Notes under the pieces: generated by a model | The model's input: the letters and a program-made list of their open reading frames with translations, nothing else | Told to the model about the DNA's origin: nothing | Database searches by the model: none | In this document: positions 1-64,000 of the stretch, in pieces | How positions within the stretch are numbered: the first letter of the stretch is position 1 | Layout: the number at the start of each line of letters is the position of its first letter | From: Caldichromatium japonicum | GTDB lineage: Bacteria; Pseudomonadota; Gammaproteobacteria; Chromatiales; Chromatiaceae | Assembly (NCBI RefSeq): GCF_011290485.1 | Contig: NZ_CP048029.1 | Location: forward strand, 1,595,155-1,659,154 | Reading direction: 5' to 3' | DNA: 64,000 nucleotides | Made by a program: the position numbers and the translations under genes

Positions 1-780
1 GGCTTGATGTATCTCATCGGCTTCATCGCCGCCTGGATGCTGGGCCGCTGGCGCGCCCGCCGCCCCGACCTAGGCTGGACGCCGGAGATGGTCGATGACC
101 TGATCTTTTACGGTGTGATCGGGGTGGTGGTCGGCGGACGCCTGGGCTATATGCTCTTTTATGGCCTCGATCAGCTCCTGGCCAACCCGATCAATCTCTT
201 GAAGGTCTGGGAAGGCGGCATGTCCTTCCATGGTGGTCTCCTGGGGGTGATGGTTGCCGCATATCTCTTGGCGCGGCGCTATCGCCTGGGCTTTTTTCAG
301 GTCAGCGATTTTTTGGCCCCCTTGGTCCCGCCGGGTCTATTCGCTGGGCGGATCGGTAATTTCATCAATGGCGAGCTCTGGGGACACCGCACCCAGGTCC
401 CCTGGGGGGTGCAGCTCCCTTGCGATCGCTTTGCGCAACAGTGTTTGGATCAAGCGCCAGGCACGACCTTAAGCCCAGCAGTCCACCCCTCGCAGCTCTA
501 TGAGGCTGTGCTCGAAGGGATGGCATTGTTCATCCTGTTGTGGCTCTTTGCCCGCAGACCCCGCCCGACAATGGCCATCTCAGGTCTGTTTTTGCTCGCT
601 TACGGGGTCTTCCGCGTCCTGGTCGAGTTTGTGCGCACCCCAGATGCCCACATCGGCTATTTGGCCTTCGGCTGGCTGACCATGGGTCAGGTCCTATCCC
701 TGCCGATGATCGTCGGCGGATTGTTGTTGATGGCCCTGGCCTATCGTCGCCAGGTCATGTCCCTCAGGCGCTCGACATGA
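1..780 (+). CDS. lgt: Prolipoprotein diacylglyceryl transferase, 5' end outside window
   Basis: Lgt transfers diacylglycerol from phosphatidylglycerol to the lipobox cysteine of prolipoproteins in the inner membrane, the first step of lipoprotein maturation. The reading frame is open from base 1 and begins with the family's inner sequence GLMYLIGF, so the true start lies upstream; the ATG at 7 is internal. Seen here: several hydrophobic membrane segments, the [11 protein letters not shown] motif and the Lgt signature [13 protein letters not shown] near residues 115-127, with the catalytic-region arginine and asparagines. The C-terminal part with PSQLYEA is complete and the stop is at 780, directly against a terminator shared with the converging rpsT. 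About 260 residues are visible, close to the usual 260-290, so only a short N-terminal piece is missing. Identification is firm. Confidence 0.95.
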
Positions 781-806
781 AAAAACCGGCGTAGTGCCGG
801 TTTTTT
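780..806. terminator. Bidirectional intrinsic terminator between lgt and rpsT
   Basis: A run of A, then CCGGC, a 5-base loop, GCCGG and six T form a hairpin with an A tract on one side and a T tract on the other. It lies between the converging lgt and rpsT and can stop transcription from both sides. Confidence 0.85.
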
Positions 807-830
807 ACAAAACATATCAAAACACTGCCC

Positions 831-1097
831 TCAGGCGGACATCGCCTTGATGTGTGCACTCAAGCGGCTCTTATGGCGGGCGGCCTTGTTGCGATGGATC
901 AATCCCTTACACGCAGCACGGTCGAGGCGCGGTTCGACATCGCGGTATGCCTGAAGGGCCGATTCCTTATCTCCGGACTGAATCGCCTTGATGACCTTTT
1001 TGATGAAGGTACGCAAGGCGCTCATCTGCGCCTTGTTGCGCATGCGGCGCTTTTCTGCTTGCCGTGCGCGCTTGCGCGCTTGGGGTGAATTAGCCAA
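831..1097 (-). CDS. rpsT: 30S ribosomal protein S20
   Basis: S20 binds 16S rRNA early in assembly of the small subunit. The protein is 88 residues, typical for the family, very basic, and starts (M)ANSPQARKRARQAEKRRMRNKAQ as S20 does. The start must be the TTG at 1095-1097, because this gives the family N-terminus and has AGGAGA at the right distance upstream; the longer open frame upstream has no S20 similarity. A TTG start in rpsT is also known from E. coli, where it takes part in autoregulation, so similar control may hold here (inference). A good sigma70-type promoter lies about 70 bases upstream. It converges on lgt and diverges from murJ. Confidence 0.95.
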   Translation of the reverse strand: MANSPQARKRARQAEKRRMRNKAQMSALRTFIKKVIKAIQSGDKESALQAYRDVEPRLDRAACKGLIHRNKAARHKSRLSAHIKAMSA

Positions 1098-1169
1098 ATG
1101 CGTCTCCTGAGAACTGTTTTTTGAGATTGAACCGACCGAAAAGGACTCGGCCCCAATTAAAGGCTGTAT

Positions 1170-1198
1170 AGTATCGCGAACTCGCCGCAGATTGTCAA
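1170..1198 (-). promoter_or_regulatory. Sigma70-type promoter of rpsT
   Basis: Read on the minus strand: a perfect -35 box TTGACA at 1193-1198, a 17-base spacer and the -10 box GATACT at 1170-1175. It points at rpsT and predicts a leader of roughly 65 bases. Function is inferred from consensus only. Confidence 0.8.
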
Positions 1199-1228
1199 TT
1201 AAACCCTTACTTTTTTGGGGGGCTGTGG

Positions 1229-2755
1229 ATGGTGAGATTGGCATCATCGGTCGCAACGGTCGGGGGGGCAACGCTCGTCTCGCGGGTATTGGGTTTCATC
1301 CGCGACCTGACGATCGCCCGGCTATTCGGCGCCGATGCTGCGACGGATGCCTTTTTTGTCGCCTTCAAGATCCCCAACCTTGCACGCCGGCTATTCGCCG
1401 AGGGCGCGTTTGCCATGGCCCTGGTGCCGACGCTTCAGACCCAGCGGCAGCGGGGCAAGGCGGCGCTAGCATCGTTCATCGCCGACCTGACCGGTACCTT
1501 GGGGCTCGGGGTCTCGCTGATCACCTTGCTCGGGATCCTGGGGGCGCCTGCCTTGATCCTCGCCTTTGCCCCTGGGTTTGGCGCAGCACCCGATCAATTC
1601 GCCCTGAGCGTTAGCCTGCTGCGTCTCACCCTGCCCTATCTCGCCTTGATCAGCCTCGCGGCCTTGGCAGCCAGTATCCTGAATACCCAAGAGCGCTTCG
1701 CAGTCCCCGCCATCACTCCGGCCCTGCTCAATCTGGCGATGATCGCCTGCGCCCTGTGGCTTGCACCATGTGTGGAGACGCCGATCATGGCGCTGGCCTG
1801 GGGCGTACTGCTCGGCGGTCTGTTACAGCTCGCTGTCCAGCTCCCGCCCTTGGCTCAGCTTGGACTCATGCCGCGCCCCCGTTTTGCCCCAGGCGCTACG
1901 GAGGTGATTCAGGTCTTTAGGCGCATGGGGCCCTCGATCCTGGGGAGCTCGGTCGGCCAGATCAGTTTATTGCTCGATACGGTCCTGGCATCCTTGCTCG
2001 CCACCGGTAGCATCTCTTGGCTCTATTACGCCGACCGGCTGATGGAGCTCCCATTGGGTCTCGTGGGCGCGGCTCTCGGGACCGTGGTCCTGCCGCGGCT
2101 GACGCGCCATCACAACGAATGCGCCCATCAGCTGTTCGCCGACACCCTCGATTGGGCCTTGCGCCTAGGTTTGGTCCTCGGCCTGCCGGCGGCCATCGGT
2201 TTGGCGGTACTCGCCGGCCCGCTGGTGGCAACCCTCTTTCATTCCTCATCGTTTGGTGCCGAGGATGCCCGTATGGCTGCCTGGGGTCTGATTGCCTACG
2301 CTTTCGGCATCCCACCCTTCATCCTGATCCGGGTCTTGGTCTCTGCCTATTATGCCCGTCAGGAGGTGCGCACACCCGCTCAGATCGCCCTGATTGTCCT
2401 TGGTTTAGGCCTGATCCTCCATCTTATCCTCATGGCTTGGATCGGGCATGTAGGGCTTGCCTTGGCGACAACACTCACTGCTCTGCTCGATGCCGCCCTT
2501 CTGCTGCACCATCTGCTGCGGGCCGGCATCTACCGTCCCTCGGCCGCGTTCAAGCGGCTTATGCTCCAAACCCTAGCTGCGGGTCTATGCATGGGGCTGG
2601 CACTTGGCTGGGGTGTAGGTTCGCTTGAGGACTGGCTCGCCGAACCAGGTATCAGCCGCTGGTTGGGACTGACCGGTTGGATCTTGGCTGGCCTGTTGCT
2701 CTATGGCGGGATACTCGCGCTGTCAGGGGTCAGGCCCAGGGCGCTCTGGTTTTAG
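1229..2755 (+). CDS. murJ: Lipid II flippase MurJ
   Basis: MurJ moves lipid II across the inner membrane for peptidoglycan synthesis. The 508-residue protein matches the usual length of about 510 and is hydrophobic throughout, consistent with 14 membrane segments. The N-terminus VATVGGATLVSRVLGFIRDL and the following GADAATDAFFVAFKIPN are hallmark MurJ/MviN sequence, including the conserved arginines and aspartate of the central cavity. The start at ATG 1229 gives the normal N-terminus; no strong ribosome-binding site is visible. It diverges from rpsT, a common arrangement in gammaproteobacteria. The end converges on the HD-GYP gene, and the junction holds a 16-base perfect palindrome. Confidence 0.95.
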   Translation: MVRLASSVATVGGATLVSRVLGFIRDLTIARLFGADAATDAFFVAFKIPNLARRLFAEGAFAMALVPTLQTQRQRGKAALASFIADLTGTLGLGVSLITLLGILGAPALILAFAPGFGAAPDQFALSVSLLRLTLPYLALISLAALAASILNTQERFAVPAITPALLNLAMIACALWLAPCVETPIMALAWGVLLGGLLQLAVQLPPLAQLGLMPRPRFAPGATEVIQVFRRMGPSILGSSVGQISLLLDTVLASLLATGSISWLYYADRLMELPLGLVGAALGTVVLPRLTRHHNECAHQLFADTLDWALRLGLVLGLPAAIGLAVLAGPLVATLFHSSSFGAEDARMAAWGLIAYAFGIPPFILIRVLVSAYYARQEVRTPAQIALIVLGLGLILHLILMAWIGHVGLALATTLTALLDAALLLHHLLRAGIYRPSAAFKRLMLQTLAAGLCMGLALGWGVGSLEDWLAEPGISRWLGLTGWILAGLLLYGGILALSGVRPRALWF

Positions 2756-2864
2756 GACATATCACGCGCCGGATGCGCAATGGAGTTGCCCGGGCCTGCA
2801 GCGCATTGAGACCCTGCGCTCGGGTCATGCGAGCCAAGGACGCAAAACATAGCCAGCTGTGGTG

Positions 2865-2880
2865 CCTGACCTAGGTCAGG
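2865..2880. other. 16-base perfect palindrome at a convergent gene junction
   Basis: CCTGACCTAGGTCAGG is perfectly self-complementary and contains the TAG stop of the HD-GYP gene. It has no T tract, so it is not an obvious intrinsic terminator; it may simply be a hairpin at the mRNA end. Confidence 0.35.
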
Positions 2881-4076
2881 ATAGAACCGTTCGCCCCGGC
2901 CAGGGGCTTGCAGGCCGCCTTTTCCTCCAGATCGCCATAGCGAGTCGCAATCGTGCAAAACTCGGGAAAGCGCGCGATGAAAGCATCCACAACATCTGGA
3001 TCGAAATGGCTGCCGCGTCCGGCGACGATGATCCGATAGGCCTCATCGAACAGCAGCGGCTGCTTATAGACCCGCTGTGAGATCAGGGCGTCGAAGACAT
3101 CGGCGAGCGCCATGAGACGGGCAGCGATCGGGATCTGATCACCCGCTAAACCCTCAGGGTAGCCGGTTCCATCCCAGCGCTCGTGGTGATAATGGGCGAT
3201 CTCTTTGGCCATCGCCAAAAACTCGATCTGGCGATCGACATCGCGTTCGGCCTGTTCGATGGCATCGCGCCCCAGCCGGGTATGGGTCTTCATGATCTCC
3301 CATTCCTCTGGGGTGAGCTTGCCCGGCTTGAGCAGGATATGATCGGGGATCCCGACCTTGCCGATATCATGGAGCGGTGCCGATTTGACCAAGAACTCGA
3401 TATTGTGCGGGGTCAAAAAGTCCTTGAATCGCGGATGGGTGGACAATTCCTCGGCCAGGGCACGCACATAACCCTGGGTACGGCGCAGATGATTGCCGGT
3501 CTCGGGGTCGCGGATCTCGGCGAGATGCGCCAGGGCATGGATGCCGACATCCTGGATCGCCAGGACCTCGCTCATCCGCCGCTGGAGCTCCGCCTCGAGA
3601 TAGCTGTTTTGATTCTTAAGCCAGTCGCGGGCGCGTTTCAGCTCAAGTTGGGTATGCACCCGCGCACGCAGGATCGGGGGGACGATCGGCTTGACGATAT
3701 AATCAACCGCGCCGACGTCCAGAGCCTGGATCTCGGCCTCGGTGCTGTCCATGGCGGTGACGAAGATCACTGGGATATCGGCAGTCTCGGGATCGACGCG
3801 CAGCCGGTCGAAGAGCGTATAGCCATTCATCCCGGGCATCATGACATCAAGCAGGATCAGGTCCGGCTTGGGCGGGGTCTTGATGACCTTCAGCGCCCGT
3901 TCGCCCGAGGTCGCCGCCCGCACACGATACTCGCTCTGCAGCAGCTCGCTCAGCACGGCAAGATTTTCCGGGGCGTCATCGACAATGAGGATTGTAGGCT
4001 GGCTATCGTCCATCGTGGTGGCACTTTGCGGCGACTGGGTTGACATGACCATCCAGTTAATATCTTTAAAAAACAT
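2871..4076 (-). CDS. Two-component response regulator with HD-GYP c-di-GMP phosphodiesterase output
   Basis: The protein has an N-terminal receiver domain, about residues 25-145, with the acidic pair IVDDAPEN, the phospho-acceptor aspartate in LILLDVMMPGMNG and the conserved lysine in YIVKPI. A helical linker follows, then an HD-GYP domain, about residues 175-375. That domain shows HDIGKVGIPD, HTRLG, HHERWDGTGYP and ALADVFDAL, the residues of active cyclic-di-GMP phosphodiesterases. It should lower c-di-GMP when phosphorylated by an unknown kinase; no kinase is adjacent. The start is uncertain: ATG codons at 4076 and 4043 are both possible and neither has a clear ribosome-binding site. It is followed upstream by the tail of parC on the same strand, 51 bases away. 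Confidence 0.9.
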   Translation of the reverse strand: MFFKDINWMVMSTQSPQSATTMDDSQPTILIVDDAPENLAVLSELLQSEYRVRAATSGERALKVIKTPPKPDLILLDVMMPGMNGYTLFDRLRVDPETADIPVIFVTAMDSTEAEIQALDVGAVDYIVKPIVPPILRARVHTQLELKRARDWLKNQNSYLEAELQRRMSEVLAIQDVGIHALAHLAEIRDPETGNHLRRTQGYVRALAEELSTHPRFKDFLTPHNIEFLVKSAPLHDIGKVGIPDHILLKPGKLTPEEWEIMKTHTRLGRDAIEQAERDVDRQIEFLAMAKEIAHYHHERWDGTGYPEGLAGDQIPIAARLMALADVFDALISQRVYKQPLLFDEAYRIIVAGRGSHFDPDVVDAFIARFPEFCTIATRYGDLEEKAACKPLAGANGSILT

Positions 4077-4127
4077 AATAGACCGCCGTACCCGGGAGCA
4101 GGCATCTGATCAAGATCCTGGATGTGC

Positions 4128-6359
4128 TCAGACCCAGGCGCGCAGCCCCTCTACCCGCTGAAAGCCACGCGGCAGGAGCCGCCCGCGCCGCCCGCGTTCG
4201 CCGCGGTAGGCCACAAGCTCTTCGGCCTTGAGCTTCAGCTCGCGTTTACCGGCAGCGACGATCAAGCCCCCACCCTCGGCGAGGGCTGCCACCTCCAGCA
4301 GGCGCTCGCTGCGGTCGGGAAGCGCGATGAGCCGATTGCCCTTGCCGCGCGGCATCTCGGGCAGCTCGAAGCGGGTAAAGACCAAAAGATACCCGCCGCT
4401 GGTGACTGCCGCGATCCAGTCGCAGCCCGTCTCGAGCCTGATCGGCCGCAACATCTGTGCCCCCTCCGGCAGGGTCAAGACCGCCTTGCCCGCCTTGGGC
4501 CGGGCGACCAGGTCTTCACAGCGGATGATAAACCCATAGCCGGCATCGCAGGCCAGGAGATAACGCGCCTTGGGCTCATCCCCGAGCACGGCGATAAAAC
4601 GCGCCCCGGAGGGGGGGGCGAGCCTGCCGGTCAGGGGTTCGCCCTGACCGCGCGCCGACGGCAAGCTGTGCGTCGGCAGGGCATAGCTACGTCCGGTCGA
4701 ATCCAAAAATACCGCCATCTGGGTGCTGCGCAAGCGCGCGGCCATCAAAAATCCATCGCCGGCGCGATAGCTCAAGGTCGCACCGTCGATCTCATGCCCC
4801 TTGGCTGCGCGTACCCAGCCCTTTTCTGACAGGATCACAGTCAGGGGCTCGCTGGGGCTGAGCTCGGTCTCATCGAAGGCACAGGCCGACGGGCACTCGA
4901 CCAGGGGCGAGCGGCGATCATCGCCGTAACGCTGGACATCGGCGGCGATCTCGTCGCGAAGATGGCGCCTCAATGCCCCCTCGTCGCGCAGGAGCTCTTC
5001 TAGGCGCGCGCGTTCTTCCCCAAGCTCGGACTGCTCGGCACGGATCTTGAGCTCTTCCAGACGCGCGAGCTGACGCAGCCGGGTGTTGAGCACAAACTCG
5101 GCCTGGGCCTCAGTGAGCCCCAGACGCGCCATGAGCACAGGCTTGGGTTCGTCCTCGGTGCGCACGATCTCGACCACCAGATCTAGATCCAGCAAGGCGC
5201 GCAACAGCCCCTCCAAGAGATGCAAGCGCTCTAGGACCTTCTCTAAGCGATGCTGCAGACGCCGGCGCACCGTCTCGGTGCGAAAGACCAGCCATTCGGT
5301 CAGAAGCTCGCGCAGGTTCATCACCCGTGGGCGGCCATTGAGCCCGATCAGATTGAGGTTGACGCGATAGCTGCGCTCGAGATCCGTCGTCGCGAAGAGG
5401 TGTGCCATCAGACGCTCACCATCGACCCGGTTGGAGCGCGGCACGATCACCAGGCGGGTGGGATATTCATGATCGGACTCATCGCGAAAGTCCTCGATCA
5501 TTGGGAGCCTCTTGGCGTTGAACTGGGCGGCAATCTGCTCAAGTACCCGGCTCCCTGAGACCTGATAGGGGAGCGCCGTGATCACGATCTCGCCGCGCTC
5601 GCTAAGATAGCGCGCGCGCTGACGGAAGGTGCCGGTCCCCGTTTGATAGAGCTTCAACAACTCATCGCGCGGGGTGATGATCTCGGCCTCAGTCGGCAGA
5701 TCCGGCCCCTGGATGAAGCGCATCAGCTCCTCGACGCTCGCCTCCGGGTGTTCGAGGAGATGGATACAGGCTTGCGCCACCTCGCGCAGGTTGTGTGCCG
5801 GGATATCGGTCGCCATCCCCACCGCGATCCCCGAGGCCCCGTTGAGCAAGATATTGGGCAGACGGGCGGGCAGCAGGCGCGGTTCCTTGAGCGTGCCGTC
5901 GAAGTTCGGCTGCCAATCGATAGTCCCCTGGTCGATCTCGGCAAGTAACAGATCGGCATAGCGTGTCAGGCGTGCCTCGGTATAGCGCATCGCGGCGAAC
6001 GACTTGGGATCATCGGGCGAGCCCCAGTTGCCCTGACCGTCGATCAGTGGGTAGCGATAGCTGAACGGCTGGGCCATGAGGACCATGGCCTCGTAACAGG
6101 CGGCATCGCCGTGTGGGTGATATTTGCCGAGCACATCGCCCACGGTACGCGCCGATTTCTTGAATTTGGCATCCGGCCCCAGCCCCAGCTCAGACATAGC
6201 ATAGAGGATGCGTCTCTGGACGGGCTTTAGGCCATCCCCGATATGCGGCAAGGCGCGATCGAGGATGACGGACATGGCATAATCCAGATAGGCCTTCTCG
6301 GTGAAGACCTTGAGTGGCCGGCGCTCTAGTCCCTCGGCGGTACAGGCAGTCTCGGACAT
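4128..6359 (-). CDS. parC: DNA topoisomerase IV subunit A
   Basis: ParC cuts and rejoins DNA in topoisomerase IV, which decatenates daughter chromosomes; its partner ParE is not in the window. The protein has 743 residues (E. coli 752). The N-terminal [32 protein letters not shown] block and the catalytic tyrosine, Y126 within [11 protein letters not shown], are present. The region around residues 80-90 ([12 protein letters not shown]) is the quinolone-resistance segment. The C-terminal third is a weakly conserved beta-propeller domain. It is ParC rather than GyrA by its length and C-terminus. The gene lies 55 bases downstream of cca on the same strand. Confidence 0.95.
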
Positions 6360-6414
6360 CGGGTTTCAATCCTCGATCTTGCGATGGAAATCAGGGTGAG
6401 CTGCGCCACGCGCC

Positions 6415-7707
6415 CTAGACTGGATCTAGGGGGGCGGGGTGCAGGGCGTGGATGGCGGCGAGGCGCGCCGTGCGGATGCGCTGAGGGATGAGCTCAGGCC
6501 GTTCAGTCGTCCGGACGATCGCCCCCGCATCGACCGCAGCGGCTGCCGCGCACAGCGCCCGCCAGTGTTCGGCCTGGGGATAGGAGCGTTCAGCATAGCC
6601 CAAACGCCCGCGAAAATCGGCCTCACAGGCGACAAGCAAGTGTTCAAAGCGCTCGGGCCGGCGCAGGGCATCGGCGCGCTCCAAGAGATCCAGGATGGTG
6701 GCAGGGCGCAGCTCAGCGACCCGATGGATCAACCCATGCTCGGCGGTGACTAGATGCCCAAGCTCGCGAAAGCGATTGGGGGCGCGCAACCGGTTGCACA
6801 GGTCAGCGACCAGGGGCAGACCGCGCTCCTCATGACCATGATGGCTCGGGAGGATCTCGACAGGCGTGGTCCCCTTGCCAAGGTCGTGACAGAGCGCAGC
6901 AAAGACCACCTCGGGCGCCCCAGAGAGCCGCGCCGCCATATCGATGACCAGCATGACGTGGACGCCGCAATCGATCTCCGGGTGCCATTCGGCCTTTTGC
7001 GGGATGCCCCAGAGCCGATCGATCTCGGGAAAGAGTCGCGCGAGCGCCCCGCAGTCCCGCAAGACCTCAAAAAACCGCGATGGGCGGGGCTCGGCAAGCG
7101 CACGCACAAGCTCCTGCCACACCCGCTCGGGGACCAGGGCATCGACCTCGCCCGCCTCGGCCATGCCCCGCATCAGGGCGAGCGTCTCAGGGTCGAGCTC
7201 AAACCCTAGCTCGGCAAAGCGGGCGGCAAAGCGGGCGACCCTGAGGATACGCACCGGGTCTTCGGCGAATGCCGGCGAGACGTGCCTAAGCACCCGTGCC
7301 TCGAGATCCGCCTGCCCGCCATAGGGGTCAATCAGCCGACCATCTGGGGCGAGCGCCAAGGCGTTGATGGTGAGATCCCGTCGCCGGAGGTCCTCTTCCA
7401 GGGTCACGCTGGGATCGGCCTGGATCGCAAATCCATGATAACCAGGGGCGATCTTGCGCTCGATGCGCGCCAGGGCATATTCCTCTTGGGTCTCGGGGTG
7501 GAGAAAGACCGGAAACCCCTTGCCGACCAGCCTAAAGCCGCGCGCAAGCATCTCATCGACCGTCGCCCCGACGACGACATAGTCATATTCGGTCGGGGTG
7601 CGCCCTAGGAGCAGGTCGCGCACCGCCCCGCCGACCAGATAGACCTCGAGCCCCCCAGTCGCGGCGATGCCCCAAAAGGATTTAGACTCTGACGACCCCA
7701 AGGCCAT
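6415..7707 (-). CDS. cca: Multifunctional CCA protein (tRNA nucleotidyltransferase with HD domain)
   Basis: It adds or repairs the 3' CCA of tRNAs. The nucleotidyltransferase head shows VYLVGGAVRDLLLG and the metal-binding aspartates in EYDYVVVGAT. The basic motif RRDLTINALAL and the RILRVARFAARF block follow. The C-terminal HD domain (HVMLVIDMAARL, CHDLGKG) gives the phosphatase and phosphodiesterase activities of the gammaproteobacterial type. Normally the protein starts within two residues of VYLVGG. Here no ATG, GTG or TTG lies there, so the start falls at the ATG at 7707 (or 7722), adding about 23 residues. That leaves almost no space to the divergent neighbour beginning at 7723. Confidence 0.92.
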   Translation of the reverse strand: MALGSSESKSFWGIAATGGLEVYLVGGAVRDLLLGRTPTEYDYVVVGATVDEMLARGFRLVGKGFPVFLHPETQEEYALARIERKIAPGYHGFAIQADPSVTLEEDLRRRDLTINALALAPDGRLIDPYGGQADLEARVLRHVSPAFAEDPVRILRVARFAARFAELGFELDPETLALMRGMAEAGEVDALVPERVWQELVRALAEPRPSRFFEVLRDCGALARLFPEIDRLWGIPQKAEWHPEIDCGVHVMLVIDMAARLSGAPEVVFAALCHDLGKGTTPVEILPSHHGHEERGLPLVADLCNRLRAPNRFRELGHLVTAEHGLIHRVAELRPATILDLLERADALRRPERFEHLLVACEADFRGRLGYAERSYPQAEHWRALCAAAAAVDAGAIVRTTERPELIPQRIRTARLAAIHALHPAPLDPV

Positions 7708-7722
7708 GCTGGACCTGACCAC

Positions 7723-8211
7723 ATGCGTTTGCTCGGTTATGTATTGCTACTCCTGCTCATTATCTACGGACTCTGGCCCTATTACAGCCTGTATCGTCTC
7801 GATGGCGCGCTCCTGCGCCCCGACGACACCGAGCTCGCCATCCTCGTCGATCTGCCGGCGATCCGCGCTAATTACAAAGCCCGTATCGCCGCCGGCATCA
7901 ACACCCTGCTGCCGCCTACCACCCCCCAGGCCCAAGGGGTCGCCGGCTGGATCAGGCAGAGTGCCGAACAGCTCGGCGAGCGCGCCCTCGAACAGACCAT
8001 CACCCTCGACTGGGTGCGCCAGACCCTCGGCGAGGCCGTTATCCGGGTCACGGGTCAAACCTCGTCGCCCTCGCTCTTCGATGCTGTGGATTTTGCCTTT
8101 TTCGAGTCGCCCGATCGCTTTCTCGTGCGCCTGGGACGACTGGGAGAAAACGCGACCCATCTGCGCCTGACCCGTATCGGGGCTGGATGGCGGCTAACCG
8201 ATATCATCTAG
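7723..8211 (+). CDS. DUF2939-family membrane-anchored protein
   Basis: A 162-residue protein of unknown function. One N-terminal membrane helix (about residues 4-21) is followed by the family motif YYSLYRLDGALLRPDDTELAILVDLPAIRANYKARI and a soluble C-terminal half of about 110 residues. From sequence memory this matches DUF2939 proteins found in gammaproteobacteria; no catalytic residues are evident. It starts back-to-back with cca, so both promoters must lie inside the neighbouring coding sequence or the true starts differ. A soluble domain on one side of the inner membrane is all that can be inferred. Confidence 0.7.
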   Translation: MRLLGYVLLLLLIIYGLWPYYSLYRLDGALLRPDDTELAILVDLPAIRANYKARIAAGINTLLPPTTPQAQGVAGWIRQSAEQLGERALEQTITLDWVRQTLGEAVIRVTGQTSSPSLFDAVDFAFFESPDRFLVRLGRLGENATHLRLTRIGAGWRLTDII

Positions 8212-8297
8212 GGATAATGATCGATTCGAGCCATGGATCCGGCCCGTTCCCATGCCACCGATGTTTCTGGGTTCCGGCCTTCGCGGGCATGAGGGCT

Positions 8298-8430
8298 ATG
8301 ACTTACCAGGGCGCAGAGCCGTTCGGTGATGGCTGCTGCGGCGTCGAGCTCGGTATCCGGCAGGATCACCAGGAACTCCTCGCCGCCGAAACGCCCAGCG
8401 ATATCGCCTTGGCATGCCCGAAGCGATGAC
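8298..8430 (-). pseudogene. Remnant of a GGDEF diguanylate cyclase domain
   Basis: The minus strand encodes GDIAGRFGGEEFLVILP followed by about 20 matching residues (DTELDAAAAITERLCALV), which is the active-site hairpin of a GGDEF domain with GGEEF as signature. Neither the preceding helices nor the C-terminal part are present and the frame breaks on both sides. It is a relic in the 330-base gap between the DUF2939 gene and the HAD-like gene; nothing else was recognised in that gap. Confidence 0.65.
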
Positions 8431-8541
8431 CGCCTCTTCGCGTTCATAGAGCGAATAGGCCCGGACCTCAGGGCCGGTCGGCATCTCTAACAGGGGAAAG
8501 GAGAGAATTCATGCCCCGTTTACGTTTGCGGCAATAGATTC

Positions 8542-9924
8542 TCAGTCACGTCGGGTGACCAAGTGATAATGAATCCATAGGCGCAGATGTTTATAGGCAC
8601 GACCGAGGCTTAGGGCGGCAATGAGCATTAAACGATGGACGGTGCCAAGGTCGCGGCGTTGCCAAAGACCTGGGCTCCATTGGGTCTGTTTGATATACAG
8701 GATGACCTCGCGCCGATCCGCAACGGAAAAGAGCCCGCGGATCATCCGCCAGGGCGAAGGGACGATGCGCTTGTCCACAAAACAACCGACCCCGAAGACA
8801 TCGTTGTGTTTGAGTGCGGCATAGGCCTCGGAGATCTGGCGGTCGGGGCGTTCAATCAATTCGCTCCACAGCCCACAAGCAACCTCGCGTAGGTCCTGAC
8901 TGCGGATCGAGTGGCCTGCGACATAGGGGGCCCAATGCCGACAGGCGAAGAGGACGCCTTCTTGGAAATGACGTACCACCTCGGCATAGACGGCATCCTC
9001 GGCGGGTTCGCGCAGACGGACCGCGCTTGCCCTTCCCTCTGCAAGCTGATAACCCATGACGCTACCGTTGGGAGAATTACAGAGCATCTCCATCGGCGAG
9101 ATGGCATCGAGGAGATGGCTATAAAACAGACTCAGATTGGCATTGGGGCCATAGGCGCGTTTGATGCAATTGGGCGGCTGGGGATTGCGGAAACGCTGGA
9201 GTCCCAGGTAATAGCCATAAAACCGCGTCTTGGGCATCATCAAGGCAAGATTATCCTGGATGGTCCCGCGCCAGCCAATATCCACCAGGCCAAAGGGCCC
9301 TTGGCCATCGATGAGACCCTGTTCGGCAAAATATAACAAGGCGGCCTTGCGGTCGGCAGCGATCTTGACGGATAGCAGGTGCTCGAAGGCCGGATCGGTG
9401 AAGAGCGCCTTGACCCTTGGATCAAGCCAAGGATAGACGATAGTCTCAGCCAGCGGCAGTCCATGCCGGTTGGCCAAGGGCTCTATAGACTCAGGCTCGA
9501 GGCCCAAGGAGCGGGCCAGGGCAAAGAGTGACTGGCTGTCATAGAGGCTCCACAGCCGCTGCATCTCATGCAGGCTCACCGCGCGCAGCGAGGCGGCAAA
9601 GGTAGAGAGGCGGCTAACCGCTAAGACACAGTGAGGCGGTAAATGATGGCTAGCGAGCTGGCCATTGGGGATCACTGCGGAAAAGACACGGGCAAAGAAC
9701 TCACCTTCGCGGGTGAAGAAATAGATCCGTTCGACGTCGTCGATGATCGCTTGTTCGGCGATAAACAGCGCCTGACCGACGAACAATGGCGCCGTCTTGA
9801 TCCCGAGCCGAAATAAAAGAGCAGGCTTCGTCGTCGAGCGATCGAGGATCGACCCAGCGGACGCGAGGGCGCATTGCTCGATTTTATGGAGCAAGGACGC
9901 CTGTTCAACTACCTGAGCGCTCAA
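8542..9924 (-). CDS. HAD-superfamily-like protein (COG5610-type), probably N-terminally short
   Basis: The 460-residue protein has the sequence IYFFTREGEFFARVF near residue 68 and a later block GPFGLVDIGWRGTIQDNL near residue 230. These are typical of the second half of predicted HAD-type hydrolases that occur alone or fused to glycosyltransferases in polysaccharide loci. The usual HAD N-terminal motif with two catalytic aspartates (DVFDTL) is absent. The only start available in this frame at the N-terminus is a TTG at 9924. The gene may therefore be an N-terminally truncated relic or a short family variant. No polysaccharide genes lie next to it. Substrate and function are unknown. Confidence 0.55.
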   Translation of the reverse strand: MSAQVVEQASLLHKIEQCALASAGSILDRSTTKPALLFRLGIKTAPLFVGQALFIAEQAIIDDVERIYFFTREGEFFARVFSAVIPNGQLASHHLPPHCVLAVSRLSTFAASLRAVSLHEMQRLWSLYDSQSLFALARSLGLEPESIEPLANRHGLPLAETIVYPWLDPRVKALFTDPAFEHLLSVKIAADRKAALLYFAEQGLIDGQGPFGLVDIGWRGTIQDNLALMMPKTRFYGYYLGLQRFRNPQPPNCIKRAYGPNANLSLFYSHLLDAISPMEMLCNSPNGSVMGYQLAEGRASAVRLREPAEDAVYAEVVRHFQEGVLFACRHWAPYVAGHSIRSQDLREVACGLWSELIERPDRQISEAYAALKHNDVFGVGCFVDKRIVPSPWRMIRGLFSVADRREVILYIKQTQWSPGLWQRRDLGTVHRLMLIAALSLGRAYKHLRLWIHYHLVTRRD

Positions 9925-10020
9925 GGATTCAGCCCTTGGGACAGTGCTTGCAACGCTTGCACCCTGGGGGTTGGTGAGCTGCTGCCCACTGGTGGTGCAA
10001 TCGGCTGCTATTTACCCGCC

Positions 10021-10548
10021 CTAGGGCGCAGCCGCATTTTGCACCGCAACAGTCAGCTGCCGCGCGAGATTGCTGAGCTCGGTATCGATCATCAACAGGG
10101 CCTGACCTTGGTCGCCGAACAGGCGCAGCCGCCCCAGGATATCATTGACCGTCGCCTCCTCCTCGATCTGTTCGGTGACGAACCATTGAAGAAAGATCTG
10201 GGTCGCATGGTCCTTCTCGACCAAGGCGTATTCGATGAGCTCGTTGATCGTCGCGGTCACTCCGCGCTCATGCTCCAGGGTGCGCTCAAACATCGGGAGC
10301 ACCCGCCGTTCGACTGGTTCGGGGGCTGCGACCGCACTCAATTCAATACAGGCCCCCTGATCAAGCAGATAACGGTAAAAGCGCAGGGCATGGGCCTGTT
10401 CCTCACCGTGCTTGGCAAAAAACCAGGCCGCTGCCCCAGTGAGATTCATCGACTCGGCCTGGGCCGCAAGCCCGAGATAAAAATAGGCCGAATACAGCTC
10501 GCGGTTGAGCTGGGCATTGAGATGCTGGACCATGGTCTGCGATAGCAT
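10021..10548 (-). CDS. ftnA: Bacterial non-heme ferritin
   Basis: A 175-residue ferritin that stores iron in a 24-subunit shell. Visible ferroxidase ligands include the glutamate in NRELYSAYFYLGLA (residue 17), the EEQAHA motif near residue 50 and the EKDHATQIFLQWFVTEQIEEE segment near residues 112-132. Tyrosine and glutamine positions also match the FtnA type rather than heme-binding bacterioferritin. GGGAGG lies five bases before the ATG, giving a strong start. It stands alone, 100 bases from an IS630 element; no Fur box was recognised with certainty. Confidence 0.92.
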   Translation of the reverse strand: MLSQTMVQHLNAQLNRELYSAYFYLGLAAQAESMNLTGAAAWFFAKHGEEQAHALRFYRYLLDQGACIELSAVAAPEPVERRVLPMFERTLEHERGVTATINELIEYALVEKDHATQIFLQWFVTEQIEEEATVNDILGRLRLFGDQGQALLMIDTELSNLARQLTVAVQNAAAP

Positions 10549-10668
10549 AAAGACCTCCCACAGGATTGTTTGCCCTATCCGGATTCTCGATCTACCTGGA
10601 CCACGCCAGGTGCTCAGAAAGACGACCGCACAAGCTCACGACGGCATTATTGATAAGAAACACATGCT

Positions 10669-10712
10669 TTTGAAATTGAGTGAGCTGTCCTTTGAAATTG
10701 AGTGAGCTGTCC
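10669..10712 (+). repeat. 22-bp perfect tandem duplication inside IS630 copy 1
   Basis: The unit beginning TTTGAAATTGAG and ending GAGCTGTCC occurs twice in tandem at 10669-10690 and 10691-10712. The other two IS630 copies have it once, so it arose in this copy. It lies between the terminal repeat and the transposase start. Confidence 0.9.
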
Positions 10713-10725
10713 AGATGTCGTGGGC

Positions 10726-11694
10726 ATGGAAAGACGAGACATGAGATTGCTGTCGTTTGCGGCGCGCGAAGAGCGGCGGCGTGGCTGGAGGTATGAAGCG
10801 ATAGGCGCGCAGAGGGGATTGTTGGGCGCAGGGGTGTTCGACATCTGCAAACGCTATGGGCGCGAAGGGGCCCAAGGGCTCAAGGACAAGGTGGGCGAGA
10901 AGCGGGCGCTGTTGGCGGAGCAGGACGCCCAGATACGCAAGCTCATGTGCGACGGGACACCGGATCAGCTGAAGCTGCCGTTTGCGCTGTGGCAGTTGAT
11001 CCTCGACCGTTTTGGCATCGAGCTCAGGCCGCAGGGGGAAGGCAAGTACATGGCGCGCTGGGGATTGACGCCCCAGAAACCGATTCGGCGCGCCTATGAG
11101 CAAAGCCCGCCGGCGGGCAAGACGTGGCTTGAGGAGACCTACCCGGACATTGCCCGGCGCGCCAAGGCCGAGGGCGCCGAAATCCACTGGGGCGATGAAA
11201 CGGGGCTGCGCTCGGACGAGGTGCGCGGGCGCTCTTATGCGCCGGCGATCAAGACGCCCGAGATTCGCGTCACGCACCGTCGCGAAGGCCTGTCGGTGAT
11301 CTCGACGCTGACCAACCGCGGCAAGGTGCGTCGGAAGGCGTTCGCGGGGGCGATGAACGCCGACATCCTGATCGACTTCATGAAGCGGCTCGTCAAGGAC
11401 GCCAGGGGCAAGAAGATCTTCCTCATCCTCGACAACCTGCGCGTGCATCACACCAAGCCGGTCAAAGCCTGGCTGGCTGCATGCGCCAATCAAATCGAGG
11501 CCTCCTCCCTCCCCTCCTACAGCCCAGCACTGAACCCCAACGAGATGCTCAAGGCCACCATCACCGCGCAGGCGCCCTCCCGCGCCAAGGGCGATCTGAA
11601 GAAGGCGACCGTCAGCCACCTGCGCCGCCTTCTCAATTCCCCCCAACGCATCATGCGCTACTTCCAGCATCCCAAGCTCCATGATGCCGCGTAA
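10726..11694 (+). CDS. IS630-family DDE transposase
   Basis: An apparently intact transposase of about 322 residues if started at ATG 10726 (ATG 10702 would add eight). The N-terminal third contains a helix-turn-helix region. The catalytic triad is recognisable as D in EIHWGDETGLRS, D in IFLILDNLRVHH and E in SPALNPNEML, the IS630 arrangement. The protein is close to identical to the copy at 49.7 kb. A family member of usual length (about 330-345) would be functional in principle. Confidence 0.88.
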   Translation: MERRDMRLLSFAAREERRRGWRYEAIGAQRGLLGAGVFDICKRYGREGAQGLKDKVGEKRALLAEQDAQIRKLMCDGTPDQLKLPFALWQLILDRFGIELRPQGEGKYMARWGLTPQKPIRRAYEQSPPAGKTWLEETYPDIARRAKAEGAEIHWGDETGLRSDEVRGRSYAPAIKTPEIRVTHRREGLSVISTLTNRGKVRRKAFAGAMNADILIDFMKRLVKDARGKKIFLILDNLRVHHTKPVKAWLAACANQIEASSLPSYSPALNPNEMLKATITAQAPSRAKGDLKKATVSHLRRLLNSPQRIMRYFQHPKLHDAA

Positions 11695-11956
11695 TACAAG
11701 TTCATTGGTTTCGGATTAATAATATGTGACCCTTAGGCAATGAATCCAGCCCCAGGATGGAGAAGGGCTGTCGGCTGCGAACATCAGGACCCATTTATCC
11801 CTATAGACCTAGCAAAATACCTTCTCTGTCATTCCAGCGTTAGGGGCCTCGTCATGCCGGCGCAAGCGGTCAGCCAGTTCCATCCTGTTCTGGACACCAC
11901 GCTGATGGGTCTGTCACCCTCCTCCACGATGCTACCAAGCTGATGGGCATCCATCC

Positions 11957-14569
11957 ATGCAGACACTTGAATCCGAATCGATCGCCATCATCCGCGAGGC
12001 CGTGGCCACGACACCCAGGCCGATCATGCTCTGGGCCGAGGGCAAGGACTCAGCGGTGCTCCTGCACCTGGCGCGCAAAGCATTCTATCCCCATCCCCTG
12101 CCCTTGCCCTTGCTCTATTTCGATGGCGGACGCCAAGACCCGGAACTGACACGCTATCGGTCGCAACAAATGGCCGCGGCGGGGGCCGAATGGATCATCC
12201 AACCGCTGCCATCCGCCGCCCAGGGGACAGTGCATCCCGAGACGATATGTACCGCCCTCAGCCATCAGGGGGTCGGCCTAGTCCTCTGGGGGTTCAGGGG
12301 CGATGAGGGCCGCCACCCCCCTGCCAGTTGCATCCATGCTATTTTCACCCAGGATCTGCCTGTCCCAGCCGCCCCGCGCCCTGCACCCTGGGGTCTGTAC
12401 AACACCCATCCCCGCCCTGGCGAGATCCTCCATGTCTTTCCCCTGGCCCAGTGGACCGAGCGCGATGTCTGGTTATATATCAAGAGCGAGGGTATCTCCA
12501 TTGCCCCGCTGTATCTGGCCGCTGAACGCTGGGTCGCGCGCAACGGTAGCCATTGGTTGCTCGCCGATCCGCAGCCACAAGCCCAGGCCGAACACTTAGA
12601 GCAACGGCGGGTCCGGGTGCCGACGCTGAGCACCTGGCCGCCTGTGGCCGTCGAGAGTCATGCCCAGACCCTAGGGCTGTTGCTTGCCGAGGTCTTGCGG
12701 CCCTATCCCGTGGTGCTCGAAGCGATGCAGGGTCAGGGAGCAGGGATGCAAGCGGCAACAAGCCGGTCGGCCACGGATGCCGCTGAGGGCCATCACACAT
12801 CGCCGACACAGCTTTGGCCTGCGCAAGACCGGGCCCTGCGTCTGATCCTGTGCGGCAATGTCCATGAGGGCAAGAGTGCGCTCATCGAGTCTCTGGCGGC
12901 AGGTTGCAAGCGCCTGCATGCAGGCGGGGGGGCGGCACATCTGTCGTCACCTACCCTGCTGATAACTGGCCGAAGGCACTATCGCATCGCTGAGGTGCCG
13001 GGCCACCCCCAGGCGTTGCCAGAGCTCATCGCCGCCGCCGCGACCGCCGATCTCGCCCTGGTCCTGGTGGATGCTCGCACCGGTCTTTCGCTCCAAACCC
13101 GCCAGCAGGCACGGATACTCGCCATGCTGGGGCTTAAGGATCTGATCGTCGTCGTCAACCGGATAGACCTGATCGATGATGCTGCCGAGCGCTTCACCGC
13201 GCTTTGTGCCGCCTATCGCGATCTGGCGCTGACCCTTGACCTCAGGGTGTATGAATCCATCCCGATCTCGGCACTGACAGGCGATAATATCCATACGCCA
13301 AGTCCGCGCACCCCTTGGTATACGGGTCCGACCCTGTGGGAGGCCCTGGAGGGATGGGTATCAGCGCCCCAGGACGAGGTCCAGGCATTCCGCTTGCCGG
13401 TGCAATGGGTCAAGGACTCAGAGCCGGGGCAGGCGGCTGTGGTGTATGGGCGGATCGCCGAGGGTCAGGTCGGCAACGGAACGGCAGTGCGTATCCTGCC
13501 ATCGGGTCTCTCGACCCGGGTTGCAGCCATCTGGCGCGGTTTCGCCGCCGTCGAATCGGCCCGGGCGGGCGAGGCGATCGCCCTGTGCCTTGCCGATGCC
13601 AGCGAGCTCAAGCGCGGGGATGTCTTGGTCGCTGCCGAAGCGCCCGCCGAGGTTGCCGATCAGTTTGAGGCGCGTCTCCTCTGGCTGGATACCCATCCCC
13701 TCATCCCCGAGCGCCAGTATCTGCTCAAGCTGGCCACGCAGGATGTCCGCGCCTCGGTCACGGCGCTCAAGTATCGTGAAGACCCGGACACCGGTGCCCA
13801 TCTCGCCGCACGCACCCTGAATACCAACGAGCTAGCGACCGTCAACCTCGCCACCCAGTCCCCCTTGGTCTTTGCCCCCTATCAGACCAGCCGCCAGCTG
13901 GGCGGCTTCATCCTGATCGATCCCTTGAAGCATGAGACGGTCGGGGTGGGGACGATCGACTTTGCCCTGCGCCGCGCTACCAATATCCATTGGCAGGCGC
14001 TCCAGGTGGACCGGTTGAGCCGGGCGCGACTCAAGCATCAAACCCCCTGTTGCCTGTGGTTCACTGGGCTTTCGGGCTCGGGCAAATCGACGCTCGCCAA
14101 CTTACTCGATCAACGGCTCCATGCCCTGGGCCGACATACCTATGTCCTCGATGGCGACAATGTACGTCATGGCTTGAATCGCGACCTCGGATTTACCGAA
14201 GCCGACCGTGTCGAAAACATCCGGCGGGTGGCCGAGGTCGCCAAGCTCATGGTCGATGCCGGACTGATCGTACTGGTGAGCTTCATCTCGCCCTTTCGCA
14301 GCGAGCGCCAGATGGCGCGCACGCTCTTTTCTCCAGGTGAGTTCATCGAGATCTATGTCGATACCCCCTTGGAGGAGTGCGAGCGACGCGATGTCAAGGG
14401 GCTCTATGCCAAGGCGCGCGCCGGGCTCATCAAAAACTTCACCGGCATCGACAGCCCCTATGAGCCGCCCGAAGCGCCTGAGCTACATCTGCGCACAGCC
14501 GAACGAGGGGTGGATGACTGTCTTGAGACCCTGCTCGGGCTGGCGCTTGAGCGCACCGCCCCGCGCTGA
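11957..14569 (+). CDS. CysD-CysN-CysC triple fusion: sulfate activation protein with degenerate ATP-sulfurylase half and intact APS kinase
   Basis: One 870-residue frame joins three proteins that are usually separate or paired. Residues 1-245 resemble CysD ([47 protein letters not shown]), but the CysD arginine-rich loop GGARRDEEKSRAKER is replaced by [15 protein letters not shown]. Residues 290-690 resemble CysN: P-loop GNVHEGKS at 300-307, EVPGH at 346-350 in place of DTPGH, NRID at 401-404, then beta-barrel domains. The stretch between P-loop and PGH is only about 40 residues, so the switch I region of CysN is missing. Residues about 695-870 are a complete APS kinase with [28 protein letters not shown] and GLYAKARAG. 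The APS kinase probably works; GTP-driven ATP sulfurylase activity is doubtful. It stands alone between two IS630 copies and mrp. Confidence 0.85.
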
Positions 14570-14620
14570 GCGATGGATGGTCGGGCGTGGCACCGCGCTC
14601 AAGGGCGGCGCCGCAGATGC

Positions 14621-15715
14621 TCAGGTGTTCTGGATCACGATACGGGGGAACTTAGCGGCATAGTCCTTGGCCTGAAGCGAAAGCTTGGCTGCGGTCTTGC
14701 GCGCGATCTCGCGATAGCTCTGGGCGATGCGCGATTCGGGGTCGGCCACGACTGTGGGGCGCCCGCTGTCGGTCTCCTCGCAGATCCGGCGATCGAGTGG
14801 CAGCGAACCCAACAGCTCCAGCCCATATTGCTGGGCCATCCGCTGCCCTCCCCCTTGACCGAAGATCGGCTCCTCATGCCCGCACTTGGGGCAGATATAT
14901 AGGCTCATGTTCTCCACGATCCCCAGCACCGGCACCTCGACCTTCTGGAACATCTTTAGGCCCTTGCGCGCATCCAAGAGGGCGATGTCCTGCGGGGTGG
15001 TGACGATGACCGCGCCCGAGACCGGCACCTTTTGGGCAAGGGTGAGCTGAGTATCGCCTGTCCCGGGTGGCAGATCGATCACCAGATAATCCAGTTCGCT
15101 CCAGTTGGTATCCTTAAGGAGCTGTTCGAGCGCCTGGGTGACCATGGGGCCGCGCCAGATCATTGGGGTCTCTTCCTCGATCAGAAACCCGATCGACATG
15201 GTCTGCACGCCATAGCTGATCATGGGTTCGAGATGCTGTCCGTCGCGCGATTCGGGCTGACGGCCCTGGAGACCCAGCATGCGCGGCTGAGATGGACCAT
15301 AGATATCGGCGTCCAAGAGACCCACCTTGGCGCCTTCGGCCTTAAGCGCCAGGGCCAGATTCACGGCCACGGTCGATTTGCCCACCCCGCCCTTACCCGA
15401 GGCCACGGCGATGATGTTTTTGACATGATCGATGGGCTTCAAGGACTTTTGCACTGCGTGCGCCCTGATCTCCCACCCGACCTTGACCTCAACCGCGCCA
15501 ACACCCGCGACCCGGGCTACCCGTTCCTGGATGGCCTCGGCCAGTGCTGTCTGAATGCCCTGGGCTGGGAAACCGAGTACGACCTCGATGCGCACCTGAT
15601 CCCCTTCGATCCCGATGTCCTTGATGGCGTGGGCAGCGATCAGATCGCGTCCCAGATGCAGTTCCTGATACTCCTTGATGGCGGCTTCGATGGCTTCGCG
15701 GGTGAGTTGGGACAT
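14621..15715 (-). CDS. mrp: Iron-sulfur cluster carrier protein Mrp/ApbC
   Basis: A 364-residue P-loop ATPase that carries and delivers iron-sulfur clusters in the cytosol. Residues 1-90 form a DUF59/MIP18-like domain. Then come the deviant Walker A ASGKGGVGKST near residue 105 and LLDADIYGPSQPRMLG. IDLPPGTGD and the cluster-binding CPKCGHEE, with its CXXC, follow near residue 280. Length matches E. coli Mrp (369). An IS630 derivative ends 29 bases upstream of its start, so its original promoter has been separated or replaced. Confidence 0.94.
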   Translation of the reverse strand: MSQLTREAIEAAIKEYQELHLGRDLIAAHAIKDIGIEGDQVRIEVVLGFPAQGIQTALAEAIQERVARVAGVGAVEVKVGWEIRAHAVQKSLKPIDHVKNIIAVASGKGGVGKSTVAVNLALALKAEGAKVGLLDADIYGPSQPRMLGLQGRQPESRDGQHLEPMISYGVQTMSIGFLIEEETPMIWRGPMVTQALEQLLKDTNWSELDYLVIDLPPGTGDTQLTLAQKVPVSGAVIVTTPQDIALLDARKGLKMFQKVEVPVLGIVENMSLYICPKCGHEEPIFGQGGGQRMAQQYGLELLGSLPLDRRICEETDSGRPTVVADPESRIAQSYREIARKTAAKLSLQAKDYAAKFPRIVIQNT

Positions 15716-15744
15716 GCGTAACTCCGAATTGACACAATGGATTA

Positions 15745-16368
15745 TTGATCCGAAACCAATGAACTTGTATTACGCGGCATCATGGAGCTTGGGATGCTGG
15801 AAGTAGCGCATGACGCGTTGGGGGGAATTGAGAAGGCGGCGCAGGTGGCTGACGGTCGCCTTCTTCAGATCGCCCTTGGCGCGCCGGGCAATGTCCGGGT
15901 AGGTCTCCTCAAGCCACGTCTTGCCCGCCGGCGGGCTTTGCTCATAGGCGCGCCGAATCGGTTTCTGGGGCGTCAATCCCCAGCGCGCCATGTACTTGCC
16001 CTCCCCCTGCGGCCTGAGCTCGATGCCAAAACAGCCGAGGATCAACTGCCACAGCGCAAACGGCAGCTTCAGCTGATCCGGTGTCCCGTCGCACATGAGC
16101 TTGCGTATCTGGGCGTCCTGCTCCGCCAACAGCGCCCGCTTCTCACCCACCTTTCCTTGAGCCCTTGGGCCCCTTCGCGCCCATAGCGTTTGCAGATGTC
16201 GAACACCCCTGCGCCCAACAATCCCCTCTGCGCGCCTATCGCTTCATACCTCCAGCCACGCCGCCGCTCTTCGCGCGCCGCAAACGACAGCAATCTCATG
16301 TCTCGTCTTTCCATGCCCACGACATCTGGACAGCTCACTTAATTTTAAAAGCATGTGTTTCTTATCAA
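15745..16368 (-). mobile_element. IS630-family element, copy 2, internally deleted (non-autonomous)
   Basis: The element is 624 bp, with both inverted ends and flanking TA. Compared with copy 1 it lacks 423 bp between two short repeats of the type CGCGCCAAGG, joining transposase codon ARRAK directly to GDLKK. This removes all three catalytic residues. A single-base deletion in the N-terminal part (GLKER for GLKDK) also shifts the frame. It can only move if a transposase is supplied by another copy. It sits between mrp and an IS607-type remnant. Confidence 0.85.
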
Positions 16369-16370
16369 TA

Positions 16371-16580
16371 ACACCTGATGCAAGGGGCATGTCAGGCGAT
16401 TAGGATTGGGGCGCAACCTTGGTACATCAGCTTGCAATTTCAAGCCCAGAGTGGGCTCCGTCCGGGGACACGTTAAACAGCCGGTTACAGATCACGCCTG
16501 ATCTGGTGATCCCTCAAAGGTCCAGGGCTTGAACTGCTCGCCAATTATTTGACCATTGTTGTGCGTTTAATGATTTGTTT
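16371..16580. other. Non-coding stretch between two mobile elements
   Basis: No gene was recognised here. The left boundary of the following IS607-type element must lie in it, but with no second copy of that element in the window the exact end cannot be set. Confidence 0.4.
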
Positions 16581-16733
16581 ATGAAATGCAAGCTTATCAG
16601 CATTCGCGAGGCCGCCGAAGCGCTGGGTGTACACGTGCAGACGCTGCGGCGCTGGGGGCGCGAGGGTCGGCTGCTTCCCGATGAGCGCACGGCTGGCGTG
16701 CACCGCGCCGTGGAGGAGGCACAAGTATGCTGA
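16581..16733 (+). pseudogene. N-terminal fragment of an IS607-type serine recombinase (TnpA)
   Basis: Fifty residues starting KCKLISIREAAEALGVHVQTLRRWGREGRLLP form the MerR-like winged helix of IS607 TnpA. The serine-recombinase catalytic domain that should follow is absent; the frame runs into the tnpB start with a short unrelated tail. The element has therefore lost its own recombinase by internal deletion. Confidence 0.75.
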
Positions 16734-17950
16734 TGGCGCACAAAATCGCGCCCGATCCCAATAATGCGCAGGTCACGTATTTTGCCAAGGCGTGCGGTGT
16801 GGCGCGTTTTGCCTATAACTGGGCGCTTGAGCAGTGGGGCAAGCAGTATGAGGCGTGGAAGCGGGACAACGGCCTGCCCAAGCCAAGCGAGGCGGCGCTG
16901 CGCCGACAGCTCAACGCGATCAAGCGGCAGCAGTTTCCGTGAATGCTGGAGGTCACCAAATGCGCGCCGCAGCTGGCGATCATCCAGCTGGGGGCTGCGT
17001 TCAAGAGCTTCTTTGCTGACCGTGCCCGCTACCCAACCTTCCGTAAGAAGGGCGGGCACGATCGCTTCACCCTCACCAACGACCAGGTGAATATCGACGG
17101 TTGCCGCATACGCATTCCCAATCTTGGCTGAGTGCGCATGCGCGAACCGTTGCGCTTTACCGGCAAGATCATGTCGGTCACGGTCTCCCGCGTGGCCGAC
17201 CGCTGGTTTGCCAGCGTCACGGTGGACACCGAAGACGCGCCTCGATGCCGCGCCGAGAACCAAGGCGCGGTGGGTGTGGATCTGGGCGCGTCCACCTTGG
17301 CAACGCTCTCGACGGGAGAGGTCTTTGCTGGTCCCAAACCACACACCGCGCTGCTCAAGCGCCTGCGAAGGCTCTCGAGAAGTCTCTCGCGCAAGAGCAA
17401 AGGCTCGCGCAACCGGGCCAAGGCCAGGATGCGCCTGGCGCGGCTGCATGCGCGCATCGCCAACATCCGGCGGGATGCACTGCACAAGCTCACCGCAAGC
17501 CTGACACGACGCTTCCACACCATCTGCATCGAAGACCTGCACGTGCGCGGGACGCCGCGCAACCGGCATCTGGCCCGCAGTATTGCCGATATGGGCGTTA
17601 CCGAGTTCCGTCGGCAACTGCAGTACAAGGCGGCGATGCGTGGCGGGTGGGTGATGGTAGTAGATCGCTTCTACCCAAGCAGCAAGCGGTGCTCGGCGTG
17701 CGGCCATGTGATGGAGGAGATGCCGCTGTCGGTGAGGCGCTGGACGTGCCCTGAGTGTGGCACAACCCACGACCGTGACGTGAATGCGGCCAGGAATATC
17801 CTGGCCAATGGTCTGGCCCGCCTAAGCGGCCCTACGGCGAGTTCCGCCGAACCTGAAGCCTGTGGAGAGAAAGACTCTGGCGCACCAAGCTTGTGCTTGG
17901 TGCGTGAAACCGCCTCGATGAAGCAGGAAGTCAGATTTGTTCCCGTTTGA
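16727..17950 (+). pseudogene. tnpB: IS607-type TnpB (RNA-guided nuclease family) with two in-frame TGA codons
   Basis: One continuous frame of 407 sense codons and two TGA codons, at 16940-16942 and 17129-17131. In related TnpB proteins the sites read FP-W-MLEVTKCAP and NLG-W-VRMREPLRF, so both TGA stand where Trp (TGG) is expected; other Trp codons of the gene are TGG. The rest is well preserved. RuvC-like aspartate lies in GVDLGASTLATLS, glutamate in ICIEDLHVRG, zinc ribbon CSACG...CPECG, and last aspartate in HDRDVNAARNI. Without readthrough only fragments are made; a 272-residue C-terminal piece from ATG 17138 keeps the nuclease core. Most likely two point mutations in a dying gene. Confidence 0.85.
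17881..17904 (+). other. Strong hairpin near the 3' end of tnpB, candidate part of the guide (omega) RNA
   Basis: CGCACCAAGC, a four-base loop and GCTTGGTGCG form a perfect 10-bp stem inside the last codons of tnpB. In IS605/IS607 elements the omega RNA overlaps the 3' end of tnpB and ends at the element's right boundary, so the position fits. Function is inferred. Confidence 0.4.
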
Positions 17951-18037
17951 GCAGGAACGAGTAAGTCTGATGGGACGGTTAAAAAATGCGGATTTAAGGG
18001 CACGGCATGGCGGGCGCGGGTTTATTGCAGCGTCTCC

Positions 18038-18688
18038 TCAGGGCCCATCCCTTCGCCCTAGCGCCTGGGCAGTCTCAAGTAACAAGGGCTCCAAGGCTGT
18101 CCAGAGATTATCTAGGAGACGGGGTTGGGCCTCAGCGGTGGGGTGCAGGGCGTCCGCCTGCATCAGGTCCCATTCTTCGGCGACCCCTTGCAATAGATCT
18201 GGGACCAGGGGCAAGCCATACCCTTGGGCAAGCGCAGAGAAGACACCTTGAAAGCCCTGGGTATAGGCGGCACCATAGTTTGGTGGCAGACGCACCCCGA
18301 TGAGTAAGACCCGCGCGCCTGCCGTCTTGGCGTGGGCAATCATGGATTCGAGATTGGCGCGCAGCCGATCGAGACCAAGACCGCGCAGACCATCGTTGGC
18401 GCCCAGTTCGATGACCACGACCGCCGGGCGGTGGCGTTCAAGCAGGGCCGGCAGCCGCGTTAGGCCGCCGCCGCTAGTCTCGCCTGAGAGGCTCGCATTG
18501 ACCACCTGATGCGGCAATCCAGATGCCTGTAGCCGCTGCTCCAACAAGGCGACCCAGCCTCGCTCGAGGTCGATCCCATAGCCCGCGCTGAGGCTGTCAC
18601 CCAGGATCAAGACCACCGGGCCCTGGGCAAAGGGGCTTGCGGGCATGAGAGAGACCAACAAGAACCAAAAGACCATCCACCTTCGCAT
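18038..18688 (-). CDS. tesA: Multifunctional acyl-CoA thioesterase I / protease I / lysophospholipase L1 (GDSL esterase)
   Basis: A periplasmic SGNH esterase of about 216 residues. Starting at ATG 18688 gives MRRWMVFWFLLVSLMPASPFAQG, a good signal peptide. The catalytic serine is in ILGDSLSAGYG, the oxyanion-hole asparagine in ELGANDGLRG, and the Asp/His pair in DALHPTAEAQ near the C-terminus. It lies divergent to ybbA, as in many gammaproteobacteria. Here the two ATG codons overlap in the tetranucleotide CATG at 18686-18689, leaving no intergenic DNA. Longer starts at 18715 or 18727 would spoil the signal peptide. Confidence 0.92.
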   Translation of the reverse strand: MRRWMVFWFLLVSLMPASPFAQGPVVLILGDSLSAGYGIDLERGWVALLEQRLQASGLPHQVVNASLSGETSGGGLTRLPALLERHRPAVVVIELGANDGLRGLGLDRLRANLESMIAHAKTAGARVLLIGVRLPPNYGAAYTQGFQGVFSALAQGYGLPLVPDLLQGVAEEWDLMQADALHPTAEAQPRLLDNLWTALEPLLLETAQALGRRDGP

Positions 18689-19367
18689 GTCTGAACAAAT
18701 TATCGCCCATGCCATTGACCTGACCAAAGATATTACCGGGCCCGAGGGTCACCTGACCATCCTCAGCGGTCTAGACCTGGAGATCCAGGCAGGTGAGGCA
18801 CTGGCTATCCTCGGGGCCTCTGGCTCTGGCAAATCGACCCTTTTGGGCCTCCTGGCCGGGCTCGACCGCCCGACGGCAGGCGAGGTCTGGCTCTGCGGCC
18901 GGCGGCTGAATGGTCTGAGCGAAGATGAACGGGCGGCGCTGCGCGCAGGGCACGTGGGCTTCGTCTTTCAAAACTTTCAGCTTCTGCCCAGCCTCACCGC
19001 CTATGAGAACGTCTTGCTGCCGTTAGAATTGACTGGCGCTGCAGATGCCGAGCAGCGGGCAGCCGAGGCAATCGCGCGGGTGGGCTTGCGCCCGCGCGCG
19101 CATCACTATCCACATCAGCTCTCGGGCGGTGAGCAACAGCGGGTAGCCATTGCCCGCGCCTATGCCCCGAGACCCCAGGTCCTCTTTGCCGATGAGCCGA
19201 CCGGCAACCTGGATCAGGCTACAGGCAGGGCGATCATCGAGCTCTTGTTTACCCTACGTCGGGAGACGGGCACAGCCCTGGTCCTGGTCACCCATGATCC
19301 GGAGCTTGCGGGTCATTGCGATCGGCGCTTGAGGTTGAACAACGGGTGCCTGGAGCCCTTGGCATGA
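18687..19367 (+). CDS. ybbA: ABC transporter ATP-binding protein YbbA
   Basis: A 226-residue ATPase of the MacB/LolD type that pairs with the permease encoded next. Walker A GASGSGKST, the signature LSGGEQQRVAIARA and Walker B VLFADEPTG are intact, with the family motif QLLPSLTAYENVLLPLEL. The start at ATG 18687 gives MSEQIIAHAIDLTKD as expected; an upstream ATG at 18645 would lie within tesA. No ribosome-binding site is visible before it. The stop overlaps the start of the permease gene (ATGA). In E. coli the YbbA-YbbP pair next to tesA is thought to act on lipids or lysophospholipids; the substrate is not established. Confidence 0.92.
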   Translation: MSEQIIAHAIDLTKDITGPEGHLTILSGLDLEIQAGEALAILGASGSGKSTLLGLLAGLDRPTAGEVWLCGRRLNGLSEDERAALRAGHVGFVFQNFQLLPSLTAYENVLLPLELTGAADAEQRAAEAIARVGLRPRAHHYPHQLSGGEQQRVAIARAYAPRPQVLFADEPTGNLDQATGRAIIELLFTLRRETGTALVLVTHDPELAGHCDRRLRLNNGCLEPLA

Positions 19368-21856
19368 GGGCTTGGCTCCTTGCCTTGCGCCTGCTTAAGC
19401 GCGATTGGCGCGGCGGCGAGCTGTCTCTCTTGGGCGCAGCCCTGGCGCTGACCGTAGCCGCGATCGTGAGCGTCGGGCTGTTTGCCGAGCGCATCGAACA
19501 GGTCTTAAGGCGCCAAGGCAGCGAGCTCATCGCCGCTGACCTGATGCTCGAGTCCTCAAGACCGATCGCCGGATCGTTCAGCGCCGAGGCCGGGAGGCTG
19601 GGCCTTGAGACCGCTTCGGTCATCGAGCTGCGCACCGTAGTCATGGGTGCACAGTCGCAGCTTGTGGTCCTCAAGGCGGTAGATCCCAGCTATCCCTTGC
19701 GCGGCGAGCTGAGGGCGCGCGCTGCGCAGGGTGCTGCCGAACAGACAGCTGCCGTCCCTTCCCCGGGGACGGTCCTTGCCGATGACTTTCTTTTGCGGGT
19801 GCTCAGCCTTCAGGTCGGTGAGCCGCTCGAGCTGGGTGGGGCGCGTTTCACAATCGCCGGGATCCTTACCCATGAGCCGGATGAAGGGCGCAATCTTTTC
19901 GCCTTTGCCCCACGGGTGCTGATGAATCTTGCGGATCTGGAGGCGACCGGGCTCTTGGGCCCTGCCAGCCGCGCCAGCCACAGGTTGTTGATCGCGGGCG
20001 AGCCACAAACGGTCGCGGGCTATCGCGACTGGCTGCGTGCTCGTCTCAATCCCAACCTCAGCCTGACCGAGGCGGGCGGGGCGCAGAGCGAGTTCAGCTC
20101 GGCCTTTGAGCGCGCCGCCCGTTTTTTACGCCTGGCCAGCCTCTCAACCCTGTTGGTCTCCGGGACAGCGATCGCCCTCGCTAGCCAGCGTCTCGCCCAG
20201 CACCAGGTCGCAGCCATGGCCATGATGCGTTGTCTTGGGGCGCCGCGTCACCTGTTGCTCTGGGTCTTCGCTGCCCGCCTCCTCCTCTTCGGCCTGGGGG
20301 CAAGCCTGATCGGCTGTCTCCTGGGCTGGCTGGGACAGATGGGGCTTAGCGCGCTCCTCGGCGAATGGCTGAAGGTCGACGGACTCCCGCCGCCTTCGCT
20401 CAGGCCCTTGGGGATCGGGGTCGCGGTCGGTCTCATTGCTCTGATCGGCTTTGGTCTACCGCCTTTGCTTCAGCTTGGCCGTGTACCACCGCTTTTGGCG
20501 CTGCGCGGTGAGCTCGGGGCACCACGAATGCCAGCGGCCTTGAGCCTGGTTGCTGCAGCCTCGACTTTGGCTCTATTGAGCCTGTGGCAGGCCGGTGAGC
20601 TGGCACTCGGTCTCAAATTGCTCGCCGGGGTGACACTTGCCCTCGGGCTCTTGGCGACCAGCGCCTGGGCATTGATCGGCCTGCTCAAGATCCTTGCCGG
20701 GTGCGCCCGCGGCAGCTGGCGGCTGGGGCTTGCCCATCTTACCCGCCGACCCACCTTGACCCTGCTCCAAGTCCTGGGGCTGGGCGTGGGGATCTTAGCG
20801 CTCCTGCTCTTGACCCTGGTGCGCCTGGATCTGATCGAGTCCTGGCGGACGGGTCTGCCTGAGGGGGCGCCGAATCATTTTTTGCTCAATATCCAGCCGC
20901 ATGAGGCCGAGGCAGTGCAGACCCTGCTGCAAGAGTCCGGTATCCAGACCTCGGGGATGCATCCGATGCTTGGTGGGCGCCTGACCCGGATCAACGGTCG
21001 CAGCGTCGTCCCCTCGGCCTATCCAGACCCGCGCGCCCGACGGCTGGCGAGCCGCGAGTTCAATCTGAGCTATGCGCGCCTCCTGCAAACCGACAACCGC
21101 ATCATCGCCGGGCAGTGGTGGTCAGATGAGCAGGCACCGCCGCAATTCTCGGTCGAGGAGGGGATCGCCGAGACCCTAGGGATTCGGCTCGGCGATACCC
21201 TGAGCTTTTGGGTCTCAGGGCGTGAACTCGACGCGCCGGTCACCAGCTTGCGGTCCGTGCACTGGGACAGCTTCAATGTCAATTTCTTCGTCGTCGCCGC
21301 ACCGAGCCTGCTTCAAGGCGAGGCGGCGACCTTCATCACCAGCCTCTATCTGCCCAAGGGCCAAGAGTCGCTGATCGATACGCTCGTCCAGCGTTTCCCT
21401 GGGGTCCTGGTCATCGATGTCGAGTCCGTCCTATCTCAGGTGCGGCGGGTGATCGAGCGCGGTGCCCAGGCGGTCGAGCTGATCTTCGGCTTTACCCTAG
21501 CGGCGGGTCTGGTGTTGATCGCCGTCGGTCTCCAGTCCACGCTGGCAGGACGCTGCGCCGAGTATGCCATCCTGCGTACCCTCGGGGCATCTAGATCCCA
21601 TCTCATGGCTAGCCTAGTCATTGAATTGACTGCGACAGGTCTGGTAGCAGGTTTGCTGGCCGCGAGCTTTGCCCAGGCAATCGGCTGGTTGCTGGCGCAC
21701 ACACTCTTTGAACTGAGATTTGACCTAGATCCAGCGCTGTGGCTGATCGGTGTCTTGGTATCGGCCTTGGCGAGCGGTCTGGTCGGAATCATCACCGCCT
21801 ATCCCGCCTTGCAGCAACCGCCGGCACAGCGTCTGGGTACAATCGCCCGCCTTTAG
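19364..21856 (+). CDS. ybbP: FtsX-like ABC permease YbbP
   Basis: An 830-residue inner-membrane protein with two FtsX-type permease units and a large extracytoplasmic domain. It begins MRAWLLALRLLKRDWRGGELSLL, overlaps the ybbA stop by four bases and so is translationally coupled. Hydrophobic helices cluster near residues 20-45, 250-450 and 700-820. The segment QSTLAGRCAEYAILRTLGASRSHL near residue 735 is the typical FtsX coupling loop. Length is close to E. coli YbbP (804). It should act with YbbA as an exporter or mechanotransmitter for a lipid-like substrate. Confidence 0.9.
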   Translation: MRAWLLALRLLKRDWRGGELSLLGAALALTVAAIVSVGLFAERIEQVLRRQGSELIAADLMLESSRPIAGSFSAEAGRLGLETASVIELRTVVMGAQSQLVVLKAVDPSYPLRGELRARAAQGAAEQTAAVPSPGTVLADDFLLRVLSLQVGEPLELGGARFTIAGILTHEPDEGRNLFAFAPRVLMNLADLEATGLLGPASRASHRLLIAGEPQTVAGYRDWLRARLNPNLSLTEAGGAQSEFSSAFERAARFLRLASLSTLLVSGTAIALASQRLAQHQVAAMAMMRCLGAPRHLLLWVFAARLLLFGLGASLIGCLLGWLGQMGLSALLGEWLKVDGLPPPSLRPLGIGVAVGLIALIGFGLPPLLQLGRVPPLLALRGELGAPRMPAALSLVAAASTLALLSLWQAGELALGLKLLAGVTLALGLLATSAWALIGLLKILAGCARGSWRLGLAHLTRRPTLTLLQVLGLGVGILALLLLTLVRLDLIESWRTGLPEGAPNHFLLNIQPHEAEAVQTLLQESGIQTSGMHPMLGGRLTRINGRSVVPSAYPDPRARRLASREFNLSYARLLQTDNRIIAGQWWSDEQAPPQFSVEEGIAETLGIRLGDTLSFWVSGRELDAPVTSLRSVHWDSFNVNFFVVAAPSLLQGEAATFITSLYLPKGQESLIDTLVQRFPGVLVIDVESVLSQVRRVIERGAQAVELIFGFTLAAGLVLIAVGLQSTLAGRCAEYAILRTLGASRSHLMASLVIELTATGLVAGLLAASFAQAIGWLLAHTLFELRFDLDPALWLIGVLVSALASGLVGIITAYPALQQPPAQRLGTIARL

Positions 21857-21925
21857 ATAACTTGTGGTGCTAGAATTGCCCGTTTACAACCATCCTAGCG
21901 CACTTCCCTATCCACGAGCACGGCT

Positions 21926-22471
21926 ATGACCAGGCAGCAGCAAAAGACCTATCTCGTGATCTCAGCACTTGGCGAAGATCGCCCAGGCATCGTCAGCCAG
22001 CTTTCCAAGCTCATCTTGGATCAGGGCTGTAACATCGAAGATAGCCGGATGACGGTCTTGGGGGGCGAGTTCGCCGCCATGCTCCTGGTCGAAGGCAAAT
22101 GGAACATGCTCGCCAAGATCGAAAACGCCCTCCCCGAGATCGAGCGCCAGCTTGGACTGACCATCGTCTGCAAGCGCACCGGCGAGCGGGCCAGCGGGCA
22201 TAACCTCCTACCCTATGCGGTAGACGTGGTGGCCATGGATCATCCGGGGATTATCAATCAGCTGGCGAGCTTTTTTGCCGAGCGCGACATCAATATTGAG
22301 GACCTCTCGACCACTACCTATGCTGCAGCCCATACCGGTACCCCGATGTTTGCGGTCCATATGACGGTCGGCATCCCCGCCGATATCCATATTGCGGCGC
22401 TGCGGGAAGACTTCATGGACTATTGCGATGCGCTCAACCTCGATGCTGTGCTTGAACCGGTCAAGGGCTGA
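21926..22471 (+). CDS. gcvR: GcvR-type protein with two ACT domains
   Basis: The 181-residue protein consists of two ACT domains. The first starts YLVISALGEDRPGIVSQLSKLI and the second AVDVVAMDHPGIINQLASFF. It matches the family of the glycine cleavage system repressor GcvR, which in E. coli binds glycine and the activator GcvA. No gcv genes or GcvA-type regulator lie nearby. In many gammaproteobacteria the gene sits beside bcp, so its role outside enterobacteria is uncertain. It precedes phoH by 20 bases and is probably co-transcribed with it. Confidence 0.8.
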   Translation: MTRQQQKTYLVISALGEDRPGIVSQLSKLILDQGCNIEDSRMTVLGGEFAAMLLVEGKWNMLAKIENALPEIERQLGLTIVCKRTGERASGHNLLPYAVDVVAMDHPGIINQLASFFAERDINIEDLSTTTYAAAHTGTPMFAVHMTVGIPADIHIAALREDFMDYCDALNLDAVLEPVKG

Positions 22472-22491
22472 TCGCGGGCAAGGTGCAGACG

Positions 22492-23907
22492 ATGATCCGA
22501 CGCAAGAATGACAAGCCCTGTCTGTTCGTGCTCGACACCAATGTCCTGATGCATGACCCCACCTGTCTGTTCCGTTTTCAGGAACATGACATCTTCATCC
22601 CCATGGTCGTGCTCGAGGAATTGGATCGCGCCAAGAAAGGCGTCTCCGAGGTTGCGCGCAACGTCCGGCAGGCGAGCCGTTTTTTTGATCAGCTCATGTG
22701 CCATGCCGACAAGTCCGAGATCGACGCGGGTCTGCCCTTGGCTCCAGCCTCGGTCGGCGGTGGGATTACCCACCCGCCGACCGGACGCCTGTTTTTTCAG
22801 ACCGAGCCCCTGGAGATCCATCTGCCGGATTCGCTGCCCGGCGCTACCCCAGACAACACCATCCTGGGGATCGCCCAGTCCCTGCGTACTAAGCGCACCG
22901 ACCGTCAGGTGATCATCGTTTCCAAGGATATCAACCTGCGGATCAAGGCCGCGGTGCTCGGTATCCCCGCCGAGGACTATTCAAACGATCAGGTGCTTGA
23001 GGATGCCGATCTGCTCTATACCGGGCTTGAGATCCTAACGCCTGACTTTTGGGAGCACCATGCACGTGCGATCGAGTCCTGGCAAGAACAAGGCCGGACC
23101 TTTTACCGGATCAGCGGCCCAGAGATCGTGGGCTGGTATTCAGCGCAGTGCATCGCCTATGGCGAGGAGGGCGAGTTCGAGGCCATGGTGCGCGATAAAC
23201 CAAGTCCCACCGAGGCCATCGTTGAACTGGTCGAGAACTACCGCCTGCCGCGACATAGTGTCTGGGGGATCAATGCGCGCAACCGCGAGCAGAACTTTGC
23301 GCTCAACATGCTGATGAACCCCGAGCTTGACTTCGTCACCCTGCTTGGCGGCGCGGGTACCGGCAAGACCCTGTTGGCGCTGGCCGCTGGTCTTGCTCAG
23401 GTCCTGGAGCGCAATCTCTATCGCGAGATCATCATGACGCGGGTCACTGTCCCCGTCGGGGAGGACATTGGCTTCTTGCCGGGGACCGAGGAGGAAAAGA
23501 TGACCCCCTGGATGGGCGCGCTCATGGACAATCTCGAGGTCCTCACCCGCCCCGAGGGGGGCGACTGGGAGCGCGCCGCGACCAATGACCTGGTGCGCAA
23601 CCGCATCCGCATCTCATCGCTCAATTTCATGCGCGGGCGCACCTTTTTGAATAAATACATCATCCTCGACGAGGCGCAGAACCTTACCCCCAAACAGATG
23701 AAGACGCTGATTACCCGCGCCGGTCCAGGCACCAAGTTCGTGTGTCTCGGCAACATCAGCCAGATCGACACCCCCTATCTGACCGAGACCACCTCGGGGC
23801 TGACCTATGTGGTCGATCGCTTCAAGCATTGGCCACACAGCGGGCATATCACCCTGATTCGTGGGGAGCGCTCGCGCCTGGCCGATTTCGCCTCACAGGA
23901 GCTCTGA
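22492..23907 (+). CDS. PhoH family protein with N-terminal PIN domain (PhoH2/YlaK type)
   Basis: A 471-residue protein. The N-terminal PIN domain (about 10-150) starts CLFVLDTNVLMHDP and carries the acidic nuclease residues. The C-terminal PhoH ATPase domain starts about residue 245, with Walker A GGAGTGKTLLALAAG, Walker B YIILDEAQNLTPKQMKTLITRAG and the LGNISQIDTPYL motif. Such proteins have been shown to unwind and cleave RNA in an ATP-dependent way. The start at ATG 22492 follows AAGG by about nine bases; a GTG at 22483 is an alternative. It lies downstream of gcvR in the same direction. Confidence 0.88.
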   Translation: MIRRKNDKPCLFVLDTNVLMHDPTCLFRFQEHDIFIPMVVLEELDRAKKGVSEVARNVRQASRFFDQLMCHADKSEIDAGLPLAPASVGGGITHPPTGRLFFQTEPLEIHLPDSLPGATPDNTILGIAQSLRTKRTDRQVIIVSKDINLRIKAAVLGIPAEDYSNDQVLEDADLLYTGLEILTPDFWEHHARAIESWQEQGRTFYRISGPEIVGWYSAQCIAYGEEGEFEAMVRDKPSPTEAIVELVENYRLPRHSVWGINARNREQNFALNMLMNPELDFVTLLGGAGTGKTLLALAAGLAQVLERNLYREIIMTRVTVPVGEDIGFLPGTEEEKMTPWMGALMDNLEVLTRPEGGDWERAATNDLVRNRIRISSLNFMRGRTFLNKYIILDEAQNLTPKQMKTLITRAGPGTKFVCLGNISQIDTPYLTETTSGLTYVVDRFKHWPHSGHITLIRGERSRLADFASQEL

Positions 23908-23976
23908 GAGCTAAAAAAGACCGCTTCGCGCGATGGAGCCAGGCGATAAGCGAACATCCCCCTCTCCAAGTCGGAT

Positions 23977-24519
23977 CTAGTCACGGATCAGAATGGGATC
24001 GCCAGGCTGGAGGCGTTCAAAGAGGAATCGAGCATCTGCTTCATGCAGCCGGACACAGCCGTGCGAATCTGGATGCCCGGGCAACCAGCCCTCATGCAGA
24101 AAATAATGCCCATGGAACTGGATGGCGTAGGGCATCCAGGCTGGCATGCCGAGCTGGTTCGTATAGCGCGATGACACCTTCTCTGGGTCCTTGCTCAAGA
24201 CCCGAAAGCGACCCTTGGGGGTCGAATGACCAGGGGCGCCTGAGGAAACCGGACCGCTGCGGACCAGCGTCCCGTCTTCGCGATAGACAAAACGCTGTTG
24301 CGCCAGCGAGATCACCAGCTGACGCTGCTTGATCCCAGAAGGCCCAGGTTCAGGGTGAGCGGCTGGCATCTGTGTCGTCGAACTCTCCTCTATATATTGG
24401 CCTATCTGCCAACGGGTCTCGCGCGCCTCCTCCGGCTCAGGGCGCGCCGGTGCATGAGCGCAAGCGGTCAGATAGAGGGCAACGAATGTCCAGCCGAGCA
24501 CCCGGTCGGTCGGATTCAT
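23977..24519 (-). CDS. L,D-transpeptidase (YkuD domain) lipoprotein
   Basis: A 180-residue envelope protein. The N-terminus MNPTDRVLGWTFVALYLTACAH has a lipobox (LTAC), predicting a lipid-anchored protein. The YkuD domain fills residues 65-180 and ends with the catalytic motif HEGWLPGHPDSHGCVRL, which holds the active cysteine and histidines. It should form 3-3 cross-links in peptidoglycan or attach lipoproteins to it. Its start codon overlaps the stop of the GH13 gene (ATGA), so it is translated with the glycogen genes; a functional link to them is not evident. Confidence 0.88.
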   Translation of the reverse strand: MNPTDRVLGWTFVALYLTACAHAPARPEPEEARETRWQIGQYIEESSTTQMPAAHPEPGPSGIKQRQLVISLAQQRFVYREDGTLVRSGPVSSGAPGHSTPKGRFRVLSKDPEKVSSRYTNQLGMPAWMPYAIQFHGHYFLHEGWLPGHPDSHGCVRLHEADARFLFERLQPGDPILIRD

Positions 24520-25787
24520 ACCGGCTCGATCACCAAGACCCTTCCCATGCCTGGCGCAAGCTCAAACTCAAAGGGGGTGGGCAGATAATCCATGACCCAT
24601 TCCAGCGAGACATCGCGCAAGGGGCCAGGGGTGCGGATATGGTGATAGAGATTCTCGATCCAGATCCGCTGCCGATTCCAAGGGTCTTTGTTGAGGATGA
24701 TGAGTGCCTCGCCCTGGCCCGCCGGATGCGACTTGTGGAGGATCAAAACGGCGGGATTGGTGCTGGCGATCCGCTCGATCGGCCCTTCGCTGTGCAAGAC
24801 CGGATAGCGATCCTTGATCTGGTTGATCTGGGCAATCTCATGGGTGAGATCGAGATTGATGGCCTCCCATTGATCGGGCTGGGTATTCACGACGTCCAGA
24901 CGGGTCGAGAAGCCATATTCGAATCCGATCGGGATCATGACACCGGTAGCAAAGAGCGCAGTGAATAGATAGCGCTGGCGCATGGCATGAGGGTTATAGC
25001 CAGATTCACAAAACAGCCGCTCGGTGTCATGGCTCTCGGGGAAACCGATCGAAGGCACGACCCGGCGGGTCAGTTCGTATTGTTCGAGCAGCCAATCCCC
25101 TTCGAAGTCCCACCACTTGGCGCTATTGAAGATGGCGTCGAACCCCGCCTTCGCCGTTGCCAGCGTCTGCTCGGGCGAGCAGCCGAGGGTCTCGGCGACA
25201 AACAGAATATCCGGATATGATCGTCGGGTGCGCGCGATCAAACGCTCCCACAACTCGGTTGGGACCTGATAGGCAGCATCGCAGCGAAAGCCAGCAAAAC
25301 CGAGCCCAGCCAGGTGATCGATCACTTGCTGAAAAAACGCCTCCAATCCCTGACGATCAGGGGAATGCAGATGATCAAATTGCGCAAGGTCATACCACAC
25401 AATCTTGGTGCCATCGGCCTCGACACAGAAGGGATTGACCACCCGACCCGCATTATGCACGAACCAGTCAGGATGTTCTTCGACCAAAGGGGCATCGATG
25501 GCGCAATGATTCAGTACAAGGTCGATCATCACCCTGAGCCCCAGACGCTCGGCCTCCGCGATCATGGCCCGCACCTGGTCATCTGGGCTGGACTTAGAAC
25601 GCCGGTCAATAAACTCGGGATTGATACGGAAATAATCTGCGATCGAATAAAGGCTTGCCGAGCGTCCAACCTGCTGGATGGGATTGATGAACAACCAATC
25701 GAAACCCATATCAGCCGCGCGTTCGAGATGTGGCGACCAGTTGCTTAAACGACCCACCAGGCGGGGAAAGAGATTATAGATCTTCAT
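24516..25787 (-). CDS. GH13-family alpha-glucan enzyme (alpha-amylase superfamily)
   Basis: A 423-residue cytoplasmic protein with the alpha-amylase barrel. The four conserved blocks are MIDLVLNHCAID, GFRCDAAYQVP with the nucleophile aspartate, LFVAETLG with the acid glutamate, and FPESHDTER with the third aspartate. A short C-terminal beta domain follows. There is no signal peptide. It is encoded 32 bases after glgA and so probably acts on glycogen or a maltooligosaccharide. The segment YSIADYFRINPEF resembles GlgE (maltosyltransferase) and similar transglycosidases, but the exact activity cannot be set. Confidence 0.8.
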   Translation of the reverse strand: MKIYNLFPRLVGRLSNWSPHLERAADMGFDWLFINPIQQVGRSASLYSIADYFRINPEFIDRRSKSSPDDQVRAMIAEAERLGLRVMIDLVLNHCAIDAPLVEEHPDWFVHNAGRVVNPFCVEADGTKIVWYDLAQFDHLHSPDRQGLEAFFQQVIDHLAGLGFAGFRCDAAYQVPTELWERLIARTRRSYPDILFVAETLGCSPEQTLATAKAGFDAIFNSAKWWDFEGDWLLEQYELTRRVVPSIGFPESHDTERLFCESGYNPHAMRQRYLFTALFATGVMIPIGFEYGFSTRLDVVNTQPDQWEAINLDLTHEIAQINQIKDRYPVLHSEGPIERIASTNPAVLILHKSHPAGQGEALIILNKDPWNRQRIWIENLYHHIRTPGPLRDVSLEWVMDYLPTPFEFELAPGMGRVLVIEPV

Positions 25788-25819
25788 GGCAGCCGCGATC
25801 CTTTTGACCAGGTCGCGCG

Positions 25820-27796
25820 TCAGGATTCGCGGATATAATCATAGATATTGAGATAGTCCTGACCCGGACGGTTCCAGGAATAATCCCAGCGCATAGCATT
25901 CTTCATCAGCTCGCGGAAGTGTTCCGGATAGTCACGATAACACGCGATGGCCCTTCCTAATGCCGATTCGAGACCAGGATTGTCATAGTCATTAAAGACA
26001 TAGCCATTGCGCTCATGCAGCGGACGGCTGGAATAATCCTTGTCGAATACCGTATCTGCCAAGCCACCCACTGCTCGCACAATGGGGATGGTTCCATAGC
26101 GCATGGCGATGAGCTGGGTCAGGCCGCAGGGCTCAAAGCGGCTCGGAACCAGGATCATGTCGGCACCGGCATAGATCAGATGCGACAGATCCTCATCAAA
26201 ACCGATTTCGAGATGACAATCGGGGCTATCGTTGAGCATACGTTTGAGACCCCAGAAATCGGTATTGATCCGTCCATCTGGGCTCGAACCCAATAACACA
26301 AACTGGGCACCGCGCTCCAAGGTGTAAAAGATTGCATGGCGCACCAGTTCTAAACCCTTTTGCGGATCGAGCCGGCCGATGAAGGCGACGATCGCCTTTT
26401 CATTGTCGGCGAGCAGAAGACGATGGCGCAGGGCGCGTTTATTGTCATATTTACGATCGAGGGTATCGATGCCATATTGCACAGGGATATGGTGATCGAT
26501 CTCTGGATTCCAGATATCATAATCGACACCATTGACCACTCCGCCATATTTGATGTGATGCGTATGCAAAACTGGCTCTAGACCAAAGCCTTGGCCCATG
26601 TCCTTGCTTTCAAAGGCATAGCGGGGTGAGACGGTGGTGACGAAGTTCGAATAGACGATCCCGCCCTTGAGAATATTGAGCGTATTGGGGTAACGATGGT
26701 CGCCGAGCTGGGTGTGGGAGAAAAAGCGTTCAGGTCGATGCAGACCGGTCGCACGTAATAGCTCGGGACCGACCAAACCTTGGTGGGCAAAGTTATGGAT
26801 GGTCAGACAGACGCGCGGATGGGTCATGCCGAGCGCCTGGTATTGCTCATAGAGATAGACCGGCACCAAGGCGGTTTGCCAGTCGTGGCAATGGATAATA
26901 TCTGGATGCTTGTTGGTCTTCCACATGAACTCGATCGCTGCCCGCGAGAAGAAAGCATACCGCATCACATCATCGTGATAACCATAGATACTCGGGCGAT
27001 TAAAAAAATTATCCTGCGAATGCGGCTCGATGAAAAAACATTTGCGCCCATGGACAAAGCCGAAATAGACAGTGCAATGGATGGCGCCCTCATACCAGGG
27101 CACCCAAAGATCGCGATAGATCTCCTGAAGCCCATAGATCTGGTCATAACGCAGACTGGCATATTTGGGCAGGATGATCTCGACATGATTGCCGCGGATC
27201 GCCAGCTCCCGCGTCAATCCAAAGACCATATCGCCCAAGCCCCCGACCTTAGCGACCGAGGCCAGCTCAGGCGTGACATGGATGATGAATAGGGCTGGAC
27301 GCCAGACGGGAGGCAGCACTGGCTGTGGGTCTGGCGCAGGGGGAGAGTCGGCGGGAGGCGGGGGTTCAGCCATGGCCTCGGTCTCGGCCTCGGCGGGCAG
27401 TGCATCCGAGACTGCAGTCTCCGGCGCTGCTGCTTCCAGGCTGCCAGAGGTCTCGGGCGGGTTCGGCGGCGCTGTCGTCTCGACCTCGGATGCTAACGCC
27501 TCGACCTCAATCTGCGCCGACTCGGTGAGTCCAGTGGCCTGTGGCGTTTCATCCGCAGGGGGTTCGGGTGTGGCGGATGCATCTGCGCGGAAGACAACAG
27601 GGGTCAAGGCGGCGGGTTCCGCTGGCAGTTCCACCCCCTGTGGATCGGTCCGGCGTTTGGTCCCCTCCCCTTTACGCGTGGATGTCTTGCGGCTTTGGGA
27701 AGGAGCCGAGGCATCATCCGCCGCTTGGACGGTCTGAGGGTCCTTTGCCGGATTCTGGGTTATCTGGTCTCTAGCGCCAGTGGATTTCTTGACCAT
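25820..27796 (-). CDS. glgA: Glycogen synthase (GT5) with a long acidic N-terminal extension
   Basis: GlgA extends alpha-1,4-glucan chains from ADP-glucose. The 658-residue protein has a normal synthase core from about residue 168 (PALFIIHVTPELASVAKVGGLGDMV, with the KXGGL nucleotide-binding motif). The catalytic C-terminal block is RFEPCGLTQLIAMRYGTIPIVRAVGGL. Before it lie about 165 residues rich in Ala, Pro, Glu, Ser and Thr, with a lysine/arginine-rich start and no predicted fold; usual GlgA proteins are about 480-520 residues. The first gene of an operon with the GH13 enzyme and the L,D-transpeptidase. No glgB or glgC is in the window. Confidence 0.92.
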   Translation of the reverse strand: MVKKSTGARDQITQNPAKDPQTVQAADDASAPSQSRKTSTRKGEGTKRRTDPQGVELPAEPAALTPVVFRADASATPEPPADETPQATGLTESAQIEVEALASEVETTAPPNPPETSGSLEAAAPETAVSDALPAEAETEAMAEPPPPADSPPAPDPQPVLPPVWRPALFIIHVTPELASVAKVGGLGDMVFGLTRELAIRGNHVEIILPKYASLRYDQIYGLQEIYRDLWVPWYEGAIHCTVYFGFVHGRKCFFIEPHSQDNFFNRPSIYGYHDDVMRYAFFSRAAIEFMWKTNKHPDIIHCHDWQTALVPVYLYEQYQALGMTHPRVCLTIHNFAHQGLVGPELLRATGLHRPERFFSHTQLGDHRYPNTLNILKGGIVYSNFVTTVSPRYAFESKDMGQGFGLEPVLHTHHIKYGGVVNGVDYDIWNPEIDHHIPVQYGIDTLDRKYDNKRALRHRLLLADNEKAIVAFIGRLDPQKGLELVRHAIFYTLERGAQFVLLGSSPDGRINTDFWGLKRMLNDSPDCHLEIGFDEDLSHLIYAGADMILVPSRFEPCGLTQLIAMRYGTIPIVRAVGGLADTVFDKDYSSRPLHERNGYVFNDYDNPGLESALGRAIACYRDYPEHFRELMKNAMRWDYSWNRPGQDYLNIYDYIRES

Positions 27797-27920
27797 GGAT
27801 GCGAGTCCTTAAGGCTGTTCATTCGGCCATTCTGTCACAAAGGGATCCTAAAAACGCCTGCTGTTTCATCCTGGCGTCAGCCGGCCCCGTCATTTCGTGA
27901 TAGACCGGCGTCAGATCGAC

Positions 27921-28028
27921 TCACCAGCAGGTGTCTGCATGCAACACCCAGGCAGCCTTGTTGGCATGATCGATGTTCTCAGAGCCATAGCAGACGACAG
28001 ACGCTAGGGCTTGATCGGCGTCGAACAT
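27921..28028 (-). CDS. Possible 35-residue protein, unrecognised
   Basis: A short frame starting MFDADQALASVVCYGSEN with two cysteines and three tryptophan/tyrosine residues lies alone in the 250-base gap between the Hsp70-like gene and glgA. AAGGTG precedes the ATG by four bases. It matches nothing recognised and may be a fragment of a lost gene or no gene at all. Confidence 0.2.
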   Translation of the reverse strand: MFDADQALASVVCYGSENIDHANKAAWVLHADTCW

Positions 28029-28046
28029 GCGGCACCTTAGGGTCAG

Positions 28047-29888
28047 TCACCCCATCTGCCCCCGGGTATTGAAGGCAACCCGCCAGCGCTCATCCCCACC
28101 GTCCACGGGGATGGCGGTCAGTTCGAGGGTCCCGACCTCGGTCACCGCCGCCTGGAGGCGCACCGCGACGATCTCCCCGGGCTTGCGCCCCTCGGCGTTC
28201 AAGGTGGTCTGAATCTCGGCAAGTTCAAAGAGCTCGCCCTCTTCCCAAGAGTCGAGGAGATCGCCCACTTGGTCGGTACGGCGTACGCTCGAACCAAAGA
28301 AGCGGAAACGCACCGGTTCCCCAACGATCAGACCGAACTCTTGGGGCGGAGCGACCGGCGGCGAACCCTCTTCCAGACCGAAGGGCACCAGACAGAGCGC
28401 CTGAAGCTCGGGCTCCATCCCGGGAACCGCGGGCATGGCGCTCTCGACCCCAACATAATAGCTATGCGAGGTCCCGCCGCGGATGCGCATCCCGCCGTGA
28501 CGCCGGATATAGGTATAAAAGGCCGCGCCCTTGGCGACCGCGTGATCGAGGTCATGGGCTGACAGCCTGCGCGCCGGCGGCGCACCCTCGGCATCCAGCC
28601 AGGTATTCAATACCGCCATCACTCGCTCTTGCAGGACCTCGGCCTTGAAGACCCCACCGTTGAAGAGCACGGCAGTCGGGCGCAGGAAAGAGGATTCGGC
28701 AGGCTGGGCGATGAATCCGGCAAGCTCCTGGGTTGCCCCGCTCTGCCGGCTCAAGAATGCCGCCAGATGACGTGTGATCGCCGGGTCATGGGCATAAGGC
28801 AGGCCCAGGGTGGTGAGCGCCGCGCGGGGACGCATCGCCGGACGGCTGGTCACCTCAACCCTAGGGAAAAAGCCTTCGAGCAGGCTGGTCTCGACTTCGG
28901 CGCGGGTGAGCTCGGTACGGATGCTGCCCCCGATCAGCCGCGAGCTGCGGCTGGGGACCACCACCGGCAGGCGCTCGAGCTCGGGGTCAGCGAGCAGGGT
29001 CTCCTTGGCCTGGCGGCAGGCGTAGGTCAATGCCTGCATCTGCCAGCGATCGAGCTCGACCCCATTGGCCTTGAGCTTATCCTTGAGCCCGTACGCCAAG
29101 GCCAGATCCATGTTGTCGCCGCCCAGCAGGATATGCTCGCCCACCGCAACCCGGGTGAGTTCTAGCGCTCCCTCCTGCTCGGTGACCGCGATCAGCGATA
29201 AATCCGTTGTGCCGCCGCCGACATCGACCACCAAGATCACGTCCCCCACCCTGACCTGGCGCCGCCAGCCGCCCTGGGTCTCTTGAATCCAGCTATAGAG
29301 CGCTGCCTGCGGCTCTTCTAGCAATACCAGATGCGCGATGCCAACGGTGTGCGCGGCCTCAGCCGTCAACTCGCGCGCCGCCGGGTCAAAAGAGGCCGGC
29401 ACCGTGACCGTGACCTCGAGCGCCTCAAGCGGGGCATAGGGATGGGCCTCGTTCCAGGCCTGGCGCAGATGATCCAAATACTGGACGCTCGCCGCAAAGG
29501 GCGAGACCTGGGGGATCTCAGCGGGTACACCGGGCGGTAGGATCGGGGCCCTGCGATCGACCTCGGGGTGACAGAGCCAGCTCTTGGCGCTGGCGACCAG
29601 GCGGATAGGTGTCGTGCTGCCCTGGGCACGCGCCAGTTCACCCACGATCCGGTTGGGGTCAGACGGCCAAGGCAGACTGAGATCCCCCGCCTGAAACTCA
29701 TCGGGATGTGGCAGATACAAGAACGAAGGCAGCAGGGGGCGTGCCTCGACTGCGCCAGGCGCGACGAGTTGAGGAATGGGCAAGACCTCAAGGACGACCC
29801 GCTCGCCCTCGCTGTGCTCGCTATCGACCCAGGCGAGTGCACAGTGAGTGGTGCCGAGATCGATCCCGATCGCATAACGCCCGCTCAT
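28047..29888 (-). CDS. Hsp70-family protein (non-DnaK type)
   Basis: A 613-residue member of the Hsp70/actin ATPase superfamily. The N-terminal phosphate-1 motif is GIDLGTTHCALAW and the phosphate-2 motif is ILVVDVGGGTTDLSL near residue 220. The 45-residue region after the first motif and the C-terminal 200 residues differ from DnaK, HscA and HscC, and no EEVD-like tail is present. It belongs to a group usually encoded next to DUF2760 proteins, as here, where the start overlaps the DUF2760 stop (ATGA). Client and function are unknown; a specialised chaperone is inferred. Confidence 0.82.
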   Translation of the reverse strand: MSGRYAIGIDLGTTHCALAWVDSEHSEGERVVLEVLPIPQLVAPGAVEARPLLPSFLYLPHPDEFQAGDLSLPWPSDPNRIVGELARAQGSTTPIRLVASAKSWLCHPEVDRRAPILPPGVPAEIPQVSPFAASVQYLDHLRQAWNEAHPYAPLEALEVTVTVPASFDPAARELTAEAAHTVGIAHLVLLEEPQAALYSWIQETQGGWRRQVRVGDVILVVDVGGGTTDLSLIAVTEQEGALELTRVAVGEHILLGGDNMDLALAYGLKDKLKANGVELDRWQMQALTYACRQAKETLLADPELERLPVVVPSRSSRLIGGSIRTELTRAEVETSLLEGFFPRVEVTSRPAMRPRAALTTLGLPYAHDPAITRHLAAFLSRQSGATQELAGFIAQPAESSFLRPTAVLFNGGVFKAEVLQERVMAVLNTWLDAEGAPPARRLSAHDLDHAVAKGAAFYTYIRRHGGMRIRGGTSHSYYVGVESAMPAVPGMEPELQALCLVPFGLEEGSPPVAPPQEFGLIVGEPVRFRFFGSSVRRTDQVGDLLDSWEEGELFELAEIQTTLNAEGRKPGEIVAVRLQAAVTEVGTLELTAIPVDGGDERWRVAFNTRGQMG

Positions 29889-30580
29889 AATTCGATCTCC
29901 GCTGCAGCGATGATGTGTGGATCATGACTGCTCACGATCTTGGGCAGCCGGATCTCGATCACCCGCCAGCCGCGATGCGCCAGCGTGCCTGTGAACGGTG
30001 GGTTACCAACCAGGTTTCCAGTGGGACGGATGGCGGAGGCATCGAAGCCGGGCTCCAGGGTAATGCGGCTGCCCTCGGGCTCAGCGCGCACTGGCGCCAA
30101 GGTGAAATACTCGGCAATGATCCGGCGGCAACCCTGATGGACCACGCGCGCGCCGCGCCCGACCTCTTCATCCGAGTAGAGCCGGATGTCCTCTTGGATG
30201 AAATCGACGAACCGGCCTTCCTTTTGCAGGAGACTTAGCAGGATCAGGGCTGAATCTGGCAGGCTTTCTTGCAGCAGCCTGGCGGCAGCAGGGGGCGGTG
30301 GCGGCGCCACCGGCTGGGTGGGAGTTGACTGCGTCCCATCGAGTAGCCCGGCGGCGGTTTGGGCAAACCCCGGGTCAGGTAGGATGCGCATGCTCAGCCG
30401 CCAGGCGATCTGAAGCCGTTGTAACACCGGCTGGGCCTGGTCCCAGACTTCCCGCAACCAATGGGCGAGATCGAGCGCACGCTGTTTGAGCCAGGGTAAA
30501 ACGGATGCTTCGAGGTATTTTTGCCCTTGGGCAAGGGCAGCAGCGAGCCATTGCCAGATAGACTGAACCGAAACCGGCAT
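29885..30580 (-). CDS. DUF2760-domain protein, partner of the Hsp70-like protein
   Basis: A 231-residue protein. Residues 1-85 are helical and amphipathic, followed by a proline-rich linker (about 95-105). A conserved C-terminal domain has LLSLLQKEGRFVDFIQEDIRLYSDEEVGRGARVVHQGCR and ends with a beta-rich part (GTLAHRGWRVIEIRLP). This domain is DUF2760, whose genes regularly precede Hsp70-like genes. Translational coupling to that gene supports a joint function, perhaps as co-chaperone. No catalytic motif is seen. Confidence 0.8.
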   Translation of the reverse strand: MPVSVQSIWQWLAAALAQGQKYLEASVLPWLKQRALDLAHWLREVWDQAQPVLQRLQIAWRLSMRILPDPGFAQTAAGLLDGTQSTPTQPVAPPPPPAAARLLQESLPDSALILLSLLQKEGRFVDFIQEDIRLYSDEEVGRGARVVHQGCRRIIAEYFTLAPVRAEPEGSRITLEPGFDASAIRPTGNLVGNPPFTGTLAHRGWRVIEIRLPKIVSSHDPHIIAAAEIEL

Positions 30581-30718
30581 ACAAACAGTCCTCTTAGAGA
30601 GATCGGGTGGGGGCTGATTGTAGCCGATGAAGTTGGGGCATGGTTGGCTATCACCAGGCCCGGTCAGACCAAAGGATCATCCACCGGGCCTTATAACCAA
30701 CTCATGACCGAGCGGTAC

Positions 30719-31480
30719 TCAGCGCACGACCTCCCGCTGCCAGCCGTGTGCCGAATGGCTCAAGACCTCTCCGACCCCATCGCGCCATTCGGCGAGCACC
30801 AGGCGCTCGACGGGTCGTCCCTCAAGCGAAAAGACATGATCCTCTGGGCGATGGGTATGGCCGTGGATCAGGCGTTGGGCCCGATGGCGGCGTAGATAAC
30901 GCTCGACGGTCTTTTGCTCGACATCCATGATGGTCAGGGGCTTTTCGGCGATGGCAGAGGCGCTCAACTGCCGGTAGGCATCGGCGGTCGCCTGGCGCTT
31001 GGCGAGGGGGCGATGCAAAAACAGCCACTGGACCACTGGGTTGCGCAGACGCCGACGCAGGCGCTGATAGTCCAGGTCCTGGGTGCAGAGCAAATCACCA
31101 TGCATCAATAGGGTCGATTCGCCACCGATCAGGACCCGATGGGGGTCAGACAACAGCACACAACCGGTGAGCCGGGCAAAGCGCCGACCGAGCAGAAAAT
31201 CACGATTGCCGCGCAGCAGGGCGCAGGCCGTACCCGAGAGGGTAAGATCTCGCAACGCCTGGATCACTCTCTGGTTGAAGGGATTGAGGTCATCGTCCCC
31301 GATCCAGACATCGAAGAGGTCTCCGAGGATATAGAGCCGTTGGGCGGCGCGCGCCCGCCCCTCTAGAAAACGCAGGAAACAAGCCAGGATCTCGGGTCGG
31401 TCGACGCCAAGATGGAGATCTGAGATAAACAGCGACTCTCCCCCATCGGCAAGGCCCTCGTCATTCGTCTGTCTGATCAC
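30719..31480 (-). CDS. lpxH: UDP-2,3-diacylglucosamine diphosphatase
   Basis: LpxH hydrolyses UDP-2,3-diacylglucosamine to lipid X in lipid A synthesis at the cytoplasmic face of the inner membrane. All calcineurin-like metal ligands are visible: SDLHLG, GDLFDVWIGDD, RGNRDFLLG, MHGDLLC and IHGHTHRP. The 253-residue length includes a short C-terminal addition and is near the usual 240. The start region overlaps the 3' end of the ankyrin lipoprotein gene by 20 bases, so the two are co-transcribed. Confidence 0.95.
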   Translation of the reverse strand: MIRQTNDEGLADGGESLFISDLHLGVDRPEILACFLRFLEGRARAAQRLYILGDLFDVWIGDDDLNPFNQRVIQALRDLTLSGTACALLRGNRDFLLGRRFARLTGCVLLSDPHRVLIGGESTLLMHGDLLCTQDLDYQRLRRRLRNPVVQWLFLHRPLAKRQATADAYRQLSASAIAEKPLTIMDVEQKTVERYLRRHRAQRLIHGHTHRPEDHVFSLEGRPVERLVLAEWRDGVGEVLSHSAHGWQREVVR

Positions 31481-32156
31481 CTCTGCCCCCTTCCTGATCC
31501 CCTGGCAGCGCCCCGTTGCGCTCTAAAAGCTCGCTGATACGCGCACGGTCGTCGCGCCTAGGCCCGAGCTGGGAGCGGGCAAGATCGAGCGGCCTTTGAC
31601 CTTTAGCGTTTGACTGATTGACATCGGCACCCAAGAGGATCAAGCGCGCCGCCGTCTCGAGATGACCACCCAGAATGGCTGCGGTCAGGGCCGTCTCACC
31701 GCTTGGAACCGGGAGATTGAGGTGTGCCCCTTGGCGCAAGAGAAACTCGAAGCTATCGCGATTGGCTACGCCCATGCCTGCCAGCTCGATCAAGAGCGTC
31801 TGGGAATCGATGGGCACCCCCTGGTCTTTCAAGAGCTCGGCAACCCGCGTCTTGCCGTGGATCAGTGCCAATTGCAATGGGGTACGACCCTGGACATTAC
31901 GGCGCTGGGGATCGGCACCGCCGCCAAGCAGCAGGCGGGCGCTCGCAACATTGCCCTGGCGCGCCGCGACATGCAGCGGCTCATCGCCTGCGGCATCCGC
32001 CTGGTTGAGGTCCGTGCCCCAGTGGAGATGGCGCTTGATCTGATCCAGATCGCCGATGGCAACCGCGCGGTAGAGATTGAGGGTGGGAGGTGCGGGCTCG
32101 CTACAGGCGGCGAGCAGGAGTGTGAGGATCAGCAGGGCGGCTTTTGGGATGGACAT
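31461..32156 (-). CDS. Ankyrin-repeat lipoprotein
   Basis: Starting at ATG 32156 gives MSIPKAALLILTLLLAACSE, a lipoprotein signal with lipobox LAAC; a longer start at 32219 would hide it. The mature protein has about five ankyrin repeats (for example GDEPLHVAARQGNVASARLLLGGGADPQRRN and GRTPLQLALIHGKTRVAELLKDQGV). It ends with a charged tail. It probably binds another envelope protein; no enzyme domain is present. It is the upstream gene of the lpxH pair. Confidence 0.85.
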   Translation of the reverse strand: MSIPKAALLILTLLLAACSEPAPPTLNLYRAVAIGDLDQIKRHLHWGTDLNQADAAGDEPLHVAARQGNVASARLLLGGGADPQRRNVQGRTPLQLALIHGKTRVAELLKDQGVPIDSQTLLIELAGMGVANRDSFEFLLRQGAHLNLPVPSGETALTAAILGGHLETAARLILLGADVNQSNAKGQRPLDLARSQLGPRRDDRARISELLERNGALPGDQEGGRGDQTDE

Positions 32157-32258
32157 GGGGCTTGGGGCGCCTTCATCACGCGTTGCACTAGATCCCTGAA
32201 ACGATTCTAGCAGCGGCAATCCTCAGACTCTCAGCCTAAAGACATGTCCCTGGAGATC

Positions 32259-32837
32259 TCAGGGATCGGCACGGGGTCCATAGATCTCACCGCCTAACCG
32301 GGCATAGTGGGCGAGGACCGCCGCGGCCTCGGCGCGCAAGAGGTCGCTGACCACTTCAATCCCGCGCCTGGCATAGGCCGCCAGCCAATCTTGGGGTTTA
32401 TCCCCCTCGTCGAACCCCGCGGCGCGGGCATCCATATCACGCGCAGCGATCACCACCCGCTGGAGCCCCGCCCAGGGGATGGCCCCCATGCACATGGCGC
32501 AGGGCTCGGCGCTGGTATAGAGCACACAGCCCCCGGGAGCCGCCGCAGCGAGGTCATAGTGCCCCAGCTGCTGCTGGGCAAGGCCGATGGCCACCATCTC
32601 GGCATGGGCCAACGAACAGCGGGAGGCCACGACCCGGTTGACACCAATGGCAATCAGACGTCCATCGCCTCGCCCGAAGACCGCCGCCGCAAAGGGTCCG
32701 CCAGTCCCGGCGCGAATGTTTTCGCGCGCAAGCGCTAAGACCAACTGCATGCGTCCCTCATCATCCGTTGGATAGAGCTGGTAGGCAGCCAGGAATCCAT
32801 CGACCCAGTCTGGTAGGGCAATGCGGATCTCATACAT
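32259..32837 (-). CDS. Nucleoside/guanine deaminase-like protein of the cytidine deaminase fold
   Basis: A 192-residue zinc deaminase. The zinc-binding histidine and catalytic glutamate lie in CSLAHAEMVAI and the two cysteines in TSAEPCAMCMGAI. The pattern and length fit guanine deaminase (GuaD-like) and related nucleoside deaminases better than the tRNA adenosine deaminase TadA, which is shorter. About 45 N-terminal residues before the core and 40 after it are less conserved. Substrate not certain. It stands divergent from the YceI gene. Confidence 0.8.
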   Translation of the reverse strand: MYEIRIALPDWVDGFLAAYQLYPTDDEGRMQLVLALARENIRAGTGGPFAAAVFGRGDGRLIAIGVNRVVASRCSLAHAEMVAIGLAQQQLGHYDLAAAAPGGCVLYTSAEPCAMCMGAIPWAGLQRVVIAARDMDARAAGFDEGDKPQDWLAAYARRGIEVVSDLLRAEAAAVLAHYARLGGEIYGPRADP

Positions 32838-32973
32838 CTCGGTCTACCCGGTAGGCGTCTTGTATCCAATGAGTTCAGGTCCATTTTAATTGCTGTCTGT
32901 CTGGCTAGCCCGCCTGCGGCAGGCCAGCTGCAAGACTGCTTCACTGTCCACTCGAGAGCGGAGGATCCCCAAG

Positions 32974-33576
32974 ATGCGCGATATCGTCCCTGCATTTGCC
33001 CTGATCGCGACCCTTGCCGTGACGGCAGCACCGGCCAGTGCCGGTTGGACGCTCGATCCGGAACACTCAGCCATTACCTATGTCAGCATCAAATCCAAGG
33101 ACATCCCCGAGAACAATTATTTCCACGAGATGCGCGGTCAGATCGATGATCGAGGTCAAGCGACCCTGATCCTGATGCTCGATAGCGTCGAGACCCTGAT
33201 CCCGATCCGCAACGAGCGCATGCGCGAGATCCTGTTTGAGACTGCCAACTATAAAGAGGCCACCCTCAAGGCCCAGGTCGATCCCAAGCTCTTCAGTGAG
33301 CTGGCACCCGGCCAGGTCAAGCGGTTGGCGGCCGAGGGACAACTGAGCCTGCGCGGTCAGACCCAAAACCTGACCCTCTCCTTTTTGGTCGGTCGGCTCG
33401 ATAAGGACCGGCTAATGGTCGCCACCGCCGAGCCGGTCCTGATTCAGGCAGGTAAGTTTAGTTTGAGTCCAGCGGTTGAAAAGCTACGCGAGATCGCCGG
33501 ACTACCCAGCATCAGCGAGGCGGTGCCCGTAACCTTTGTCGGGACCTTTGTCCAGACACCCGCCAAGACCCAGTAA
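32974..33576 (+). CDS. YceI-family periplasmic protein
   Basis: A 200-residue secreted protein. ATG 32974 follows GGAGGA by eight bases and gives a typical signal peptide ending ASAG. The mature part begins WTLDPEHSAITYVSIKSKD and continues with the eight-stranded lipocalin-like barrel pattern of YceI proteins, which bind polyisoprenoid or other lipids. The 3' end lies 86 bases before a mini-IS607 element. Confidence 0.88.
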   Translation: MRDIVPAFALIATLAVTAAPASAGWTLDPEHSAITYVSIKSKDIPENNYFHEMRGQIDDRGQATLILMLDSVETLIPIRNERMREILFETANYKEATLKAQVDPKLFSELAPGQVKRLAAEGQLSLRGQTQNLTLSFLVGRLDKDRLMVATAEPVLIQAGKFSLSPAVEKLREIAGLPSISEAVPVTFVGTFVQTPAKTQ

Positions 33577-33662
33577 TCCCTTCCGGCTAAGGGGGCAAGG
33601 AGATCAACCCCGATCCCCTTCCCCCTGCGCGGGTAAAGCCACTGTTGGGCCATTCGCCTCTT

Positions 33663-34181
33663 CTGCTCTCAAGACAGTGCGCAAACAGGCGCACTGTGCT
33701 CTTCCTGCCCCGAATGCGGAGCGCATTCGTCTCTGACAGGCGTGACTTTCCCGACTGCGGCAGAGACCCTCTCTGCTGTAGCGCCGCCGTTACCGGACGG
33801 ACTCGCCACGGGTAGGGCAGTTGCGGTTGCCAGCCGTTTGAGATTGAGCGCGGCATTGATGTCCCGATCATGGCGCGTGCCGCATTGAGGACACGTCCAT
33901 TCCCGATCCTTCAACGCCAACATCTCATTCTCCCAACCACAGACCGAACACAGGCGGCTGCTCGGATCCCAGCGATCCGCAGTACGCGAAACGGTCGCAC
34001 CAAGAATCTTGCCATCGAAGCACAACGCCTCGGTCATAGCGACCTCACCGCTCTTGGGCAGGCAAATGGTCTTGTCCGAGACGCCAAGCCGCTTCGCCGC
34101 TTTGCCTGTGCGCATCATCGTGCTTTCTATGTGGAAAATTATCCACTATCGCGCATAGTTTGTAATGCTGGGGTTGGCTCC
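33663..34181 (-). mobile_element. Mini-IS607 element A (non-autonomous derivative)
   Basis: This 519-bp element shares both ends with the longer copy at 51572-53068: left end GGAGCCAACCC (at 34181) and right end ACTTTCTTGAGAGCAG (at 33663, one base differing here). It arose by two internal deletions that removed the serine-recombinase catalytic domain and the middle of tnpB. Mini-IS607 B differs by only about six bases and lies in the same orientation 2.8 kb away. Its left end is embedded in the 3' end of the octaheme cytochrome gene. Confidence 0.8.
33669..34118 (-). CDS. Chimeric TnpA-TnpB remnant protein of mini-IS607 A
   Basis: An open 149-residue frame. Residues 1-17 ([17 protein letters not shown]) are the winged-helix start of IS607 TnpA. 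A junction follows to TnpB sequence ([16 protein letters not shown]), then a second junction to the TnpB zinc ribbon CSVCG...CPQCG and [11 protein letters not shown], then the usual C-terminal tail. No recombinase active site and only the last RuvC aspartate remain. A minus-strand hairpin GAATGCG-CTC-CGCATTC in its end may belong to the omega RNA. Probably not functional as a nuclease. Confidence 0.6.
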
Positions 34182-36317
34182 TGCTGTGAGCTGTTTGAGA
34201 TCCTGAAGCTCAGCGACCCGCGCGGGCGAATAACCGATGGCAGCGAAGTCCATGACCCCGTTCGGGGCATGACAGTCCGCACACCCATGACCCTGGCGCC
34301 TGATCCCGTGGTTGACCATGAGCGTGCCCATCTGGCGCATCCAGCGTGGCTCGACATCTAGCAATCGGTCACCGACCAGCGGATAACGCGCCTTCCAGCC
34401 CCCCTCCACGCCGAAATAGGCCATAAACTCATCCATCATGTAGAGCTTAAACGGCTCCTGATACATGCGCTGGACGATAGGGTCTTGGATGGCGCGCTTG
34501 AGCGAGGCCAGGGTATCTCCGCTCTCGTAATAGACCTTGTAATCAAAGGGCAGGATCATGGCCCCAAATGGCCCCTGATTATTGAGGTCCTCATACATCA
34601 GGGCGTTGAAGATCTTGAACGGATAGATCCGGCTTTGCCCTTCGTTCATCGCCGGGCGCAGGTTGTTTTCGATCATCGCGCGCCGCCGCTCGATGAGCTC
34701 AGGTGTCAGCTGAGAGAGCGGATCGGTCGCCAGGCGCACATAGCGCTCGACATCGATGTCTGGATAACGTCCCTTTAGCTCGATCGCCTTGGTGCGGATC
34801 GCGGCGATCGCCTCTGGATCGGTGATCCGCACCAGTTGGTTCATCAGCGGATGATAGGTCTCTGAACCGTCTGGGTGGCTGCCCAGGGCATTGGCGAGGA
34901 AGGTCCCGTTGCCATTGAACCAGAGATAGATCAACCCCTTGCCCGGCTCGCCCGAGCGATAGATATCGGTCGGCTCCCAGATCCCTTCCTTTGGGTTCCA
35001 GGTCGGATGCACCCAATCGCGCAGCACGACGCTATTGGGCTCGAGGCGCGGGATATGACAGGTCTCACAGGCCAGGCGTGCGATATGCCCGTTGAGCAGT
35101 GCCTTGTCGGGGGAGGCGTTGTGCGGGGCGCGCCCATGACAGGTCTCGCAGGAGACCTCCTTATCCGGCAGGTCATTGGCGACCAGATCCACCCCCATGC
35201 GCCCGCGTGGGATCTTGTGGCCCTCTGGTCGGTGACAATCGGTGCATTCGAGTCCAGCCGCCGCATGGACGTCGTCATGTGGGCTAAAGGGGCTGCCGCG
35301 CTTAGCGCCCTGGTGCAGGATGCGCTGATGGCGATCACCCAGTGCCTGCGCCGCCTGGTTATAGGCATAGGCATCGCCGCCGAGATTGTGCTGATGGCAG
35401 CGCAGACATTGTTCGGAGCGGATCGGTCCCACGCTCAAGGCCGCCTTGAGGCTGCGGTCCTGATCCCAGCGCAGACCATAACGATCCTCAATCACCACCC
35501 GCCGGTTCATGTCATAGACAGCGGCGTGACAGATCAGGCAGTCGATCCCCTCCTTGGCGGTCTGCGGGACATCGCTGAAAGGCAACATCTTTTCGGTTGC
35601 CGGCTGATAGTTGCCGCCGATATGACACTGGCCGCAGCCCTCGCTGCGCAGTATGGGCCCTGCGGCATGTTCCGGGCGGCTGGTGATGAGGACCGCCCAA
35701 CCGGTCCAGCTAAAGCTCCCCGGGATGCCGCAGGCGCGATTGATCTTGCCGACCGCGATCTTACGGGGTCCGGCATTGACCTGGCGTCCGTCATAGCCAT
35801 AGGTCGAAAAGCCACCCGAGCTACTTTGGAAGCGAAAATGCACCGAATTGACCACATCCTCCAGGGTCTCGACCTGAGAATGCATTCCATCCGGATGTTC
35901 AATCGCTATGGTCTGGTGGCACTGCAGACAGGTCTTGGGGCCTTCATAGCGGCGGATGCCGGCGTTGCGGAAATATTTGATATGGCGCGGTTCGGAATCG
36001 CGGATGAACGATTCCGTATTCATCAGGATCTCGATCTTGATCCGCCGGGCGAAGGGGTCCTGCTCCTCGGAGACGATCGCCTCGGCCTTTTGGCGGCGCG
36101 CCTGTTCGCTCAATGCCTGGGCGATGGCCTCGAACTCATCTGCGCTCAGCGTCCGGCTGCTGTCATAGATCAAGGGCGCATTGACCTTGCCGACGTATGA
36201 TTCGAAGATGCGCGGATACAGGGTGCGATACAATATGATCCCCAGGAGTAGGATGAGGCCGAAGACCAGTAACCCGCGCTTGACCTTGGGTCTCAATAAA
36301 AATTCGACCGGATTCAT
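34146..36317 (-). CDS. Octaheme c-type cytochrome, tetrathionate-reductase (OTR)-like family, with IS-derived C-terminus
   Basis: A 723-residue membrane-anchored cytochrome. A single helix near residues 14-31 anchors it; the rest should be periplasmic. Eight CXXCH heme sites start at about C130, C228, C260, C304, C358, C390, C417 and C679. The sequence around the first hemes (VNSVHFRFQ, CGQCHIGGNY, DCLICHAAVYD) resembles octaheme tetrathionate reductases, which reduce tetrathionate, nitrite or hydroxylamine in vitro. The last 11 residues (GANPSITNYAR) are encoded by mini-IS607 A, so the original C-terminus was cut and replaced. The gene starts four bases inside the cytochrome b stop (ATGA), showing a coupled pair. 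Direction of the reaction in a sulfur bacterium is unknown. Confidence 0.82.
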   Translation of the reverse strand: MNPVEFLLRPKVKRGLLVFGLILLLGIILYRTLYPRIFESYVGKVNAPLIYDSSRTLSADEFEAIAQALSEQARRQKAEAIVSEEQDPFARRIKIEILMNTESFIRDSEPRHIKYFRNAGIRRYEGPKTCLQCHQTIAIEHPDGMHSQVETLEDVVNSVHFRFQSSSGGFSTYGYDGRQVNAGPRKIAVGKINRACGIPGSFSWTGWAVLITSRPEHAAGPILRSEGCGQCHIGGNYQPATEKMLPFSDVPQTAKEGIDCLICHAAVYDMNRRVVIEDRYGLRWDQDRSLKAALSVGPIRSEQCLRCHQHNLGGDAYAYNQAAQALGDRHQRILHQGAKRGSPFSPHDDVHAAAGLECTDCHRPEGHKIPRGRMGVDLVANDLPDKEVSCETCHGRAPHNASPDKALLNGHIARLACETCHIPRLEPNSVVLRDWVHPTWNPKEGIWEPTDIYRSGEPGKGLIYLWFNGNGTFLANALGSHPDGSETYHPLMNQLVRITDPEAIAAIRTKAIELKGRYPDIDVERYVRLATDPLSQLTPELIERRRAMIENNLRPAMNEGQSRIYPFKIFNALMYEDLNNQGPFGAMILPFDYKVYYESGDTLASLKRAIQDPIVQRMYQEPFKLYMMDEFMAYFGVEGGWKARYPLVGDRLLDVEPRWMRQMGTLMVNHGIRRQGHGCADCHAPNGVMDFAAIGYSPARVAELQDLKQLTAGANPSITNYAR

Positions 36318-36934
36318 GGCGCCTGCCCCTCCCGATGCCAGCCGGTGAGCATGGCCATGAGATTCGTCGTCAGGGTCTCACCTGTAGTGATGACATAGAC
36401 ATGGACCACGAGAAAGAGCACGAGGAGATAGGCCGTTGTCAGATGGACCATGGCCACTGCCCAGGTGCCTGGGATGCCAAAAAGGTTCTCGGGCAGATAG
36501 GGTGAAAATAAAAACCACCAGCCGCTGAGGATCAATATGGGCATGAGCCCATACATGACCCCGAGATAGCTCAATTGCTGTAAGACATTGAACTTGATCT
36601 CTGCGCTGACATGGAAGGGGTGCGGTTCATTATGGAAGATCCCATAGGCATAATAACGCAGCTGGACGCTGAGCTGGTCGATAAAGCCTTTGATATGGAT
36701 CAGATAGTGTCGTCCATTTTCGGTCATGATATTGCCGGCGATGAATCCGATCCAGGCAATGGTCAATAAGATACCTGCGCTATTGTGTACCCTGACGGCG
36801 AATTTAAAAGGCATCAGCCAATCGCCGCCGGAAAAATGCATGCTGGCGCCGCTATAGATGAGGGTCAAAAACAACAAAGCATTGATCCAATGCCAAAGAC
36901 GCACCCACAAGGGATAGAGATAGAGCGCCTTCAT
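36314..36934 (-). CDS. PhsC-like membrane cytochrome b
   Basis: A 206-residue four-helix membrane protein like the cytochrome b subunit of thiosulfate reductase and Ni/Fe hydrogenases. Heme-b histidine candidates lie in WVRLWHWINALLF, VRVHNSAGI, MVHLTTAYLL and FLVVHVYVITTGETL. It should pass electrons between quinol and the octaheme cytochrome whose gene overlaps its end. Mini-IS607 B ends only six bases upstream of the ATG, so the native promoter and ribosome-binding site are gone; AGGCAGG from the junction may serve in translation. Confidence 0.85.
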   Translation of the reverse strand: MKALYLYPLWVRLWHWINALLFLTLIYSGASMHFSGGDWLMPFKFAVRVHNSAGILLTIAWIGFIAGNIMTENGRHYLIHIKGFIDQLSVQLRYYAYGIFHNEPHPFHVSAEIKFNVLQQLSYLGVMYGLMPILILSGWWFLFSPYLPENLFGIPGTWAVAMVHLTTAYLLVLFLVVHVYVITTGETLTTNLMAMLTGWHREGQAP

Positions 36935-36940
36935 GCCTGC

Positions 36941-37459
36941 CTGCTCTCAAGAAAGTGCGCAAACAGGCGCACTGTTCTCTTCCTGCCCCGAATGCGGAGC
37001 GCATTCGTCTCTGACAGGCGTGACTTTCCCGACTACGGCAGAGACCCTCTCTGCTGTAGCGCCGCCGTTACCGGACGGACTCGCCACGGGTAGGGCAGTT
37101 GCGGTTGCCAGCCGTTTGAGATTGAGCGCGGCATTGATGTCCCGATCATGGCGCGTGCCGCATTGAGGACACGTCCATTCCCGATCCTTCAACGCCAACA
37201 TCTCATTCTCCCAACCACAGACCGAACACAGGCGGCTGCTCGGATCCCAGCGATCCGCAGTACGCGAAACGGTCGCATCAAGAATCTTGCCATCGAAGCA
37301 CAACGCCTCGGTCATGGCGACCTCACCGCTCTTGGGCAGGCAAATGGTCTTGTCCGAGACGCCAAGCCGCTTCGCCGCCTTGCCTGTGCGCATCATCGTG
37401 CTTTCTATGTGGAAAATTATCCACTATCGCGCATAGTTTGTAATGCTGGGGTTGGCTCC
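36941..37459 (-). mobile_element. Mini-IS607 element B (non-autonomous derivative)
   Basis: 519 bp, same ends, length and internal deletions as mini-IS607 A, with about six base differences. It lies in direct orientation to A. The right end (GAGAGCAG, at 36941) abuts the cytochrome b start and the left end (GGAGCC, at 37459) faces the murF side. Together A and B bracket the two cytochrome genes exactly. Confidence 0.8.
36947..37396 (-). CDS. Chimeric TnpA-TnpB remnant protein of mini-IS607 B
   Basis: 149 residues, differing from the copy in element A at three or so positions (DATVSR for GATVSR, AVVGK for AAVGK, EEN for EEH). The frame has stayed open in both copies even though it encodes only a winged-helix start, a zinc ribbon and the final RuvC aspartate. 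That may reflect recent origin rather than selection. Confidence 0.55.
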
Positions 37460-37789
37460 ATCGCCGATCCCCTATTGAGGCCTGGCCCTACATGGCCATG
37501 GCCTGATTTGAGGGTGCATTGATCCTGGGGCCTGCCGAGGTCTAGGGGTCATTGGTCCGTCCCGCCTGTGAAGGTCGACGAACACGCCGACCGAGATCCG
37601 ATGGATGAGGTTGCTTAAAGGGTACCACGGTCTTGTGACGGACCGAGGGGATAGGCGCCGACCATTTGGACAGGCCCTTGGTCCCCCTACCCTCAAACGC
37701 ATGAACCTGTAGCCTGTAGCCTGTAGCCTCTATCCTGTTCGCATCTATGTTTAAATATCCCTTGGCCCCGATGTCTTGACCCTATCCCC
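37460..37789. other. Non-coding region upstream of murF with a short tandem repeat
   Basis: 330 bases without a recognised gene. At 37708-37730 the 7-base unit CCTGTAG occurs three times in tandem. No clear promoter for murF was identified. The stretch separates mini-IS607 B from murF, where murE would be expected in a normal cell-wall cluster. Confidence 0.5.
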
Positions 37790-39187
37790 ATGGCCTCCTT
37801 CTGGACCCCTGCTGCATTTGCCCAGATCACCGGCGGTCGCTGGCTGATCCCGCCGCCGGCCCTGGATCAACCCTTGGCTGGTGTCTCTATCGATAGCCGT
37901 CAGTTAGGACCAGGGGCAGTCTTCGTCGCTATCCGCGGTGAACGCCAGGATGGGCACGATTTTGTTGCCCATGCCTTGGCGCAGGGCGCCGCACTGGCCA
38001 TCGTAGAGCAAGAGATCCCCTCGCCTGAGCCTGGCGGGGCGCTGCTCCAGGTCCCTTCAACGATCGGCGCCCTACACGCCTTGGCCCGCCATTACCGCGA
38101 TCTGCTGGGTGCCTCTGGCTGCCGGGTGTTGAGCGTTTCAGGCTCTAATGGCAAGACTACAACCCGTCATCTCATCCACCATGTCTTGACACAAGCCGTT
38201 TGGCGCGGCACGCAAAGTCCACGCAGTTTCAACAATCATCTCGGCGTCCCCCTTACCTTACTGGCCGCCCAGTTGGGGGATGCATTCGTGGTCTGCGAGC
38301 TCGGGACCAATCATCCGGGCGAGTTAGCGGCCCTGGCAGAACTGGTGCGTCCCGATCTGGCTGTGGTCACCAGCATCGGTGAAGAGCATCTGGAGTTCTT
38401 CGGCGACCTCGCGGGGGTGGCGCGGGAGGAGTCAGCGGTATTTGACTTCGTACGCCCTGGCGGATCGGTGGTCTTGCCCGAGGCCCGTTGGTTGCCGCTG
38501 CCCCTAGAGCTGCCTGCAAGGCCAGGTGTGTCCATCTCGCGTTTTGACCTCGATCCTCTGGCTAGTGATCTGCCTCTACCTGGTCTCCACAACCGGCTCA
38601 ACGCCTCGGCCGCTGCCTTAGTCGCACGGCTCTTCGGTGCAGATGATGAGACGATCCGGCGCGCCCTCAACTGCGCTAACGCCCCGCCGCTGCGCAGCGA
38701 GGTGCTATTTGCCGCAGATCCCCTGCGTCCAACGGTCATCAATGACGCCTATAACGCCAACCCCAGCTCCATGGCAGCGGCCTTGTCCCTGCTAAAGGAC
38801 TGGGCGGGGCGGCGGCGCGTTTCCATCCTCGGGGATATGCTCGAACTCGGTGAACGCAGCCCCACTGCCCATCAGGAGGTTGTCGCCTGGGCCTTGGCCG
38901 CAGCAGAGCACTGCATCTTTGTCGGCCCCTGCTTTGCGGCGGCCATCGCTCAGATCTCTCCCAACAAGGCCCCAGGGACAGGGCAGGTAGCGGCCTACAG
39001 CGATTGGTCGACTGAGGTGATCGAGGCCATTCTCGCCGCCCTAACGCCTCAGGATGTGGTGCTGCTGAAGGGGTCTCGGGGGATGGGCATGGAGCGCCTG
39101 ATCCCGGCGATCGAGTCACATTTTCCAAGTGCCACAAACGAAGCCGCAGGTGATGGTCTGGAGTTTCAATCCACACCCGGTTATTAA
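37790..39187 (+). CDS. murF: UDP-N-acetylmuramoyl-tripeptide--D-alanyl-D-alanine ligase
   Basis: MurF adds D-Ala-D-Ala to the UDP-MurNAc tripeptide in the cytoplasm. The 465-residue protein shows [28 protein letters not shown], the ATP loop [11 protein letters not shown] near residue 120, the ELGTNHPGE motif and [13 protein letters not shown]. All are typical of an active enzyme. The last codons (EFQSTPGY) and the stop are not MurF sequence: they read through a CRISPR repeat at 39163-39199. Normally murF sits between murE and mraY in the dcw cluster; here it is alone between a mini-IS607 and a CRISPR-Cas relic. Whether it is the only murF copy cannot be seen. Confidence 0.92.
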
Positions 39188-39199
39188 AAGCCGGGTGAC
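39163..39199 (-). CRISPR. Single leftover CRISPR repeat at the end of murF
   Basis: Read on the minus strand, this 37-base sequence begins GTCACCCGG, has the complementary CCGGGTG after a loop (7-bp stem CACCCGG/CCGGGTG) and ends GTGGATTGAAAC, the usual 3' handle of type I-C and related repeats. It lies downstream of cas2 on the same strand, exactly where the array should start. No second copy and no spacer was found, so the array has collapsed to one repeat. The murF stop codon lies inside it. Confidence 0.75.
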
Positions 39200-39378
39200 T
39201 CCACAACCGCAACCTGCGGTTTCGACTGCGTTGATTGCGGCGCCCGCGCGATCGCAGCAAACACCGGTGTTTTTCGCACCATACATAACTTAGACCAAAC
39301 AAAAAATGCTTTATTAATCAATATATTAACCATCGCGCGATCCCCACAATTCTTTGGCCGTTGCCTAAGGTTCGCGTT
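39200..39378 (-). other. Former CRISPR leader region
   Basis: About 180 bases between cas2 and the lone repeat. The cas2-proximal part near 39286-39333 is very AT-rich, as leaders usually are; the repeat-proximal part is GC-rich. Assignment as leader rests on position only. Confidence 0.45.
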
Positions 39379-39675
<297 letters not shown>

Positions 39676-39680
39676 TTAAA

Positions 39681-40719
39681 TCACTTAGTAAGATATGGAA
39701 GATAACACGCCATCTCGCCATGCACTGTACGAGCCATAAAACGCGCCTGGATAAATGGTAACAAACAGAGCGGCAGTTTGTTACCGGTAAGTGGGTTGGT
39801 AAGCTCTTCTTGTTTACGGTTTTGCCAAGCAACTAAAACCTTGCGTCTACCTGAATCTTTGAGCATCACTGAACCGCCTTCGCGTAATTCAAAATCGTCT
39901 TCTTTAATTTGAGCACGATTGATAAGGGTAAGAGCAAGACGGTCAACCAGCACCGCACGAAACTTTTCGATCAGATCCAAGGCCAGTGCCGCCCTGCCAG
40001 GACGTACAGCGTGCAGAAAACCTAGTTGGAGGTCAAGGCTGACACTTTGCTTTCTAGTGCAGATCGGCAGTCGTTCATTAGCAGGGCATACAAGAATGAT
40101 AACAAGGCATTAAAACGATCGAGTGGATGGCGACGCGTGCGTCCATTGAGCTGAAATACAGGGCGCATATGCGGTTTGACAATCAAATTCAGCGCACCAA
40201 AATAATTACTCGCCGCCTCGCCTTCAATCCCACGTAAACCATCCAAGTCAGTAGCCTCTTTGTCTGTCCTACAAGAAGTAGCAAGATTATCCGCCACCCG
40301 GTTAAGCGCCCTCGACTCCTCTGGATCTGCTGATTCGTGGGCACCGCGCATGAGTAAGGCGCGGCTGTTTCTAATTTTGCCGGCCATACAGGCGCGGGCA
40401 AATTCCAAGACAAATAACGCATTATGAGCCTGTCGGTGCTGGTCTTGCCGAAGCAGGATGTTGCCTGAAACGGGTCCCTCCAAACGCGCTTTAAAACGAC
40501 CGCTTTCCTCTAGTAGCACTAAATTCTTTCCCTCATCGGAAAGTCGGTGCTGAGGGCAGGACTAATTAAGATATTGCCAAACAGAACGAGGCCATCAAGA
40601 TTATGCAACGGCACTCGCAGCAAAGTTTCATGTTTAAAAGTTATGTGCACAGCACTGTTGTTTAGCTGCACATAGGTATTAGGTGTCAGCACATAGAGCG
40701 TGTTTAAAAGGGTGTGCAT
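39681..40719 (-). pseudogene. cas1: cas1 with two frameshifts
   Basis: Three pieces in three frames add up to a type I-C Cas1 of about 345 residues: MHTLLNTLYVLTPNTYVQLNN...GNILISPAL, then RLSDEGKNLVLLEESGRFKARLEGPVSGNILLRQDQH...LLMNDCRSALES, then LQLGFLHAVRPGRAALALDLIEKFRAV. The first shift, near 40565, fits loss of one T in a Met codon (ALMHRLSDEG). The second, near 40035-40050, fits a 5-bp duplication AAAGC/AAAGT. The active-site acidic residues lie in different frames, so no integrase can be made. Confidence 0.88.
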
Positions 40720-40722
40720 GAT

Positions 40723-41365
40723 TTAGGTTTCGTCCAAAATGTAGAGGGCACGGCTAAGCTCAGCATGGCGTGCTTTAGCACTTATCGCTTCGGGTTGACA
40801 AAGCGATTTAAGCGAGCATTCGCGACAGCGAGCATCGTGTGCCGGCATTGGCAGGCGACCGGATTCCAGCATGGTGTTAATGGCGCGAATGGTCTCTTCA
40901 ACCCGCTTCAACCCGCTGCAGCAGGTCCAGTGTGATCTCCACCTCGCGCCGGCATTTACTGCTTGCCTGATAGATAGCACCTCGCGGCACAGGTCGCCCG
41001 AGCATCTCTTCTAAACACATCGCTTGAGCGGTAAGTTGGATATCATCATGAAGTTTCTGGCGCTTGCGACCATGTTTAAACTCGACGGGAAAAATGGTTC
41101 CATTTGGATGAAAATCTACGAGATCGGCCTTGCCAATCAGGCCCAAGCGATCTGACCACAACGGCAATGAGCGTTCTAATTTGATTCCATTTTTTATCTC
41201 ACATGTGGGTTCGCGCACTAATCGATGAACAGCTTGACCCCTGGCGGTATGGATATCGTCCTCAAACTCGCCATCTAGATGAATAATCCCGCACTGGCGC
41301 GGGCAATAGACCCAATGCTCCAGTGCGGAAATAGGGAGCTGATTCTGGCGTGAAATCTCTTTCAA
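40723..41365 (-). pseudogene. cas4: cas4 broken by a 10-bp tandem duplication
   Basis: A type I-C Cas4 nuclease, involved in spacer trimming with Cas1. The N-terminal part (ISALEHWVYCPRQCGIIHLDGEF...VEFKHGRKRQKLHDDIQLTAQAMCLEEML) carries the first cluster cysteine and the nuclease core. The C-terminal part (RLPMPAHDARCRECSLKSLCQPEA) carries the other cysteines. The join is a perfect 10-bp duplication of CTTCAACCCG at 40896-40915 (plus strand), which shifts the frame after DLLQRVE. Removing one unit restores a normal protein of about 210 residues. Confidence 0.9.
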
Positions 41366-41458
41366 TCAGTTTACCATCCCCGCTTCTAGGTAGTTGAAAG
41401 TTGTAAGGTCTTTGCTAATACAAATCTGGCCATTGAGATAAGTGATTTTATAGGACAC

Positions 41459-41566
41459 GTCATTGCGAGGAGGAGCCCCGAATGGGCGACGACGAAGCAA
41501 TCCCCTTGCACGGGAAGGCGCTCCAAAAACAGGAGATTGCTTCGCTGCTCCGCAGCTCGCAATGAC
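41459..41566. repeat. GTCATTGCGAG-type palindromic repeat, copy 1
   Basis: Outer arms GTCATTGCGAG and CTCGCAATGAC, inner arms GAAGCAATC and GATTGCTTCG, about 108 bp in all. It fills most of the gap between cas4 and cas7. Repeats of this kind are scattered in many bacterial genomes, mostly between genes. None was seen outside the CRISPR-Cas relic except a possible weak trace near 50850-50890. Confidence 0.8.
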
Positions 41567-41572
41567 ATGCCA

Positions 41573-42439
41573 TTACGACTTCTCAATCAACTGCACGCCT
41601 TGCGGCACGCTCGCCTTGTCCACCGTCACGACATAATCGCCAAAACAGCGCGGGGGATTGGCTTCGGGCTTGCGCTCGACCTTGACCAACTCGAAAAACT
41701 TGTGTGCAGGGGCGTTGCCCAGGTCGCTGTCGTGCTTGAAAACGAACAACTTGCGGGTGGCCATCTTGCCGCGCGCCGCCGAGCGGTCATGCTCGAACAT
41801 GTTGATGAGCGCCTCCCAGAACAGGTTCAGGTCTTCTTCCGAAAAGCCCGTGCCTTTAGTCGGGTCGTTGGCGAGTTTGGCGGAGATGTAGCCTTCCACG
41901 CGGTACAAGGCATAGGGGACGATGTGCTTGCGGCCCATCGTGCGTTCTTTGTCGGCTTCGTCTTCGGGGGTGACGGTCAGGCGGGTGATGGTCACTTCCT
42001 GCTGGACGATGGGGTCAATGCTGCGGGAAAAGTTCAGTTGCACAGGTCCGCGTACCTGACCACAGTTATCGCCCACGCTCAAGACTGCGCCAAAGGTGCG
42101 GATGTCGTAAAAGTTCTGGCACATTCAGGCGCGGGCTTTGTTCACGCCAGCGACGTCGGCTTTCTTGCCAGGTTCAAGACCGACGGCGAGATAGGCTTCT
42201 TTGTGATTGGCGTTCAGCGGAATGCCTTCCTTGATGTAAATGCGGTAACCTGGTGTGCCGCCCTTGACCATCTCCATATAGTTGCGGATTTTGCGCTTCA
42301 GGCAGACATCGGTGATGATACTGTAGCCCGTTTCGGGGTCAATGCGCGGCATATTGCCCGCATCGGGGTCGCCGTTGGGGTTGCCGTTCTCCACGTCGTA
42401 GAGCATAACGAATTCGTAGCGGTTGGAAAGAATGGTCAT
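41573..42439 (-). pseudogene. cas7: cas7 (csd2, type I-C) with one nonsense codon
   Basis: The frame starting MTILSNRYEFVMLYDVENGNPNGDPDAGNMPR is a type I-C Cas7, the backbone subunit of Cascade. It reads on for about 288 residues but is cut by TGA at 42125-42127. Family members have Trp there ([16 protein letters not shown]), so TGG became TGA. The part after the stop ([18 protein letters not shown]...[20 protein letters not shown]) is undamaged. A start upstream at 42490 is less likely because the family begins at the later ATG. Confidence 0.9.
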
Positions 42440-42485
42440 GAATATCTCCTTTTTTGAATAAAATTGTTTGATTGATGTTTTTAGT

Positions 42486-42560
42486 GTCATTGCGAGGGCG
42501 AAGCCCGAAGCAATCTCAACTCAAACTGGAGACTGCTTCGCTCTACGGGCTCGCAGTGAC
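42486..42560. repeat. GTCATTGCGAG-type palindromic repeat, copy 2
   Basis: 75 bp with arms GTCATTGCGAG and CTCGCAGTGAC and inner GAAGCAATC/GACTGCTTCG. It occupies the junction between cas7 and cas8c. Confidence 0.8.
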
Positions 42561-43908
42561 ATCGTTATTCAGATTGGTTTGTTTCCTCGCCATTGTCCTT
42601 CTTTGCGTAGAACGCGGCGCGCTGGTGATAGTAACCCAGCACAAACACGCCTTGTTCTTCCAGCGTTAACCGAGTGGGAAAGGGCTTGGCGTCGAGCATG
42701 TTGAGTAAATCTTTGATTCTCCTGTCACTTACATGGCCATATTGCGATTTTTCGATATGATGATGAGCAAGTCGCAACAAGGTTGGGAAAACGCTGGCGG
42801 GGTTTGCCGAAGCAGAAGTGAAGTAGCGGTCTTTGGCGGTCTTTGATGGTGGAATTGAGTTTGACGGGCTTGGCCGCTTCGACTTACAAGTCTTCCAGCA
42901 CAGCGAACAGGCGTCCCAGCACATAGGCGGGATGGGTATAGGATTCATTGAGTGACATTTGCAAGGCCTCCTGATAGGGATTATTGCATCCACGGCGGTA
43001 CTTAGGGATGAGATGCGCCTTGATGTACGCGGCGCGAATGTAGTTGATTTTGACGCTGCGCGCTTTGCCCTTCTCGCTGGTTTCGTCCGAGTCGCGGCGG
43101 ATGCGGTTAAGTATGGCGACATACAGCCCTTCGGGGTAGGGCCGCCCTTGAGAATGGAACGCATGAATGCCCCGCCCAATAGCGACCAGGACTTCTTCAC
43201 ATCGTCGTCGCGCTGGGTTACTTTGGGCGAGACGCACTCGGCAAGGATGCGGTAGGGCGAGATGTAGGCTGGCTGATTGGCATATTCCTTTTCGATTTGC
43301 AGGTCGTCGTAATGCTGCATGATGCGCTCGGCGAACACGCCAAACGGTTCGGTGAGGAAGAAGCGCACGGCCAGGCGCGAAGCATTTGGGGCGAGTCCCA
43401 ATACGTAGAAGCGCGTACTTTCATCCAAGCCTTTGCGCAAGGCGGCAAGGTCAATCGCTTTTCCCTGCCGTACCGATTCAGCCACTTGACCCATTTCCTT
43501 TTCCGCTTCTTTGGCTCGCTTGCGCTTGCCTTTGTTTTCTTCGGGTTCGCTCTCTTCTTGTTCCTGCTGGAACTCTGGATGGAGAAAAGATTAGAACGCA
43601 CTGGCATAACGTTTGTCAGCCGTGTCCGCTCAATAGACGACAGTAGTATCAATAGTATCGCCAAGAAAAATTGGACGGTTGGGGTTTTACCTGGAAAGCA
43701 AGTAGTTGAGCGCAACACCATAGCCCGATGCAACGCGTTGGCTGATGGGAGAATTTGCGCCCTATTCCTTCCCATAAGAAGTAAACGCATCCAGATTGAA
43801 ACTTACCAACGATGCGCCTTTTGTTTGCGCTCCTGGTGAGCTTCCCCCGAAATTTCGTCTTCCAAGGGATGGGGTATAACGCCCCGTAGATTGGAAGGAG
43901 CAACGAAG

Positions 43909-44202
43909 TTGAAAAAGATACCGAAGCAGGAATACACGGCCGAATTTCGGGAGTTGGCGGTAAAGCGGGTAAAGACGGGCCAGACGGTTGGGGTGGTAGC
44001 GAAGGAGCTGGGGCTGATCGAGCAGACGCTGCGCAACTGGGTCAAGGCGTTCGAGGCGGGCAAGCTCAACGGCCCTGGCACGAAGCCGGTCACGCCGGAG
44101 CAAATGGAGCTCTCGCGGGTGCGGGCGGAGAACGTTCGGCTCAAGCGCGAGAACGAAATCCTAAAAAAAGCGGCGGCGTACTTTGCGAGAGATGCGCTAT
44201 GA
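43909..44202 (+). CDS. IS3-family transposase OrfA
   Basis: A helix-turn-helix protein of 97 residues if started at TTG 43909, which follows GGAAGGAG by eight bases. The sequence (M)KKIPKQEYTAEFRELAVKRVKTGQTVGVVAKELGL is the DNA-binding half. A leucine-zipper-like helix (LSRVRAENVRLKRENEILKKAAAYF) follows. It overlaps orfB by four bases, and the run of seven A near its end allows programmed -1 frameshifting. Confidence 0.88.
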   Translation: MKKIPKQEYTAEFRELAVKRVKTGQTVGVVAKELGLIEQTLRNWVKAFEAGKLNGPGTKPVTPEQMELSRVRAENVRLKRENEILKKAAAYFARDAL

Positions 44203-45053
44203 AGTACGCGTGGATCGACGCGCATCGGAAGGAATTCGAACTGACGGGAATGTGCGAGGCGCTGGCGGTGAGCGCCAGCGGCTACCGCGCCTGGAAGCGC
44301 GGCGGCACGGCGGAACGCAAACGGCTCACGGATACGCAGATGCTGGCGCTGATCCGCGCCATCCACGCTGAACTGAAAGGGGCCTACGGCAGCCCGCGCA
44401 TCACGCGGGAGTTGCGGGAGCGCGGCTTTCCGGAGAGCAAGGAACGCGTCGAACGCCTGATGCGCGAGAACGGTATCCGTGCCCGCCACAAGCGGCGATT
44501 CAAGGCGACGACGGATTCCAGGCACAGCCTGCCGGTAGCGCCGAATCAGGTCTGGACGGCTGATCTGACCTACATCTGGACCGATGAAGGTTGGCCCTAC
44601 CTGGCCATGGTCCTCGATCTGTTCAACAGGGAAGTCGTGGGCTGGTCGATCAAGCCAAGGATGACGACGGACATCGTCATTGACGCCCTGACCATGGCGT
44701 GGTTCCGCAAGAAGCCGACCCCGGGGCTGATTCATCACTCCGACCGGGGAAGCCAGTATGCAAGTGGCGCCTTTCAGGCGCGGCTGAAAGAGTACGGCAT
44801 GATCTGCTCGATGAGCCGCAAGGGGAACTGCTGGGATAACGCGCCGACCGAGAGCTTCTTCAACAGCTTGAAGAATGAGCGGGTGCATGGCACCCGCTAC
44901 GGCACGCGGGATGCAACGGCGGCCGATCTGTTCGACCACATCGAGCCGTTCTACAACCGCAGGCGAAAGCATTCGCCGCTCGGCTACGCCTCGCCCATGA
45001 AGTTCCTGGAGGGCTGGATCAGCGCTCAGCATGAGCAGAAATTGGCGGCATAA
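44199..45053 (+). CDS. IS3-family transposase OrfB
   Basis: A 284-residue DDE integrase domain. An HTH_21-type N-terminal region (YGSPRITRELRERGF) precedes the catalytic core. The aspartate lies in VWTADLTYIW, the second aspartate in LIHHSDRGSQYAS, and the glutamate in CWDNAPTESFFNSLKNE. It ends with FYNRRRKHSPLGYASPMKF as usual for IS3. Apparently functional. Confidence 0.92.
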   Translation: MKYAWIDAHRKEFELTGMCEALAVSASGYRAWKRGGTAERKRLTDTQMLALIRAIHAELKGAYGSPRITRELRERGFPESKERVERLMRENGIRARHKRRFKATTDSRHSLPVAPNQVWTADLTYIWTDEGWPYLAMVLDLFNREVVGWSIKPRMTTDIVIDALTMAWFRKKPTPGLIHHSDRGSQYASGAFQARLKEYGMICSMSRKGNCWDNAPTESFFNSLKNERVHGTRYGTRDATAADLFDHIEPFYNRRRKHSPLGYASPMKFLEGWISAQHEQKLAA

Positions 45054-45730
45054 TGCCAATAGGTTGGAAGACGAAAAACAGAGGGAAGCTCATGGGACGC
45101 CCTTGATGTCAGGATGCAGGCGCGCAACAGGCTCTTTTTGTCGCGTGACCAGGCATTGCATCTCAGTCGCTTGTCTCCCTGTCCTAGATTCTTCCCAAAC
45201 ACGCCGAATTTCAGGGTCGTCCAGCACGTTCTTTCCTCGTACCTGAAAAATGAGATTGCCGCCTTCCAGCAATCCTTCCAGATGGCGAGCAATCCCAGAA
45301 TGCTGAGATGCTGTTTGCGGGTTGTGCTGTTTCAGAAAAGCAATGACCGCGCGCGCCGAAGGGGAATTGGCTTTCTCAAGAATTTCGATGTTCAACTTTT
45401 GAAACGCCTCGAAACGCTTTTAGGCATACGCTGGGTCTTTGGCTTTTTTGCCTGTCAGCCCCAGCACATAGGCGGCATTATCACGCAAAAAGTTTGCGGT
45501 CACGTTCACGCTGCGCTTGACTTGTTCGGGAACATTCATGCGCTTGGGGCGATTTACCGTCTTCTTCCCTTGCTGAACTGGAACTGAGAAGGGAATAATG
45601 TCCAGCAACTCGCCTTCGGGTGAAAGATTGAGCGCAAAACTAATTTTCGCCGCGCTGTACCCAGGCTCGGCAATCTCCACGTCTGGGTCATCCAGCAAAA
45701 TCTGGTAGTAGTTGTAGAGCGACGGCAAAA

Positions 45731-46399
45731 TCATCGCCGCACCTCCTCAGGCTTTGGCACGACAACCATGCCGTCTTCCATAATGGCGCGGAAGAACATC
45801 GGCTGAATGTCGCGCGGATTGGAGAAATCCAGGTCGTAGAGCATATAGCCCAGGTCGCGCTTGCCCGTCAGCGGGCTTTTGGGGATTGCGCCTTTCTCTT
45901 CGATGAGCGTCACTTTGGCAGGGAACTCACGCGTCCCCAGGCAGGGGGCATGGAAATGCTGTCCGTTGCGCAGGCGGCGCAAGACGATGTTGTAATATCC
46001 TTCTTCCGTGTCGCGTTCGCCCCATTCCTTCTCTACCTTCTCAAAGTGTGCTTCGATGACGTAATCCACATCCTTCAAGACCATGGCGGCGCGCTGCTGG
46101 CGAGACTCCGTGGCGGCGATATAGAGCGGCTTATTGGCGCCATTTATCACCTGCAAAGCGTTGTCTACCGACGCTTTATCGCTCACCTCGTTGCGGCGGA
46201 TGTTGGTGAACTCGATTTCGCGCAGGACGTGTGTTTTATCGATCACCCAGCGGATGGCGGGCTTCCAATAGACCCCCTCGATAATGCCGCGCGCCGCCGA
46301 TGGGGTGATAACGCCGTAACTGACGCGCTCCACTTTCATTTCGGGATGGGTGAATAGGGCGTAGGGTCCCTGAACTCGGATGGTGATACCGTATCCCAT
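45731..46399 (-). CDS. cas5: Cas5c (Cas5d), type I-C crRNA-processing subunit
   Basis: The only undamaged gene of the locus: 222 residues, the usual length. The N-terminal strand MGYGITIRVQGPYALFTHPEMKVERVSYGVITPSAARGIIEGVYWKP is the family signature. The glycine-rich and FxAPCLGTREFP features of Cas5d follow. In type I-C it cuts the repeat transcript in place of Cas6. Its stop overlaps the cas8c start by four bases. With the array reduced to one repeat and partners broken, it has no obvious substrate. Confidence 0.92.
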   Translation of the reverse strand: MGYGITIRVQGPYALFTHPEMKVERVSYGVITPSAARGIIEGVYWKPAIRWVIDKTHVLREIEFTNIRRNEVSDKASVDNALQVINGANKPLYIAATESRQQRAAMVLKDVDYVIEAHFEKVEKEWGERDTEEGYYNIVLRRLRNGQHFHAPCLGTREFPAKVTLIEEKGAIPKSPLTGKRDLGYMLYDLDFSNPRDIQPMFFRAIMEDGMVVVPKPEEVRR

Positions 46400-46426
46400 G
46401 TGTCAAACCTCTTTTCGTGTTTTTAT

Positions 46427-46508
46427 GTCATTGCGAGACCCGCAGGGGCGAAGCAATCTCGTCGGAACAGGGGATTGCTTCGTCGGGCTTCGCCCTCCTC
46501 GCAGTGAC
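46427..46508. repeat. GTCATTGCGAG-type palindromic repeat, copy 3
   Basis: 82 bp with arms GTCATTGCGAG and CTCGCAGTGAC and inner GAAGCAATC/GATTGCTTCG. It fills the junction between cas3 and cas5c. Confidence 0.8.
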
Positions 46509-46518
46509 ACTTGGCAAA

Positions 46519-48767
46519 TTAGAACAACAACCCATCCCCGCCGCCGCTTTCGGGGACAAGCAGACCGCGATGCGGGTCATAATACTCTTTCATGGCGTCT
46601 GGATTGAGAACGTGATAGGTATCATCAATGGTCAAAATCACTCCTTTCGAACTGAGTTTATCGAACTCGCCCTCGTAAATTGAGACCGTGTAGGGCTGAA
46701 GTTTCCGCAGTGTGGAGAAGGGATACTCGGTGTATTTCAACTCCTCGATGAGCCGCTCTGCCTCCTCGTTGTAGGGGATAATCACCGTCACGGTCGGGTC
46801 ATCGATAATTTGGAAGGCGTGCGCCGCCGTCTCAAACTCGAACCTGCCCTCGGCGTCCTCGAAGCATTCCATGATGCGTTTGTAATCGAACGCCTGCGGG
46901 TCTTGCAGGTTGTACATCGGCGCTTTTGCATGGTCACGCAAGACCATGCGGGCGACTTCTGCTGTCTGTTTCAGGAAGGACGGCGTTTTCTTGATGAATG
47001 CCGAACTTTGGCTCGAAAACGAACATCTCGCTCACGCCGCGCTTCATCTCGCGGTTGACGCGCCCCGCTGCCTGGTTGATGGAATCCAGCCCGCTCAGGG
47101 CGCGGTAACCGACGGGAAAATCCACGTCAATGCCCGCCTCCATTACCGTTGTGGAAACCACGCGACAGGGCTGTTTGTCCTTCAGTCTTTGCTCAACCTC
47201 CTTCAACTTCTCTCTGCGGTGCGCAGGACACATCAGCGTCGAAAGGTGGTAATTCCCTTCACCGCGCAGCCCGCTGAACAATCCGCTGGCGTGGCGGCGG
47301 GTGTTGACGATGCACAGGGCTTGCTCGTGCGCGTTCAGACGGGCGAGCAATTCCTCATCAGTCAGTGTTCCCAAATGTTTCACTTCCACGCGCTTGTAAA
47401 AGTCGAACAATTCCTGCGGGTTGGGCGCCAGTTCGGTGACCTTTGTCTCTGCGGGCAGGAAGCGCTCCAGCCCTGGCTGGGTGGCGGTGCAAAAGACCGC
47501 ACTCGCGCCGTAGTTGGTCACCAGTTCCCACACCGCCGCCATTGCAGGACGCATATATTCGCGCGGCAGCATTTGGGCTTCGTCGAAGATAATCACGCTT
47601 TTGGCGATGTTGTGCAATTTGCGACAGCGCGATGATTTGTTGGCAAACAGCGACTCAAAAAACTGCACATTGGTTGTGACCACGATGGGGATGTCCCAGT
47701 TCTCCGCCGCCAGTTTGAGTTTGGCAAGGACGCTATTGGTGCGGTTATCGACGTCCTCGCGTTTCTTGCCCTCCCAATCGAAATTGGAGTGATGTTCCAG
47801 CACGTTTTCTTCGCCCAAAAAGCCTTTGAAGACGCCCGCAATCCGCACCGACTACGCCGCAGATAGCATCATCCACATCTTCTGCTCGATAATGGTGGTG
47901 AACGGGATAACGTAGATGACGCGCTTCAAGCCGTGTTCAGCGGCGTGATGCAGGGCAAACGCCATCGAAGCCAGCGTCTTGCCGCCGCCCGTCGGTACGG
48001 TGAGCGAGAAGAAGCCAGGCTTTTCGGTTTTTCCTTTCTCGATGCACGCTTGAAGTATCTCATTGCGCTTGCGGTTGATGTCGCTGGTCGGGTTTGCGAA
48101 TTGATTAAGGTGCGCATCCAGTTTGTCGCGCAGGGCTGGGATGTCGTCATGTCCGCCGCGCGGCCTTGCGCCCTTCATGTAAGTTTCGGTTTCCTGAAAG
48201 TCGGCGTCCACCAGCGCCGAGTAAATCATGCGCGTCAGGAAGGAAAGCGAAAATCCAAAATAATCTTTAGGCGGCTTTTCGGGAATAACTGGCAGTCGCA
48301 ACGGACGGATGGGCAAGCGCTGTGGAAATGGTAATGCCGACAAATCCAACTCACTCTTGTATTCGCCGTAATGGGGGATGTTGTTTTTCAACCGCCCGCA
48401 AACGGTGCTGCCTTCCAGGTCGGTCTCGCTGCCGTAATCAGGCAAGCCCGCGTGATGTCCCAGGATGGGATACACCAAAAGTTGGGCAAAGACTTTTTGC
48501 GGCGTGTTTTCAAGCAGGGTTTTCAGTTCCTTCGCGCCCGCTGTTGAATGGTCTACGCGCGGATCGCCCTCCAGCCGCTTTTGAAACTAGGTCGTGAATC
48601 AACCCCGCGATGTATGCTAAATCTGCTACATTGGCGTCCGCGCCAAAGTCGCGCGCCATTTCGGCGGTTTTTCGCAAATGGTCAATCAGCGGCTGCCAGT
48701 TTTCACGGTCTTCCCCAGCGCGGCGATGGGCAAAGAAACGCGTTTTTGGCTCGCTGAGACTTCCCAC
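46519..48767 (-). pseudogene. cas3: cas3 (type I-C helicase-nuclease), broken in at least three places
   Basis: HD nuclease plus superfamily 2 helicase that degrades the DNA target. The N-terminal part reads SEPKTRFFAHRRAGEDRENWQPLIDHLRKTAEMARD...GLIHDL. The frame is then lost where GKF should follow (about five bases missing near 48585), destroying the HD site. Helicase motifs VPTGGGKTLASMAFAL, IIFDEAQMLP, FCTATQP and INQAAGRVNRE are intact. About 39 extra bases with a TAG lie near 47850, after TTIIEQ. An added T near 47015 shifts the frame again (FEPK/SAFIKKTPSF). The C-terminal domain (46519-46947) is otherwise normal. Confidence 0.88.
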
Positions 48768-49657
48768 CCCATACACCCTCGCCAGCCTCCGCGCCTCCTT
48801 CTCCAGCGCCTCGCGCAATTCCTTTGGCTCCAACACCTCCACATCCGCCCCCCAGCCGCGAATCCAAGGGAGCATTTCGCGCCATTCGGCAATCTCCACG
48901 CTCCACATGCGCCCGCCGTCTTCGGTCGGTTCAACCCGTTCCAATGGGTGCCAAACGCTTTCCTCCAGGCGTTGAATCACCGCGGGGTTGGGGAAGAAGC
49001 GCAGTTTGACCGTGAGGGGCGGACGGTCGGCGTACCAGATGCCCCAGGCGTGTTTGAGCAGCCGCTCATCGTTAAACGCGGCGGGGATCTCAAAGGTCTC
49101 TCCGGTTAAAAGGGCGTTCAGGATGCGCTCGATCTTGAAGGCCTAGATGTTGTCGTCGAAGTCACTCTGGACAATGACGTAGATGCTGTCGCTCCAGATG
49201 GACGGCTCGATGAGATACGGGCTGATGGTGTGGAGGGTGAGACCTTCGCGTCCGAGCCGCTGATACTCGATGGGCACCTTGCGCTGCCCCACCCAGCCTT
49301 GAGTCACCGCTTCCAGGATCTTGACCTTCTGCGAGTCTTCGCCGCGGTTGGCGAGTCGTTCTGCCGTTTTGAGCAGGCGTTCTGCCATCGGTTGGCGGCC
49401 AGTTTATCCATGCCGCTGGCGGCGTGCGGGTGGCGAAAGCGCGTCTGCCGGGCGGTCTTGCGCGTCGCCAGGTAAAGCGTCAGCGCCTCGTGCAGGTTGA
49501 CCTTTACCTCGGAAATCAGGCGGGTTCGGTCAATCCTCCAGCGCCCGCGTTCGATCTCCACAAAGGGATAGCCCTCGGCCTCCAGGTCGAGACGGTCGGC
49601 GAAGACATCGCGCGCGAGCTTGAAGCGCATTTCAATAGCCTTGGACTGGAGGTCCAA
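48768..49657 (-). pseudogene. WYL-domain transcriptional regulator of the CRISPR locus, broken
   Basis: Fragments of a DeoR/WYL-type regulator: EAEGYPFVEIERGRWRIDRTRLISEVKVNLHEALTLYLATRKTARQTRFRHPHAASGMDKLA, then after a frameshift near 49390 MAERLLKTAERL...VPIEYQRLGREGLTLHTISPYLIEPSIWSDSIYVIV. TAG at 49143-49145 comes next, then AFKIERILNALLTGETFEIPAAF and the C-terminal WCX part. The N-terminal helix-turn-helix is missing; IS630 copy 3 lies 60 bases upstream. The last part runs in frame into cas3 without a stop. WYL proteins often regulate cas operons. Confidence 0.75.
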
Positions 49658-49662
49658 CGCAG

Positions 49663-49719
49663 ATGAAACGCACCCTCATCGCCGGGGCCGGGGCCTCGGC
49701 CATCGCAGTCGCCCTCTAA
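49663..49719 (+). pseudogene. 5' stub of an unknown exported-protein gene cut by IS630 copy 3
   Basis: GGAGGTC precedes an ATG at 49663 by eight or nine bases. The codons MKRTLIAGAGASAIAVAL form a plausible signal peptide, then a TAA formed at the IS630 end stops it. This looks like the first 18 codons of a host gene whose remainder has been displaced; the rest was not found in the window. Confidence 0.4.
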
Positions 49720-50738
49720 GAAACACATGCTTTTGAAATTGAGTGAGCTGTCCTGATGTCGTGGGCATGGAAAGACGAGACATGAGATTGCTGTCGTTTG
49801 CGGCGCGCGAAGAGCGGCGGCGTGGCTGGACGTATGAAGCGATAGGCGCGCAGAGGGGATTGTTGGGCGCAGGGGTGTTCGACATCAGGGCAAGGGGGGT
49901 GGGCGCAAGGTGGGTGAGAAGCGGGCGCTGTTGGCGGAGCAGGACGCCCAGATACGCAAGCTCATGTGCGACGGGACACCGGATCAGCTGAAGCTGCCGT
50001 TTGCGCTGTGGCAGTTGATCCTCGACCGTTTTGGCATCGAGCTCAGGCCGCAGGGGGAAGGCAAGTACATGGTGCGCTGGGGATTGACGCCCCAGAAACC
50101 GATTCGGCGCGCCTATGAGCAAAGCCCGCCGGCGGGCAAGACGTGGCTTGAGGAGACCTACCCGGACATTGCCCGGCGCGCCAAGGCCGAGGGCGCCGAA
50201 ATCCACTGGGGCGATGAAACGGGGCTGCGCTCGGACGAGGTGCGCGGGCGCTCTTATGCGCCGGCGATCAAGACGTCCGAGATTCGCGTCACGCACCGTC
50301 GCGAAGGCCTGTCGGTGATCTCGACGCTGACCAACCGCGGCAAGGTGCGTCGGAAGGCGTTCGCGGGGGCGATGAACGCCGACATCCTGATCGACTTCAT
50401 GAAGCGGCTCGTCAAGGACGCCAGGGGCAAGAAGATCTTCCTCATCCTCGACAACCTGCGCGTGCATCACACCAAGCCAGTCAAAGCCTGGCTGGCTGCA
50501 TGCGCCAATCAAATCGAGGCGTCCTCCCTCCCCCCCTACAGCCCAGCACTGAACCCCAACGAGATGCTCAAGGCCACCATCACCGCGCAGGCGCCCTCCC
50601 GCGCCAAGGGCGATCTGAAGAAGGCGACCGTCAGCCACCTGCGCCGCCTTCTCAATTCCCCCCAACGCATCATGTGCTACTTCCAGCATCCCAAGCTCCA
50701 TGATGCCGCGTAATATAAGTTCATTGGTTTCGGATCAA
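49717..50738 (+). mobile_element. IS630-family element, copy 3 (damaged)
   Basis: About 1022 bp, near identical to copy 1 over most of its length. The left terminal repeat lacks its outer bases (starts TAAGAAACACATG), while the right end ATCAA followed by TA is complete. About 20 codons differ or are deleted near 49885-49910, breaking the reading frame. Confidence 0.82.
49767..50713 (+). pseudogene. IS630 transposase with internal rearrangement
   Basis: The N-terminal part (MERRDMRLLSFAAREERRRGWTYEAIGAQRG) and the catalytic part from GEKRALLAEQ (with HWGDETG, LILDNLRVHH, NPNEML intact) are in different frames. Between them the KRYGREGAQGLKDK region of copy 1 is replaced by an unrelated short G-rich stretch. 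A protein starting at 49910 would keep the DDE residues but lack the DNA-binding start. Confidence 0.8.
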
Positions 50739-51061
50739 TAATGGCGTTGGCGATTTTTGTACAGCGATCTTGTTGCAACTACTGCAACAACTCATCAGGT
50801 TCGATGAGGCAAAACGACAATAAACGCCCAGCCTAAGGAAACGCTGATTTAGATGTTTCTTGGATTGCCTCCCTAAGGTTCGCAATGACGCTGAGCAATT
50901 TAATCGGGTTTCCCGATGAGCTGGCTAGCATGTCAATGTTTTGAAGGGAAGCGGGGCCAGGTATCTATCCCGGCCGGTCCTATATTTCCATCAGGGCCGG
51001 ATCGCGCGGGATGGACAGGCGCTTTTCCTATATTTCAGGGTGATTGATAGAGGACAGGGGG
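50739..51061. other. Non-coding stretch between IS630 copy 3 and the TerD-like pseudogene
   Basis: No gene recognised. Around 50850-50890 the sequence GGATTGC...TTCGCAATGAC vaguely recalls one arm of the palindromic repeats in the cas operon. A possible GGGG-rich ribosome-binding site for the following gene lies just before 51062. Confidence 0.4.
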
Positions 51062-51585
51062 ATGGAGATGCAGGTACAACGCGGTCAACGGCTAAGGCTT
51101 TCAGAGGTGCTGCCGGGGATGGGCTTTGAGGTCGGGGTGGCGCTGGCAGGGTTGAGGGCAGATCTCTCGTGTTTTGGGCTGGATGGCGCTGGGCGGCTAG
51201 CGGATGAGCACATTACATGACCTTTTATAATCAGCCGCAAACGCCCTGCGGGGGTGTCTCTCTCGCTGCACCTGCGGGTTTTGACGGTGGCTTTCGGCTA
51301 GCGCTCGATCGCCTGCCGGCCGGCATCGAGCGATTGGTCTTGGTGGCGGCGATCGATGGACCGGGGACGATGCGCCAATTGACCCAGAGTAGGCTGGCCC
51401 TGGTCGCCGAGGGTCGTGAACAACTGGTCTTTCCTTTTCAAGGCTCGGATTTTGCCGAGGAGCGGGCCTTGATCCTGGCGGAGATCTATCGCAAGGAGGG
51501 TCCTGGCGCCTCAGCGCAACCGGCCAGGGGTTTAACGGCGGGCTCGATGCCTTGGTGCGCCATTTTGGGAGGGAGCCAACCCTAG
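51062..51585 (+). pseudogene. TerD/stress-response-family gene, frameshifted and truncated by IS607
   Basis: Two frames together read MEMQVQRGQRLRLSEVLPGMGFEVGVAL...FGLDGAGRLADEH and then MTFYNQPQTPCGGVSLAAPAGFDGGFRLALDRLPAGIERLVLVAAIDG. This is a TerD domain (calcium-binding, linked to tellurite and general stress resistance). The frame changes near 51215. The 3' end after the DALVRHFG region runs into the left end of the IS607 element at 51572. No other ter genes are adjacent. Confidence 0.7.
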
Positions 51586-51634
51586 TATTACAAGCTGTGC
51601 GTGATAGTGGATAATTTTCCACATGGAAAGCGCG

Positions 51635-52164
51635 ATGATGGGCACAGGCAAGGCGGCGAAGCGGCTTGGCGTCTTGGTCAAGACCTTGCAACGCTGGGAG
51701 CGCGAAGGGGGTTTGATCCTGGTGGCGCGAACAGTCGCAAGGCACAAATCCGCGAGTTGATTGGCTTGCGCAGTAAGGTATCAGAGCCAATGCGGATTGA
51801 TGCCTACTGTCGCGTATCCAGTGCTGCGCAGAAGCCAGACCTCGCCGACCAGCGCAAGGTGTTGGAAGAGTTTGATGTGGCGAAAGGCTTGTCGAATGTC
51901 GAGTTCGTTGAGGAAAGAGGTCAAGACCCTGATCCTTGCTCACAAAGACAGGTTGACCCGCTTTGGTTTTGAGTGGTTCGAGCATTACGCCAGAACGCAC
52001 GGTTGTGAAGTGCTGGTGCTTAATCAAGAACGGCTCTCGCCAGAGCGGGAGATGGTGCAGGACTTAATGACTATCGTGCATTGTTTTTCGTCCAGGCTGT
52101 ATGGGTTGAGGAACTATCGAAAAAAGCTGGACGAGGTATTAAGAAAGGGGGTGAGTCATGAGTG
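51635..52164 (+). pseudogene. IS607 serine recombinase (TnpA), broken
   Basis: The winged helix [21 protein letters not shown] is followed by the resolvase N-terminus IDAYCRVSSAAQKPDLADQRKVLEEFDVAKGLSNVEFVEE. After a deletion and frameshift near 51925 comes KTLILAHKDRLTRFGFEWFEHYARTHGCEVLVLNQERLSPEREMVQDLMTIVHCFSSRLYGLRNYRKKL. The piece between (GGGLNF...) that belongs to the catalytic domain is lost, so it cannot act. Confidence 0.8.
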
Positions 52165-52239
52165 ATCATGATTGAATCTGATTAGCTCATGAATCTAGCG
52201 AAATTGTTTGGCGTTCGACAGAACACCAATGAGTAAGCC

Positions 52240-53062
52240 ATGCAACTGACCCACAAAATCGCCCTTTGTCCGACGCCTGAGCAGGCGGTTTACTTCACCT
52301 GCGCCTGCGGTACGGGGCGGTGTGTCTGGAATTGGGCGCTTGCCGAGTGGAAATGGCAAGATTCTTGGTTCGACCGTTTCGCGTACTGCGGATCGCAGGT
52401 TCGTCGCCATTCAGGTTGAAGTGGTCGATGCTGCGTTCTATCGCAGGCGCATGAAACGACTGGTGTTGACCTGGGCGTTGAGGCGGCGGCCAGGCTTTCC
52501 AATGGCGAGTCTATTGAATCTCCTCTGCGCTTCGTCGTCTCAGGATTCGAGGCAGACGCCTTTCCTGCAAGGTTGATGCGGCCAAGGTTGGGGCTGGGTT
52601 TGCGCCAAGGGCCAGACTGCCAAAAGGCACGAGGCTGCCGATCTTGAAGAATCGAAGGAAATCCTCTGCGATGTTGGCAAGGCTGCACGCACGCATTGCC
52701 AATGTCCGAGCGGCCTTAAGGCGAAACGCTACGGCGTCTGGTTGGTTTTAGCTGATCGCTGGGATCCGAGCAGCCGCCTGTGTTCGGTCTGTGGTTGGGA
52801 GAATGAGATGTTGGCGTTGAAGGATCGGGAATGGACGTGTCCTCAATGCGGCACGCGCCATGATCGGGACATCAATGCCGCGCTCAATCTCAAACGGCTG
52901 GCAACCGCAACTGCCCTACCCGTGGCGAGTCCGTCCGGTAACGGCGGCGCTACAGCAGAGAGGGTCTCTGCCGTAGTCGGGAAAGTCACACCTGTCAGAG
53001 ACGAATGCGCTCCGCATTCGGGGCAGGAAGAGAACAGTGCGCCTGTTTGCGCACTTTCTTGA
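52240..53062 (+). pseudogene. tnpB: IS607 tnpB, heavily deleted
   Basis: Short pieces of TnpB are recognisable: MQLTHKIALCPTPEQAVYFTCACG at the start, then [19 protein letters not shown], then after several breaks [47 protein letters not shown] and the C-terminal tail. Most of the RuvC core is missing or out of frame. The end contains the GAATGCG/CGCATTC hairpin that may belong to the omega RNA. Confidence 0.7.
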
Positions 53063-53076
53063 GAGCAGTCTAGACG

Positions 53077-53781
53077 TCAGAGACGATCCAAAAGATCAAA
53101 GAGGGTGCGATGGATCTGGGCAAACCCATCCGCACCTATTGCCAACATCTGATCAGCGGTTTGGACAAAGGGGCCGGGTTGCAGTGAGTCGGCGTCATGA
53201 CTGATCAGATCCCACAGGCCCTGGGGCGTGATCTCGAGGTGACATTGCAGACCCAGCACGCGCCCATCATAGAGAAATGCCTGGCGTTCACAGGCAGCGC
53301 TGTGGGCCAGATGGAGGGCACCATGCGGCAAATCGAAGGTGTCATTGTGCCAGTGGAAGGCGAGGATCTCTGCAGGTAGCCCAGCCATTAACGGATGTGC
53401 CCTGGCCCTATCCGTCAAACCGATCGGAAACCAACCGATCTCAGCATGGCGATGGCGATAGACGCGTGCCCCCAAGACCTGGGCGATGAGCTGTGCGCCG
53501 AGACAGACCCCAATGACCTGCTTGCCGGCGTGGATACAGTCGGCGATCAAGCGCTTTTCGGCCTTCAACCAAGAATAGGCCGATTCATCATCGACGCCCA
53601 TCGGCCCGCCCATCACCACCAGCACATCCAGTTCAGTGGGGGCAGGCAGCTCCTTCTGGGCGAAGAGATTTACAGGGATAAGGCGATGGCCGCGCTGGCG
53701 CGACCAGTCGGCGATGACGCCCGGTCCCTCAAAAGGGACATGTTGCAAACAGACCAGCGTTCGGCGGTTAATCCCCTGCAT
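53077..53781 (-). CDS. Class I glutamine amidotransferase-like protein
   Basis: A 234-residue stand-alone amidotransferase of the GMP-synthase type. The catalytic cysteine is in VIGVCLGAQLIAQ and the histidine and glutamate are in LGLQCHLEITP. A WHNDTFDLPHGA segment is typical of this group. The start at ATG 53781 has AAGGAG seven bases upstream; an in-frame ATG at 53811 would overlap the phytochrome gene. It follows that gene by 26 bases on the same strand, so the two are probably co-transcribed. The acceptor of the ammonia is unknown. Confidence 0.85.
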   Translation of the reverse strand: MQGINRRTLVCLQHVPFEGPGVIADWSRQRGHRLIPVNLFAQKELPAPTELDVLVVMGGPMGVDDESAYSWLKAEKRLIADCIHAGKQVIGVCLGAQLIAQVLGARVYRHRHAEIGWFPIGLTDRARAHPLMAGLPAEILAFHWHNDTFDLPHGALHLAHSAACERQAFLYDGRVLGLQCHLEITPQGLWDLISHDADSLQPGPFVQTADQMLAIGADGFAQIHRTLFDLLDRL

Positions 53782-53807
53782 CGATCGCTCCTTGCACTCC
53801 ATTGCGG

Positions 53808-55382
53808 TCAACGCCCCAGGATCTTGGCATTGACGTCATGCAACACCAGCCTCCTGAACTTCTTGGCACGCAATAGATCGGCATCGCTCCAGGGCTCGGA
53901 CTGCCGGGCGCTGGTCTCGATCCAGCGCTCAAAGGACGAACGCGGCGAGAGCACTTGACGCTGTTCATCGAAGAGGGTGCTCTTGCGCGGGTCCCCGGCC
54001 CAACAGACGGTCTGTGGCTGTTCAGGACGCCACCAGACAAACCAACGGTCGCCATGCTCGTGATAGACCCGAATCGCCAGCATGCCGCTGGCCTGCTGGG
54101 CAAAGGCAAGGGCATCGGGGAAGAGCTGGGGCAGGCGGTCGGTGGCAAAGATCGGTTCCTTGGCCTCCGCCTTGATCCAGTCGATCAGCGCCCGGATGTC
54201 GGCAGCATCCGGCGTCTGACCAAAGGTCACAATCATCGAGTCGTCGATCAGTGCGGCGCCCGTGGCGCGTACCAGCGACAAGAGGGCCTGACCCAGGGCC
54301 GGCTCATTGAGTTGCGCCTGGCCGATGTCATGAAATACGAGCAGATCGGACCCATTCTGCGCATCCACGAAGCGCAAGGCCGAGAGCAAAGTCATGATCT
54401 CTTGATCGCTCTCGCTCAAATCCAAGAGGCGGCGCGTGCTCTGATAACCCACGACCGCTAGGGCGAAGACCTGGGCTATGTCGGCACAACGCAGGCGGAC
54501 CGGCAAGGGCAGATAACGCGGCTGCGAGTGGTGGCAGGCAACCAAGCCCCACAACTCGTCCTTGATCAGGATCGAGAACGAGATGGAGGCCGTCACCCCC
54601 ATGTTGTTGAGATATTCGAGATGCACCGGCGATACAGCGCGCAGATCGGAGAGCGATAGATCCGCGACCTCCCCTGCCTCAAGGCTCAAGATCGGTACCG
54701 AGGCGGCGTGGATATCGGGGATCTGGCGGTGCGAGTTAAGCTGATAGAGCTTGCGCGCAATCTGCGGGATATCCGAGGCCGGATAGCGCAGGCCGAGATA
54801 AGGGGGAAGCCCTGACTCTAGGCTTTCGGTGATCACCTCGCCGCAGCCATCCTCGCGAAAGCGGTAGATCATGACCCGTTCAAAGCCTAGCGCGGCACGG
54901 ATCTCATCGGCCAGATACTGGCAATGGCCAGCCCAATCATCGTCGGTATAAGGCATGCGATACAAGCGATGCGGCACTGGGCGGTAGGCTGCAATGCGCT
55001 GATCCGCAGATAGGCAAGCCTCGAACTCAATCAACCAGGTCTCTCCGCTGCAAGACATCAGGGCGTCCAGTGTCCCGCGCGGGCCAGTCAGAAGATCGGC
55101 ATAAAACCTTTTGTCTGCCCCCCCTTGTGTCCAGGACTCAGCCGTCTCTGCCAGGGGACTCGACTCATCGCATGGCATCAAGCCGGGCAGGAGCTCAGCA
55201 ATGGACCTTCCCAGCACCGACTCCGGAGCCCAGCCCGTCCATTCGGCGAGATTGGCGCTGGCAAAGCGGATGATCGGACTGCCTGGCTGTCCGCCGAGCA
55301 GGCAACCCCAAGGTTGGATCGCCTGGAGGCGATGCAATTGCTCGCGTTCACATTCAGCGAGTAAGAGATAAGGGTCGCTCAT
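53808..55382 (-). CDS. Bacteriophytochrome photosensory module without output domain
   Basis: A 524-residue PAS-GAF-PHY protein. Cys11 in AECEREQLHRLQAIQPWG is the biliverdin-attaching position of bacteriophytochromes. The GAF domain has ERVMIYRF, PASDIP (DIP at 204-206) and ACHH at 282-285. The PHY domain ends with the tongue motif PRSSFERW near residue 485. After that only about 35 residues remain, so no histidine kinase, GGDEF or other output is present. It should sense red and far-red light and may signal through a partner protein. It diverges from aceE. Confidence 0.85.
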   Translation of the reverse strand: MSDPYLLLAECEREQLHRLQAIQPWGCLLGGQPGSPIIRFASANLAEWTGWAPESVLGRSIAELLPGLMPCDESSPLAETAESWTQGGADKRFYADLLTGPRGTLDALMSCSGETWLIEFEACLSADQRIAAYRPVPHRLYRMPYTDDDWAGHCQYLADEIRAALGFERVMIYRFREDGCGEVITESLESGLPPYLGLRYPASDIPQIARKLYQLNSHRQIPDIHAASVPILSLEAGEVADLSLSDLRAVSPVHLEYLNNMGVTASISFSILIKDELWGLVACHHSQPRYLPLPVRLRCADIAQVFALAVVGYQSTRRLLDLSESDQEIMTLLSALRFVDAQNGSDLLVFHDIGQAQLNEPALGQALLSLVRATGAALIDDSMIVTFGQTPDAADIRALIDWIKAEAKEPIFATDRLPQLFPDALAFAQQASGMLAIRVYHEHGDRWFVWWRPEQPQTVCWAGDPRKSTLFDEQRQVLSPRSSFERWIETSARQSEPWSDADLLRAKKFRRLVLHDVNAKILGR

Positions 55383-55496
55383 GGCTGGGCGCTACGCAAA
55401 AGGATGAATTTCAGCGATGGATTATTGCACAGTGTTAGGCTGATAGGTCAGCGGTACGCGGAGCGGCGTTTGCATTGCTCTGGCGAATCTTCAGTA

Positions 55497-55523
55497 TTGA
55501 TTAAACTCATATTCCGGTATACT
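55497..55523 (+). promoter_or_regulatory. Possible promoter of aceE
   Basis: TTGATT at 55497-55502 and TATACT at 55518-55523, spaced 15 bases, lie 54 bases before the aceE start. The spacing is short, so this is tentative. Confidence 0.4.
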
Positions 55524-55576
55524 CGCGGCCCAAAAACCGTCAACATCATTGTCTCGAACCTGCCTGGAAATCGCTG

Positions 55577-58231
55577 ATGACCCACAAGCCCGATCTCGAT
55601 CCGCAAGAGACCCAGGAGTGGATCGACGCCCTGGAGTCCGTGCTCGAACACGAGGGGATTGAACGCGCTCATTATTTGCTCGAACGTCTGATCGACAAGG
55701 CGCGGCGTTCGGGCGCCTATCTGCCCTATAGCGCCAATACGGCGTATCTCAATACCATCCCCGCCAATCGTGAGCGCCCCTTCCCTGGGGATCTGGCGCT
55801 CGAACGGCGTATCCGCTCGCTGGTGCGCTGGAACGCTATGGCGATGGTGGTCAAGGCCAATCGCCAATCCTCTGAGCTGGGCGGACACATCGCCAGCTTC
55901 GCCTCTTCGGCGACCCTCGTCGATGTCGCCTACAATCATTTCTTGCACGCCCGCACGCCCGAGCATGGCGGCGATCTGGTGTTCTTCCAGGGCCATGCCG
56001 CACCTGGGATCTACGCCCGCGCCTTCCTCGAGGGTCGTTTGACCGAAGACCAGATCGATCGCTTCCGGCGTGAGGTCGATGGGCAGGGGCTGTCGTCCTA
56101 TCCGCATCCCTGGCTGATGCCGGGGTTTTGGCAGTTCCCCACGGTCTCAATGGGTCTGGGGCCGTTGATGGCCATCTATCAGGCGCGCTTTATGCGTTAT
56201 CTGCATCACCGCGGCATCCTCAATACCGAGGGGCGCAAGGTCTGGGCCTTTCTGGGTGACGGCGAGATGGATGAACCCGAGTCGCTCGGTGCCATCTCCC
56301 TGGCTGCACGCGAGCGTTTGGATAACCTGGTCTTTGTGATCAATTGCAATCTCCAGCGTCTCGATGGCCCGGTGCGCGGTAACGGCAAGATCATCCAAGA
56401 ACTCGAGGCCGTCTTCAGGGGGGCGGGGTGGAACGTCATCAAGGTGATCTGGGGCCGGTATTGGGACCCGCTCTTTGCCCGCGACAAACAGGGATTGTTG
56501 CTCAAGCGCATGGAGGAGTGCGTGGATGGTGACTATCAGGCCTATAAGGCCAAAGGGGGTGCCTATACCCGCAAGCATTTCTTCGGGAAATATCCCGAAC
56601 TCAAGGCAATGGTCGCCAATATGTCCGACGAAGACATCTGGCGGCTCAATCGCGGCGGACATGACCCGATCAAGGTCTATAACGCCTATGCCGCGGCCAT
56701 GGCATGCACGGGTCAGCCGACCGTGATCCTGGCCAAGACGGTCAAAGGCTATGGCATGGGGATCGCGGGTGAGGGGATGAATATCACCCACTCGCAGAAA
56801 AAGATGGGCGAGGAGGCCTTAAGAGCCTTCCGCGATCGCTTCAACATCCCGATCTCGGATGATCAGCTCGCCGAGACGCCTTTCTATAAACCGGCACCGG
56901 ATAGCCCAGAGGCACAATATCTCCAGAGGATACGCGCGCAGCTCGGCGGCTTCTTGCCGGCGCGTTCATCCGCAGCCCCGCGCCTAAACGTCCCCGCCTT
57001 GGAGACATTCAAGCCATTGCTCGAGGGCAGCGGCGAGCGCGAGCTGTCCACCACCATGGCCTTTGTCCGTCTGCTCGGGTTCCTGGTTCGTGACCGCGAG
57101 ATCGGGCGTCACATCGTCCCGATCGTGCCCGACGAAGCGCGGACCTTCGGCATGGAGGGCATGTTCCGTCAATTGGGGATCTATGCCTCGCAGGGCCAGC
57201 TCTATGAGCCGGTGGATTCTGATCAGGTGATGTATTATCGCGAGGATCAGAAGGGACAGATCCTGCAAGAAGGGATCAATGAGGCAGGTGCCATGTCCTC
57301 CTGGATCGCCGCCGCCACCGCCTATGCCAATCATGGGGTCGCCATGATCCCCTTCTATATCTTCTATTCGATGTTCGGCTTTCAGCGCATCGGCGACCTC
57401 GCCTGGGCGGCGGGCGACATGCGCGCGCGCGGCTTTTTGATCGGCGGCACCGCTGGACGTACAACCCTCGCCGGCGAGGGCCTACAACATCAAGATGGAC
57501 ACAGCTTGGTCTTGGCCTCGCTCATCCCCAACTGTGTCGCCTATGACCCCGCCTATGCCTATGAGCTAGCGGTGATCGTCCAGGATGGACTGCGGCGGAT
57601 GTATCAAGAGCAGGAGGATGTCTTTTATTACATCACCGTGATGAACGAGAATTATCCCCAGCCTCCGCTGCCCGAAGGCAGCCGCGAGGGGATCCTCAAG
57701 GGCCTGTATCCTGTGAGACAGAGCGATGGCTATGAGGAACAGGTCCAGCTTTTGGGTTCAGGCGCCATCCTGCGCGAGGCGTTCGCCGCAGCTGAGCTCT
57801 TAGAGCAGGACTTTGGCATTGGTTCGACCGTCTGGAGCGCAACCAGCTTCGGCGAGCTGAGACGCGAAGGGATTGCAATCGAGCGTTGGAACCGCCTGCA
57901 CCCGGATCAATCACCGCGCCTAACCCATGTCGAGACCCAGCTCGGGCAAAGACCTGGCCCTGTCATCGCCGCCACCGACTATGTCCGGCTCTATGCCGAT
58001 CAGATCCGCCCTTATGTCCCGCGGCGCTATGTGGTCCTGGGGACGGACGGCTTCGGACGCAGCGATACCCGGCGTAAACTCAGACAATTCTTTGAGGTCG
58101 ATCGCTATCAGATCGCGGTGGCGGCGCTGAAGGCGCTCGCCGACGAGGGCAGCCTCCCCATCAGTCGGGTCTTGGAGGCGATCACCCGCTATCAGATCGA
58201 CCCAGACAAGCCCAATCCGGTCACTGTCTAG
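55577..58231 (+). CDS. aceE: Pyruvate dehydrogenase E1 component, homodimeric type
   Basis: AceE decarboxylates pyruvate with thiamine diphosphate and acetylates the lipoyl group of AceF. The 884 residues match E. coli (887). The thiamine-binding motif runs from GDGEMDEPESLG to VINCNLQ near residues 231-260. HTGG-type and C-terminal conserved blocks (FYIFYSMFGFQRIGDLAWAAGD) are intact. It is the first gene of an aceE-aceF-lpd cluster, with 76 bases to aceF. No pdhR-type regulator is adjacent. Confidence 0.96.
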   Translation: MTHKPDLDPQETQEWIDALESVLEHEGIERAHYLLERLIDKARRSGAYLPYSANTAYLNTIPANRERPFPGDLALERRIRSLVRWNAMAMVVKANRQSSELGGHIASFASSATLVDVAYNHFLHARTPEHGGDLVFFQGHAAPGIYARAFLEGRLTEDQIDRFRREVDGQGLSSYPHPWLMPGFWQFPTVSMGLGPLMAIYQARFMRYLHHRGILNTEGRKVWAFLGDGEMDEPESLGAISLAARERLDNLVFVINCNLQRLDGPVRGNGKIIQELEAVFRGAGWNVIKVIWGRYWDPLFARDKQGLLLKRMEECVDGDYQAYKAKGGAYTRKHFFGKYPELKAMVANMSDEDIWRLNRGGHDPIKVYNAYAAAMACTGQPTVILAKTVKGYGMGIAGEGMNITHSQKKMGEEALRAFRDRFNIPISDDQLAETPFYKPAPDSPEAQYLQRIRAQLGGFLPARSSAAPRLNVPALETFKPLLEGSGERELSTTMAFVRLLGFLVRDREIGRHIVPIVPDEARTFGMEGMFRQLGIYASQGQLYEPVDSDQVMYYREDQKGQILQEGINEAGAMSSWIAAATAYANHGVAMIPFYIFYSMFGFQRIGDLAWAAGDMRARGFLIGGTAGRTTLAGEGLQHQDGHSLVLASLIPNCVAYDPAYAYELAVIVQDGLRRMYQEQEDVFYYITVMNENYPQPPLPEGSREGILKGLYPVRQSDGYEEQVQLLGSGAILREAFAAAELLEQDFGIGSTVWSATSFGELRREGIAIERWNRLHPDQSPRLTHVETQLGQRPGPVIAATDYVRLYADQIRPYVPRRYVVLGTDGFGRSDTRRKLRQFFEVDRYQIAVAALKALADEGSLPISRVLEAITRYQIDPDKPNPVTV

Positions 58232-58307
58232 GGCCGAGCAGGGGGATACCGCTTAGCCTCAACTTGTTATGGCTTGCGTCGGAATGACGACCTTGAAGGA
58301 GTAGTGC

Positions 58308-59651
58308 GTGTCAATTGTCGAAGAGATCCTAGTCCCCGACATCGGTGACTTCGCGGATGTCGAGATCATCGAGATCCTCGTCGCGCCCGGCGAGCGGATC
58401 GCGCCCGAGCAATCGCTTCTGACCCTCGAGAGCGACAAGGCGACCATCGAGATCCCCGCACCTATTGGCGGCGTCGTCAAAGAGCTCCTGGTCAAAACGG
58501 GGGATCGAGTCAGCCAAGGCGACCGACTGATGCGGGTGGAACGGGAGGCTGCAAGGTCGGGTGAGATCATCGCGCCCAGCGAGACGCCGGTCTTTGACCC
58601 GATAGTGGCGGATGCCCCTGCACCTGTGGATGGATCAACTGCCATCCAGCGCGCCCCCGGCGATCCCGAGCCGCGCCCAACACCCATCCTGCCGCGACCC
58701 GAGGATCTGGCGGCCATCGCCCGCGGGCGCAAGGCCCATGCTAGCCCCGCTGTACGCCGCTTTGCCCGCGAGCTGGGGGTGAACCTCGCTGGCATCAAAG
58801 GGTCCGGACCCAAGGGCCGCGTGCTCAAGGAAGATGTCCAGGCCTACGTCAAGCGTCGCCTGGCCGAGACCGAGCCCCTGGGGGTAGCAGCGAGCACCCC
58901 GGCGCAGCCAGCGGATACGGGCCTCACAGCCGCGATCCCCGACTTCGCCCGTTTTGGCCCCATCGAGCTGCAGGAACTTCCGCGGATCAAGAGGCTGAGC
59001 GGGCGACACCTACACCGTTGTTGGACCGAGATCCCGCACGTCACCCAGTTCGACGAGGCCGACATCACCGAGCTCGAGGCCTTCCGCCAGGCGCAAAAGG
59101 ACACCGCTGCCGAGAAGGGGGTGCGTCTGACCTTGTTACCCTTCTTGCTCAAGGCGACGGCCAAGGCGCTTGCCCAGATGCCGGTCTTCAAGTCATCGCT
59201 CACCCCGGACGGCGAGCGCCTGGTCTATAAGCAATACACCCATATCGGGGTTGCGGTGGATACCCCCCAGGGCCTGGTGGTCCCAGTGGTATGCGATGTC
59301 GAGCACAAGGGCCTGTATCAGCTCGCCGCAGAGCTTGCGGCAATAAGCGACAAGGCCCGTGCCGGCAAGCTGACCCCCAGCGACCTTCAAGGGGGATGCT
59401 TTTCGATCTCGAGCCTCGGCGGGATCGGCGGGACCGCCTTCACACCCATCGTCAATGCCCCCGAGGTCGCTATCCTGGGGGTGGCGCGCGCCTCCATGAA
59501 ACCTGTGTGGAACGGGCATGAGTTCGTACCGCGCCTGATGCTGCCGCTGGCATTGTCTTATGACCACCGGGTAATCGATGGCGCGGACGGGGCACGTTTC
59601 ATCACCCTGCTCAGCGAGCTGCTCGGCGACATCCGGCGCCTATTGCTTTGA
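58308..59651 (+). CDS. aceF: Pyruvate dehydrogenase E2 component (dihydrolipoamide acetyltransferase)
   Basis: The 447-residue protein has one lipoyl domain (lysine 44 in LESDKATIEIP), a flexible linker, and a subunit-binding domain (ASPAVRRFARELGVNLAGIKGSGPKGRVLKEDV). The catalytic domain ends SYDHRVIDGADGARF, with the active histidine and aspartate. E. coli AceF has three lipoyl domains; one is common elsewhere. The start is GTG at 58308, preceded by AAGGAG. It forms the core of the pyruvate dehydrogenase complex. Confidence 0.95.
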   Translation: MSIVEEILVPDIGDFADVEIIEILVAPGERIAPEQSLLTLESDKATIEIPAPIGGVVKELLVKTGDRVSQGDRLMRVEREAARSGEIIAPSETPVFDPIVADAPAPVDGSTAIQRAPGDPEPRPTPILPRPEDLAAIARGRKAHASPAVRRFARELGVNLAGIKGSGPKGRVLKEDVQAYVKRRLAETEPLGVAASTPAQPADTGLTAAIPDFARFGPIELQELPRIKRLSGRHLHRCWTEIPHVTQFDEADITELEAFRQAQKDTAAEKGVRLTLLPFLLKATAKALAQMPVFKSSLTPDGERLVYKQYTHIGVAVDTPQGLVVPVVCDVEHKGLYQLAAELAAISDKARAGKLTPSDLQGGCFSISSLGGIGGTAFTPIVNAPEVAILGVARASMKPVWNGHEFVPRLMLPLALSYDHRVIDGADGARFITLLSELLGDIRRLLL

Positions 59652-59677
59652 GCACTCACCGGGTCACCGGTAGACCT

Positions 59678-59702
59678 GTAGGGTACGCATTGCGTACCCT
59701 AC
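59678..59702. other. Hairpin between aceF and lpd
   Basis: GTAGGGTACGC, a three-base loop and GCGTACCCTAC form an 11-bp perfect stem, without a T tract. It may be an mRNA-stabilising or attenuating hairpin or a short dispersed repeat; a weaker relative (GGGTCGGCATTGCATACCC) lies at 63598-63616. Confidence 0.6.
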
Positions 59703-59753
59703 ACCCCGTTTTGCGAATATCCCCCCGCCAAGGTTTTTGAGACTGGAGACAGC

Positions 59754-61469
59754 ATGAGCCAGATCATCGAGGTCAAGGTCCCGGACATCGGGGATTTCAA
59801 GGATGTCGAGGTCATTGAGGTGCTGATCGCGCCTGGCGACCGGGTCGAGGTCGAATCCTCCCTGATCACCGTGGAGAGCGACAAAGCCAGCATGGAGATC
59901 CCCTCCCCTGCTGCCGGGGTGGTCCGCGCTCTATCGGTCCAGGTCGGCGATCGGATCTCGCAGGGCGATCCGATCCTGAGCCTGGAGATCGCCGCATCGC
60001 CAGAATCAATGGCTGCGCCGCCCCAGCAACTAGCACCTGCTGCCCAATCCAGCCCCATTGAAGAGCTCCTGACCGAGGTAGCGGTGCTTGGGGCCGGACC
60101 CGGCGGCTATACGGCAGCCTTCCGGGCTGCCGATCTCGGTAAACAGGTGGTCCTGATCGAGCGTGAGCCAACCCTGGGCGGGGTGTGTCTAAATGTCGGC
60201 TGTATCCCCTCCAAGGCCCTCTTACATACCGCTGCAATCATCGAAGAGGTCAAGACGCTAGGGGCCATGGGGGTAAACTATGGGGCGCCGGAGATCGATC
60301 TTGCCAAGATGCGCGCCGGCAAGGAGCAGGTGGTCGCCCGCCTCACCTCAGGGCTGAAAGCACTTGCTAAGCAGCGCCGGGTGCGGGTCGTCCAGGGGAC
60401 AGGGCGTTTTGAGTCGCCCAATCGGCTGCAGGTCGAGACCGCCGAGGGCCCGATCGTGGTGCGTTTCGATCAGGCGATCATCGCCTGTGGTTCCTCGCCC
60501 ATCCGCATCCCCGGCTTTCCGCATGAAGACTCGCGGGTCATGGATTCGACCGACGCCCTGGCGCTGACCGATATCCCCGAGCGCCTCCTGATCGTCGGCG
60601 GTGGGATCATTGGTCTAGAGATGGCCGCGGTCTATAACGCGCTGGGGTCAAGGATTGACGTTGTTGAGCTCAAGGAACAGTTGATACCGGGTTGCGACCC
60701 CGACCTGGTGAAGGTCCTCGAGAAGATCATCCGGCGCCGCTATGAGAATATCTGGCTGAACACGCGGGTCGCGCGCATGGAGGCGGCACCTGAGGGCATC
60801 CGCGTTGCCTTCGAGGGCGGATATACGGGTCTCGAGCTCTATGACAAGGTCCTGGTGGCAGTGGGGCGCCAGCCGAACGGCAAGCTGATCGATGCCGAGG
60901 CTGCCGGGGTGGCGGTCGATGGGCATGGGTTTATCCGAGTCGATCGTCATCAGCGGACCAATGTACCGCACATCTTTGCCATCGGCGACGTCACCGGCGG
61001 GCCGATGCTGGCGCATAAGGCCAGCCACGAGGGCAAGGTCGCTGCCGAGGTCATCGCTGGCTTGCCGGCACTCTTCGATCCGCTGGCCATCCCAGCGGTC
61101 GCCTATACTGACCCCGAGGTCGCCTGGATGGGACTCACCGAGACTGAGGCCAAGGCCAAAGGTATTCGTTATGACAAGGGTGTCTTTCCCTGGGCGGCGA
61201 GCGGACGCGCCCTGGGGCTCCATCGCGAAGAAGGGCTGACCAAGCTCCTCTTCGACCCAGAGAGCAAACGACTATTGGGTGCAGGGATCGTCGGGCCCAA
61301 TGCCGGTGAACTCATCGGTGAGGCAGTGTTGGCCCTCGAGATGGGCGCGGACATGGAAGATCTGGCGCTGACTATCCACCCACACCCGACCCTGTGTGAG
61401 ACCCTAGGGCTGGCCGCAGAGATGGCGCATGGATCGATCACTGATCTCCTGCCGCCCAAAAGTTCTTGA
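59754..61469 (+). CDS. lpd: Dihydrolipoamide dehydrogenase (E3) with N-terminal lipoyl domain
   Basis: The 571-residue protein fuses a lipoyl domain (lysine 44 in VESDKASMEIP) to the flavoprotein E3. FAD-binding GAGPGGYTAAFRAADLG, the redox-active cysteines in GGVCLNVGCIPSKALLH, the NAD-binding GGGIIGLEMAAVY and the C-terminal HPHPTLCE are all present. Usual E3 lacks the lipoyl domain; the fused form is known in Neisseria, Pseudomonas and some other proteobacteria. The lipoyl domain is closely similar to that of AceF in the same operon, suggesting duplication. Confidence 0.95.
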   Translation: MSQIIEVKVPDIGDFKDVEVIEVLIAPGDRVEVESSLITVESDKASMEIPSPAAGVVRALSVQVGDRISQGDPILSLEIAASPESMAAPPQQLAPAAQSSPIEELLTEVAVLGAGPGGYTAAFRAADLGKQVVLIEREPTLGGVCLNVGCIPSKALLHTAAIIEEVKTLGAMGVNYGAPEIDLAKMRAGKEQVVARLTSGLKALAKQRRVRVVQGTGRFESPNRLQVETAEGPIVVRFDQAIIACGSSPIRIPGFPHEDSRVMDSTDALALTDIPERLLIVGGGIIGLEMAAVYNALGSRIDVVELKEQLIPGCDPDLVKVLEKIIRRRYENIWLNTRVARMEAAPEGIRVAFEGGYTGLELYDKVLVAVGRQPNGKLIDAEAAGVAVDGHGFIRVDRHQRTNVPHIFAIGDVTGGPMLAHKASHEGKVAAEVIAGLPALFDPLAIPAVAYTDPEVAWMGLTETEAKAKGIRYDKGVFPWAASGRALGLHREEGLTKLLFDPESKRLLGAGIVGPNAGELIGEAVLALEMGADMEDLALTIHPHPTLCETLGLAAEMAHGSITDLLPPKSS

Positions 61470-61558
61470 TCTCAGGAAGCGCAGAGGAGCGCCTTCATCC
61501 ACAGGCTATCTGTCATGCCAGCGCACAGTGGAAGACATTGACCACTGATCTCTAGCCC

Positions 61559-63010
61559 ATGAAATTCGGTGCCGTGCAAAAGGTGTTGGGTCTCTTGCTG
61601 ATGACCTTCAGCTTCAGCATGGCACCGCCTATCCTGGTCGCCTGGTTGTACGGAGAGGGCTGGGCCTGGCCCTTTTGGGCGGCCTTTGGGCTGGTCTTCG
61701 GTCTGGGCCTGTTGATCTTTTTGCCCGTGGCCCGGATGCGCGAACCGCTGCGGGTCCGCGATGGATTTCTGGTCGTGGTGCTGTTCTGGAGCGTCTTGGG
61801 ACTGGCCGGTGCCCTGCCCCTCTGGCTGGCCTCTGATCCAGTCCTCTCGCTCACCGATGCGGTCTTTGAGTCGATCTCTGGGCTCACGACCACCGGGGCC
61901 ACGGTCATCACCGGGCTCGACGGCCTCCCCAAATCGATCCTGTTCTACCGTCAAGAGCTCCAGTGGCTAGGCGGCATGGGGATCATCGTGTTGGCGGTGG
62001 CGGTCCTGCCCATGCTCGGGATCGGCGGGATGCAGCTCTTTCGCGCCGAGGTCCCAGGGCCGATGAAGGATGCCAAACTCACCCCGCGCATCACCGAGAC
62101 CGCTAAGGCCCTCTGGTATATCTATCTATGGATGACCCTTGCCTGTACGCTGGCCTACTGGTGGGCAGGGATGGGACTGTTCGATGCCATCGGCCATGCC
62201 TTCGCGACAGCCGCCATCGGTGGCTTTTCGACCCATGACCAGAGCATCGGTTATTTCAACAACCCGACCATCGAGCTGATCGCCATTGTCTTTATGCTCC
62301 TGGCCGGCATGAACTTCAATCTCCATTTCATGGCCTTCCGCCGGCGGGATCTCAAGATCTATGTCCAGGACAGCGAGTTTCGTCTATATGTCGCAGTTCT
62401 GCTGACCGTCAGCCTCATCACCATTCTTGCCCTGTATTACACCCGCACCTATGACGACTGGTCGGAATCGATGCTCAAAGGACTGTTTCAAGCGGTCTCG
62501 ATCAGCACCACCACGGGCTTTGCCACCGCCGAGTTCTATCACTGGCCACCGTTTATCGGGATCTTGTTGCTGCTCGCGAGCTTTATTGGCGGCTGCGCCG
62601 GCTCGACCGGTGGCGGGATCAAGGTCATCCGCTTTCTTTTGCTCATCAAACAAGGCATCCGCGAGATCGAGCGTCTGATCCATCCCAATGCACAGATTCC
62701 GGTGCGGGTGGGCGGCAAGAGTGTCAATCACCGGATCGTCGATGCCGTCTGGGGCTTCTTTTCTCTGTATATCGCAAGTTTCACCCTCATGTATCTTCTT
62801 CTTGCCGCGACTGGCCTCGATCTGGTCAGCGCTTTTTCAGCCGTTGCCGCCTGCATCAATAACCTGGGCCCTGGGCTTGCCACCGTTGGCCCGCATTACG
62901 CCGATCTCAATGACACCGCCAAATGGATCCTCTGTCTTGCCATGCTGCTCGGGCGGCTTGAGATCTTTACCTTTTTGGTACTCCTGTCGCCCGCGTTTTG
63001 GCGGGATTGA
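61559..63010 (+). CDS. trkH: Trk-type potassium uptake membrane protein TrkH
   Basis: A 483-residue channel-like subunit with four pore repeats. Recognisable pore segments include GLTTTGATVITGLD, TAAIGGFSTHDQSIGYF, STTTGFATAEFYHWP and the glycine-rich GGCAGSTGGGIKVIR gate loop. Length and sequence fit TrkH of E. coli (483). It needs the cytoplasmic NAD-binding regulator TrkA, which is not in the window. Confidence 0.93.
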   Translation: MKFGAVQKVLGLLLMTFSFSMAPPILVAWLYGEGWAWPFWAAFGLVFGLGLLIFLPVARMREPLRVRDGFLVVVLFWSVLGLAGALPLWLASDPVLSLTDAVFESISGLTTTGATVITGLDGLPKSILFYRQELQWLGGMGIIVLAVAVLPMLGIGGMQLFRAEVPGPMKDAKLTPRITETAKALWYIYLWMTLACTLAYWWAGMGLFDAIGHAFATAAIGGFSTHDQSIGYFNNPTIELIAIVFMLLAGMNFNLHFMAFRRRDLKIYVQDSEFRLYVAVLLTVSLITILALYYTRTYDDWSESMLKGLFQAVSISTTTGFATAEFYHWPPFIGILLLLASFIGGCAGSTGGGIKVIRFLLLIKQGIREIERLIHPNAQIPVRVGGKSVNHRIVDAVWGFFSLYIASFTLMYLLLAATGLDLVSAFSAVAACINNLGPGLATVGPHYADLNDTAKWILCLAMLLGRLEIFTFLVLLSPAFWRD

Positions 63011-63018
63011 GCGCCCAA

Positions 63019-63041
63019 GGATGGGAAGGGTATGCCCATCC
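63019..63041. terminator. Hairpin between converging trkH and mobB
   Basis: GGATGGG, a nine-base loop and CCCATCC form a stem in the 41-base gap of the two converging genes. A T tract is lacking, so termination is only presumed. Confidence 0.45.
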
Positions 63042-63051
63042 TGCACCCCCT

Positions 63052-63585
63052 TTAGGGCTGGGTCGATAAGCCCAGATGTTTGCAAATCAAAGCAGCCAAT
63101 ACCTCGATCTGGGCGAATGCGAGCACCGGCGGATGGGGCATGACGGGCGGGGGATCATCAGTCACCAGGGCGATGATGTCAGGATCCTGGGGATAGAGCG
63201 GCGGCTGGTTTATGGCAGCACGATAGACCTCGATCTTCGGATAGCGTTCGTGTTTAAAGCCCTCCGCAAGCACCAGATCGAGGGTCGTTGGATCAAAGCG
63301 TGCGAGCATCGCCCAGAGGTCAGGCTCAGGGAGTGCCTGTTCGTTTTCCACCAGCAAGGCCCAACGCAGCCTGGAGGCGAGGATGACCTGGGAGGCGCCG
63401 GCGGAGCGCACCTCGAAGCTGTCCTTGCCGGGTTGATCGAGGTCAAAGCGATGATGGGTATGTTTGAGATAACCGACCCTAATCCCTTGGGCGCGCAGGA
63501 AGCTCAGCAGACGGCGGATCAAGGTGGTCTTGCCGGTCCCGCTCGGGGCAACAAAGCCGATGACCGGTAATGGGGATCGGTTCAT
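63052..63585 (-). CDS. mobB: Molybdopterin-guanine dinucleotide biosynthesis adaptor protein MobB
   Basis: A 177-residue GTP-binding protein that aids MobA in attaching GMP to molybdopterin. Starting at ATG 63585 gives MNRSPLPVIGFVAPSGTGKTTLIRRLL with the Walker A loop at the N-terminus as in the family. A longer open frame upstream lacks similarity. VGYLKHTHH and DLVLAEGFKHERYPKIEVYR are the characteristic MobB motifs. It lies 31 bases after the prephenate dehydrogenase gene in the same direction. Confidence 0.93.
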   Translation of the reverse strand: MNRSPLPVIGFVAPSGTGKTTLIRRLLSFLRAQGIRVGYLKHTHHRFDLDQPGKDSFEVRSAGASQVILASRLRWALLVENEQALPEPDLWAMLARFDPTTLDLVLAEGFKHERYPKIEVYRAAINQPPLYPQDPDIIALVTDDPPPVMPHPPVLAFAQIEVLAALICKHLGLSTQP

Positions 63586-63616
63586 GGGCGGCCTCGGAGG
63601 GTCGGCATTGCATACC

Positions 63617-64000
63617 CTAAGCCATAGGCCGTGCCTGATCGACATAGCGGTCGCGTGCGGCCTTAGCGCGGCTGAAGATCTCAAAGAGCCGCTCGCCGTC
63701 GGCGCGCCGGATGCTATCGGCAAGATCGGCGAGCTCGACGCTAAAACGCGCCAGTACGGCGCTTAAGGCCTCGCGGTTGGCGAGACAGATGTCACGCCAC
63801 ATCTCGGGGTTGCTCGAAGCGATCCGCGTGAAGTCGCGAAAGCCGCCGGCAGCATAGCGGAAGATCTCGTCGTTTTCCCGCATGCGCGCAAGCGAATCGA
63901 CCAGCCCGAAGGCGAGCATGTGCGGCAGATGGCTGGTCGCGGCCAGGACCTCGTCGTGCTGGGCAACCGACATGAAATCCACCTCGGCGCCACAGGCCTG
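63617..64000 (-). CDS. tyrA: Prephenate dehydrogenase, C-terminal part (start beyond window)
   Basis: The visible 127 residues read AcCGAEVDFMSVAQHDEVLAATSHLPHMLAFGLVDSL and continue to a helical C-terminus. This is the dimerisation domain of TyrA, which makes 4-hydroxyphenylpyruvate in tyrosine synthesis. The conserved HDEVLAATSHLPH motif is diagnostic. The N-terminal NAD-binding domain lies outside the window. Confidence 0.9.
   Translation of the reverse strand, partial: QACGAEVDFMSVAQHDEVLAATSHLPHMLAFGLVDSLARMRENDEIFRYAAGGFRDFTRIASSNPEMWRDICLANREALSAVLARFSVELADLADSIRRADGERLFEIFSRAKAARDRYVDQARPMA

Follow-up and report, generated by a model that had tools for sequence, protein, structure and literature searches.

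How does the only intact murF of a genome come to end inside a CRISPR repeat? In the stretch of DNA analysed here (64,000 nucleotides, referred to as the window), the reading frame of a murF gene runs into a CRISPR repeat lying beside a broken cas operon, and an earlier note on this DNA had proposed that an array deletion fused CRISPR DNA to an essential gene. Our analysis suggests a modified answer, in which a rearrangement, probably a deletion accompanied by fold-back (template-switch) synthesis at the palindromic repeat, is likely to have erased both the array and the original murF stop codon. The locus is a rearrangement scar, and not a new system. The features discussed below are collected in Table 1.

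Table 1. Features at the junction of murF2 and the type I-C locus, in window positions.
Feature	Position	Strand	Remarks
murF2, intact, 465 aa	37790..39187	+	Mur_ligase, Mur_ligase_M and Mur_ligase_C domains
Last codons of the probable native murF, H F P S A T (N at the junction)	39122..39139	+	from the ends of orthologs
Inverted imperfect copy of the last ~27 nt of the leader	39137..39162	+	codes roughly for EAAGDGL(E); anchored alignment, fold null
CRISPR repeat 1	39163..39199 (39 nt if to 39201)	-	encodes FQSTPGY and TAA of murF on the + strand
Type I-C leader	39200..39380	-	lies from cas2 stop to repeat 1, as do the 12 related leaders aligned with it
cas2 with in-frame stop	39381..39675	-	66% identical to cas2 of G180
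cas1c in three frames (two frameshifts)	39684..40848	-	sole Cas1 in the genome
cas4c with frameshift	40726..41365	-	PADLOC best model Cas4c
cas7c split by in-frame stop	41573..42490	-	PADLOC Cas7b/Cas7c
cas8c, pieces in several frames, split by an IS3-type element	42565..45803	-	PADLOC Cas8c
cas5c, uninterrupted	45731..46399	-	PADLOC Cas5c
cas3, in-frame stop at 47849-47851 and N-terminal frame change	46934..48980	-	PADLOC Cas3c

A leader-adjacent repeat in a decayed type I-C locus

The 37-nt repeat reads GTCACCCGGCTTTTAATAACCGGGTGTGGATTGAAAC, with the CACCCGG/CCGGGTG stem and the handle GTGGATTGAAAC that the earlier note had described. A full-length match to the Rfam model CRISPR-DR9 covers 39163-39201 (29.4 bits, E=0.00064), with a score below the gathering score of 45. 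When the cas2 ends and leaders of 12 type I-C loci from the same family are aligned with the window, leader motifs are found in common (GGTTGC and GGA, in the leader arm described below, among them), and the window repeat takes the position of repeat 1, which bears out the proposed place and orientation of the first repeat after cas2. Because leader and cas2 end align with these loci at the same spacing, a chance resemblance to a CRISPR repeat is excluded, and from its sequence and position we regard the 37-mer as a genuine, leader-adjacent repeat of a type I-C locus. One paired substitution sets its stem apart from the usual CGCCCGG/CCGGGCG. Arrays whose 37-nt repeats follow the pattern GCATCGCCCGGCCAATTGGCCGGGCG(C/T)GGATTGAAAC adjoin the nearest Cas1 relatives in the family, which share 54-71% identity with the central fragment (the weakest, 51%). 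A looser scan of public genomes found many arrays with such repeats, some of them with an ACCCGG/CCGGGT stem, in relatives that include Thiocapsa, Lamprocystis and Thiodictyon; from these names, we take the host to be a relative of the purple sulfur bacteria.

Nothing else of the array survives. In the genome of 2,989,870 bases there is a single occurrence of the 12-nt handle, and a whole-genome search for the 37-mer with up to 3 mismatches, as the earlier note had suggested, returned no second copy in 2.99 Mb, these counts referring to the handle and 37-mer of the GTCACCCGGCTTTTAATAACCGGGTGTGGATTGAAAC type only. With the same tolerance, the 37-mer was found in 0 of 54 genomes of relatives. 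The I-C locus thus has no repeat-spacer array, as the genome has one copy of this repeat.

The I-C gene set cas3, cas5c, cas8c, cas7c, cas4, cas1 and cas2 is present in order, and a leader and repeat adjoin cas2, as in type I-C loci; the subtype was assigned from the best PADLOC models (Cas3c, Cas5c, Cas8c, Cas4c, Cas1c and Cas7b/Cas7c), with cas2 identified by homology. All of these genes except cas5c are broken, and no second Cas1 gene was found in the genome. To judge from its reading frames, the I-C system is dead. The IS3-type element in cas8c lies at about 43891-45053 and consists of two overlapping frames. Elsewhere in the window, two near-identical 149-aa frames with a Cas12f1-like/TnpB domain (33669-34118 and 36947-37396) flank a pair formed by a multihaem cytochrome and a cytochrome b (34146-36934).

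A second MurF family in place of the dcw murF

The window gene has the three Mur ligase domains, and MurF is the closest match among solved structures, the structure of S. pneumoniae MurF aligning up to window residue 444. There are six Mur_ligase_M genes in the genome, which we read, from position and sequence rather than from family-library runs, as murC, murD, murE, an Mpl-like gene, folC and the window gene. Neither these genes nor a search with the MurF of a congener revealed another complete MurF that could complement it. Since it is the sole MurF in a genome rated 99.97% complete, the window gene presumably acts as the cell's MurF, adding D-Ala-D-Ala to UDP-MurNAc-tripeptide, and to call it essential, as the earlier note did, is reasonable.

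The murF of the dcw cluster, between ftsI and mraY, has been reduced to about 68 codons, MWTLTQAFGPGAEHY...RAARMEQIVAALC..., in which the start and the last part are joined in frame; it is the remnant of an internal deletion. The congener's MurF gave only a 50-residue match (2227130-2227279), where about 448 residues would be expected, and KGSR is changed to KGLR in the remnant. The remnant lies outside the window, at about 2227040-2227340 in genome coordinates (11037-11343 of the extracted locus L038). The dcw cluster also lacks murE, and a murE-like gene is located at about 1.134 Mb.

By sequence, the window gene is not an ordinary dcw murF but a member of a second MurF family, which we call murF2. 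It is 55-60% identical to orthologs in 14 other genomes of the family and about 40% identical to dcw MurFs. Seven congeners lack murF2 at the cut-off used, and all seven keep the dcw murF. In the window genome, murF2 has displaced the dcw MurF, and it appears to have replaced the dcw type also in eight genomes of one other genus (G176, G178-G182, G184 and G185), where murF2 is present and a dcw-type MurF gives no match; murF2 therefore probably suffices. In most genomes of that genus, an IclR-like regulator frame lies 3' of murF2. Genomes of three other genera carry both genes. One genome that also has a dcw murF, G203, has a murF2 with both a stop and a deletion close to the 3' end (L058; G203:C152:1978-3234), which looks like a pseudogene. 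Two further genomes have a small CRISPR array, with the unrelated repeat GTCCGAACCAGAGACCCGATCTAAAGGGGATTAAGAC, a few hundred bases downstream of the 3' end of murF2; like the CRISPR locus of the window, it is on the opposite strand (L041 8404-8690 in G033; L147 about 8760 in G111). This array is absent in G110, of the same genus, and its position next to murF2 is possibly a coincidence.

The C-terminal tail and its inverted arm

Comparison of the murF ends in relatives places the end of the window gene in doubt as native sequence. The 14 murF2 orthologs end 1-9 residues past the equivalent of an HF/RF pair (window residues 444-445), in unrelated peptides, and the window protein extends 20 residues beyond HF, so that the orthologs stop about 12-19 residues earlier; its tail peptide is shared by none of the 14. 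The repeat supplies the end and the stop codon of the gene, as proposed. The peptide attributed to it, EFQSTPGY, needs a small correction: FQSTPGY and the stop lie wholly inside the repeat, but of the E codon before them just the third base belongs to it. In total, the last ~16 codons and the stop of the sole intact murF are best read as coming from the dead CRISPR locus. The exact junction (about 39137-39140) is uncertain because native murF2 C-termini vary.

Immediately left of the repeat, ~24-26 nt reproduce the last ~27 nt of the leader, imperfectly and in inverted orientation. An alignment anchored at the repeat scores 10, and the 99,057 26-mers drawn at random from the window all score lower; with repeat and leader held constant, 0 of 3,976 random left flanks gave as good a fold. 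Both tests followed the noticing of the fold. An unanchored local comparison is weaker, with 82 of 19,862 random 50-mers doing as well. The sequences after repeats in 13 related array loci score at most 6, versus 10 for the window. The arms are mismatched at several positions, and beyond about 27 nt the similarity is lost. When folded, 39140-39290 forms a long hairpin (-69.7 kcal/mol, z = -6.1) whose loop contains the murF stop codon. Of the two arms, the one within murF is probably the copy and the leader arm the source, because the latter is in its normal place and shares the motifs named above with other leaders. The residues EAAGDGLE thus look leader-derived. A terminator reading of the hairpin is unsupported, with no U-tract and no terminator found on the + strand. 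Nor is there support for deriving the stretch before the repeat from a spacer: its 63 nt gave no convincing phage match, and we do not count as evidence the match of an 18-mer from it to just 2 contigs in the viral collection.

Origin of the fusion

These observations can be assembled into a sequence of events, whose order around the deletion is our reconstruction, the relatives compared including no close one with the ancestral arrangement. A type I-C CRISPR-cas locus would have stood convergent with murF2 at the start, and its cas genes would have decayed. A local rearrangement, presumably a deletion, would then have removed all spacers, all repeats except the leader-adjacent one, and the stop codon of murF2. 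In the same event or soon after, about 25 nt of the leader may have been copied back, inverted, onto the far side of the palindromic repeat, as by fold-back or template-switch synthesis at its hairpin; given the fusion, we judge the case for this step to be evenly balanced. The murF2 frame would from then on have read the inverted leader copy, then the repeat, and stopped at the TAA in the loop. The gene would still work as the only MurF because the tail is located beyond the folded C-terminal domain, and the tail itself is presumably neutral, as a sole copy of MurF carries it. The fusion and the loss of the rest of the array therefore stand from the original proposal, but a plain deletion does not account for the ~8 codons that resemble the inverted leader.

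A plain deletion is nevertheless the simplest event. Unequal recombination between repeats, for example, followed by loss into murF, could have produced the fusion, with the arms alike by chance or later convergence and EAAGDGLE either native to murF or the remnant of a spacer; the tails of orthologs do vary in length and sequence, and a spacer would sit in this same place. However, no random 26-mer matches the leader end as well when anchored, and the stretch before the repeat has no convincing counterpart in phages, so we consider this account unlikely. The inverted arm could also be a truncated spacer, taken by Cas1-Cas2 from the locus's own leader, with the next repeat and everything beyond it deleted later. 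The copy does start exactly at the spacer side of the repeat and is slightly shorter than a spacer. The usual type I-C motif before a protospacer is TTC, and the three bases in that place here are different; moreover, the source would have to be the extreme end of the leader, touching the repeat, and the similarity ends at about 27 nt, all of which makes self-acquisition very improbable in our view.

Two further explanations concern the hairpin itself. A G+C-rich hairpin located between convergent genes might be an ordinary terminator that resembles a repeat by chance and owes nothing to CRISPR, but the fit of leader and repeat position to 12 array loci refutes this, and CRISPR-DR9 matches the whole length of the 37-mer; we give the idea next to no credence. 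Alternatively, the leader-repeat palindrome, CRISPR-derived, may have been recruited as a 3' end element of the murF mRNA, acting on stability, termination or level, and been kept by selection after immunity was lost. The strength of the fold, the position between convergent genes, and a stem intact despite the decay of the cas genes all speak for such a role. Yet the U-tract and terminator were not found there on the + strand, and a recent scar would look identical; we hold recruitment to be improbable. The preferred reading remains a scar of deletion with fold-back copying.

Implications

Decayed CRISPR loci are familiar. Within its partial coverage, our literature search returned no report of a lone repeat or leader-repeat unit ending an essential gene, nor of a vestigial array of such a kind, and likewise no report of this kind on a second murF in purple sulfur bacteria. 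The locus indicates that the decay of an immune system can rewrite an essential gene. A CRISPR repeat is a natural hairpin, and the loss of the array appears to have involved fold-back copying at it. A second MurF family has taken the place of the normally fixed dcw murF, whose deletion remnant persists in the same genome, and the tail lends itself to a simple test of MurF's tolerance for foreign C-terminal sequence. If the hairpin were after all recruited, the case would be one of exaptation, a CRISPR leader-repeat palindrome having become a functional element of an essential gene.

Comparison with known systems

The I-C loci of the family (G180, G022, G137 and others) share with the window the cas4-cas1-cas2 order, the leader motifs, the position of repeat 1, the GGATTGAAAC handle and the CCCGG/CCGGG stem. 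In those loci cas1 is uninterrupted and the arrays hold many repeats separated by differing spacers, whereas the window locus has one repeat, zero spacers and broken cas genes. The MurF structures 3zm5, 2am1, 1gg4 and 4cvk have all three Mur ligase domains in common with the window protein and align over residues 26-444; unlike them, the window protein has an added C-terminal tail. It also differs from the dcw MurF of its own genus, to which it is about 40% identical, and its gene lies outside the dcw cluster. As for the copying step, a yeast study describes template switching between inverted repeats that rewrites coding sequence (PMC8604942). Template-switch mutations of this kind (quasipalindromes) resemble the window in having imperfect inverted arms around a palindromic centre, with one arm in coding sequence; the window differs in that the centre is a CRISPR repeat, the source arm would be its leader, and the step is deduced from the arms themselves.
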